From: a virus
Virus record (IMG/VR): IMGVR_UViG_3300034023_000185
Location: 1-35,040 of that record
Length of the DNA stretch: 35,040 nucleotides
Direction: 5' to 3' (one strand)
The notes beneath the pieces were generated by a model. It had not been told where the DNA came from. It ran no database searches and saw nothing but the letters and a program-made list of their open reading frames with translations. Position numbers and translations under genes: made by a program. How positions within the stretch are numbered: the first letter of the stretch is position 1; the number at the start of each line of letters is the position of its first letter. This document shows, one piece after another, positions 1 through 35,040 of the stretch.

Positions 1-538
1 ACGAGCTTTTAGCGAGCCGTAAAGCCAAGGTCATACGAGTACATTTAATTAACTCGCCATGTATGCGTAACGGTAGGTGCGGGAAGTATGAGGTGCTGCA
101 TGGCGAAACGGCAAGTTCTGCTAGTAAAAAGGTAATCAGAAAGAACCGTCAATTTTTGCATAAGTTTGACAGAGTAGTACGAAGGTTTAGAAATCGATTA
201 ACAAGAGCGACTGGTAGTATGCAGTGTTATGTGTCGCCCTGCTTAGAGTGTGATCTCAATGGAAAAGCTCGAAAACATCTTGCCGCTCGTGTATCTGCTA
301 TGTTGCCTAGCTGTATCATTGTGGATAATCCTTTCGGATCCGCCTGTTTGCCAGGGTATGTCTGTGAGAAACACGGAGCAAGTCCTGAAATCGCTGCGCC
401 ATGTATAGTAGACCTGGACGGCGTTGACGGAACAGATATTAACGTTGACAAGTTTGCCGCTCGTTATCGACACTGTGACATAACCTTTTATTGGGAACAT
501 TGGATGAACTGTATTCGAGGTTCGTTTGTTGACCCTCG
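1..538. repeat. Terminal overlap, left copy
   Basis: These bases are repeated at 34503-35040 in the same orientation, so the contig closes into a circle of about 34,502 bp. Aligned by eye, the copies differ at 14 positions with no indels (about 97.4% identity). Ten differences are synonymous in the exported-protein gene that spans the junction, including two neighbouring Lys codons that swap AAA and AAG. Four change the protein (Met/Val, Ala/Thr, Ala/Asp, Glu/Lys). This pattern suggests two natural alleles joined by an assembler rather than sequencing error. A true terminal redundancy would normally be identical. Confidence 0.9.
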
Positions 539-638
539 GAAACGTGACTGTAAGTACGACAAAAGCATGTACGATTATACAAAAGGAATCTTATGCCATT
601 CTTTATTGGATCAATTCTCCGCCACTTGCTCACACTAG
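1..638 (+). CDS. Exported cysteine-rich protein, C-terminal part (gene crosses the circle junction)
   Basis: This is the 3' part of the gene that starts at 34322. The frame is open from base 1, and the ATG at 63 is internal, not the start. Joined across the circle, the protein is 272 residues. The visible part contains most of its 18 cysteines and the aromatic stretch WEHWMNC followed by FVDPRKR. The even, high cysteine count and the signal peptide on the other half suggest a disulfide-bonded periplasmic protein. It lies between a membrane coiled-coil protein and a holin-like protein, so a role in lysis or envelope breakdown is likely from context. I recognise no catalytic family with certainty. 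The 3' end overlaps the holin-like gene by 46 bases. Confidence 0.8.
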   Translation, partial: ELLASRKAKVIRVHLINSPCMRNGRCGKYEVLHGETASSASKKVIRKNRQFLHKFDRVVRRFRNRLTRATGSMQCYVSPCLECDLNGKARKHLAARVSAMLPSCIIVDNPFGSACLPGYVCEKHGASPEIAAPCIVDLDGVDGTDINVDKFAARYRHCDITFYWEHWMNCIRGSFVDPRKRDCKYDKSMYDYTKGILCHSLLDQFSATCSH

Positions 639-781
639 CAGCTGGTGGCCTTCTTGGTTTAGGCGTTGCAGAGGATGACGCACACAACCTCGTTAAAGCT
701 GTTGAGCCAGTTGTGGGTGGCGTTGTGTTGTACGGCGTATCTCAGGCTTGGTCTTTATTTGATTCTAAGAAGAAACGCTAA
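593..781 (+). CDS. Holin-like small membrane protein
   Basis: A 62-residue protein that begins inside the preceding exported-protein gene, with an AGGA-type ribosome site just upstream. It has two hydrophobic segments, about residues 3-25 (FFIGSILRHLL then a Gly/Ala-rich run) and 38-55 (PVVGGVVLYGV), and ends in a positive KKKR tail. This two-helix layout with a basic C-terminus is that of small phage holins, which form inner-membrane lesions that release or activate lysis enzymes. It is the last gene of the late plus-strand operon and follows the DUF5675 and exported-protein genes, which fits a lysis cassette. Its stop codon overlaps that of the convergent gene at 778. Confidence 0.65.
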   Translation: MPFFIGSILRHLLTLAAGGLLGLGVAEDDAHNLVKAVEPVVGGVVLYGVSQAWSLFDSKKKR

Positions 782-1248
782 ACGTCTGTGTTCAGGCGGT
801 AGCGCTTGTTGCGGAGTTTGCTTTCTTCCGCTGCCGCTACTGCCTTATCTGCACCAGTGTTTTCCTCAATGTATTTGACGATAAGGGCAAACTTGCCTTG
901 TGCTCGGACTTTATCAAGCTGTAGTTTGAATTGTTCTTTGGCTTGTTTTCGCATGGCTTCTGCAATGCTCTCATCATTGTATAGCTCGCAAGCCAAATAG
1001 GTGAGGTTAAACGGTGATGGGTATGGATCAAACAGAAACCATCGTAGCCTAGAAAAGTCTCCGATTGTTTTGTGATACATCACGTTTTTACGATCACATT
1101 TTTGTTCATGTAATATAGTTCGCATACCAACTTGAGGTAATCCTTCTAATCGGTCGAAAAAGAAGCAATAGTCTTTTAGTGCCCGTTCGATTACGGCCAG
1201 CCACAGAGTACGCTCTGGAAAGTCTTGAGAAATTTCTGCTTGTTCCAT
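778..1248 (-). CDS. Hypothetical early protein
   Basis: A 156-residue protein rich in Trp, Phe, Tyr and Arg near its start (ERTLWLAVIERAL, RLRWFLFD) and in Ala/Lys near its end. It has no signal peptide or membrane segment. I use the ATG at 1248, one base after the stop of the upstream gene. An upstream alternative at 1272 would overlap that gene by 23 bases. It is the last gene of the first minus-strand operon. The layout of an alpha-helical N-terminal half followed by a Lys/Ala-rich tail is compatible with a small nucleic-acid-binding protein, but no function can be assigned. Confidence 0.75.
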   Translation of the reverse strand: MEQAEISQDFPERTLWLAVIERALKDYCFFFDRLEGLPQVGMRTILHEQKCDRKNVMYHKTIGDFSRLRWFLFDPYPSPFNLTYLACELYNDESIAEAMRKQAKEQFKLQLDKVRAQGKFALIVKYIEENTGADKAVAAAEESKLRNKRYRLNTDV

Positions 1249-1249
1249 G

Positions 1250-1579
1250 TTAAGTGTTAGTTCTCTTCGCATCTTTTACCAAAGCGATCCAGTCTTCTAG
1301 GTACATTGTGACTAACCAAGGCTTGTGATTTCTGCGGTGCATTACTGTTGGTATTCGGTCGTGACAATCTCTTAGGGATTGATCCATTGCGTTATCAACA
1401 TTCAGCTTTTCTACTCTTTTGCATTCGATATGGAACTGATGCAGCTCAGTGCACTCTACGTCAGAATCGCCAGCAGCGCCGCAGAATTGTTGAGTACGCC
1501 TGGCAGTGAACCCGTGTTCACGTAGCTTTGACGCCAATTCTCGTTCTCCGGCGCTGCCTTTTTGTTTACCGTTTGTCAT
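1250..1579 (-). CDS. Holliday-junction-resolvase-like PD-(D/E)XK nuclease
   Basis: A 109-residue protein with the order of motifs seen in Hjc-type resolvases. These are KGSAGEREL at the N-terminus (Glu12), GDSDV (Asp38/Asp40) and IECKRVE (Glu52-x-Lys54), the last two forming the D and ExK of the PD-(D/E)XK core. Enzymes of this family cleave four-way DNA junctions using divalent metal, which would clear branched concatemers before packaging. Its length suits a single nuclease domain. It overlaps the upstream gene by four bases (ATGA), so the two are translationally coupled. A VRR-NUC-type or other small nuclease of the same fold is the main alternative. Confidence 0.75.
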   Translation of the reverse strand: MTNGKQKGSAGERELASKLREHGFTARRTQQFCGAAGDSDVECTELHQFHIECKRVEKLNVDNAMDQSLRDCHDRIPTVMHRRNHKPWLVTMYLEDWIALVKDAKRTNT

Positions 1580-2088
1580 GCTCTTTGTATCAAGTTATGG
1601 AACTGGCTTAGTAGTATTGGGACTTTTGGTGGGTTGTCTCCAAATCGTCTGATTACATTCTTGCAAAACTGCTCGTCAGTGTAAGCGCAAATCAGCTCAG
1701 TATCTTTTCCCGCTGCCAGTGTAACTAAAAACTTGCGTCTGCGGTAATATTTTTCTGCAAGCTCGTCTTTTATGCCTTCGACAATGAGCTGTTTCGAGTG
1801 AGCGTCAATCTTGCGGATACCGTCTAAGACTTTGCGGAGAGCAAGCGAATTATCAAACTCAAACTTTAGGTTGATAGGGTGATACTCGACAAAAACACCA
1901 TTAACTAGAAAATCGATGGTCTTGTTATACCCGACACCAATTTGAAACGTTGTCCCGTTTTGTAACTGAAAGCCTCGCACGTAGCGTTCAAGCAGCATCC
2001 CACAAGCGTATTCTGATTTTGAAGCAAACTTTATTGGTGTTTCGGGAATGTGGGGCAGTCGCGGTGTAAAGTCTCTGGTAGGCTCCAT
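1576..2088 (-). CDS. Putative restriction-endonuclease-fold protein
   Basis: A 170-residue protein with a spacing of acidic residues like that of the PD-(D/E)XK fold: Glu26 in a helix (SKSEYACG), Asp59 in TIDFLV, and Glu68-x-His70 in FVEYHP. The third motif carries His where the usual Lys would stand, as in some divergent members. The C-terminal half is basic (KYYRRRKF). It sits directly upstream of the resolvase-like gene with a four-base overlap, which suggests a related job in DNA processing. The assignment rests on motif spacing alone, so nuclease activity is an inference. Confidence 0.55.
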   Translation of the reverse strand: MEPTRDFTPRLPHIPETPIKFASKSEYACGMLLERYVRGFQLQNGTTFQIGVGYNKTIDFLVNGVFVEYHPINLKFEFDNSLALRKVLDGIRKIDAHSKQLIVEGIKDELAEKYYRRRKFLVTLAAGKDTELICAYTDEQFCKNVIRRFGDNPPKVPILLSQFHNLIQRA

Positions 2089-2121
2089 TGCGACTATAAT
2101 GCAACGGATTGTGCCACTAGC

Positions 2122-2733
2122 CTATCTGTAAAAGGTTTCGTCTGTGTTAGCTACAGACCACCTATCGCTGTTCTCGGCCTGAAATATTGTGTCTATTGTT
2201 TTGTATTTTCGGTCGGCTGCGTTGGGTGCGTTACCAATAAAAAACGCATCTTTGAAACAGACACGATTGGTCGGCAAGCAACAGATTCTTCCGTCATCAA
2301 GCAAAATGATATGTCCACATTTGTTTTGGTCGGGTTGGTGCAGGAAGCCTGCGGTAGTATCGCAATCAGCCAGCCAATCCACCGTACAGTAATATGTACC
2401 AGACACCACAGATTTGTTTTTAAGCAACACATCACACTGATAATCTTTCAAGAAATCAAAAACCGTTACGATTGGCTTAAAACTAAAACAATCCCAAAGC
2501 TGTAAGTCCTCCAGGTTAGTTTCCGCAACAGTTGGCTCGTCATGTAACAACCAGTGCAGTGGGATGTGCCTAAAGTGTGCGCCAGACTCAAGCAGAACGT
2601 GGAACTGTAACGCTCGTCCTTTGTGCGATATGATCGCAAATGCATACCCTTTCTCAAATCCTGTTACCGTTTCGTCTTGAGTCAAAAACTTTGCTGGTAT
2701 GAGGATTTTGAGTGGCGGGATGTTTGCGTTCAT
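2122..2733 (-). CDS. Hypothetical early protein
   Basis: A 203-residue soluble protein with no signal peptide. The central part reads as alternating beta strands (GYAFAIISHKGRALQFHVLL) and a later segment holds TVDWLADCDTTAGF and HQPDQNKCGHIILL. The many aromatics and the mixed alpha/beta look suggest a folded enzyme or binding protein, but I recognise no motif. It starts three bases after the stop of the upstream gene and belongs to the same minus-strand operon. Conservation across related phages would be the only route to a function. Confidence 0.75.
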   Translation of the reverse strand: MNANIPPLKILIPAKFLTQDETVTGFEKGYAFAIISHKGRALQFHVLLESGAHFRHIPLHWLLHDEPTVAETNLEDLQLWDCFSFKPIVTVFDFLKDYQCDVLLKNKSVVSGTYYCTVDWLADCDTTAGFLHQPDQNKCGHIILLDDGRICCLPTNRVCFKDAFFIGNAPNAADRKYKTIDTIFQAENSDRWSVANTDETFYR

Positions 2734-2736
2734 TTT

Positions 2737-3000
2737 TTACCATGCTTTACACGACCAATAGCGAGCCTTAGTTTTTGGTCCAGGGTTTTCGCAATTGTGT
2801 CTAGCCCTAAAACTTTTTCGTCGTGCTGGTTCGTTCTTGCGTATCTTCATATCAGGATCGCCAAAACGCACTTTTACAACGTTTCCGTTTTCGTTTTTAA
2901 CGTACACTGCTGATTTCTTTGATTCGCCAGGTGTCCGAAAAGGTTTATTTAGAGCCATGTTGCGCTCGAGGCTTTTGCGAATATTTGATTCACCAGCCAT
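2737..3000 (-). CDS. Small conserved phage protein with FRARHNC/RYWSC motif
   Basis: An 87-residue basic protein. A central beta-like segment (VYVKNENGNVVKVRFGDP) is followed by a basic stretch and a C-terminal block holding FRARHNC and PGPKTKARYWSC. This C-terminal block recurs in many phage proteins, sometimes as a tail of larger virion or nucleic-acid proteins. Its function is not known to me. The two cysteines, one histidine and the surplus of Arg/Lys would allow metal or nucleic-acid binding, which is an inference. The ATG overlaps the stop of the upstream 46-residue gene (TAATG). Confidence 0.8.
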   Translation of the reverse strand: MAGESNIRKSLERNMALNKPFRTPGESKKSAVYVKNENGNVVKVRFGDPDMKIRKNEPARRKSFRARHNCENPGPKTKARYWSCKAW

Positions 3001-3140
3001 TACTTTTTAGCCTTTTTCTTTTCGGCACCCTTAATCTTGCCTTTGTTTACCGTAGCATAAAAGACAGAATCGCCTTCCTTTTTGCCGTAGAACTTTTCCA
3101 TCGACTCGCGAATCTTTAGACCTTTTTTTGTAAGCGGCAT
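3000..3140 (-). CDS. Small basic protein (46 aa), MPLTKKG family
   Basis: This short gene encodes 46 residues starting MPLTKKGLKIRESMEKFYG and ending in a Lys-rich tail. An AGGAG ribosome site stands seven bases before the ATG. Very similar 45-60-residue proteins (MPLTKKGxK..., YGKKKG.SVFYA..NKGKIKG) occur widely in phages, often beside the FRARHNC/RYWSC-type protein, as here. The strong positive charge suggests nucleic-acid or capsid binding. The function is unknown. It overlaps the end of the upstream gene by 25 bases and the start of the next by one base. Confidence 0.8.
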   Translation of the reverse strand: MPLTKKGLKIRESMEKFYGKKEGDSVFYATVNKGKIKGAEKKKAKK

Positions 3141-3289
3141 GATTGCTCCTTTTTAAGTATAGTCTCAAAAAGTTTAGCATCTGATGCTACTTTAGCCGAT
3201 TGAGTTTTAACGGCCGCTTGGTGTGCTGCTTGTAATTCGCGCCAGAACTGCTCCTGGAACAGTTGTTTCACGGTCTTAATCTGACTCAT
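3116..3289 (-). CDS. Small hypothetical helical protein
   Basis: A 57-residue protein predicted to be one long amphipathic helix (KTVKQLFQEQFWRELQAAHQ). The ATG at 3289 is chosen because a GGAG lies four bases before it and because it overlaps the upstream gene by only 14 bases. A longer reading to 3361 would lie inside that gene. It overlaps the next gene by 25 bases, which is tight even for a phage. No function is recognised. Confidence 0.55.
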   Translation of the reverse strand: MSQIKTVKQLFQEQFWRELQAAHQAAVKTQSAKVASDAKLFETILKKEQSCRLQKKV

Positions 3290-3527
3290 GACGCTCCATA
3301 TAGAACCCTTGACCGGACAAGGTATGTACCTCAACAGCATCACAATGTAGCACACGCTCAATTAAGAGCTTTGCCATTTCGTGTGGCTCTACATGATAGT
3401 GCTCGTCAATCAGCGCTCGAATATCGGGCCTGGGTTCGTAGGTAAATTTATAGTCGTCGTTTTCACGAATATGCAGAACAACTTCCCATTTGCCGTCAGT
3501 GACTTTGTAAAGCGAATAAAGTTTCAT
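3276..3527 (-). CDS. Small hypothetical early protein
   Basis: An 83-residue acidic protein beginning MKLYSLYKVTDGKWEVVLHI, which reads as a beta hairpin, followed by a His-rich middle (DEHYHVEPHEMAKLL). It has no membrane segment. It is separated by two bases from the upstream nuclease-like gene and overlaps the next gene slightly, so it is part of the same operon. No homologous family is recognised. Confidence 0.7.
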   Translation of the reverse strand: MKLYSLYKVTDGKWEVVLHIRENDDYKFTYEPRPDIRALIDEHYHVEPHEMAKLLIERVLHCDAVEVHTLSGQGFYMERHESD

Positions 3528-3529
3528 AG

Positions 3530-4012
3530 TTAATACGCAAAAATATCGGTGTTTAAAACAGCTTGAGGTATACGCCAGTAAGGGTTGTTAATCGGTTGAC
3601 CTGAACGATCCTTGTCTACCCAATACTCCGGGCATTTAGCTTCTTTACCGGTCAACCAACCAACAATTTTTAGGTCAGGGTACATACCAACTACGAGATA
3701 ATACCGCCGCTCATCATAATCCCGTGGCCTGATGATCAACGGTCCATCGGTTTTAATGGTGCTGCGTACCTCTATGTTTGACCCTACATCGGCCACAGCT
3801 CGATTAAGACTGGCCACGTTGCAGTACAGACCAAGAGTTTTGCCTACAAATGCCTCCGCTATAGCGCCATGAATGTGATGCGTAAATGTATCAACAGTTA
3901 TGTTCCCGTTGTTGTCTTTTGCGCCTCTTTCAATGGCCCTAAATTGTCTCTGTAGACCCGCTACAGCGGCGTTAAAGGCTTCCCCATGATCTAATCGTCC
4001 GATTGCGTCCAT
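3530..4012 (-). CDS. Putative PD-(D/E)XK-type nuclease or nuclease-fold protein
   Basis: A 160-residue protein whose middle follows the endonuclease-fold order. A helix carries Glu53 (GAIAEAFVG), then come DVG (Asp75) and IEVRST (Glu81-x-Arg83), followed by strands LIIRPRDYDE and YLVVGMYP. The last catalytic Lys is Arg here, so it may be inactive or divergent. Similar GAxxE...DVG..EVRST proteins occur in many phages, usually listed as hypothetical. The C-terminus holds GWLTGKEA and NPYWRIP. A GAGGAC ribosome site precedes the ATG. It is the second gene of the operon, next to the SSB-like gene. Confidence 0.6.
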   Translation of the reverse strand: MDAIGRLDHGEAFNAAVAGLQRQFRAIERGAKDNNGNITVDTFTHHIHGAIAEAFVGKTLGLYCNVASLNRAVADVGSNIEVRSTIKTDGPLIIRPRDYDERRYYLVVGMYPDLKIVGWLTGKEAKCPEYWVDKDRSGQPINNPYWRIPQAVLNTDIFAY

Positions 4013-4027
4013 GACCGTCCTCGCAGC

Positions 4028-4333
4028 TTAAAAAGGGATATCGTCGTACTCTTCATGCTTTGCTATAGGCCCTGGCTTACCTTGACCGCTTGCGAGACCT
4101 TCTGCCTCGTGGATTTGTCGGTCTAGGTTTCTAGCGTCACGCCATTTGTCGACCTGGCTAAGTAGCTCACTAAGAACCGTAAGATCGTCCGGATACCAGT
4201 ACTTACTTTCCTTGTACTCGCCGCTTGTCTTGTCTTTGTAGGTTTTGCGAAACGTGTAGCTATAGCCTCGCTCGTTTTGCCACGCTGCTATGTCTATTCC
4301 CTTCATTCGCCATGATTGTGCTGGTTTTGCCAT
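4028..4333 (-). CDS. Putative single-stranded-DNA-binding protein, PC4-like with SSB-type tail
   Basis: A 101-residue protein and the first gene of the minus-strand operon. The N-terminal half forms a likely beta sheet with many aromatics and Lys (IAAWQNERGYSYTFRKTYKD), as in PC4-like single-strand-binding domains found in phages. A helix (LTVLSELLSQVDKWRD) follows, then a flexible linker. The last residues are EEYDDIPF, the same kind of acidic, Phe-ended tail that bacterial SSB uses to recruit replication and repair partners. This tail is the strongest evidence for the call. It would protect single-stranded DNA and dock host enzymes. AAGGAGACAAC precedes the ATG. Confidence 0.6.
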   Translation of the reverse strand: MAKPAQSWRMKGIDIAAWQNERGYSYTFRKTYKDKTSGEYKESKYWYPDDLTVLSELLSQVDKWRDARNLDRQIHEAEGLASGQGKPGPIAKHEEYDDIPF

Positions 4334-4353
4334 GTTGTCTCCTTAAAAAGTTG

Positions 4354-4384
4354 CTTACCGTAAGTGACCATAGTACGCTATAAG
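4354..4384 (+). promoter_or_regulatory. Candidate divergent promoter/operator between the SSB-like and HTH genes
   Basis: The 77-base gap between divergent starts must hold promoters for both operons. CTTACCGTAAG at 4354-4364 is a perfect 5-bp inverted repeat around one base. It overlaps a weak plus-strand -35 (TTACCG, 4355-4360) placed 18 bases before TATAAG (4379-4384). On the minus strand TACTAT (4370-4375) could be the -10 of the first early operon, the same hexamer used by the better promoter at 8572. Functional assignment is inference. Confidence 0.4.
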
Positions 4385-4410
4385 AGAATCGGCAAGTGGA
4401 AAAAGATGCT

Positions 4411-4599
4411 ATGAACGATCAAAAAGATGAAAAATATGTGACGCCAAAAGAGTTATGCAACCATTTTGCATTCTCGGATTGGTTTATGCGCAAGTGTTTG
4501 AAGCAAGGCATACCTTACTTAAAAGTAGGAAGGGATTATCGTTTTAGAATTTCGGAAGTAGAAAAATGGCTTAAACAACAGGAAAACAACAATGGATGA
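4411..4599 (+). CDS. Excisionase/MerR-like helix-turn-helix protein
   Basis: A 62-residue protein reading YVTPKELCNHFAFSDWFMRK then IPYLKVGRDYRFRISEVEKW. This is the two-helix wing pattern of small HTH_17 or excisionase-type DNA-binding proteins. Such proteins bind DNA near promoters or recombination sites. No integrase is present here, so a regulatory or origin-binding role is likelier than excision. I chose the ATG at 4411, while a GTG at 4396 would add five residues. It overlaps the initiator gene by eight bases, so the pair is co-translated. It may act on the operators flanking it. Confidence 0.7.
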   Translation: MNDQKDEKYVTPKELCNHFAFSDWFMRKCLKQGIPYLKVGRDYRFRISEVEKWLKQQENNNG

Positions 4600-5212
4600 G
4601 CACGTACCATGGAAATTGGCTTTGTTAATTGACGACGACATTATTTGTAACCCTGATTTGACTTGGACTGAACGAATAATCTTTTCGTACGTGCAAGGCT
4701 TTGATCGAAACAACAAGCCGTGTTTTGCCACCAGTAAAGCCATCGCTGACCGTTTTCATTTGAACGAATCCCACGTGCGTTTTGCTCGTTCTGCTCTTGT
4801 CAAGAAAGGGTTGTTGAAACGAATTGAACGAGATGGTCGAATATACTTTCGGACGAAGTTTGTGATTTCAGGTTGGTGTCCATCGGAAAGTGAGTCTGAA
4901 AAAGATGAACAAAATCAGCTGTTGGATAAACCAACACTGTTGGCTGGCACCAACACCACTGTTGGAAATACCAACACCGACCGTTGGCCAGCACCAACAC
5001 CCACTGTTGGCCAGCGCCAACACCCACCGTTGGCTGGCACCAACACATATAATAATACTTATAATAATAATTATAATAAAACTAAGATCCAAGATCAGGT
5101 AAATGTTTCACTTGGTAAGATTTCCGTACGACAGCCAGAACTCAATCTTGAGAAAGCAAATCAAGCTGCAGAACGGTTTGGACTACGTCGTAGGTTTGGA
5201 GATGCCGATTAA
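4592..5212 (+). CDS. Replication initiator with winged-helix domain (lambda O-like role)
   Basis: A 206-residue protein. Residues about 20-95 form a winged helix: LTWTERIIFSYV, then ATSKAIADRFHLNESHVRFA as the helix-turn-helix, then KKGLLKRIERDGRIYF as the wing. The middle, about 110-170, is a low-complexity Thr/Asn/Pro stretch encoded by six DNA inverted repeats and an A+T-rich block. The C-terminus is a short basic tail (RFGLRRRFGD). An initiator that carries iterons in its own gene is the arrangement of lambda O and its origin. No helicase or loader gene follows, so host DnaB/DnaC-type proteins would have to be recruited directly. The call rests on domain type plus the embedded repeats. 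Confidence 0.75.
   Translation: MDEHVPWKLALLIDDDIICNPDLTWTERIIFSYVQGFDRNNKPCFATSKAIADRFHLNESHVRFARSALVKKGLLKRIERDGRIYFRTKFVISGWCPSESESEKDEQNQLLDKPTLLAGTNTTVGNTNTDRWPAPTPTVGQRQHPPLAGTNTYNNTYNNNYNKTKIQDQVNVSLGKISVRQPELNLEKANQAAERFGLRRRFGDAD
4920..5085 (+). other. Candidate origin of replication: six iterons plus A+T-rich block
   Basis: Six inverted repeats of the form (T/C)GTTGG-N5/6-CCAACA lie head to tail at 4920-4936, 4938-4955, 4960-4976, 4982-4999, 5005-5022 and 5028-5045. Start-to-start spacing is 18, 22, 22, 23 and 23 bases, near two helical turns, so a protein bound to each would sit on one face of the DNA. Immediately after the last repeat comes about 40 bases of almost pure A+T (5046-5085), suited to strand opening. 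Iterons followed by an A+T-rich unwinding element inside the initiator gene are the hallmarks of lambda-type origins. Confidence 0.75.
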
Positions 5213-5421
5213 AAGCTTCACAATGAACGCTGTGGCACGATAAGGCTCTAGGGTATATCTGAGGTAGGTCCAAGATTAGAATTGAATAGCGTTCATCCTA
5301 GAGGCTTGAAAGAAAGGTTGTGCGAAGTGGTTAGAATGTGTACATTGGAGATGCGTGATCTAGTCCATCATGTCTCCATGCCCTCTCGTCAGTAAGCAAT
5401 TACCGGCGAGAGGTTTTTTTT
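5213..5421 (+). ncRNA. Structured non-coding region with pseudoknot, ending at an intrinsic terminator
   Basis: No gene lies here. Two long complementary pairs interleave. ATGAACGCT (5223-5231) pairs with AGCGTTCAT (5288-5296), nine perfect base pairs. CTCTAGG (5246-5252) pairs with CCTAGAG (5297-5303), seven perfect pairs plus three more after one mismatch. The second partner arms abut exactly (5296/5297), giving an H-type pseudoknot with stackable stems. A further hairpin, TGGAGA 5346-5351 with TCTCCA 5373-5378 and an inner TGAT/ATCA, follows, then the terminator. It could be a stable small RNA or a structured 3' untranslated region of the initiator transcript. No known RNA family is recognised and no separate promoter is obvious. 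Confidence 0.6.
5382..5421 (+). terminator. Strong rho-independent terminator
   Basis: CCTCTCGTC (5382-5390) pairs with GGCGAGAGG (5405-5413), nine pairs with one G-U. An inner GTAA/TTAC stem is capped by a GCAA tetraloop of GNRA type. Eight Ts follow at 5414-5421. It ends the plus-strand transcript of the HTH and initiator genes and the structured RNA. The last T is also the base complementary to the A of the CCA end of the tRNA-like gene on the other strand. Confidence 0.85.
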
Positions 5422-5498
5422 GGCTCCAGGTGTTGGTAACGATCCAACCTCAGTCTCGCTTAACGGGCGAGTGCGATCACCATGATTGCTAACCTGGA
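5421..5498 (-). tRNA. tRNA-Asn-like gene (anticodon GTT) with encoded CCA
   Basis: Read on the minus strand, the segment folds as a 78-base cloverleaf. It has a 7-bp acceptor (TCCAGGT with ACCTGGA), a D arm with GG in the loop, a perfect anticodon stem CTCGC/GCGAG with loop CCGTTAA (anticodon GTT at 5462-5464) and a six-base variable loop. A perfect T stem GTTGG/CCAAC, discriminator G and encoded CCA follow. Oddities: position 33 is C instead of the near-universal T, the T loop is ATCGTTA instead of TTCGANN, and the D stem has an A-C mismatch. It begins six bases after the stop of the 5505 gene, so it would be processed from that operon's transcript. It may be a decoding tRNA, a degenerate one or a tRNA mimic. 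Confidence 0.55.
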
Positions 5499-5504
5499 GT
5501 ACAA

Positions 5505-5774
5505 TTACTCTTCAGTGTCTTCTGCAAACAATTCTTTTACGTGGTCTAACAACCAGAACAAAGCATCTCTTTGCCCTAGCTCGAATTCACCTTTCGGCTC
5601 TCCAAGCATTGTATCCACTCGTTCTACAAAAGCGTTCACGTAAATCTTGAGCTGTTTCGCTCCCGCCATATACGCAATTTGATAATCCGCAACTTCTTGT
5701 GCCCGATTACGGCGCGGACAAAACTCAGTACCAAATTCCAAAGCGTCTTTTTCCAGTTGTCCTTTAATGTCCAT
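5505..5774 (-). CDS. Hypothetical early protein
   Basis: An 89-residue acidic, helical protein (GQLEKDALEFG, QIAYMAGAKQLKIYVNAF) ending in ELFAEDTEE. It has no membrane segment or cysteine pair. It is the last protein gene of the second minus-strand operon, with the tRNA-like gene six bases beyond its stop. It overlaps the preceding RHH-like gene by 11 bases, which implies coupled translation. No function is recognised. A small partner protein of the upstream DNA-binding protein is one possibility, but nothing in the sequence shows it. Confidence 0.7.
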   Translation of the reverse strand: MDIKGQLEKDALEFGTEFCPRRNRAQEVADYQIAYMAGAKQLKIYVNAFVERVDTMLGEPKGEFELGQRDALFWLLDHVKELFAEDTEE

Positions 5775-5943
5775 GACTTATGTACCATTTAATAGCCTTT
5801 GCAAGCGCATCTTTCAGCGACTCCCGATTTGATTTCGCAATTTTTACAAACTGACTAAACACCTCCAACTGTACATAGACAGTTTGTCTTTTGTAGCCAG
5901 CTGGAGGTGCGTCGTAAGATTTGCGGTCAGGTATTTTCTTCAT
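5764..5943 (-). CDS. Small ribbon-helix-helix-like DNA-binding protein
   Basis: A 59-residue basic protein. The segment KRQTVYVQLEVFSQFVKIAK followed by SLKDALAKAIKWYI resembles the beta strand plus two helices of CopG/Arc-type ribbon-helix-helix repressors, which bind DNA as dimers. The ATG at 5943 is chosen over a TTG at 5952. Either start overlaps the end of the ERF gene. Its place between the recombinase and the last gene of the operon would fit an early autoregulator, which is an inference. Confidence 0.5.
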   Translation of the reverse strand: MKKIPDRKSYDAPPAGYKRQTVYVQLEVFSQFVKIAKSNRESLKDALAKAIKWYISHGH

Positions 5944-6583
5944 TGTTGTCAACTACATATTGCGTTAGCCGTTCCAATCTGAATTTGGTTTTAAGCCTAT
6001 TCTCAGAAATTTCTACGGCACCATTCTGCAACAGATATTCCCTTGCCGCTTGCCGTTTTGTCTCGTCAAGTGGTGATAGGTCATACGTTGTTGGGGTCAG
6101 TTTACCGGGTGCGACAGCTTGCACGATTTTGGCTACATCACCCTCCAAAACTTTCTTACCACCCACAATCTCGCCTGGTGTACGACCTGTTCTAGGCGCT
6201 GGCTTGTAGTCTTTTACAGCAGCATTACCGTCGTCATCTTCTGGAGCTATGCCACAAGCTGCCATTACGCTGTAGCGCCTTGCATATGTCAAAGCCGACC
6301 CAAACCCTTGAGCATCTTGTTTAGACGCTGGTACGTGCATTTTACCACACGACAGCGACTCTCCAGATTCATGGATAAAGATAGTTTCTACAATCACACC
6401 ATTGTCACATTCGTGTACTGTCTGAATTAAGCCAATGCCATTGTCATTTAGCGAATCAATTACAGCCTCAATACACGCCGACAAATCAGCATACTTCGAC
6501 CTAAAATGTGGGTTAGTGCTAGTCTTTAGTGCAGGACCAAAGGCTTTTTGTGCTTTTACGAAAGCTGAGTAAATCGTTTTCAT
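5927..6583 (-). CDS. erf: ERF-family single-strand annealing recombinase
   Basis: A 218-residue protein of usual Erf length. Residues about 23-115 hold the family signature: NPHFRSKYADL, then VIDSLNDNGIGLIQTV, a strand pair with ESGESLSC, and GSALTYARRYSVMAACGI, followed by an acidic EDDDGN. ERF proteins form rings on single-stranded DNA and anneal complementary strands. In P22 this circularises the incoming genome and supports recombination-dependent replication. The C-terminal part is variable and ends acidic (NNEENT). It overlaps the upstream small gene by one codon base (TAATG). With the resolvase-like and SSB-like genes it makes up the phage recombination set. Confidence 0.9.
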   Translation of the reverse strand: MKTIYSAFVKAQKAFGPALKTSTNPHFRSKYADLSACIEAVIDSLNDNGIGLIQTVHECDNGVIVETIFIHESGESLSCGKMHVPASKQDAQGFGSALTYARRYSVMAACGIAPEDDDGNAAVKDYKPAPRTGRTPGEIVGGKKVLEGDVAKIVQAVAPGKLTPTTYDLSPLDETKRQAAREYLLQNGAVEISENRLKTKFRLERLTQYVVDNNEENT

Positions 6584-6786
6584 TATAGGCCTCCGAAATT
6601 AAATACAGCCTCGTCTATTTGTTCCAGGAGATTCTCTGGGTGTACGTTGGTTTCTGCGGCAATCTGATTCCAACCGTCCTCTGGTTCCAATACTAATCTG
6701 TCGCCGTCCTTACTAGCTTTTACCCAAAATTCTACATCGTTGTGTTTCATGAGTAGACGCCAATCGCCTAATTGTAATATGTCCAT
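6583..6786 (-). CDS. Small hypothetical early protein
   Basis: A 67-residue acidic protein (DILQLGDWRLLMKHNDVEFW, LEPEDGWNQIAAET). The ATG at 6786 has GGAG six bases upstream and is preferred over the in-frame starts at 6798 and 6885. Those would put coding sequence into a region that looks like a promoter. It is cotranscribed with erf and overlaps its start by one base. No function is recognised. Confidence 0.65.
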   Translation of the reverse strand: MDILQLGDWRLLMKHNDVEFWVKASKDGDRLVLEPEDGWNQIAAETNVHPENLLEQIDEAVFNFGGL

Positions 6787-6886
6787 TTTTGTCTCCATTT
6801 TCGTTTCAATCTCAATTTTCCAAAATATTTTTGGGATCGAGAAATTATCCATACTATGTGTATACACTATGCGTACATAATGCACA
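6787..6886 (-). promoter_or_regulatory. Intergenic leader with a 10-bp palindrome upstream of the erf genes
   Basis: This 100-base gap in an otherwise tightly packed operon holds the perfect palindrome GTGTATACAC (6858-6867). On the minus strand GGATAAT, a -10-like sequence, follows about nine bases further on. It may be an internal promoter and operator feeding the erf set. No convincing -35 is seen, so the promoter call is weak. Confidence 0.35.
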
Positions 6887-7117
6887 CTACCGCTTTTTAG
6901 GTTTTTCTGGTGTCAAAATTACATCGTGTTCGCTGTCGACTTGCTCAGTGATATATTCTACTCCGTGCAGTAAACTGCGACTGCAACCGTAGTGAGCCGT
7001 CTCACATGTCAACGTATGCAACGTCCTCTCACACGCTACAAGTATAAGACCGATCGTAACGGGTACGCCGACGATCATCGATGTCACCGTGAACCAGCAC
7101 CATAATTTATTGACCAT
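6887..7117 (-). CDS. Small single-pass membrane protein
   Basis: A 76-residue protein with one clear transmembrane helix at about residues 10-30 (TVTSMIVGVPVTIGLILVAC), followed by a Cys/His-containing region and a basic end (PEKPKKR). The ATG at 7117 follows GGAGGAAGC, a good ribosome site. The longer reading to 7141 lies inside the lipoprotein gene. Four cysteines stand within or after the helix. It is one of four neighbouring genes for envelope proteins. Its job is unknown. Changing the host membrane early in infection, for example to exclude other phages, is an inference from position. Confidence 0.7.
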   Translation of the reverse strand: MVNKLWCWFTVTSMIVGVPVTIGLILVACERTLHTLTCETAHYGCSRSLLHGVEYITEQVDSEHDVILTPEKPKKR

Positions 7118-7376
7118 CTTTAGCTTCCTCCCTGCTTGCAATTAGCCCTTTCGACAACGTTTCCCACACTGAAAGCTTCCGTGTTTGTTGCTCACGTTGT
7201 TGCCAGTACGCCGTGTTACCGTTAGGCCGTGCGGTCTTGGCTTGAGCCACCATCCCCACTACGCCGTCATGATACGCACGAATCCCCTCTGGTGTGCCGT
7301 AAATCACAACACCATCCGACAACAATCCGCAGCCCGACAACAAACACGACAAAATACCTACGCTAAGAACGCGCAT
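7107..7376 (-). CDS. Phage lipoprotein
   Basis: An 89-residue protein starting MRVLSVGILSCLLSGCGLL. Leu13-Ser-Gly-Cys16 is a textbook lipobox, so signal peptidase II would cleave before Cys16 and the protein would be lipid-anchored. Gly at the next position predicts the outer membrane. The mature part is a short polar domain with a helical end (YWQQREQQTRKLSVWETL). The start at 7376 is fixed by a strong GGAGGGAATT site. An early-expressed phage lipoprotein often blocks a receptor or injection to prevent superinfection (compare T5 Llp). That role is inferred here. A spanin role is less likely because it sits far from the lysis genes. Confidence 0.75.
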   Translation of the reverse strand: MRVLSVGILSCLLSGCGLLSDGVVIYGTPEGIRAYHDGVVGMVAQAKTARPNGNTAYWQQREQQTRKLSVWETLSKGLIASREEAKDGQ

Positions 7377-7458
7377 AATTCCCTCCATTTTTGTAATACA
7401 ACTTAGCAACTAGTCAGAATAACTAGCCTATCGAGCGCCACGAATGACGCTCTGTAGA

Positions 7459-7779
7459 CTATTTACCCAGGATCCAGGGCTGATTCGGTGCGCCATTACT
7501 ATCATTTGGAACGACTTGATAGGTCTTTTGTTTATAGAATGGATCCATAAATCCGGTAGCTGCTCGATACGGATCGAACTGTTGGCGCTCAGTCTCTACT
7601 ACTGTGTACCCGTTTCTATAAGCGCCGTTAGACACGCCGTAATAATTCGGTGGTGCAGGAACACCAGGCACAACTGGGATAACCTCCTCTGGGACATACC
7701 CAGGGATATCTTCAGCGTACCAATCTTGAGCCGTTGCAACGGTGGGAACTAATAAAGCTAGTAAAAAATACCGTTTCAT
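7459..7779 (-). CDS. Exported Pro/Tyr-rich protein
   Basis: A 106-residue protein with an N-terminal signal peptide (KRYFLLALLVPTVATA, cleavage probably before QDW). The mature part of about 88 residues is rich in Pro, Tyr and Val (EVIPVVPGVPAPPNYY) and has no cysteine, so it may be extended rather than globular. Its ATG overlaps the stop of the upstream membrane-protein gene (ATGA). With its neighbours it forms an envelope-directed cluster in an operon expressed before virion genes. The function is unknown. Confidence 0.7.
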   Translation of the reverse strand: MKRYFLLALLVPTVATAQDWYAEDIPGYVPEEVIPVVPGVPAPPNYYGVSNGAYRNGYTVVETERQQFDPYRAATGFMDPFYKQKTYQVVPNDSNGAPNQPWILGK

Positions 7780-7913
7780 CGTGTCACCTGTCTCACTTCA
7801 CTAGGCCGTTGATAATACTCCGCCACACCCACGCCGGTAATCACGATAGTCGTGACCATTAGCATGAGAATCACACGTAGTAGGTCTGTAAATGCTTGCT
7901 CTAGTTGATCCAT
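7776..7913 (-). CDS. Very small single-pass membrane protein (45 aa)
   Basis: A 45-residue protein with an N-terminal amphipathic helix (MDQLEQAFTDLLRV) leading into a membrane helix (ILMLMVTTIVITGVGVA) and a short polar C-terminus. GGAG lies eight bases before the chosen ATG at 7913. An ATG six bases earlier is too close to the ribosome site. It is coupled to the exported protein by an ATGA overlap. Small proteins of this type act as holins, inhibitors or anchors in phages, and which applies here cannot be told from sequence. Confidence 0.65.
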   Translation of the reverse strand: MDQLEQAFTDLLRVILMLMVTTIVITGVGVAEYYQRPSEVRQVTR

Positions 7914-7925
7914 GTTCATGTCTCC

Positions 7926-8246
7926 TTAGTAATTACCTAGTCTAAACTCAGCTATCATTTCATGGGCCAATACTTCAGCAATCGGCGTTCGTACTGCCTT
8001 CGGGAACATTGTTTTAACACTGTCTGTCATACTGCAATGATTAAGCACGTAATCTTTGCCACCAGGTAGCACCAGGTACCGATCAAGGTAGGCAATGGCA
8101 CGATCTAAACTAAAACTACCGTCTTTATGGAACTTGCCGAGCGTGTTGTATGCCCGCTTATAGTAAGCAGGAGCAAAAAATGAATCATGCTCACAGTATA
8201 AAAGCAGTTCTATTTGTTCATGGCTTAAATTTTCTCGTGTTGTCAT
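7926..8246 (-). CDS. Hypothetical early protein
   Basis: A 106-residue soluble helical protein (LSHEQIELLLYCEHDSFFAP, SLDRAIAYLDRYLV, TPIAEVLAHEMIAEF). The start at 8246 is chosen because GGAGACACGG lies just upstream. A longer reading reaches into the preceding gene. It is the second gene of the operon driven from 8572-8601. No domain is recognised. The operon position suggests very early expression, so host takeover functions are possible. Confidence 0.65.
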   Translation of the reverse strand: MTTRENLSHEQIELLLYCEHDSFFAPAYYKRAYNTLGKFHKDGSFSLDRAIAYLDRYLVLPGGKDYVLNHCSMTDSVKTMFPKAVRTPIAEVLAHEMIAEFRLGNY

Positions 8247-8265
8247 AGTCCGTGTCTCCTTATTG

Positions 8266-8532
8266 TTAGTCTTCAAGCTTCACTAGAAAAACGTCCCCTT
8301 CATCCTGGTCTAAAGCCCAACGGCTCCCACCACGCATTACAATCACGTTGCTCAGCACTTCATCCCAGACGTACCAGTATTCATCGTGTTCAGGTCCTGC
8401 TAGTAGAACCTCTCGTTGCTCGTTAGTGGCCATGTCATCGCTTGAGCAAATTTTTGCGTATCGTTGCGGTACATATATGCCGTGGCATCCATCCACGATT
8501 AAAACTCGGTCGAATGTTGGAAAGGTATTCAT
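8266..8532 (-). CDS. Hypothetical first gene of the second early operon
   Basis: An 88-residue acidic protein (FDRVLIVDGCHGIYVPQRYA, HDEYWYVWDEVLSNVIVM, DQDEGDVFLVKLED), probably a small beta-rich fold. AAGGAGATACGGAC gives a good ribosome site before the ATG. It is the first gene after the TTGACA promoter at 8572-8601 and therefore among the first phage products made. Small, acidic, first-transcribed phage proteins are often inhibitors of host enzymes. This is general knowledge, not shown by this sequence. Confidence 0.65.
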   Translation of the reverse strand: MNTFPTFDRVLIVDGCHGIYVPQRYAKICSSDDMATNEQREVLLAGPEHDEYWYVWDEVLSNVIVMRGGSRWALDQDEGDVFLVKLED

Positions 8533-8547
8533 GTCCGTATCTCCTTT

Positions 8548-8601
8548 GAGTGTTAATCACTCTATGTTTACATAGTAATGGATAGGACGCATACCTGTCA
8601 A
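8548..8601 (-). promoter_or_regulatory. Sigma-70-type promoter with two inverted-repeat operators for the second early operon
   Basis: On the minus strand a perfect TTGACA (8596-8601) stands 18 bases before TACTAT (8572-8577). CTATG-TTTA-CATAG (8562-8575), a perfect 5-bp inverted repeat, covers the -10 edge and predicted start. GAGTG-TTAAT-CACTC (8548-8562) adjoins it in the leader. A repressor bound there would block initiation. Candidate binders are the HTH proteins at 8883 and 4411 and the RHH-like protein at 5764. Confidence 0.7.
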
Positions 8602-8882
8602 TAAATGATTCATAATTATTTACAGTGAGTAAGATTAGTAGGTTAGCTACGTATTCAAAGATAATTAAAAGAAAAGTAAAATAACATTGAATAAACTCTA
8701 TGACTCATCGTCGTATCTGACTGAGTGTAACTATCCTGCATGTCACGAGGGTATCACTCTACTAGACAAGGTAACGAATCACTGGCTATCCTACTGATCA
8801 ACTAGTGATCGCTAATAAGCTATGACACTCCCTTATTACGCCAATGCACGATAGTACACAGAACGTGTGAGAGATTAGATAG
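8602..8882. promoter_or_regulatory. Gene-free control region between divergent operons
   Basis: No convincing gene is seen in this stretch of about 280 bases; all frames hold frequent stops. It is A+T-rich at 8602-8700. It carries a second copy of ATCACTCTA (8753-8761; the first is at 8556-8564 in the operator), GAGTGT at 8723, and the inverted repeat GATCA-ACTAG-TGATC near 8798. The trinucleotide-rich, stop-rich right half precedes the HTH gene. Promoters for the plus-strand genes should lie here, but no clean -35/-10 pair is visible. Confidence 0.5.
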
Positions 8883-9155
8883 ATGCCTGAATCTATTAGA
8901 TTAAAGGATAAGTACTGGGTAGGGACTTATCGACATGCGATGCCCTATCCGCGCATGAATGTATACTTTGCAGTGCGTCATCATATGAACGCAACTCAAG
9001 CGCATGTAGCTAAGCTAATAGGTATTACACCAGCAGCATGGCGCTACAGAGAACGTGGCAAGCGCATGTATCACGTGGCTGAACTACTCTGCCTACAGGA
9101 ACTATCGGGCATGACGAACGGTGCGTTCATACAATTGCTTAAGGATTGCGCATAG
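8883..9155 (+). CDS. Helix-turn-helix regulator (XRE/Cro-like)
   Basis: A 90-residue basic protein. The segment MNATQAHVAKLIGITPAAWR (about residues 37-56) is a Cro/C1-type helix-turn-helix: helix, AKLIGIT turn, and recognition helix with WRYRERG. A further helix (HVAELLCLQELSG) and LLKDCA follow. It sits at the left edge of the late region, divergent from the early operon and next to the repeats in the control region. It is therefore the best candidate for the early-to-late switch or for repressing the 8572-8601 promoter. It has no separate oligomerisation domain, so it resembles Cro more than CI. Confidence 0.65.
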   Translation: MPESIRLKDKYWVGTYRHAMPYPRMNVYFAVRHHMNATQAHVAKLIGITPAAWRYRERGKRMYHVAELLCLQELSGMTNGAFIQLLKDCA

Positions 9156-9295
9156 TTACATGGGCACCTTACTTAACGAGTACCAGAAAACTAGTAAAGT
9201 AAAGCGTAACTACCTGTTTCGATTGGAAAAACTCCTGCAAGTTTCACCTATTAGAGCTACGTTTCTGTTTTTAGTTTCAGATCGGAAACGCAAAG

Positions 9296-9310
9296 GTACC
9301 GGTACTATAC
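9296..9310 (+). promoter_or_regulatory. Palindrome and -10-like element before the terminase genes
   Basis: GTACCGGTAC (9296-9305) is a perfect 10-bp palindrome overlapping TACTAT (9303-9308), the same hexamer used as -10 at 8572. The gap 9156-9361 holds no firmly supported gene. This may be an operator and promoter for late genes, but no -35 is evident. Confidence 0.35.
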
Positions 9311-9361
9311 ATATATCCACCCTCCCAAATTTTTTACCCCTACTATCAATCAAACACGTTT

Positions 9362-9790
9362 ATGAGTGATGAAACAAACGAATCGAATGTAGAGGTGTTG
9401 CCGCCTATTATGCAGCCTAAGCCTCACACGAGGGAGCATCAGCGTAATGAGGATTTGGCGCATCAGATTAGTGATTTGGGTAGGCTAGGGTTGTCGAAGG
9501 GTAATGCGGCTATAGCTGCGAGGGTGACGGTGTATGTTTTGGAGAAGTATTACCTAGAGGATTATTTGAGTGGTGTGACGGAGATGCAGCGTGGTTTAGC
9601 GTCTGTTGCGATTACTGAGGCTATGAATGGGAACACGCCTATTTTGTTACATTTGCTAAAGACTAAGTTGGGATGGAGTGAGCAGCAGGTGATTGAGCAT
9701 ACTGGTGAGATTCGTGCTGTGGTTAGTTCTAAGCCGATGAGTAAGGAAGAATTTGTACAAAAGTATCTAACGAAAGATGAGGATGTGTAG
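9362..9790 (+). CDS. terS: Putative terminase small subunit
   Basis: A 142-residue protein placed at the head of the packaging genes. Residues about 30-65 form a helix-turn-helix (ISDLGRLGLSKGNAAIAARV). A helical stretch follows (LASVAITEAMNGNTPILLHL), then KTKLGWSE, which matches the LKTKLGW pattern common just before the end of small terminase subunits. TerS recognises the packaging site on phage DNA and regulates the motor. It has no clear ribosome site, which is unusual beside its neighbours. Third codon positions are richer in G than in nearby genes. TerL lies 2.4 kb downstream, with ten small genes between. Confidence 0.7.
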   Translation: MSDETNESNVEVLPPIMQPKPHTREHQRNEDLAHQISDLGRLGLSKGNAAIAARVTVYVLEKYYLEDYLSGVTEMQRGLASVAITEAMNGNTPILLHLLKTKLGWSEQQVIEHTGEIRAVVSSKPMSKEEFVQKYLTKDEDV

Positions 9791-9860
9791 TATGTAGACA
9801 TAGACCAATGGTTCGTTAGTGGTGGGCGTTTTTGCTGTTTCCTGCTCCGGTACATGATTT

Positions 9861-10073
9861 GTGGCTAAGTCGAAGATTAACAGCGTCAGACGGCCGACAT
9901 TGGTCTGTTTCATTTGTAAGAAGTGCGAGCACCGTGGGATTGGTGTGACTGAGAAGCCTTATATACAGTGTTGGCAGTGCAATACGTGGAACAGTTGTAG
10001 GTATAGCCGGATTACGTATAAGGAGTACGACTGGTACTGGAATCGTGAGCATGGAGAGGAGTGGAAGAAATGA
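9861..10073 (+). CDS. Small zinc-ribbon protein
   Basis: A 70-residue basic protein starting at a GTG. It carries CFICKKCEH and, 23 residues later, QCWQCNTW. This CxxC...CxxC pair is typical of zinc ribbons that bind nucleic acid or proteins. The aromatic C-terminus (YDWYWNREHGEEW) has no match I know. It overlaps the next gene by four bases (ATGA). It is one of three zinc-ribbon proteins between TerS and TerL. Confidence 0.6.
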   Translation: MAKSKINSVRRPTLVCFICKKCEHRGIGVTEKPYIQCWQCNTWNSCRYSRITYKEYDWYWNREHGEEWKK

Positions 10074-10567
10074 CTAAAACACCTGAAGAGATTGATTGGA
10101 GCGTGCAACATTGTGGGGTTCATCAAGCCACTGCCAGTACGTTGCTTGAGTTAATGCCAGATTTAACAAGTATTCTTGCAACATTTCCAGATGATGCGGA
10201 ATTGTTTACCTGGGATGTAAAGATACACATGCTTATGCCGCGACAATATCCATGTGTTCCAAATTGGCACGTTGATAATGTGCCAAGGGTAAATGGAATT
10301 CAAAGATTTGATTTAATTAGGTCTGAGTTGCCTATGTATTTGTGGCTTAGTAACGGGCCGTTGACGCAGTTTCAACATGGATATGTGCAACCTCGTGTTT
10401 GGCATAGGTTTACTCAAATAGACCAGCATAGAGGAACTGCTGCAGGGGATTTTGGATGGCGCTGTTTTATTAGAGCTACGCACAAAGATATTCAACCGCC
10501 AAAATTAAAAAACCATCTTAGACGGCATTGCCAAGTTTATCTCGATGCAAAGGAATACCAATGGTGA
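10070..10567 (+). CDS. Hypothetical protein with HxD...HR pattern
   Basis: A 165-residue protein opening with MTKTPEE, the N-terminal tag shared with two genes downstream. It contains NWHVDNVPR (His67, Asp69), SNGPLTQF, WHRFTQIDQHRGT (His112, His120) and GWRCFIRATH. The order His-x-Asp ... His ... Arg recalls the metal and co-substrate residues of Fe(II)/2-oxoglutarate oxygenases or cupin-like folds, but the fit is by eye only. GGAG precedes the ATG, which overlaps the upstream stop. It may be a modification enzyme; the confidence for that is low. Confidence 0.6.
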   Translation: MTKTPEEIDWSVQHCGVHQATASTLLELMPDLTSILATFPDDAELFTWDVKIHMLMPRQYPCVPNWHVDNVPRVNGIQRFDLIRSELPMYLWLSNGPLTQFQHGYVQPRVWHRFTQIDQHRGTAAGDFGWRCFIRATHKDIQPPKLKNHLRRHCQVYLDAKEYQW

Positions 10568-10917
10568 GCAAGACACCTGAAGAGTTGCTTAAAACATACA
10601 TGGATAGAGATGATGTAATTTGTCCAGCAATAAACCACGCTGCCGAACATCTTGTAGAAGCTGCGTTCATCGCTGGTTATGAGGCTGCTCAATTAGTAGA
10701 AGCGGATAAATGGATATTTGTAGATTATAATACTCCAGAGTTTGTGCGTAATTTGCCGTTATTTATTAGCAGAGTTTTAGCAGTAAGCAAAAATGGCAGA
10801 CAATTTATTACATCATTTGATCATGAAACTGATAAATGGGATTTAAGCGAACATGAATTAAATAAAAACGATTACATTGTGGCTTGGACACAAATTAGTA
10901 ATCCAAAAAATGTATGA
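10561..10917 (+). CDS. KTPEE/AGYEAA-family hypothetical protein
   Basis: A 118-residue acidic protein starting MVSKTPEELLKTYM, with AAFIAGYEAAQLVEADKW at about residues 40-57. The region after that reads as beta strands (WIFVDYNTPEF, FISRVLAVSKNGRQFI) and may be a small sheet domain. The same N-terminal tag and AGYEAA block recur in the gene at 11045, and the AGYRAA block recurs at 11443, so they are paralogues or share a domain. The ATG at 10561 overlaps the upstream stop; a GTG three bases on is also possible. The function is unknown. Confidence 0.65.
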   Translation: MVSKTPEELLKTYMDRDDVICPAINHAAEHLVEAAFIAGYEAAQLVEADKWIFVDYNTPEFVRNLPLFISRVLAVSKNGRQFITSFDHETDKWDLSEHELNKNDYIVAWTQISNPKNV

Positions 10918-11048
10918 GTAAAGTACCACTCAAACAACATGAATGGCACTTATCGGTAGATAAGCAAGAGCAGCGTAGACTCATCAATAAAAAGCGACGC
11001 AAAAAGCTAAAGAGATTAAACAAAACCGCACGAGGCAAATTAAAATGA
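10914..11048 (+). CDS. Very small, highly basic protein (44 aa)
   Basis: A 44-residue protein (MSKVPLKQHEWHLSVDKQEQ then a run of Arg/Lys: KKRRKKLKRLNKTARGKLK). It overlaps both neighbours by four bases (ATGA), so the frame is locked into the coupled gene chain. This is the best evidence that it is real. The charge suggests RNA, DNA or capsid binding. No family is recognised. Confidence 0.6.
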   Translation: MSKVPLKQHEWHLSVDKQEQRRLINKKRRKKLKRLNKTARGKLK

Positions 11049-11443
11049 GCAAAACACCTGAAGAGTTGCAAAAAATAGCAGAAGAATATGAGCGCAGTAT
11101 AACTCCTGCAATAGAAGATGCAGATAACATTTTTAAGCATGAACGAATTCGTAGTTTTCAATATGGTTATTGCGCTGGCTACGAGGCCGCAAAGGATCAG
11201 CAAGCGAATATCGGCAAGGTGATACACCTGGTATGGGAGCAGATTTGGAGAGTCGTGCCTCGGTCTACTGATAGTGGGATCACTCCTTGCTTCAATGAGA
11301 CAGTTGTTGGCTTCACTCGCGATGGTCGCATAGTGTTTGCTCAGCACTCTTGGGATGGGTGGATAATTGAAAGCGACGGCATGGAGCGCCCCATGTCATA
11401 TATCACCCACTGGATGCCGCTGCCTAAACCACCAGAGGAATAA
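11045..11443 (+). CDS. KTPEE/AGYEAA-family hypothetical protein
   Basis: A 132-residue protein starting MSKTPEELQKIAEEYERS with YGYCAGYEAAKDQQ at about residue 40, matching the layout of the gene at 10561. The C-terminal half differs and reads as a Trp-rich beta domain (VWEQIWRVVP, FAQHSWDGWIIESDG, YITHWMPLPKPPEE). The ending WMPLPKPPEE is a motif I associate with small phage proteins (DUF551-like), which often read THWMPLPxPP. It is translationally coupled on both sides. Confidence 0.65.
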   Translation: MSKTPEELQKIAEEYERSITPAIEDADNIFKHERIRSFQYGYCAGYEAAKDQQANIGKVIHLVWEQIWRVVPRSTDSGITPCFNETVVGFTRDGRIVFAQHSWDGWIIESDGMERPMSYITHWMPLPKPPEE

Positions 11444-11700
11444 TGGTTTTTATAGATGATATTGATAGTGAAAAATTGCTTCTCAAAGCATGTGCTTATG
11501 CAGAAGCAAATGGCTTTAACTTGGATCAAACTGAAAAGCATTGGAAAGAAAAAAACTCTTTAACAGCAGGATTTATGGCTGGTTATCGTGCGGCTATAAA
11601 AGATGAAGATGACGCATACCAAGATGCATTAAAAAAAATACAAGAAGCAACCAAACGTGAGCGAACTAGGATTCTTGCAATAGTAAAATCAGAGGAATAA
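11443..11700 (+). CDS. Small hypothetical protein with AGYRAA block
   Basis: An 85-residue helical, charged protein (KACAYAEANGFNLDQTEKHW, GFMAGYRAAIKDEDDA, KKIQEATKRERTRILA). It lacks the KTPEE start but keeps the AGYxAA helix of the two genes upstream. Its ATG shares a base with the preceding stop (TAATG), and its own stop does the same with the next gene. The function is unknown. Confidence 0.65.
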   Translation: MVFIDDIDSEKLLLKACAYAEANGFNLDQTEKHWKEKNSLTAGFMAGYRAAIKDEDDAYQDALKKIQEATKRERTRILAIVKSEE

Positions 11701-11837
11701 TGAAACTATCTGTTGAGCTTATAACTACCATTGCCTTGGGAATTTTTGGCGCTGTTTTTATAATTATCACGTCAGTGTTTGGAACTGCGCTGACTTATTT
11801 AATGGGACGTTTTTTTGTCTCTTACCTTGGATGGTAG
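11700..11837 (+). CDS. Very small membrane protein (45 aa)
   Basis: A 45-residue protein that is almost entirely hydrophobic (LITTIALGIFGAVFIIITSV, then TALTYLMG), giving one or two membrane helices. It starts at the TAATG junction with the upstream gene, with AGAGGA as ribosome site. The frame is supported by the coupling on the 5' side. The role is unknown. Its position away from the lysis cassette does not favour a holin. Confidence 0.6.
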   Translation: MKLSVELITTIALGIFGAVFIIITSVFGTALTYLMGRFFVSYLGW

Positions 11838-11839
11838 TT

Positions 11840-12043
11840 ATGGGCATTGAGCACCGCATGAAAGATGAGTCAGAACAGACCCGCCGTTGTCCTTGGTGCA
11901 ATCATATCAGTACCGTAAGCGTTGTGGATGGTAAGGATTTCTACTTTTACTGCCAGAATCCTACATGTAGTGTAGAGCGGATTTACGGTGATAATGCGGT
12001 GATGACAGGTGGGTATGATTCAGCAGACCGAGAGATACTTTAA
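11840..12043 (+). CDS. Small zinc-ribbon protein
   Basis: A 67-residue protein with RRCPWCNHIS and, about 22 residues later, YFYCQNPTCSVER. This is a CxxC...CxxxxC arrangement that should bind zinc, like the ribbons in Com-type phage translational regulators and topoisomerase C-termini. I use the ATG three bases after the preceding stop; one at 11831 would add three residues. It overlaps the next gene by 29 bases. Confidence 0.6.
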   Translation: MGIEHRMKDESEQTRRCPWCNHISTVSVVDGKDFYFYCQNPTCSVERIYGDNAVMTGGYDSADREIL

Positions 12044-12200
12044 GTGCCCTGAGTGTGGTGCCGTCGCAGTGGTTGATGAGGACATTGAACCAGGCGAGTT
12101 TGAAACGTGTCTAGAGTGCGATGAAGAGATAGACCCACGGACTAACCCGGCTATCTGGGAAGAGTTCTGGGCGTACTGTCAAAAGCTAAAACATGGATGA
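12015..12200 (+). CDS. Small acidic zinc-ribbon protein
   Basis: A 61-residue acidic protein with YFKCPECGAVAVV and ETCLECDEEID, a clean CxxC...CxxC zinc ribbon. It lies immediately before TerL and overlaps its start by eight bases, so it is co-translated with the packaging motor. AGGTGG precedes the chosen ATG. A helper role in packaging or late transcription is possible from context only. Confidence 0.65.
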   Translation: MIQQTERYFKCPECGAVAVVDEDIEPGEFETCLECDEEIDPRTNPAIWEEFWAYCQKLKHG

Positions 12201-13617
12201 TTATCTTGCGGATAGACGCATTGATGAGACCATAGTTTGGGCTCCACAGGCAGGACCGCAAGAAGCCTTAGTACATTGTCCCATTACTCTTATAGGCTAC
12301 GGCGGTGCCCGTGGTGGCGGTAAGACTGATGGGGTTTTGGGTAAGTTTGCTATAGTGCAAGAACAGTTTGGCGTTGATTTTAACGCTATATTCTTCCGCA
12401 AAGAGTTACCCCAAGCAGATGACTTAATCGAGCGAGCAAAGCAGATATACTTACCACTAAAAGCTCACTGGCAGGACCAAAAAAAGCAGTTTACGTTTCT
12501 TAATGGTGGAAGATTACGGTTTAGGCCATTGTCTGATGATTCTGATGCTGAAAAGTATCAAGGGCAGAATCTTAGTCATTGTGCGGTAGAGGAGGCGGGT
12601 AACTACGCTGACCCTGCACCTATCTGGAAGCTATTCGGAGCGTTACGAGGTAAGGGTGGTGGGCAAGTTATTCTTACCTTTAACCCAGGCGGTATAGGTC
12701 ACGGATGGCTCAAAGAGCTGTTTATTAGACCATCACCAAAAGGCATGAAGCTCTTGCGCAAAGACCTCCCTAACGGTGCTGGCTTTGATTACATTTATAT
12801 CCCGTCCCGAGTACACGACAATCAAATACTGTTAGCTAAAGACCCAGAGTACATTAACCGATTGCATATGGTTGGCTCGCCAGAGCTAGTCAGAGCATGG
12901 CTAGAAGGAGACTTTGAGATCCATGAAGGTAGTTACTTTCCTGAGTTCAGTAGCAAGCATATCGTTAGTCCTTTTAACGTGCCTAAACATTGGCCTAGGT
13001 ATCTTGGTTATGACTGGGGTTTTCGTAGTCCTTTTGCCGCTGTATGGGGTGCTGTTAGTTCTGGCAGGGATGACTCCGGTAACGAAGTCCCATACCCCAA
13101 AGGAAGCATTGTTGTTTATAGAGAATTGTGGGGCAAAGGAGTCGATAACGTTGAACAGGCAAATAGAATTGCTTCTCTTTCCGTCGGAGAAAATCCACTA
13201 GGCTATGCTGACCCGTCTATTTTCAAACACGATGGTGGACCAAGCATTAACGACCAACTTACCCAAGTTTTTGGAAAGTATAAGCACCCACCGTTTAGAG
13301 CGGCTGACAATGATAGGTTGTCGGGTTGGTCACAGATCAGACAAAGGTTGGTTAATAAGCCACCGTTGCTGTATATTTTTGCTACATGTCCGTATCTCAT
13401 CCAGACCCTTCCCGCTTTGGCAATCGACAAACGGAAGCCAGAGGATGCCGACAGTGCAGGCGATGACCATTGCATGGATGCTTTGCGCTATATGTGTAAG
13501 GCAAGATTGGTTGACAGCAAATGGGAACAACCTGCGGAAGTCTTCAACAAAGGTGTTATTAAGTTACAAGCGTATATTGCGCAAATGCGGCAGCAAGCTA
13601 GTAGGCCAAAAATATGA
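12193..13617 (+). CDS. terL: Terminase large subunit
   Basis: A 474-residue packaging motor, of usual length. The N-terminal ATPase has Walker A GGARGGGKT (residues 37-45, Lys44) and a Walker B at about 129-135 (HCAVEEAG), in which the usual Asp-Glu pair is Glu-Glu. The coupling motif region holds ILTFNPGG. The C-terminal RNase-H-like nuclease has YLGYDWGF (Asp274), YADPSIF and the closing DDHCMDALRYM with two Asp metal ligands. The protein cuts concatemers and pumps DNA into the prohead through the portal. It overlaps the portal gene by four bases. Confidence 0.95.
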   Translation: MDDYLADRRIDETIVWAPQAGPQEALVHCPITLIGYGGARGGGKTDGVLGKFAIVQEQFGVDFNAIFFRKELPQADDLIERAKQIYLPLKAHWQDQKKQFTFLNGGRLRFRPLSDDSDAEKYQGQNLSHCAVEEAGNYADPAPIWKLFGALRGKGGGQVILTFNPGGIGHGWLKELFIRPSPKGMKLLRKDLPNGAGFDYIYIPSRVHDNQILLAKDPEYINRLHMVGSPELVRAWLEGDFEIHEGSYFPEFSSKHIVSPFNVPKHWPRYLGYDWGFRSPFAAVWGAVSSGRDDSGNEVPYPKGSIVVYRELWGKGVDNVEQANRIASLSVGENPLGYADPSIFKHDGGPSINDQLTQVFGKYKHPPFRAADNDRLSGWSQIRQRLVNKPPLLYIFATCPYLIQTLPALAIDKRKPEDADSAGDDHCMDALRYMCKARLVDSKWEQPAEVFNKGVIKLQAYIAQMRQQASRPKI

Positions 13618-16184
13618 GTGATGAATCAGTTATCAAGCGTTTCTCCGGTGCCTATTGGAAGAGTCAGATTAACCTCGCCTTAGAGCGCCGAAAGACCTTT
13701 ATTACTGCGGCTGAAGAGTCTATCCGTGTTTATAACGCTCAAAAAGATGTTGGTATCATGCGTGATACCGAGCGCCGTTTGAACGTGTGGTGGTACTGCG
13801 TTAACACTCTTTTACCAGCTTATTACTCCTCCACACCCAAAGCTGAAGTAACACTACGCAAACGCTCAGGCGGCACCTTGCATGAGGCTTCCGCTGTTAT
13901 CTTAGAGCGAAACATTCAGTACCAGATGGATATGGAGTTTAACTTTGATCAGGTTGGCTACACGGCAGCTCTGCAATTTTTGCTTACCGGCCAAGCTGTT
14001 TTATGGGCAAGATATGCTTTTGAGTCAGAAGTACAAAAGCAAGAGATGGTACTGTTTCAAAATCCAGACGGCACTCTAGTTGATTCTGACAATGAAACCT
14101 ACGAAGGTCCTACTGATATCCTTACCGCTGGTCCTGGTAACACTTTAATCGTTCCGATGGATGTTGAGGTTAAAGAGGATGAGCGAGCAATCCTAGAGAC
14201 GGTTCAATACAATGACTACATTTGTTCTGATGCTCGTAACGAGTCAGAAGTAGAATGGCGTGGACGTAGGGCTTACCTGAATCGTGAGCAAGCAGTAGAG
14301 CTTTTTGGAGAAGATGTAGGTAATAAGCTAAAGTTTGACAGCTTTCCAGAGGCCATAAAGAAAGACTTTAATCGTGACAGAGAGAAGTACGAGGGCAAGG
14401 CAGAGGTTTACGAGATTTGGTGTTACGAGTCAGGGCAAGTTTACTGGATTCAAATGACTGGCGAGAAGTCGCTACTTATGGAGTCAGAGCCACCTATAGA
14501 GTTTGAGAAGTTCTATCCTTGTGTTGTTATCGCTCAAAGCCAAGACCCAGACTCGGTTATTCCAGTATCAGACTACTCTCACGTTAAAGACCAGATTCTT
14601 GAAATTGAGAGAATGACTACCCGTATTCATGCGGTTACTCAGGCTATTAGAACAAACGCAACTTACGATTCCGCTATCGGTAGCCAGATCGAACAACTAA
14701 TGATTGGTGACTTAAAGATGGTGCCAACGATTAACTGGCCGTCTTATAAGGCTCGTGGTGGATTGCAAAACAGCATTGAGTTCATGCCTATTGCACCGTT
14801 TGTAGAGGCGCTTGGAACATTGCAGGCCGCTCGTCAAACAGCTTTGTCACAGCTTTATGAAACACTTAAAGTATCCGATCTACTACGTGGCACCAGTGCC
14901 GAGTACAAAACTGCAACTGCAAACAGACTTGAAAACGCTTGGTCCTCGCTCGGTCTTATCGTTCGTCAGAATATGTTTACTAAGTTCATTTCTGACGGTA
15001 TCGGAAATCTTGGTGTCATCGTTACTACGATGTTTGAAAAGAACAAGATAATGAATGTAGCTGATGCGCCACAGGTATTACTACCGTTGGTGCCAGCAAC
15101 ACCGCCACCGCCTCCGCTAGACCCAAATCTCCCGCCAGAAATGCAACCTTTGCCACCACCACCGATTGATCCAAACATGATGGTAATGGCGATGGAAGAA
15201 CAAATCATGGCACTGTATCGTGATGACGATCAGTTTAACTATCGCATCCAGATTGCGTCTGACAGCATGGTGGCAATTGACCAAGCACAAGACCAAGCAG
15301 AAGGTGCACAGCTTATGGCTACGTGCGGTGAGTTTTTTAATCAGATGAAAGCTCTGATTGAGCAATACCCACCTCTACTAGAGTTCTCTATTCAGTTGTT
15401 TCAGAACGTCATTAAACGATTTAAGGGAGGCAAAGAGCTTGATGGCATCTTTACGAAAGCTCTTAAACAAGTTGGTGAAATCTCTGCGGCTAGAGAAGAG
15501 GCAGCTAAGCAACCGCCTCCACCGGACCCTAAGACGATTGAGATACAAGGCAGAATGCAAATTGCGCAAATTGAAGCACAAGCTAGGCTGCAAGCTGCGC
15601 AAATGGAAATGACTGATGCCCATGACAAAAACATGATCAGTTATCAAGAATCCCAGTTAAAGATGCAGCGTGATCAAATTGAGTCTCAATTAAAGATTCA
15701 AGCGCAGCAATTTAATGAGTATGTTAAGCAGCAAGAACTTTCGTTGGGTCAACAGGAATTGCAAATCAAGTCGAATGCCGTTCAAGTTGATATGCTTAAA
15801 GTTCAAGCAATGACTCAAAGCGATAGCATGAAGCATGAGATTAATCAGGAGAATAACCGTCTTCAGGGCATTCTCAAGGTTCAAGAGTTAGAAGCGAAGC
15901 AGATGCAGTTTCGTCTATCTCAGCAAGAGAAACTCATGGAAGAAAGACGCTTGCAGCAACAGCAGCAACTTGAGGTAATGCAAATGCAAATGGACAATAT
16001 CAACTCAGGACCTAAGTTCTTAGGTGGAATGGGTGGTATGACTGGCAAAAAGAAGTCAGGAAAAATCATCACTGACGAAAACGGGAATCCGACTGCAATC
16101 GAGATAACCGAGCAGCCAGAAGTAAAGGTTCAACGTATAACTTTAGATGAAGAAGGCAACCCGTCAGGGATTGAACTAGAATAA
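13614..16184 (+). CDS. Portal protein, P22 type
   Basis: An 856-residue protein directly after TerL. The N-terminal two thirds follow the P22-like portal pattern (WWYCVNTLLPAYYSSTPKAE near residue 60; YIDSDARNE-like DYICSDARNESEVEW near 200; a long helical stem with SDLLRGTSAEYKTATA). A proline-rich hinge at about 494-521 (PATPPPPPLDPN) precedes a long Gln-rich coiled coil at about 635-792, which would form an extended barrel inside the head. The end has two similar hairpin repeats, TDENGNPTAIEI and LDEEGNPSGIELE. The dodecamer forms the DNA channel at one vertex. Confidence 0.9.
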   Translation: MSDESVIKRFSGAYWKSQINLALERRKTFITAAEESIRVYNAQKDVGIMRDTERRLNVWWYCVNTLLPAYYSSTPKAEVTLRKRSGGTLHEASAVILERNIQYQMDMEFNFDQVGYTAALQFLLTGQAVLWARYAFESEVQKQEMVLFQNPDGTLVDSDNETYEGPTDILTAGPGNTLIVPMDVEVKEDERAILETVQYNDYICSDARNESEVEWRGRRAYLNREQAVELFGEDVGNKLKFDSFPEAIKKDFNRDREKYEGKAEVYEIWCYESGQVYWIQMTGEKSLLMESEPPIEFEKFYPCVVIAQSQDPDSVIPVSDYSHVKDQILEIERMTTRIHAVTQAIRTNATYDSAIGSQIEQLMIGDLKMVPTINWPSYKARGGLQNSIEFMPIAPFVEALGTLQAARQTALSQLYETLKVSDLLRGTSAEYKTATANRLENAWSSLGLIVRQNMFTKFISDGIGNLGVIVTTMFEKNKIMNVADAPQVLLPLVPATPPPPPLDPNLPPEMQPLPPPPIDPNMMVMAMEEQIMALYRDDDQFNYRIQIASDSMVAIDQAQDQAEGAQLMATCGEFFNQMKALIEQYPPLLEFSIQLFQNVIKRFKGGKELDGIFTKALKQVGEISAAREEAAKQPPPPDPKTIEIQGRMQIAQIEAQARLQAAQMEMTDAHDKNMISYQESQLKMQRDQIESQLKIQAQQFNEYVKQQELSLGQQELQIKSNAVQVDMLKVQAMTQSDSMKHEINQENNRLQGILKVQELEAKQMQFRLSQQEKLMEERRLQQQQQLEVMQMQMDNINSGPKFLGGMGGMTGKKKSGKIITDENGNPTAIEITEQPEVKVQRITLDEEGNPSGIELE

Positions 16185-16582
16185 TGGCAAACGCACTATA
16201 CCCTAAAGCAAAAGAGAAGTTTCTTGATGCGCTGATAGATATGCCAACTGACACTATCAAGATTGCCTTGATAGACACTGGTGTTTATACCTATAGCTCA
16301 ACTGATGAATTCTTCTCTGCGGCATCATCAGCAGTCATAGGAACAGCAGCAACTCTTGCATCCAAAACCATCACTAACGGTGTGTTTGATGCGGCAGATG
16401 TGACATTTACATCAGTGACAGGTGCATCTGTAGAAGCTCTGATCATTTACAAAGACACTGGCTCTAATGCTACCTCGCCACTTATTCTTTACATTGACGT
16501 AGCTGCAAGTGGTCTCCCTGTTACGCCAAATGGTAATAACATTGATGTACAATTTAACGCTTCTGGAATTTTTGCATTGTAA
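16184..16582 (+). CDS. Small virion-associated protein
   Basis: A 132-residue protein (MANALYPKAKEKFLDALIDM, IKIALIDTGVYTYSS, GVFDAADVTFTSVTGASVEA, LILYIDVAASGLPVTPNG). It belongs to a widespread phage family with the pattern YxKAxExFLxGxIDxxxDTIKxxLID...TFTSVSGAxxEALVIYKDTG. The family is found among structural genes and thought to be a virion protein; its exact site in the particle is not known to me. It is coupled to the portal gene (TAATG). Confidence 0.8.
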   Translation: MANALYPKAKEKFLDALIDMPTDTIKIALIDTGVYTYSSTDEFFSAASSAVIGTAATLASKTITNGVFDAADVTFTSVTGASVEALIIYKDTGSNATSPLILYIDVAASGLPVTPNGNNIDVQFNASGIFAL

Positions 16583-16591
16583 AAGGTGAAA

Positions 16592-17029
16592 ATGTCGTTG
16601 ATTGAAAGATTAGAACAAGATGACGTAAAGGATTTGCCTGATTGGGAAGCAGCCGAAGTGCTGAATGCTCCCGATCCTTCACTTCCAATTATAACCTTCT
16701 GGGAACCAACACGAATTGGAATTGGCCAAATAATGACAACGCTTGGAGCAACAGAAGGTGCTGATCTACTTGATCAGTTGGTTGTTGCCGCAGAACAAGA
16801 TGCGGTCATTCGTTGGGGTCTAAAAGTCATGGAAGGCAATGGCCTAGACCTTTCGCTTCAAACAACTCGTGAGCAAGTTTCTGGGTTAGTAACAGCCGGT
16901 TTTATTACAGAAGCACAAAAAGAAAGTCTTTTTAGTTTATCAAAACGCGAAAGGTTTCCGTCATGGTCAGAGGCAAATAATACGTTTGTCGATGCTCGTG
17001 CAGTAGGATTAGCAAGAGGAGGAATCTGA
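16592..17029 (+). CDS. Hypothetical structural-region protein
   Basis: A 145-residue acidic, mostly helical protein (DLPDWEAAEVLNAPDPSLPI, LLDQLVVAAEQDAVIRWGLK). Such proteins are commonly paired with the neighbouring virion protein family in phages. The ATG at 16592 follows AAGGTG; an in-frame GTG six bases earlier is part of that ribosome site. No specific role is known. Confidence 0.75.
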   Translation: MSLIERLEQDDVKDLPDWEAAEVLNAPDPSLPIITFWEPTRIGIGQIMTTLGATEGADLLDQLVVAAEQDAVIRWGLKVMEGNGLDLSLQTTREQVSGLVTAGFITEAQKESLFSLSKRERFPSWSEANNTFVDARAVGLARGGI

Positions 17030-17030
17030 T

Positions 17031-17444
17031 ATGGCAATAGCAAAATGGTCAACACCAGCAACACGCTCAAGTAACATTGCATCAACAGTTCTCAACTCGC
17101 TTGCTTCTGGCTCAGAATCAGCCGTGGTCACTTACGATAACTCTAGTGCATTGGCCTTGTATGCAACCGTTACAATTAAATTGGGGTCGATTACTCCAGC
17201 CACCGCAGGAAGTATTTCGCTTCGAGTAACTTTGAATGATGGGACCGATACGGCTGACAAAGTTGGTGGAGATGTTTACGTTGTTCAATTGTTATCGGGA
17301 GCAAGTGCAAAAGTTGTAAATATTCCAATGGTTCGATTGTATCCGTTCTCGCTACGACTTTCCGTTGTAAATAACGCTGGAGTTGCTTTTGCAGCATCTG
17401 GAAATGAACTTTATGTTCGTACTTTCAACGAGGATATTGCGTAA
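17031..17444 (+). CDS. Small beta-rich virion protein
   Basis: A 137-residue beta-strand-rich protein: WSTPATRSSNIASTVLNSLA, ALALYATVTIKLGSITPATA, SISLRVTLNDGTD, then SLRLSVVNNAGVAFAASGNE and YVRTFNEDI. The pattern LNSLA.GS.S..VTYDNSSALALYATV occurs in many phage structural clusters. Likely a particle surface or tail-associated protein; its position is not resolved. It overlaps the next gene by one base. Confidence 0.75.
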   Translation: MAIAKWSTPATRSSNIASTVLNSLASGSESAVVTYDNSSALALYATVTIKLGSITPATAGSISLRVTLNDGTDTADKVGGDVYVVQLLSGASAKVVNIPMVRLYPFSLRLSVVNNAGVAFAASGNELYVRTFNEDIA

Positions 17445-18271
17445 TGCCTCGTGGCGTAAGCATTAGCGATACAGCAATAATTCAAGGTAGGCTATGGACT
17501 CCCGCTGTTTTGTTGCCATCGCTCTGGCTCGATGCTTCTGATTTATCGACTATCTCAACAGTCTCAGGTGCAGTTTCAGAGTGGCGAGACAAAAGCAACA
17601 ATGGTAGACACGCAGCTACCGCCGTTCGACAACCAACATATACTTTCAACGTATATAATGGATTGAATGGTATTTTGTTCACTAAACTTTCAGCGCACAA
17701 ACTAGATACTCCTAATTTTAGCATTGCACCAAATCGTCAGTTTTGCTCTTTTGCCGTAATTTCTGGCGCAGGATTAGCGGCCGGAACAAATGCTTACCCA
17801 CGAATTTGGGTTGCAAAAGGTACTGGAGATTCGCAAGCGCCGGGAACGTTTCCACAAGGATACCTTGGACAAAGTCAAACAAACGGCACCGCTATGCTTA
17901 TTGCGGGTGGTAATAACATTGTATCACCGCAAGTAACTGGTCTATCAGTTACTCTTCCGGTGTTATTGTCAGGAAGATTCGGCACAGCTGGAGTGGCGGC
18001 AGACACTTCTTCAATATCTGCGAATGGAGGTACAATTGTTAGTCTTGGAGGACAAACTGGAGTATTGAGCACTACTGGCATTAGAATTGGCTCGGACGTT
18101 GGTACAAGTAGCAATTCAACATTTAACTCGTGGATAGGTGAAATTATACTCACCACAAATATTTCGTTTGCTGAAAGTCAGCTTGTGGAAGGGTATCTTG
18201 CGTGGAAGTGGGGTATCCAAACTCTTTTAGCCTCAAACCATCCGTATATTAATCGACCGCCTCTAATCTAA
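17444..18271 (+). CDS. Concanavalin A/LamG-like virion protein
   Basis: A 275-residue protein. LWLDASDLSTISTVSGAVSE, WRDKSNNGRHA and NGLNGILFTKLSAHKL at the start, and WIGEIILTT plus LVEGYLAWKWG near the end, are the hallmarks of LamG/pentraxin-type jelly-roll domains in which the last strand and helix close the sandwich. These domains bind sugars or proteins and in virions often decorate capsid or fibres. A paralogue lies at 22582. It may aid adsorption to host surface glycans, which is an inference. Confidence 0.8.
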   Translation: MPRGVSISDTAIIQGRLWTPAVLLPSLWLDASDLSTISTVSGAVSEWRDKSNNGRHAATAVRQPTYTFNVYNGLNGILFTKLSAHKLDTPNFSIAPNRQFCSFAVISGAGLAAGTNAYPRIWVAKGTGDSQAPGTFPQGYLGQSQTNGTAMLIAGGNNIVSPQVTGLSVTLPVLLSGRFGTAGVAADTSSISANGGTIVSLGGQTGVLSTTGIRIGSDVGTSSNSTFNSWIGEIILTTNISFAESQLVEGYLAWKWGIQTLLASNHPYINRPPLI

Positions 18272-18280
18272 GGAGTCTAA

Positions 18281-18988
18281 ATGCTTCGGATTAGACAACC
18301 GTTACTTAATCTTAATCCACAAGTCGTAGTACTTAATCGTGTTGAATCAACTGCACAAGTATTCCTTCCTACTATCAACCTTGTTTCAGCTAGCCTCGAT
18401 ACTTCAGATATCCTTGATAGAGGACTCAAACGCAAAAACGTCCTTACAACTCAGGAAGAAGAGGCCATTGCCGCACAGCTATTAAAGGCTAGGCAAAAGA
18501 CCAAGAAGCGTAAAGAGGAAGTCAAAAAGCTAGTCGACTGGAAAAAGCTCTTACTTGATAAGATCAATGGCGTAACAACTGAGGAAGAGTTAGACGCTAT
18601 TGAGATTTCAACGGAATCGGTCGAGGTCACTGCTGCTGTTTTAGCTGAGATTGAACGGCAAAAGGAACTAAAGAGAGCGCAGTTAGAAACTCTAAAACAA
18701 GAAGCTCAAATAAAGGCTCTTGAACTCCAGGCAGCATTAGACCAGCAAGAATCAGCAATTCGTGCTAAGTTAGAAGAACAGCGTAGGCAGTTAGAAGAGG
18801 CTAAAAACCTACAAATCAAGATATTAGAGCGGTATAAGATAGCGCAAAAAGTAGCTATCGAAGAAGAGCAAAAAGCGGCTTATGAGGCTGCGGTAGCTGA
18901 AAAAGCATACTTAGAATTTAAGCAAAAACGTGATAATAAAATCAAAAGACTAAAGGCCCTTATGTGGCTTACTAAATTAGACTTATGA
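18281..18988 (+). CDS. Long coiled-coil virion protein
   Basis: A 235-residue protein. After about 35 residues of beta-like N-terminus, nearly all the rest is a charged Glu/Lys/Gln/Ala coiled coil (KRKEEVKKLVDWKKLLLDKI, AAVLAEIERQKELKRAQLET, AKLEEQRRQLEEAKNLQI). GGAGTC precedes the ATG. Lying between a LamG-like protein and the scaffold, it could be a fibre shaft or an internal head protein. No family is recognised. Confidence 0.7.
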   Translation: MLRIRQPLLNLNPQVVVLNRVESTAQVFLPTINLVSASLDTSDILDRGLKRKNVLTTQEEEAIAAQLLKARQKTKKRKEEVKKLVDWKKLLLDKINGVTTEEELDAIEISTESVEVTAAVLAEIERQKELKRAQLETLKQEAQIKALELQAALDQQESAIRAKLEEQRRQLEEAKNLQIKILERYKIAQKVAIEEEQKAAYEAAVAEKAYLEFKQKRDNKIKRLKALMWLTKLDL

Positions 18989-19296
18989 GCAAATACAAAT
19001 TGTTCCAATGGTGTTCTATACAGAAGAAGGTTGTTCCAATTGAAGAGGTTCATAGAGAGAGTCAGGCTCGCGACCTATTTATTCAGGACGAGATGCCACC
19101 GACACGAAATCCGTTAAATCCAAAAGAAATATATACAAGTAAATCCAAGCTCCGATCCGCTTATCGTGCGGCTGGCGCTATAGAAGTCGGCGATGCTTAC
19201 GACCGTGGGTATGTTCCTGAAAAGGAAACGCAACGGTCTGAAAAGCAATTAGTCGATAAAATGATGCGTAACTTACAGGAAAGATATGGCCGATAA
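18985..19296 (+). CDS. Conserved hypothetical head-region protein
   Basis: A 103-residue basic protein. The core RNPLNPKEIYTSKSKLRSAY and RAAGAIEVGDA matches a pattern common in phages, (H/N)P..G..YTSKS.FR..TRA.G.IEVG, in genes found between portal and capsid. The conserved block is probably nucleic-acid or protein binding; the function is not established to my knowledge. It overlaps both neighbours by a few bases. Confidence 0.75.
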   Translation: MSKYKLFQWCSIQKKVVPIEEVHRESQARDLFIQDEMPPTRNPLNPKEIYTSKSKLRSAYRAAGAIEVGDAYDRGYVPEKETQRSEKQLVDKMMRNLQERYGR

Positions 19297-20326
19297 CACA
19301 CAAGACATTGAAGCTACAGAAATACAGTCAGACCGATCCGCTCAAGAACGCTTGAGTATTCGTGATGCTTTGCAGCAACAATTTGACCAGCCAAAACAAG
19401 CCGAGAACGAAATTGAGGCCGAAACAGAAGCACAAGAGGAAAATGAGAATGTTAGTAACAGCGTTCCAAATACAGTTGAGACAGAGGTAAAGCCTGGTTT
19501 GCTCCCACCAGCAGATATGCGTAAAGAGGAAAAGGAAGCATTCCTCAATCCAACGGCTCAAAATGCCCATATTTTGCAATCCTATTTGAATCGACGAGCG
19601 TATGAAACTCGGTCAGACTACAGCCGTAAAATGGCCGAAGTTGAGGAGTTACGCAAAAACACATCATCAGTATACGACACTATCAAGCAATATGAAGAAG
19701 ATTATGCAAAACAAGGTATTAGCCTTGGAGACATAGCTAAGCGGTCAATTGCTTGGGATCGTGCTATGCAGAATAACCCTGTAGAAACTGCCCGTGAATG
19801 GCTTGAGTCTTATGGGTTGTCTTTAGAGGAACTTAATAACTATAAATTACAAACCCCTCAAGCTCCCGAAAACTACCTCACACGGGCAGATGCCGAACAG
19901 ATTGCAGAGCAACGGATGCAAGCGTTGATGCAACAGCAAGAGCAAAAAGCCGTTGAGTATTATAATCAGAAGGTCGTAGAATCCTTCATGAATAGTAAAC
20001 CCGTATTTCGGGATCCAGAAACAGCTGCTCAAATTGAGGCTGATATGGCTCCGGTAGTACAGGCATTAACGGGAACTGGACGCTACAGCTCTCCAGAAGA
20101 AATCCTTGATACTGCCTATAACTACGTCATTAACGGGAATGCGGCTTATTCCAGTCTAGTTTCTAAGATGACTGCTAAGCCCATAATTCAAGAACAAAAG
20201 GCAGCGGTCCAAAAGGCCAAGGCTGCGTCAAAGTCAATATCTGGCTCCGCTGGTTCAGGGACTCCCAGGGTACAAACAAAAGACATACGGGATAATCTGC
20301 GTCGGCGTCTCTCAGGTGGAGACTAG
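19286..20326 (+). CDS. Scaffolding protein (putative)
   Basis: A 346-residue acidic, helical protein directly before the major capsid gene, the usual place for scaffold. It has an acidic N-terminus (ENEIEAETEAQEENENV), a central coiled coil (SRKMAEVEELRKNTSSVYDT), a Gln-rich stretch (QRMQALMQQQEQKA) and a short basic helix at the end (RDNLRRRLSGGD) like the capsid-binding C-terminus of P22 scaffold. Scaffolds guide prohead assembly and leave before packaging. The order scaffold-capsid supports the call more than sequence identity does. Confidence 0.8.
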   Translation: MADNTQDIEATEIQSDRSAQERLSIRDALQQQFDQPKQAENEIEAETEAQEENENVSNSVPNTVETEVKPGLLPPADMRKEEKEAFLNPTAQNAHILQSYLNRRAYETRSDYSRKMAEVEELRKNTSSVYDTIKQYEEDYAKQGISLGDIAKRSIAWDRAMQNNPVETAREWLESYGLSLEELNNYKLQTPQAPENYLTRADAEQIAEQRMQALMQQQEQKAVEYYNQKVVESFMNSKPVFRDPETAAQIEADMAPVVQALTGTGRYSSPEEILDTAYNYVINGNAAYSSLVSKMTAKPIIQEQKAAVQKAKAASKSISGSAGSGTPRVQTKDIRDNLRRRLSGGD

Positions 20327-20335
20327 GCCATAGAG

Positions 20336-20362
20336 GTTATCCCGAAATTTATAAGGGATAAC
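20336..20362 (+). promoter_or_regulatory. RNA hairpin covering the capsid gene ribosome site
   Basis: GTTATCCC (20336-20343) pairs perfectly with GGGATAAC (20355-20362) around an 11-base A/T loop. The 3' arm is part of the capsid gene's ribosome site (AAGGGA, about eight bases before the ATG at 20367). In RNA the stem would hide that site, so capsid translation could be tuned by unfolding or by processing upstream. There is no T run, so it is not a terminator. Confidence 0.6.
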
Positions 20363-20366
20363 TAAA

Positions 20367-21323
20367 ATGGCAAATCTTGAGGAAGCAATCGTAGCGACCT
20401 TGTTCGATCAGTCCGATTCAATAGCAGATGAGATTCTTCATCATAATCCGCTTTTGGCTTCGCTTGATGAGCAGGGTCTAATTCGTAAATTCTCCGGTGG
20501 ATATGAGCTTCGTAAGCCAGTCATGTACAATGATTCGGCTGTCGGTGGTTTCTATTCTGGATTCTCATCTTTCAACCTTGATTCAATCGATGATGCAACT
20601 GCATTCCGATTCGCTATCAAGCAGGTATATGAGCCTGTAGCAATCTCAGGGCGTGATCGTCGTGCTAACCGTGACGAGGCTATGCTTCTTGACCTTGCTG
20701 AAATGAAGATGAAAGCAGCAATCGCTCGTCTTAAGAATACCGTTTCTACCTCGCTTCGTGGCGATGGAACAGGAAGCGGAGGACTTGAGTTTGATGGTAT
20801 CAAGAAGGCAGTTTCGACTTCGCCTTCATCTGGTACTTATGGAACGATTGACCGTACTTCAAACACTTTTGCACGTAACCTTGCAGTAAACGTAACGTTG
20901 ACTGCGGCAAACGTACAAGAGCAGATTACGGATGCAATCAGCCAGATTACCCGAGGTGATGAGCAGCCTGACCTTGGACTTATGGATCGTACTGCTTGGA
21001 AGTTCCTCCATAGTTCTTTGACAGCAATTCAGCGTATTCAGCTTCCTGCAAAGAAGGCTGTAGCTGGATTCCGTGTTCTTCAGTATGACGGATGTGATTT
21101 CGTATTCGATGGTGGATACGGATCCTCTGTACTTGAGACAAACAGCTGCCGACTTCTCAACACCAAATATTGGTCGTTTGATGTAGTTCGTGGCGCAGAT
21201 TTCAAGCCGCTTGCTCCAGAGATGGCACGTCCTGTTGACCAGGATGCGTTCTTCACTGTGATCATCGTAGAGGGTAACCTCTGCTGTGCTGCTCCTGCGC
21301 TTCAGGCTGTTATTTACGCTTAA
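20367..21323 (+). CDS. Major capsid protein
   Basis: A 318-residue protein following the scaffold. It starts ANLEEAIVATLFDQSDSIAD and has a long central helix (EAMLLDLAEMKMKAAIARLK, the spine-helix region of an HK97-fold coat), then TSLRGDGTGSGGLEFDGIKK, a beta-rich peripheral domain with GLMDRTAWKFLHSSL, and VIIVEGNLCCAAP at the end. These blocks (SxxxxGDGTGSxGxxFxGxxxxV) are typical of a podophage and siphophage capsid family. The gene has a leader hairpin and codons with strong C-ending bias (CTT, CGT), as expected for heavy expression. Confidence 0.9.
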   Translation: MANLEEAIVATLFDQSDSIADEILHHNPLLASLDEQGLIRKFSGGYELRKPVMYNDSAVGGFYSGFSSFNLDSIDDATAFRFAIKQVYEPVAISGRDRRANRDEAMLLDLAEMKMKAAIARLKNTVSTSLRGDGTGSGGLEFDGIKKAVSTSPSSGTYGTIDRTSNTFARNLAVNVTLTAANVQEQITDAISQITRGDEQPDLGLMDRTAWKFLHSSLTAIQRIQLPAKKAVAGFRVLQYDGCDFVFDGGYGSSVLETNSCRLLNTKYWSFDVVRGADFKPLAPEMARPVDQDAFFTVIIVEGNLCCAAPALQAVIYA

Positions 21324-21341
21324 TTAGTAGAGGAATAGAAA

Positions 21342-21830
21342 ATGTCACAAAGTGGATCATTTGGTGTAAATTACAAAACAACCTTTACGACTACTAACAA
21401 CCTTTCGCTTCCTGCATCGCTTCGTGCTGTTGGAAGTAGCCCAGAAGGTGAGTTCGTATTCGTACAAGCTGATGGTGCTATCGACCAGTATGCTTTCGTA
21501 AAGATTGAGCAAGACGGCCAAGCCGCTATGCTTACTACTACGAACGCTGGCTCACAGGGACTTCTTGTTGGCGTAGCTCAAGTAGCTTTCGCTGACAACG
21601 AGTACGGATGGGTATGGGTTGGTGGACTTAATGGCGGTGGAGTTGGAAAGGGAATTAAGGGCAAACTAGCTGCAAGCTATGTTGCTAAGGCTAACCTTAA
21701 TACAACTGGAACTGCTGGTGTAGCTGATGATGCTTCAACAACTAAGATTGCTTACGTTGTTGGCTTGGCAGCTACTACTGGAGCCGCTGCTGTAGAGCTT
21801 GGTTCAGTAGGTCACCTCAAGGTGAACTAA
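21342..21830 (+). CDS. Putative capsid decoration protein
   Basis: A 162-residue, beta-rich, Gly/Ala-rich protein just after the capsid gene (ASLRAVGSSPEGEFVFVQAD, QYAFVKIEQDGQAAMLTTT, FADNEYGWVWVGGLNGGGVG). It has the size and place of a head decoration protein. AGAGGAA gives a good ribosome site. It shares the capsid gene's codon style (CTT, GCT), which suggests high expression. A trimeric surface protein is the best guess. Confidence 0.7.
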   Translation: MSQSGSFGVNYKTTFTTTNNLSLPASLRAVGSSPEGEFVFVQADGAIDQYAFVKIEQDGQAAMLTTTNAGSQGLLVGVAQVAFADNEYGWVWVGGLNGGGVGKGIKGKLAASYVAKANLNTTGTAGVADDASTTKIAYVVGLAATTGAAAVELGSVGHLKVN

Positions 21831-21836
21831 TTAAAA

Positions 21837-21860
21837 GCGGCTGGCTTGTATAGCAGCCGC
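21837..21860 (+). terminator. Hairpin after the decoration gene (attenuator or weak terminator)
   Basis: GCGGCTG (21837-21843) pairs with CAGCCGC (21854-21860), seven perfect pairs around ten bases. Only AATTTC follows, so it is at best a partial terminator or a processing or stability stem that sets the ratio of capsid genes to downstream genes. Confidence 0.5.
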
Positions 21861-21876
21861 AATTTCGGGAGATTAT

Positions 21877-22281
21877 ATGCCACTTCTTCAAGATTTAATT
21901 GGTTTGGGAATGCCACCAGAGCAAGCAAATGTGTTGTCAACTTTTAGCATTACGTCGGCTCCTGCACTCTCATCGAGTGGAAGTCTTACTGCTACTGGCA
22001 CAACAATTGCAGATGCTCTTGCTCTTACATCGTTTCTTAACCTTGTAGGAACCACTGCTGCCTCGACAGGAGTTAAACTTCCTGACGTTCAGATTGGTGG
22101 AATCGTAATTGTGCAAAACAATGGCGCAAATGCTCTTAACGTATTTCCGCATTCATCACTAGGAACACTTAACGGTGGTACTGCTGGTGCTGCGGTAACG
22201 TGTGCTGCTGCTGCTGGTAACATTTGTATCAAACGCTCGTCAACAGATTGGCTTGTATACGTTGTTGCTAAGGAATCATAA
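21877..22281 (+). CDS. Virion structural protein
   Basis: A 134-residue beta-rich protein (PALSSSGSLTATGTTIADAL, VKLPDVQIGGIVIVQNNGAN, NVFPHSSLGTLNGG). This Ala/Gly/Thr-rich family appears after capsid genes in many phages, sometimes as a head fibre or tail-spike base domain. GGGAG precedes the ATG. The role is inferred from family and place. Confidence 0.7.
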   Translation: MPLLQDLIGLGMPPEQANVLSTFSITSAPALSSSGSLTATGTTIADALALTSFLNLVGTTAASTGVKLPDVQIGGIVIVQNNGANALNVFPHSSLGTLNGGTAGAAVTCAAAAGNICIKRSSTDWLVYVVAKES

Positions 22282-22286
22282 TACGA

Positions 22287-22311
22287 GGCCGGTGAAAGTC
22301 CGGCCATTTTA
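22287..22311 (+). terminator. Hairpin between small structural genes
   Basis: GGCCGG pairs with CCGGCC around TGAAAGT (about 22287-22305), followed by ATTTTATT. It resembles an intrinsic terminator with an imperfect T tract. Transcription must continue into the tail genes, so it probably acts as an attenuator. Confidence 0.5.
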
Positions 22312-22322
22312 TTAGGTGATTT

Positions 22323-22580
22323 ATGCCAGATTTTACACCCTCTAATCCTAGTGCATTATTTTCAGCTCGAAGCGTTGCCGCTGTGACTGCTTCTGATACT
22401 ACCGATCTAACTGGCTGTAGAGCTTTGTGGGTTGGTGGTACTGGAAACCTAGTTGTCAAAGGAGTGGACAATGCTTCAGCGGTCACAATCGTTATTCCTG
22501 CGGCTGGTGTGCTTATTCCGATTTTTGCTAGTCGTGTTATGGCAGCTACTACCGCAACGTCTATTGTGGCGTTTTACTAG
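22323..22580 (+). CDS. Small virion structural protein
   Basis: An 85-residue beta-rich protein. GCRALWVGGTGNLVVKG, then IVIPAAGVLIPIFASRVMA and TATSIVAFY fit a small phage family (GCRaLyVGgaGdv....G..vt...paG.ilPi....V.ateTTA..IvAlY) found among head or spike-base genes. AGGTGA lies before the ATG. It stands between another structural protein and the LamG-like protein. Confidence 0.75.
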   Translation: MPDFTPSNPSALFSARSVAAVTASDTTDLTGCRALWVGGTGNLVVKGVDNASAVTIVIPAAGVLIPIFASRVMAATTATSIVAFY

Positions 22581-22581
22581 T

Positions 22582-23352
22582 ATGTTTATTGGAATCAATG
22601 GCATATCAATTTGTCGTCCTGGCAAGCAGGGTGCGTCATTTGTTCCAACAGATATTTCTAATTTAGCATATTGGTATAGTGCTGATAGCGGAATAACAAA
22701 GGATGGCTCTAATCTTGTTAGTCAATGGAACGATAGAAGCGGAAACGCTAGAAACGTTACGCAAGCAACTGCTGGAAATAAGCCTGTTTACACGACTAAT
22801 CAAGTAAATGGATTACCCGCCGTTATATTTGATGGATCAAACGATTTTCTATCGCTCAATGCATCCATTTTTACAAACACCAGTAACATAACTTTTTTTG
22901 CAGTTGCTAAAATAACAACAGCAAGTCAGTACGCTACTCTGTTTTCTCAATACCTAAGTGGAGCACTAAACGCAGCAGCCTTTCAAGTTTGTAATAATTC
23001 TGGAGCGTTGAAAATGCAAACCGACGTTTCGCTCCCAAAGGGAATGTACGGGTCTACAACAATTCCACTTTCTACATACAAGTGTTTTACTTATAGAGTT
23101 GCTCCTTGGTCAAACGTCACGACAAACACAGAATTGTGGCTAAATGGCGTTGCAGAGACGGAAACAAGCTATGGAGGCGCTGGCACTCCAGTCTTAGCAG
23201 CAGGCAATGTTTATGTGGGAGCATTTGGAGGTGGAGGACCAACCGTAACTCTTAATGGCGGAATTGCGGAAATTGTGATTTATAATGCTAATTTAAGTGA
23301 CTTAGACCGAAGTAGGGTCGAATCATACTTAATAGCAAAATATGCACTTTAG
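22582..23352 (+). CDS. Concanavalin A/LamG-like virion protein (paralogue of 17444 gene)
   Basis: A 256-residue protein with the same jelly-roll layout as the gene at 17444: LAYWYSADSGITKDGSNLVS, WNDRSGNARNV, NGLPAVIFDGSNDFLSLN and, at the end, GIAEIVIYNANLSD with RSRVESYLIAKY. I use the ATG two bases after the preceding stop; an in-frame start at 22453 would lie inside that gene. It probably binds glycans or decorates the particle. Two copies on either side of the capsid genes suggest duplication followed by divergence. Confidence 0.8.
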   Translation: MFIGINGISICRPGKQGASFVPTDISNLAYWYSADSGITKDGSNLVSQWNDRSGNARNVTQATAGNKPVYTTNQVNGLPAVIFDGSNDFLSLNASIFTNTSNITFFAVAKITTASQYATLFSQYLSGALNAAAFQVCNNSGALKMQTDVSLPKGMYGSTTIPLSTYKCFTYRVAPWSNVTTNTELWLNGVAETETSYGGAGTPVLAAGNVYVGAFGGGGPTVTLNGGIAEIVIYNANLSDLDRSRVESYLIAKYAL

Positions 23353-23359
23353 GAGAATT

Positions 23360-24037
23360 ATGCCGCAGATAGACTGGAATACGATTATGAATGGACAGTC
23401 ACAGCAGAAAAAGCGTTTTGCTGGTGCCAACGTAAAGTTTTTTAACGCTTATAACGAGAACAAAGAAAAGTCATTGAAAGAGGGACGACCTATTTTTGAT
23501 GAAATTCCTTCTATTTCTATTCAATGGCCAGGTGGTGACGAAACTGTGCGTCGCATAGAACCACAAGATATCCACGAATATCCAGAGCTATACAAAGCAT
23601 TTTCCATTGGCAACGAACCAATTGAAAGCGGGACACCACTTGTAGAGTGGCCACCTATTAGTGGCTCTGCGGTGCGAGAACTTCAGTACATTGGATTCAA
23701 GACAGTCGAGCAGTTGGCAGAGGCAAATGATAGCCTTCGGTCAAAACTTGGCCCACTGTTCCGGTTTGTAAAGATGGCGAAAGATTGGTTGGATGCTGCA
23801 AACTCGTCACAAAATGACGTTGTTGGGCTGCGGCAATTACTTGAGCGAGAGCAGAAGCGTACTGCAAAACTTGAGCACCAACTGGAACTACTCATGCAGA
23901 GAGTTGAAGCCAATGAAGGCACTGATTTGCGTGGTGTAAGAAAGGAGGTGATCCGAGAATCTGAGGTCGAAGATGAGGCCGCTGATGAGTCTGTTGAGGA
24001 TGCACCAAAGCGTAGAGGTAGACCGAAAAAAGTATGA
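23360..24037 (+). CDS. Virion-region protein with C-terminal AT-hook
   Basis: A 225-residue protein. The N-terminal half has a conserved-looking block (RPIFDEIPSISIQWPGGDET, then RRIEPQDIHEYPELY and GTPLVEWP), with a helix-hairpin-like GFKTVEQLAEAND. A coiled coil follows (LLEREQKRTAKLEHQLELLM), then a very acidic segment, and the end is PKRRGRPKKV, a classical AT-hook (RGRP core) that should bind the minor groove of A+T-rich DNA. AGGAG before the ATG at 23360 fixes the start. Families with this N-terminus occur in podophage head-tail clusters. Confidence 0.7.
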   Translation: MPQIDWNTIMNGQSQQKKRFAGANVKFFNAYNENKEKSLKEGRPIFDEIPSISIQWPGGDETVRRIEPQDIHEYPELYKAFSIGNEPIESGTPLVEWPPISGSAVRELQYIGFKTVEQLAEANDSLRSKLGPLFRFVKMAKDWLDAANSSQNDVVGLRQLLEREQKRTAKLEHQLELLMQRVEANEGTDLRGVRKEVIRESEVEDEAADESVEDAPKRRGRPKKV

Positions 24038-24897
24038 GTTTAGCAACAATTGTTCAAAACGTAGCAGACGAGTGCGGCTATACAGTCGAGTCAAACGTAG
24101 CTACTTCTTCTGAAACTACTACAAAACAATTGTTGGCGATTACGCAGCGTATTAACAGAGACATATTTGAGGCTTATCCTTGGCCTAAATGTTATGCGTC
24201 TGGAAGTATTACGTTGGTCGGAGGGCAAGCAAACTATGCGTTGCCCTCCGCTTTTTCTTGGTATCAATACGAAACGTTTTGGAATAGCTCTACACGTTTT
24301 CGCATTCTTGGCCCAATGAGTGAGCAGGAATATGGCGAGATTAGAGGATTCGGGCTTAACACCACGGTCTATCAAAGAATGCAAATCCGTGGCATTTCAA
24401 ATACTGAACTACTTATTAGTCCGACTCCTGGAGCTAATAACAATGGTAACATTATTGTATTTGAGTATATCGCTGATAGAAGCGTTAAGCCAAAAACTTG
24501 GACTACCAGCACACTTTTCACAACCAATTCCTATTGTTTCTACAACGGCAACTATTACTTTACGACCGCTGGAGGAACCACAGGAGCTACGCCACCAACT
24601 CATACGACCGGATCAGTTTCAGATGGCGGTGTAACTTGGGATTACTATAACGGTGCTTATAGTACGTTTTTAGCAGATACGGATGTAAGCGTATTTAACG
24701 AGAAGTTAGTTGAGCAAGGAGTGCTTGAGCGCTTTGCTGAGATACATGGACTGACTACCATTCAACAGAAATTTCCGACGCAATTACACGAAGAGTACAG
24801 CAGAGATAACCCTGGCAAAATTATATATGCTGGTGGTCATACTCGTGCTGAACTTTTTGCTAGAAGTGGAACCGCTGTATTTGGGACGTGGATATAA
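24034..24897 (+). CDS. Putative head-tail adaptor/tail accessory protein
   Basis: A 287-residue protein. The first part is helical (LATIVQNVADECGYTV, LLAITQRINRDIFEAYPWPK) and the middle is a beta segment with FRILGPMSEQEYGEI. An inserted Gly/Thr-rich domain (TTAGGTTGATPPTHTTGSVS) resembles the small carbohydrate-module-like repeats found in tail proteins. This layout matches tail accessory proteins next to P22-like portals (gp4-type position). It overlaps genes on both sides. The assignment is by layout and neighbours. Confidence 0.65.
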   Translation: MSLATIVQNVADECGYTVESNVATSSETTTKQLLAITQRINRDIFEAYPWPKCYASGSITLVGGQANYALPSAFSWYQYETFWNSSTRFRILGPMSEQEYGEIRGFGLNTTVYQRMQIRGISNTELLISPTPGANNNGNIIVFEYIADRSVKPKTWTTSTLFTTNSYCFYNGNYYFTTAGGTTGATPPTHTTGSVSDGGVTWDYYNGAYSTFLADTDVSVFNEKLVEQGVLERFAEIHGLTTIQQKFPTQLHEEYSRDNPGKIIYAGGHTRAELFARSGTAVFGTWI

Positions 24898-26072
24898 TGG
24901 CTATTGCAGGACCAACAACATTTCAAGGTGATCCAGAGCTGACCTATAAAGACCCAAATGCGTACATTGCCTACCTACGCACACAAGGGCTGCCACCACA
25001 ACAGGTGTATCAAATGGTGACACAGCGATTTGGTATGCCAAAGACTCCAGAGGAGCAGGCAAAGGATAGGGCTTCTCAAGCTCAGACGGCTGGTCTTGCT
25101 CAAACTGGTGGAGCATTAGCAGGAACAATTGGTGCTGGTTATCTTACAAGTCAACTTCTAAGGAGTGGAACAAGTGCCATTGCGCCAACTGCGTTGGGCA
25201 CTACTGGTGCTGGAGCAACTGGTGCAACGGGTGCTGGAACTGTCGCTACCCCAACATTATTAAGTGCGACCACTACTGGTGGGCCTGCTGCCCTTGGTGC
25301 TCTGCCAATCGCAGGGATCGCCGCTGCTGGAGCTATTGGCCTGAACCAATTATGGGAAGGCGGCATGAAGGATATTGTGCGTGGAAGAGGCACTAGAGAA
25401 GATTATATAAATACTGGTCTTGCTGTTGGGACAGGCGGTTTAGGCGGCCTACCAAATCTTGCTTTGCGTTTGATGGGCAAACGATCCATTGGCAAGATGA
25501 TGACTACCGGCAAATCAGATGCGCAACTGATGCGTGATGATTTCCGTGGAGTGCTAAAAGAAACAGGCGTTGCTGATAAAAATTACCAAGTTAGTCTTGC
25601 CGATGGCTCAAAGTTTAACATCGGACTTGATGGCAAAACTCGTTACAAAAACTTAGGCGAAAACATTGATGGAAAAACAACACGACAAGCGTGGGATGTT
25701 GATTTCAGCAATCCGTTAGCTAAGTTTGCTACGGATCAAATCGACCCAATGATCCGCAACATTTACGCAGAAGCGCCAAAAAGTGTTAAGCCCGAGCAGT
25801 ACACGGGAATGCTTGTAAACGCTGCTACGTCAAATGCCAAATCAGAGCAAGACGTGTTGAACAACATACAAGCTATGCTTGGTAAATCCACTTTTGCTAA
25901 GCAGGCTGGTGTTGGCGTACAGGGTCCAATAGCGCCAGTACAACGGCCACCAAAGGGACAAGTAGTCCGAGTCTCGCCTGGCATGTACATGAATGATAAA
26001 GGACGTGTGGGGCCAGCTAAGACGGTTAGAGAGTCACTAAGTGCAAATTACAAAGCAGGGAAAGGAAAGTAA
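24897..26072 (+). CDS. Internal/ejection protein candidate with hydrophobic centre
   Basis: A 391-residue protein. After a polar N-terminus come Gly/Ala-rich hydrophobic stretches at about residues 66-150 (GALAGTIGAGYLTSQLL, LGALPIAGIAAAGAIGLNQ) that could insert into a membrane. A soluble C-terminal domain follows. The end carries VRVSPGMYMNDKGRVG, a block repeated in the next gene. Podophage ejection proteins are stored in the head and build a channel through the host envelope; the hydrophobic centre and position fit. The ATG at 24897 overlaps the upstream stop and is preferred over a GTG nine bases before. Confidence 0.65.
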   Translation: MAIAGPTTFQGDPELTYKDPNAYIAYLRTQGLPPQQVYQMVTQRFGMPKTPEEQAKDRASQAQTAGLAQTGGALAGTIGAGYLTSQLLRSGTSAIAPTALGTTGAGATGATGAGTVATPTLLSATTTGGPAALGALPIAGIAAAGAIGLNQLWEGGMKDIVRGRGTREDYINTGLAVGTGGLGGLPNLALRLMGKRSIGKMMTTGKSDAQLMRDDFRGVLKETGVADKNYQVSLADGSKFNIGLDGKTRYKNLGENIDGKTTRQAWDVDFSNPLAKFATDQIDPMIRNIYAEAPKSVKPEQYTGMLVNAATSNAKSEQDVLNNIQAMLGKSTFAKQAGVGVQGPIAPVQRPPKGQVVRVSPGMYMNDKGRVGPAKTVRESLSANYKAGKGK

Positions 26073-26073
26073 T

Positions 26074-26649
26074 ATGGCTAAAGGCGCGATGACAAAAAGT
26101 CCGAAAACTGGTGGCAGAGTGTATGCCGGTGGTTCTCCAAACTTTGATGAGCGTACTGGAAAATACACGTCACCACCACCATCGGCTATGCGTGTAAGCC
26201 CTGGTGTTTATCGTGCTCCATCGGGTCAGCTTGTACGCAGTTTGCAACAGCCAATGTCGCAACCTTCACAACGTCCTTCTGCAACTTTGCCGCAAGCAAG
26301 ACCACAGATGGCGCCACCTTTGACACAAAGCCAAGTTGGACAAATACCGCCTGGATTTGAAAGCTCTATGCGTGATGCAATGGCTGGGATAGCTCAAGGT
26401 GCTTTTATGCCAAAAGGTCCGGCATCTTTGGATATGCAAAAGCCTTGGATGTATCAACCAGCGCAAATGCCGCAGAATCCAGGTATGAGTGCTCCACAAC
26501 AACAGCAACTAGACTTGAGCCAGCTGTCTAGAATGTCTGGCGAGCAGATCCAGCAGTACATAAATCAATTGCAACAAGCGCAGCAAGCACAGCAGATGCA
26601 ACCAGCACCGCAGTTTAATCCGTCAATGTATCAGAGCCGGCAAGGATAA
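26074..26649 (+). CDS. Pro/Gln/Met-rich virion-region protein
   Basis: A 191-residue low-complexity protein (QQPMSQPSQRPSATLPQARP, QQQQLDLSQLSRMSGEQIQQ). The N-terminal part has AMRVSPGVYRAPSGQLVR, matching the RVSPGMY block at the end of the previous protein. AAGGAAAG precedes the ATG at 26074. It is probably disordered and carried in the particle or used in assembly. No family is known to me. Confidence 0.65.
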   Translation: MAKGAMTKSPKTGGRVYAGGSPNFDERTGKYTSPPPSAMRVSPGVYRAPSGQLVRSLQQPMSQPSQRPSATLPQARPQMAPPLTQSQVGQIPPGFESSMRDAMAGIAQGAFMPKGPASLDMQKPWMYQPAQMPQNPGMSAPQQQQLDLSQLSRMSGEQIQQYINQLQQAQQAQQMQPAPQFNPSMYQSRQG

Positions 26650-26651
26650 TA

Positions 26652-28208
26652 ATGGCTTTTGAAGGTTATACAATGTCACCGCCGTATGGTGGGTTGGATC
26701 TAGTAAGTCCAATAGACAACATGGATCCAGCTTATGCACTGGAACTTGTAAACGTATTTCCTGGTGCTGGAGCGCCTACAGTACGCCTTGGGTACACGCA
26801 ATTTGCAGATACATTATCATCAGCAGCAATTAAGTTTGCTCAATCTTTGAATTTAGCCAATGGAAGTAGCCAACTAATTGTGGGCACAGCTTCTAAACTT
26901 TATTCGATCAACTCGTCTGGCACTGTATCAGATATTACGGGAGCTGCTGTTATTACCAACGGTGATTGGCAGTCTGTTACCTACGCAAACAATCTGTATT
27001 TGTGCAACGGTGTAGACACTCCACTTGTCTATACTGGCACTGGGAATGTCAGTGCAATTACATTTACCGGGCCGACTTTAACGACTTTGATAAATGTTAC
27101 GGCTCACAAAGAACGATTGTACTTTGTGCAAGCTGCTAGTTCTAAGGTTTGGTATGGTGGATTACAGGTCACTGGAACAGCAGGCACACCAGCTCTTACA
27201 TCATTTGATTTTCAGTATGTATTTAATCGTGGTGGTTTTCTCGTCGGTATTGGTAGTTTTAGCCAAACTAACAACGTAGCAGCGCAAGATTACTTTTATG
27301 CTTGTAGCTCAGAAGGCGAAGTAGTTTTTTATAGCGGTAACTATGCAGGCGACCCTACCACCTGGGGCCTTACCGCTCGATACTACATAGGCAAGCCACT
27401 CGGCTACCGAGCATTTATCCGTTATAACAACGACGTTTGGGTGATTACAGCTCAAGGCTTAGTGCCACTATCAGGCTTGTTACAGTCAGATCCAGAAGCG
27501 GCGTTGAATCTTGTAAGTGCTAAAATCAATCCTCTCATCACTGACTACGCTCTTACCATTCCATTCGACCATCAGTGGACTGGCTTCTTTTGGCCACAAG
27601 GACGACGCATTTATGTATCTGTGCCGGTAAGTGGTAGTGGTTGTAAGTTTCTAGTTTACAGCATTGATACGAAGGGTTGGACGGTATTTCAACTTTTTGA
27701 CGACAGTCATGCTTTGGCTAGTTGTGTGTTTCAAGAATTGCCATTTTACGGTTCTTCTTTAGGAATCGTATGGAAAGGCGAAACTGGTCAAGCTGATGCC
27801 ATTACCTCTACCACAAGTCAAAGCATTGCTTTTGCTGGAAGGTCTGCGTTTAGCTTCTATAATTCTCGTGGCAACTACAAAGCATTTAAGGATATCCGTC
27901 CGTTAATGCGTACCAAACGTGGCATCACTTTGTCTTTGGGACTTGATACTGACTTTAAGCGAGCCCAAACGATTACAAGCGTAGTTACACCGAGCGGTAC
28001 GTTTACTCCGTGGGGTAGCACTGGTGGGTCTCCTACCTATACGCCTTGGGGCAGTCCTTGGTCAGCAGATGTAGAGTATGTATTTGACCGATTTGCTGTT
28101 AAAGGCCAAGGACACTGTGCAGCGGTTCGTTTTGGCGGGTCTATTAAAAACTCAACTTTGCAAATACTAGGCTTTGAAATACGATTCGATATGGGTGGGC
28201 AGGTATAG
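26652..28208 (+). CDS. Tail protein, P22 gp10-like beta-propeller
   Basis: A 518-residue beta-rich protein starting MAFEGYTMSPPYGGLDLVSP with DNMDPAYALELVNVFPGAGA. This opening is shared by many podophage tail-hub proteins (related to P22 gp10-type stabilisation proteins). Repeated strands such as LYLCNGVDTPLVYTG, ERLYFVQAASSKVWYGG and DVWVITAQGLVPLSG look like propeller blades. In P22, gp10 plugs the portal-tail channel and holds the fibres. The length suits the family. Confidence 0.75.
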   Translation: MAFEGYTMSPPYGGLDLVSPIDNMDPAYALELVNVFPGAGAPTVRLGYTQFADTLSSAAIKFAQSLNLANGSSQLIVGTASKLYSINSSGTVSDITGAAVITNGDWQSVTYANNLYLCNGVDTPLVYTGTGNVSAITFTGPTLTTLINVTAHKERLYFVQAASSKVWYGGLQVTGTAGTPALTSFDFQYVFNRGGFLVGIGSFSQTNNVAAQDYFYACSSEGEVVFYSGNYAGDPTTWGLTARYYIGKPLGYRAFIRYNNDVWVITAQGLVPLSGLLQSDPEAALNLVSAKINPLITDYALTIPFDHQWTGFFWPQGRRIYVSVPVSGSGCKFLVYSIDTKGWTVFQLFDDSHALASCVFQELPFYGSSLGIVWKGETGQADAITSTTSQSIAFAGRSAFSFYNSRGNYKAFKDIRPLMRTKRGITLSLGLDTDFKRAQTITSVVTPSGTFTPWGSTGGSPTYTPWGSPWSADVEYVFDRFAVKGQGHCAAVRFGGSIKNSTLQILGFEIRFDMGGQV

Positions 28209-28210
28209 TT

Positions 28211-29134
28211 ATGGCACAAAAGAAAACGACCAAAGGCGCATTAGGTAAAGACCCAAGTAAAAAAGAGGCAGTGCCATTTGATGTTGCACGTGCCACAAAA
28301 GAAGTTAATTACCTACTACGTGTCCGACCAAACGATCCAAGTATTCGTCGTTTGCAAAGTCAGATAAAAAAAGCCAACGCTAAAGCATTAACAGTAAATG
28401 CACCTCCACCTCCACCTCCACCATCTCAAGAAGAACGAGTAGCGCAAGCTGGCGGTGACGTATTTGAGCAAATGTCTGGTTATGCCAAGCAGTTTGATCC
28501 TCGTACTTTCCAGTCTCAATATGAGCCTGTGTATTCGCAAGAGATGGAACGAGCCCGACAGAACGTATTGGGACAGTTTGAGCGTCGCAACGTGGAAGAG
28601 TTTGGTAGACAGACTCAAGAACTAGAGCGGTCAATTGCAGAGCGTGGATTAGACCCAGCTGGAGAAGCTGCTAGGGCTCTTAGGAAACAAGTGACCGAAC
28701 GGCAAGACCTCGCTCGACAAGAGGCTTTAAGTGCGGCTGAGAACGCAGCACAAGGCGTACAACAGCAGATGTACGGACAGGCTACTGGTACAGCTTTATT
28801 GCCCCAACAAATTGCTAGCGGATTTCTTGATCCGTATATGCAAAGTCAACAGCAAAGGTTTGCTGGACAGACACAACAGCAACAATTTGAGCAACAAAAA
28901 GCACTAGCTGCACAACAGCACAAATATGCTCTTGAGCAAATAGCTAAAACCCCTCGTGGTGGTGGCGGTGGAGGACAGCAACCTGACTACTACGGACAGT
29001 ATTTGTTGGGTACGTTAGGCCAAGGATACAACCAAACACCTCAAATTAATCCTTACGCTGCTGCTGCTCAAGGCGGAACTGCGGCATTTGCAAACGTATT
29101 TGGTCAGAATTTAGGCAGAAAAGTAGGAAGCTAA
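28211..29134 (+). CDS. Putative internal virion protein
   Basis: A 307-residue, Gln/Ala-rich helical protein. A basic N-terminus leads to a proline run (APPPPPPPSQEER) and a long helix (QSQYEPVYSQEMERARQNVL, FERRNVEEFGRQTQELERSI), then a Gln-rich segment and a Gly run near residue 250. It is the first of three adjacent genes whose last member bears a transglycosylase. This is the common layout of ejection proteins in podophages. The role is inferred from context. Confidence 0.65.
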   Translation: MAQKKTTKGALGKDPSKKEAVPFDVARATKEVNYLLRVRPNDPSIRRLQSQIKKANAKALTVNAPPPPPPPSQEERVAQAGGDVFEQMSGYAKQFDPRTFQSQYEPVYSQEMERARQNVLGQFERRNVEEFGRQTQELERSIAERGLDPAGEAARALRKQVTERQDLARQEALSAAENAAQGVQQQMYGQATGTALLPQQIASGFLDPYMQSQQQRFAGQTQQQQFEQQKALAAQQHKYALEQIAKTPRGGGGGGQQPDYYGQYLLGTLGQGYNQTPQINPYAAAAQGGTAAFANVFGQNLGRKVGS

Positions 29135-29135
29135 T

Positions 29136-30395
29136 ATGGCTGGAGAAGACTTATATAGCGCACTAAGTGGACTGCAATATAGTCCGTATGAAACACCATA
29201 CGGTACAGCTGCAAGTACCATAGCTTCTGCGACACCTAATCTTATTAATCCTTATGGAAGCACTGGCCAAGCGTTAGGCATTGCTTTAGGTGGAACGTTG
29301 ATATCCTCATTGCTTGGGTATCAAGCTAGACAACAGGCCGCCGATCAATCATTACAAGCTGCTCGATTAGGAACTTCCCTTTTAGGAGCTGCAACACCAC
29401 AAGAGCGACTGGGAATTATAGAAAGCACTCCTGATGCTCTTATGCAAAGTAAGTTGCTTGGCTTAAACACTCAATTGCTTGGGCAAGAGCGATTAGTGCA
29501 AGCCTTAAAACAACAAAAGCAGGCAGAAATAGAAACAGAGGCACCAAGTAAATTATTACAAGCTGGAGTATCAGCTGGCTTGATTAGTCCTGCTAAGTTT
29601 GAACAATTACTGATGGGTCAAAAAGGCGCAGCAGCTCAAGGTGTTCCAACGGCAGAACAAACTATTGCTGAATCTATTGCTATGCCAAGTGGCAAACTAC
29701 CGGAAGTTCAAAGCGGAGCATTAAAGCCATCTACTGCTCCAATTGTAGAACAATTAACTGAAGCAGATTCGATAACCTTATCGCCAAAAGAATACGAACA
29801 AAAGCAATCACGGATTTTACGACAACAACGAGATGTAGAGTTGTTTAATCAACAAGCGCGATTTGAGCAAGAACAGGCGCAAACTAAAAAGAAAACATTT
29901 CGCGAAGCTGGTAAAGAACTTGCGGATACGGAAGGCGCTAAGGAATATGAACGTGTTGGAGTTTTATTAGGAACTGCCGAAAATATAGGTAAAAAAGAAA
30001 AACCTTCCATTGGGGACATTCAAAAACTTATTGCGATGGCTGCTAAGACTGTTGATAAGAGTCAGGTTACAATGGGAGAACAAGACCTTTACACCCGTGT
30101 TGATCCGTTAATAACTCGATGGGAAACTCAAATTAAATCTAAATTATTTGGCGACCCACAAATAAGCAAAAAAGCTATTAATGACACAATAGGATTTATA
30201 CGTAACATTTACGGAATAATGGGAGAAAATTATAACAGACAGGCTGCTAAAATTGCCCAAAGTTACGAAGTGCCTGAAGTTGATTCAATCATGCGATTGC
30301 CAAAGTATGCAAATCCAGAAGCTCAAAAATTAGAAAGGCTACGCCAATTACAAGACGAGCTTGCACAGCTTAAAGCCGCACGAGGTGTGAAGTAA
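29136..30395 (+). CDS. Putative internal virion protein
   Basis: A 419-residue protein with an N-terminal Gly/Ala-rich hydrophobic patch (ALGIALGGTLISSLLG), a Gln-rich helical middle (QEQAQTKKKTFREAGKELAD) and a C-terminal helix (QKLERLRQLQDELAQLKAA). Hydrophobic patch plus long helices and the place before the transglycosylase gene suggest an ejection protein that goes into the host envelope. It overlaps the next gene by one base. Confidence 0.65.
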   Translation: MAGEDLYSALSGLQYSPYETPYGTAASTIASATPNLINPYGSTGQALGIALGGTLISSLLGYQARQQAADQSLQAARLGTSLLGAATPQERLGIIESTPDALMQSKLLGLNTQLLGQERLVQALKQQKQAEIETEAPSKLLQAGVSAGLISPAKFEQLLMGQKGAAAQGVPTAEQTIAESIAMPSGKLPEVQSGALKPSTAPIVEQLTEADSITLSPKEYEQKQSRILRQQRDVELFNQQARFEQEQAQTKKKTFREAGKELADTEGAKEYERVGVLLGTAENIGKKEKPSIGDIQKLIAMAAKTVDKSQVTMGEQDLYTRVDPLITRWETQIKSKLFGDPQISKKAINDTIGFIRNIYGIMGENYNRQAAKIAQSYEVPEVDSIMRLPKYANPEAQKLERLRQLQDELAQLKAARGVK

Positions 30396-32512
30396 TGGCT
30401 GACATTGACGCTGAAATAGCATCGGTACAAGCGGAAATAGATCGTTTGCGAGCGTTGCCTGAAGCAGTAATGACGCCAGCACCAACGGCTCCCGCACCAG
30501 GGCAGTTAATGAGTATAGCTGGGCAACCTACTAGACCTCCTACAGCGCTTGAACTGGGCGTTGCTGAAATGAGAACTAGGTCGCCGCTAGAGCAAGCTAT
30601 CGCTGATGCTTATGGTCGCAAGCTGCTCACACAAGAGGCTTATAGCCTTGGTACATTTCCAAAGATTGAAGCTGCTGCGGAAGCTGGTAAAGCATTGTTG
30701 TTTGGTCGCTCTCCTGTTGAGCAATTTGCCCAAGAAACACAGCGCCAGGACATACTTAAAGAGTATGTAAAACAAAAAGACCTAGAAGCTAATCAGTTAG
30801 TTTTAGGCATGACTGGCCCGGAACTTGGTGGCGCCTTGTTATCGCCTGTTGGACGCTTGTTTACTCCTGCAAAAGTAGCACCTGCGGCTGGATTGGCTGA
30901 AGCGTTAGCAGTGAGAGGTGCAAATGTTGCTAAAGCTGGTGGCACTGCTGCTGGTGCTGCTGGATTAGAAACCTTTTTATCTCAACCTGGAACAATTGAA
31001 GAACGATTAGCAAAGGTACAAGAGATTGCTGGTCCTGCTGCTTTACTTGGCGGTGGATTAGGAGCTGGAGCAGAACTAACAAGTGCTCTTGCGCCGAAAC
31101 TTAGTGATTTTGGCAAAGCTGCTCGGCGCAGTGCTATTGGCGCATCACAAGCCGATTACAAAAAGACTGTTGGCAAACGGCAAATTGATATTGATCCAAC
31201 GTCCGGTGCTCAAAGTTTAACGCAGAAGGGATTGGATAACGTCCTTGAGAAAGGATATTTAGGCGACACAATTGATCCGACTAAGGCGTATGTAAACGCT
31301 CAAAATTCTGTTGTGAAGTTGGAGAATCAACTTGATGATAAAATTGCGGAAGTTGAATCGGCTGGCGTCAAAGTTAAAACACCTCAGTTTGTTGATATAG
31401 TTAGAAAAATACAAAAGGGTATTGGGTACACCGTAGACGAACAAGATACTTACCTCAAAAAGATTGCAGAAATTAAATCGCTTCTTCAACAGCGTGGCAA
31501 AGGAGCATTAAGCTATTTGCAAGAGCAAAAGAAAGCATACGGTAAGAAATACGATCCAAAAGGCGAATCAACAGAAGCCATGTTTAACCGTGATGTCTAT
31601 CATGCGTTGCAAGGTGAAATTGAAAAATACGTGCCAGAAGCAAAAACAATTAACAAAGAAGTGCAAAGTATTCTTCTTACACGACCAATTTTACAAAAAG
31701 GCATTGCTGCTGAAAGTGATGTAGCTTCAAAATTATTTAATCGTTTAGGTAAGTTTGGATATACAACGGGTGGTGCATTCGGTGCCGGTGCAATTCCTTT
31801 GCTTGGCCCAGTAGGTGCAGCAGCTGTTAGTGCTCTTGGAGCGGCGTTAGGAAGTAAAGCCAGTCGTGATGTGATTGGTAGAGCTTTGCAACAACCAGAA
31901 GCTATTGCCTCTGCGCTTGGTCGTCTGGGGATCCAAGCTGGCGCTGCTCAAAGGCCAGAAATTCAGGCAATGTTTCCAGAAGCTACAGAAGCTACTACGG
32001 AAGTTAGTGATGTAGATCGACAAATTGAATCGCTTGAAGCTGAAATTGAAACACTCAAAGGCAGTGCGCCAGCGTCTAATACCGTTGTCAAAACCCCTAC
32101 AAAGCAAAACATCAGCGCATTGATTGCTGAACAGCCACCCATAATCAGAGCAATTATTGATACTGAGTCTAAAGGTAATCCAAAAGCTAAAAGCGAAGTT
32201 GGGGCACTTGGTTTGATGCAACTGATGCCAGGGACCGCTGAAGAGCTAGGTGTAGATCCACTAGATCCAGTAAAGAATATTGATGGTGGTACTCGCTATT
32301 ACAATCAAATGAAGAAGCAGTTCCCTGATATGAAAGTAGCTCTTGCAGCTTACAATTGGGGACCAGGCAACATGGCAAAGGCAGTCGCTAAGGTCGAGAA
32401 GAAAGGACAAAAACCTACCTGGCAAAACATATTGAAATACAATTCTGTACCTACTGAAACGGAAGAGTACGTAAAACGAGTAATTAAAAAGCTAAATCAA
32501 CTAGAGGCGTAA
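30395..32512 (+). CDS. Ejection protein with C-terminal lytic transglycosylase domain
   Basis: A 705-residue protein. The N-terminus is a heptad-like helix (ADIDAEIASVQAEIDRLRAL), repeated in form near residue 545 (DVDRQIESLEAEIETLKG). Gly/Ala-rich hydrophobic segments lie at about 185-230 and 455-490. From about residue 578 there is an SLT domain: IIRAIIDTESKGNP with catalytic Glu591, GALGLMQLMPGTAEELG, and VALAAYNWGPG. This enzyme cuts peptidoglycan glycan strands by forming anhydro-muramic ends, letting DNA pass the cell wall, as the transglycosylase of T7 gp16 does. It is the last of the ejection set. Confidence 0.85.
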   Translation: MADIDAEIASVQAEIDRLRALPEAVMTPAPTAPAPGQLMSIAGQPTRPPTALELGVAEMRTRSPLEQAIADAYGRKLLTQEAYSLGTFPKIEAAAEAGKALLFGRSPVEQFAQETQRQDILKEYVKQKDLEANQLVLGMTGPELGGALLSPVGRLFTPAKVAPAAGLAEALAVRGANVAKAGGTAAGAAGLETFLSQPGTIEERLAKVQEIAGPAALLGGGLGAGAELTSALAPKLSDFGKAARRSAIGASQADYKKTVGKRQIDIDPTSGAQSLTQKGLDNVLEKGYLGDTIDPTKAYVNAQNSVVKLENQLDDKIAEVESAGVKVKTPQFVDIVRKIQKGIGYTVDEQDTYLKKIAEIKSLLQQRGKGALSYLQEQKKAYGKKYDPKGESTEAMFNRDVYHALQGEIEKYVPEAKTINKEVQSILLTRPILQKGIAAESDVASKLFNRLGKFGYTTGGAFGAGAIPLLGPVGAAAVSALGAALGSKASRDVIGRALQQPEAIASALGRLGIQAGAAQRPEIQAMFPEATEATTEVSDVDRQIESLEAEIETLKGSAPASNTVVKTPTKQNISALIAEQPPIIRAIIDTESKGNPKAKSEVGALGLMQLMPGTAEELGVDPLDPVKNIDGGTRYYNQMKKQFPDMKVALAAYNWGPGNMAKAVAKVEKKGQKPTWQNILKYNSVPTETEEYVKRVIKKLNQLEA

Positions 32513-32513
32513 T

Positions 32514-33428
32514 ATGGCATGGTCGGGTGGAACCTATACAAAAGGCAATAACGTAAGCGGCGGTTGGGTCGGAGATGCTTCTGTTGGTATCGGCATCGAG
32601 GCAGGACGGCACGATACGCAAGATAACGACTTTGCAACCGGTATCAATACCTGTCTTACTAAAGACGGGCAAAACGCTGCAACTGCTGACTTGCCGATGG
32701 GTGGGTTCAAGCATACCAACGTAGCTAATGCGACTGGCAGAACTAACTATGCTGCGGTTGGGCAAGTTCAAGATGGAGATTACATTTGGCTAGGTACTAC
32801 AGCTGGTACTGCTACAGCAATGACTGCTTCAGCTACTCCTGCAATTACAGCGTACAAAGCTGGTCAGAAGTTTAGGATGATAATTGGTGCAGGACTAGGA
32901 TCTACTGGTTCTGTCGCTACCGCTGCAACAATTAACATTAATGGTATTGGCGCAAAGAACATTGTAAATAACGAGGATTCTACAAATCCTACACTTGGAA
33001 CATGGGTAGCTGCTGCGTTAATGGAACTTATTTACGATGGGACTAATTTTAGGATTACCAACGATCCTGGTGGTTGGTTGACCTATACGCCTACTTTTAC
33101 TCCGGTAAGCGGAAGCATCAGTGCCGGGACGTTGTTTCGAGCTTCCTATCGCAAGCGAGGTAAGTCCATGGAAATAAATATTTATAGAACATTTAATACG
33201 ACAACTGTAGGTGCTTCGATTGCCGTGAGTTTGCCCGTGAATTGCGCTGTTACTCTCAACAGTTACATTACACCAATTGCAACTTTCTATTCCAGTGCCG
33301 GTGCAAGTTCAATAGCTATAAACGCTGCTGCCACATCCCTTAGCTGTTTTCCAGCACATGGTGTAGCAACTTGGGGTAGTTTTTCGTCTCAAGCAATAGA
33401 AATTGTAACTTCTTACGAGAGTGTATAA
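32514..33428 (+). CDS. Tail fibre protein
   Basis: A 304-residue protein. The N-terminal 90 residues carry the virion-attachment pattern common in phage fibres: MAWSGGTYTKGNNV, GIEAGRHDTQDNDFATGINT, CLTKDGQNAATADLPMGGFK, HTNVANATGRTNYAAVGQVQ. A shaft with TININGIGAKNIV and a C-terminal beta domain of about 120 residues (WLTYTPTFTPVSGSISAG) follow; the latter is the likely receptor-binding tip. The next gene encodes its assembly chaperone. It is short for a fibre, as expected for a small podovirus. Confidence 0.85.
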   Translation: MAWSGGTYTKGNNVSGGWVGDASVGIGIEAGRHDTQDNDFATGINTCLTKDGQNAATADLPMGGFKHTNVANATGRTNYAAVGQVQDGDYIWLGTTAGTATAMTASATPAITAYKAGQKFRMIIGAGLGSTGSVATAATININGIGAKNIVNNEDSTNPTLGTWVAAALMELIYDGTNFRITNDPGGWLTYTPTFTPVSGSISAGTLFRASYRKRGKSMEINIYRTFNTTTVGASIAVSLPVNCAVTLNSYITPIATFYSSAGASSIAINAAATSLSCFPAHGVATWGSFSSQAIEIVTSYESV

Positions 33429-33430
33429 TT

Positions 33431-33670
33431 ATGAAATGGCAAAATTTGCTTCCTTTTCACGTTAAAGAAGATGAAGCCACCGATGATTTTATTGCAATTT
33501 TAATCCGTGCGTACCGGAATAAAGAATTGTTTGCTTCCGACTGGACTCAACTACCCGACGTAGACCTCGCAAACAAATGGGATTGGGCAGTCTATCGCCA
33601 ATCGTTACGTGACATGATGGCGCAGAACGAAGACCCTAAACTGATCGTATTTCCTGAGCCACCAAAGTGA
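33431..33670 (+). CDS. Tail fibre assembly chaperone-like protein
   Basis: A 79-residue protein. RNKELFASDWTQLPDVDL followed by WDWAVYRQSLRDM and FPEPP is the classic pattern of the phage tail assembly chaperone family (R..LLa.sDWTQlpD....W..YRq.LRd......P..P). These proteins fold or trimerise the fibre and usually lie just after the fibre gene, as here. The N-terminus is short (KWQNLLPFHVKEDE). It overlaps the next gene (GTGA). Confidence 0.8.
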   Translation: MKWQNLLPFHVKEDEATDDFIAILIRAYRNKELFASDWTQLPDVDLANKWDWAVYRQSLRDMMAQNEDPKLIVFPEPPK

Positions 33671-34086
33671 AAACGCTCAGGTTGATTCGAGTTACAGAAC
33701 ATGCCGGCGCTACGTTCGGTGTGCTTTGTATCAATGAAGCACCTGAGTTTGTGACTGTAGAGGACGCTTGGCGGGATAATGAAACCAAAGTGTCCTGTAT
33801 TCCGGTCGGTCGTTATAAAATCGTGCGGCATAAATCGCCTCGCTTTGGAGCTGTATACAAGGTTTTAGACGTTCCTAATCGAGAACATATTCTAATCCAC
33901 GCTGGCAATACTCATAGGGATACAGAAGGCTGTATTCTATTGGGTATGCAATACGGTAAAGTCGGTCCTGATTCTGCTGTCCTTGCAAGTCGTTCTGCTT
34001 TTTTGCAGTTCATGGAATTGATGAAGGATACTCCAGAAGCGCAATTGATGGTGATTGATGCTTATGGTGGAGGCCGGGTGCATTGA
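33667..34086 (+). CDS. DUF5675-type protein, putative endolysin
   Basis: A 139-residue protein with a GTG start overlapping the preceding stop. It shows TEHAGATFGVLCINEAPEFV, TVEDAWRDNETKVSCIPVG, HKSPRFGAVYKVLDVP and the core ILIHAGNTHRDTEGCILLG. The His-x-Gly-Asn ... Asp-Thr-x-Gly-Cys arrangement is that of DUF5675, a family found in phage lysis regions and similar in layout to L,D-transpeptidase-type active sites. It may act on peptidoglycan with Cys as nucleophile. Enzyme activity is an inference. It starts the lysis cassette. Confidence 0.75.
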   Translation: MKTLRLIRVTEHAGATFGVLCINEAPEFVTVEDAWRDNETKVSCIPVGRYKIVRHKSPRFGAVYKVLDVPNREHILIHAGNTHRDTEGCILLGMQYGKVGPDSAVLASRSAFLQFMELMKDTPEAQLMVIDAYGGGRVH

Positions 34087-34325
34087 CGGAGCAAGATTTT
34101 ACCCAAGTAAAGACGTGGCTTGATATCGCTGTGAAAGCAGTGATCGGCATTGTTATATCCATTGTCGGCATGGATTACCGCAGTGTGAAAAACTCTTTGA
34201 AAGAGCTGGAAGAGTCTAAGTACCGAGTCACGATGGAAGTGCAGATTATCCAAGCGGAACTTACTCATATCAAGAATCAAATTGACCGCATGGATAAGAA
34301 ACTTGATAAGGTTTTAGACAAATGA
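34083..34325 (+). CDS. Membrane-anchored coiled-coil protein (lysis region)
   Basis: An 80-residue protein starting at TTG within the upstream stop (TTGA overlap). It has one hydrophobic segment at about 13-29 (IAVKAVIGIVISIVGM) and then a coiled coil (SLKELEESKYRVTMEVQIIQ, HIKNQIDRMDKKLDKVLD). Small phage proteins of this layout work as holin partners, antiholins or inner-membrane spanin-like parts. The layout N-membrane, C-coil matches an i-spanin, but no outer-membrane partner follows directly. It overlaps the next gene by four bases. Confidence 0.65.
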   Translation: MTEQDFTQVKTWLDIAVKAVIGIVISIVGMDYRSVKNSLKELEESKYRVTMEVQIIQAELTHIKNQIDRMDKKLDKVLDK

Positions 34326-35040
34326 AACTCTTGATTGTGTTGTTAGCATTGATGGCTACTGCACAAGCTCAAGCACCTAGTTACTTATCTCTTTGTCATC
34401 CCACAACTGATTGTAAGGCTCTTAAACGCACCTGGCGCGGGCAGGATACCATTATTACTGGCTGGCTTGAGCAAACGTTTGGCTCAAAATGTAAATGCGC
34501 TGACGAGCTTTTAGCGAGCCGTAAAGCCAAGGTCATACGAGTACATTTAATTAACTCGCCATGTATGCGTAACGGTAGGTGCGGGAAGTATGAGGTGCTG
34601 CATGGCGAAACGGCAAGTTCTGCTAGTAAGAAAGTAATCAGAAAGAACCGTCAATTTTTGCATAAGTTTGACAGAGTAGTACGAAGGTTTAGAAATCGAT
34701 TAACAAGAGCGACTGGTAGTGTGCAGTGTTATGTGTCGCCCTGCTTAGAGTGTGATCTTAATGGAAAAGCTCGAAAACATCTTGCCACTCGTGTATCTGA
34801 TATGTTGCCTAGCTGTATCATTGTGGATAATCCTTTCGGATCCGCCTGTTTGCCTGGGTATGTCTGTGAGAAACACGGAGCAAGTCCTAAAATCGCTGCG
34901 CCATGTATAGTTGATTTAGACGGTGTTGACGGGACAGATATTAACGTTGACAAGTTTGCCGCTCGTTATCGACACTGTGACATAACCTTTTATTGGGAAC
35001 ATTGGATGAACTGTATTCGAGGTTCGTTTGTTGACCCTCG
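34322..35040 (+). CDS. Exported cysteine-rich protein, N-terminal part (continues at base 1)
   Basis: The frame opens at the ATG overlapping the previous stop (ATGA) and runs past the window end. Joined with the equivalent of base 539 onward it encodes 272 residues. The N-terminus is a clean signal peptide (MKLLIVLLALMATAQAQA, cut before PSYL). The mature protein has 18 cysteines and segments VIRVHLINSPCM and KYEVLHGET that look like strands of an alpha/beta enzyme. Exported, disulfide-rich and inside the lysis cassette, it may be a periplasmic hydrolase. I cannot name a family. This copy carries Val, Thr, Asp and Lys where the left copy has Met, Ala, Ala and Glu. Confidence 0.8.
   Translation, partial: MKLLIVLLALMATAQAQAPSYLSLCHPTTDCKALKRTWRGQDTIITGWLEQTFGSKCKCADELLASRKAKVIRVHLINSPCMRNGRCGKYEVLHGETASSASKKVIRKNRQFLHKFDRVVRRFRNRLTRATGSVQCYVSPCLECDLNGKARKHLATRVSDMLPSCIIVDNPFGSACLPGYVCEKHGASPKIAAPCIVDLDGVDGTDINVDKFAARYRHCDITFYWEHWMNCIRGSFVDP
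34503..35040. repeat. Terminal overlap, right copy
   Basis: Second copy of bases 1-538, running off the window end inside the same reading frame. The coding frame continues seamlessly from 34322 through this copy. The join to base 539 onward is therefore supported by an uninterrupted 272-codon reading frame. Divergence from the left copy is mainly at third codon positions. Confidence 0.9.

Follow-up and report, generated by a model that had tools for sequence, protein, structure and literature searches.

A predicted small RNA beside an exchanged replication initiator in several clades of uncultivated phages

Main finding

The window, that is, the whole stretch of 35,040 nucleotides analysed here (a 35-kb IMG/VR phage), very probably encodes a non-coding phage small RNA (sRNA) of no known family that ends at a strong terminator. 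Judged from sequence, it represents a new phage sRNA family whose structure is conserved and whose kind is an ordinary one. The best explanation, which we hold to be reasonably probable, is that a sigma-70-type promoter produces an RNA of about 69 nt that acts in trans by pairing with ribosome-binding sites. Conservation, the promoter pattern, the covarying stems and independence from the neighbouring replication initiator were established by computation. The features are listed in Table 1.

It is uncommon for a phage sRNA to be traceable, compensatory base changes included, through several uncultivated phage clades. This one stays in place while the adjoining initiator is swapped, and it has a tRNA-Asn gene beside it. 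It offers testable parts: a promoter, a U-turn loop, an anti-Shine-Dalgarno strand and, as target, a single candidate among the phage genes.

Table 1. Features of the sRNA locus and of its surroundings
Feature	Position	Strand	Remarks
Candidate target gene	3530-4012	-	160 aa; conserved DVGxNxEVR; weakly PvuII-like predicted fold
Replication initiator	4592-5212	+	PHROG replication initiation; upstream of the sRNA locus
Long imperfect inverted repeat, 5' arm	5212-5233	+	Contains the 5' arm of helix 1
Helix 2, 5' arm (preliminary description)	5246-5252	+	Helix not conserved
Long imperfect inverted repeat, 3' arm	5286-5307	+	Contains the 3' arms of both helices
-35 element TTGTGC	5318-5323	+	Belongs to the promoter as predicted; TTG invariant in 14/14 aligned homologues
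-10 element TACATT	5341-5346	+	TATGAT in L136; TACCGT, TACCTT or TAACTT in clade D; TATATT in L110
Predicted sRNA, about 69 nt	5353-5421	+	Based on promoter distance, covarying hairpin at +1 and terminator
5' hairpin	5353-5373	+	Stem 5353-5359/5367-5373; loop 5360-5366, CUAGUCC, U-turn YUNR
UGUCUCC, CU-rich	5371-5377	+	Invariant except GCCUCC in clade B2
Intrinsic terminator stem, nested GCAA tetraloop stem	5382-5413	+	T8 at 5414-5421
tRNA-Asn(GTT)	5421-5498	-	ARAGORN; convergent, directly past the terminator; same place in most relatives

Phage and relatives

The ends of the window overlap by 538 bp (1-538 versus 34503-35040, 97% identical), and the sequence of a relative, L002, crosses the end junction; on these two grounds the phage genome is probably circular or permuted. 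PHROG matches are to a replication initiator, an Erf-like recombinase, a terminase and a portal protein. Within the initiator gene lie five CCAACAC...GTTGG iterons (4931-5033) and, after them, a stretch of 92% A+T (5047-5086), which together are likely the replication origin. This gene is exchanged among relatives, both flanks being retained. The divergent intergenic region 4334-4395 contains the palindrome CTTACCGTAAG, possibly an operator, situated where the leftward genes and the HTH-initiator operon diverge. The tRNA-Asn(GTT) gene occurs in several different sequence versions among relatives and is cleanly absent from L001, L120, L137 and L140; the copy of the window is very divergent and is missed by the Rfam tRNA model. 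In the host search, portal relatives were only 24-31% identical and were found in 5/398 phylum genomes and 1/399 order genomes, and naming a betaproteobacterial host would be guesswork.

Relatives were gathered with the Erf-like and portal proteins, DNA patterns and the neighbouring protein p5505. The most distant homologues were found with the neighbouring tRNA-Asn as anchor and a pattern of promoter, UGUCUCC and T-tract. The sRNA locus is present in about 20 related IMG/VR contigs, which form five sequence clades. The interval is 94-98% identical in the close relatives L001, L120, L007, L101 and L089. More distant homologues are L100, L132 and L138 (clade B1), L177 and L178 (B2), L136 (C), L008, L009, L010 and L019 (D) and L110 (E). 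Alignment A2 includes 14 distinct homologous sequences. Database searches gave no match in INPHARED or PLSDB. A pattern scan of genome contigs returned 25 matches, none significant with the profile of the element, and the last viral scan returned 12 matches in new contigs, all unrelated.

Structure and conservation of the predicted RNA

A preliminary description had placed one structured RNA with a coaxial pseudoknot over 5213-5421. That interval is indeed gene-free (no ORF of at least 60 aa covers it), and the window has no Rfam 15 match above the gathering score, in keeping with the earlier impression that no RNA family matches; among the relatives, only tRNAs exceeded the Rfam cut-off. Folding energy lies below that of shuffled sequences (5213-5421: z -2.7, 2/200; 5203-5421: z -2.3). 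The idea of a phage small RNA stood, with its extent redrawn: with the conserved promoter as guide, the predicted RNA spans 5353-5421, not 5213-5421.

The 5' hairpin corresponds to the one previously given as 10 bp. It is present, with seven pairs in its stem, and is extendable by GGAG/CTCC in the window. Its cells are 98% paired; in L177 and L178 one G-C pair has become C-G, and the last pair, A-U in the others, is G-C in clade D. A 7-nt loop is found in every type and fits S-U-W-G-U-Y-N (for L177, whose minimum-energy fold closes one G-U pair of the loop, the last G-U pair is assumed to be open). The loops are CUAGUCC (clades A and C, L009, L019), CUAGUCA (L008, L010), CUUGUCA (L110) and GUUGUUN (clade B). 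Most of them fit YUNR, the U-turn motif described for the recognition loops of antisense RNAs (PMC6562991, PMC4485353); in clade B (GUUG) the Y is not kept. The 7-nt loop lies in the first hairpin in clades A and C and in the second in clade D, where the second hairpin has compensatory changes at 4/9 pairs.

Otherwise, CAUGUCUCCA varies hardly at all across the homologues. The structural model leaves CUCC unpaired, and this stretch could base-pair with Shine-Dalgarno sequences. The intrinsic terminator is as initially reported, with a nested GTAA-GCAA-TTAC stem and the T8 tract. Its stem sequence is replaced wholesale between clades with pairing retained: in a test with swapped arms, own pairing gives -20 to -26 kcal/mol versus mostly -7 to -17 kcal/mol across distant clades. 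In the prediction, the RNA has its own promoter and a Rho-independent terminator with a long U tail, as is characteristic of trans-acting sRNAs of the Hfq/ProQ type. A small peptide starting at ATGTCTCCA was considered and rejected; in the window its frame reaches the terminator without meeting a stop codon.

Predicted promoter and start

The pattern TTG-N3-17 nt-TA-N3-T (5318-5346) occupies the same columns, always with 17-nt spacing, in all 14 sequences of A2. It is the only TTGnnn-17-TAnnnT site conserved in 14/14 and is found on one strand only (both were examined); 0.4 such sites per sequence are expected by chance. The pattern is also present in L008, L009, L010, L019 and L110. In clade D its distance to the hairpin is unchanged, the whole layout being repeated in L009, L010 and L019, and L110 keeps the 17-nt spacing. 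The six-base discriminator between the -10 element and the hairpin is variable (17-33% identity), and the stem begins exactly at the predicted +1, 5353. The promoter of the window matches the consensus at 7/12 positions and was not flagged by a consensus scan; that of L136 (TTGATT/TATGAT) is the only one flagged among those scanned.

Inverted repeats upstream of the start

The two interleaved repeats on which the pseudoknot had been based are exact in the window: 5223-5231 with 5288-5296 (helix 1, 9/9 pairs) and 5246-5252 with 5297-5303 (helix 2, 7/7 pairs), the 3' arms being adjacent. The conserved coaxial H-type pseudoknot itself was not borne out, as both helices lack compensatory changes in their arms. 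In A2 (n=14), 88% of the helix 1 cells are paired, with 0 pairs changed on both sides, and 71% of the helix 2 cells, with 0 compensatory changes. For helix 2 alone, 460/500 shuffles pair equally well. Its outer two pairs are retained in 2/14 and 3/14 rows, its duplex falls from -18.5 kcal/mol in the window to about -3.6 in L177 and L136, and it is lost in distant clades. Two helix 2 bases, 5246-5247, belong to the most variable tetramer of the element (5244-5247, seven alleles in nine clade-A sequences, with nearly invariant surroundings).

Helix 1 forms the centre of an imperfect inverted repeat of 22 positions. The duplex of this repeat reaches about -19 to -26 kcal/mol with the own sequences of clades A-C. 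When the whole element of the window, L137 or L136 is folded, the minimum-energy structure contains the repeat; in that of the window, helix 1 is lengthened at its outer end and takes part of the 3' arm of helix 2. In clades A-C no pair of the repeat is changed on both sides, and arms taken from different clades form duplexes at least as strong as own arms do, so that a covarying RNA stem is not supported. Clades D and E did not show the repeat (the initiator gene of L010 ends inside the promoter region). Because of the absence from these clades and the lack of covariation, the long repeat is placed outside the core of the element; it may be an operator, a DNA site or a fold in read-through initiator mRNA. 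Another hairpin, the RNAalifold consensus CUAGGGU/AUCCUAG, was also discarded; it is broken in L178 and L136 and shares bases with the long repeat.

An RNA of about 209 nt with a coaxial H-type pseudoknot is accordingly very improbable. Pairing is perfect in the window, and the CTAGG/CCTAG core is intact in 10/14 rows, with wobble pairs in one more. Against this stand the unconserved helix 2, the lack of compensatory change in either helix and the position of both helices upstream of the predicted start, in a repeat that clades D and E do not show.

Independence from the initiator and alternative explanations

The element lies directly past the initiator stop codon in most relatives, and a read-through initiator mRNA would end at the same terminator. 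It could then be a structured 3' untranslated end of that mRNA, made of a stability element and a terminator and having no separate promoter; the preliminary description had likewise proposed a protective 3' end. The initiators, however, are only 25-28% identical (aa) to that of the window in L120, L100 and L010. In L120 the element is 94-98% identical although the initiator upstream is only about 25% identical, and in L134, L135 and L140 the sequence just upstream of the element is different. L019 has the sRNA with no initiator upstream, the non-coding gap extending up to a divergent neighbour gene. The swapping of the initiator and its lack in L019 argue against a mere 3' UTR, and the proposed protective role fails on the same facts, the unit persisting beside unrelated initiators and where there is none. 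A 3' UTR would also leave the conserved promoter pattern unexplained. We regard it as unlikely.

The downstream side offers two other explanations, both rather improbable and to a similar degree. A cis-acting antisense RNA, or a collision terminator, could limit the convergent leftward operon (p5505 and tRNA-Asn): nearly all relatives have the element and the tRNA/p5505 side in convergent orientation, the scan detected nothing resembling a terminator on the minus strand around 5213-5421, and lambda OOP, working on cII, provides a likeness. Yet no ORF of at least 60 aa lies opposite 5353-5421, and full-length antisense pairing needs neither a conserved loop nor a CU-rich single strand. Alternatively, the element could be only a terminator at a module boundary, conserved by recombination between phages at this junction. 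This would fit L001, whose identity drops from 98.9% before the terminator to 90% after it, and the presence or absence of the tRNA, which switches exactly at the terminator. It fits poorly with a hairpin that covaries and with promoter positions and loop length that are kept though the terminators share little sequence.

Proposed action and candidate target

In the preferred reading, a trans-acting sRNA, RNA synthesis would start at about 5353 from the sigma-70-type promoter at 5318-5346 and would end at the intrinsic terminator, at 5421. The product would consist of a 5' hairpin with the 7-nt U-turn loop, a short UGUCUCC single strand and the terminator hairpin. Its most likely mode of action is in trans: the loop would make the first contact with a target, the CUCC strand would pair with Shine-Dalgarno and start regions, and this pairing would keep mRNAs of the phage, the host or both from being translated. 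We infer the transcription, the pairing with ribosome-binding sites and the targets.

A duplex-energy search found no phage target that holds in every clade; only the gene at 3530-4012 stands out. For pairing of the sRNA with its start, computed with own sequences, z ranges from -2.1 to -2.8 in clade A and is -2.5 in L177, -1.7 in L009, -1.5 in L010, -2.7 in L019 and about 0 in L132 and L138 (clade B1); p is 0.003-0.083 in clades A, B2 and D and 0.5-0.7 in B1. In the window this pairing energy is the second best genome-wide, and other translation starts also lie below shuffles. A complement of the loop is found at the 3530 start in several phages, as it is at about 8% of the starts of the window. 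The gene is missing from L136, which retains the sRNA. From this sequence comparison it is the best phage target candidate, only a lead. In the fold search the ten best matches of its protein were to PvuII endonuclease, all weak (best E 0.017, TM about 0.4), and the modelled product is possibly a PvuII-like nuclease.

Comparison with known RNAs

Lambda OOP resembles the RNA of the window in being short, in having its own promoter and in lying near a replication gene and origin region, but it is antisense to cII (PMC12197685), whereas the phage RNA has the same direction as the initiator. Membership in the OOP-type cis-antisense RNAs was rejected, no ORF of at least 60 aa being opposite. Lambda PreS and other phage trans sRNAs are likewise short phage RNAs thought to tune host or phage mRNAs; PreS, encoded between ea10 and ral, depends on Hfq and has dnaN as its target, and the likeness is one of description (PMC12197685). 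Plasmid and type I antitoxin antisense RNAs have U-turn YUNR loops, as has CUAGUCC (PMC6562991, PMC4485353), but they lie opposite an overlapping target and none was found at this locus.

The only suggestive hit in Rfam, RF02278 (Betaproteobacteria toxic small RNA, or Burkholderia double-hairpin RNA: bdhR1, ncS27), is a family of double-hairpin sRNAs of 57-92 nt in Burkholderia (B. cenocepacia) (PMC5688073, PMC4603805). Its consensus opens with UGUCUCC, identical to 5371-5377 of the window, and both RNAs have this CU-rich single strand, a short hairpin and an intrinsic terminator. Members fetched from genomes begin with UGUCUCCUCCA or UGUCUCCUCUA and read UGUCUCCUC(C/U)A, hairpin, terminator. 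The RNA of the window scores 13.8 bits at 5371-5420, far below the 50-bit cut-off of the covariance model, and membership was rejected; a genome-scale search of ten phage records with this model returned nothing at E<=10. The arrangement also differs. UGUCUCC is 5' in RF02278, whereas in the phage RNA it follows the hairpin in clades A-D and is near the 5' end only in L110. The hairpin of the window thus precedes this motif and that of RF02278 follows it, their sequences being different; a hairpin placed between UGUCUCC and terminator is absent in the window and present in clade D and L110.

Bordetella S17S, related to RF02278, acts at ribosome-binding regions (PMC11722255), and such action has been proposed or shown for S17S and family members (PMC11722255, PMC5688073, PMC4603805). 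An action similar to that of the RF02278 sRNAs is possible. The further proposal that the phage sRNA imitates the UGUCUCC sRNAs (RF02278/S17S), which are widespread in betaproteobacteria, using or soaking up their network of pairing with ribosome sites and so reshaping host translation during infection, is a long shot. A seed common to a host sRNA family would, if true, point to regulatory mimicry. As many as nine RF02278 members (of L203-L222) occur together in a single genome (G176).
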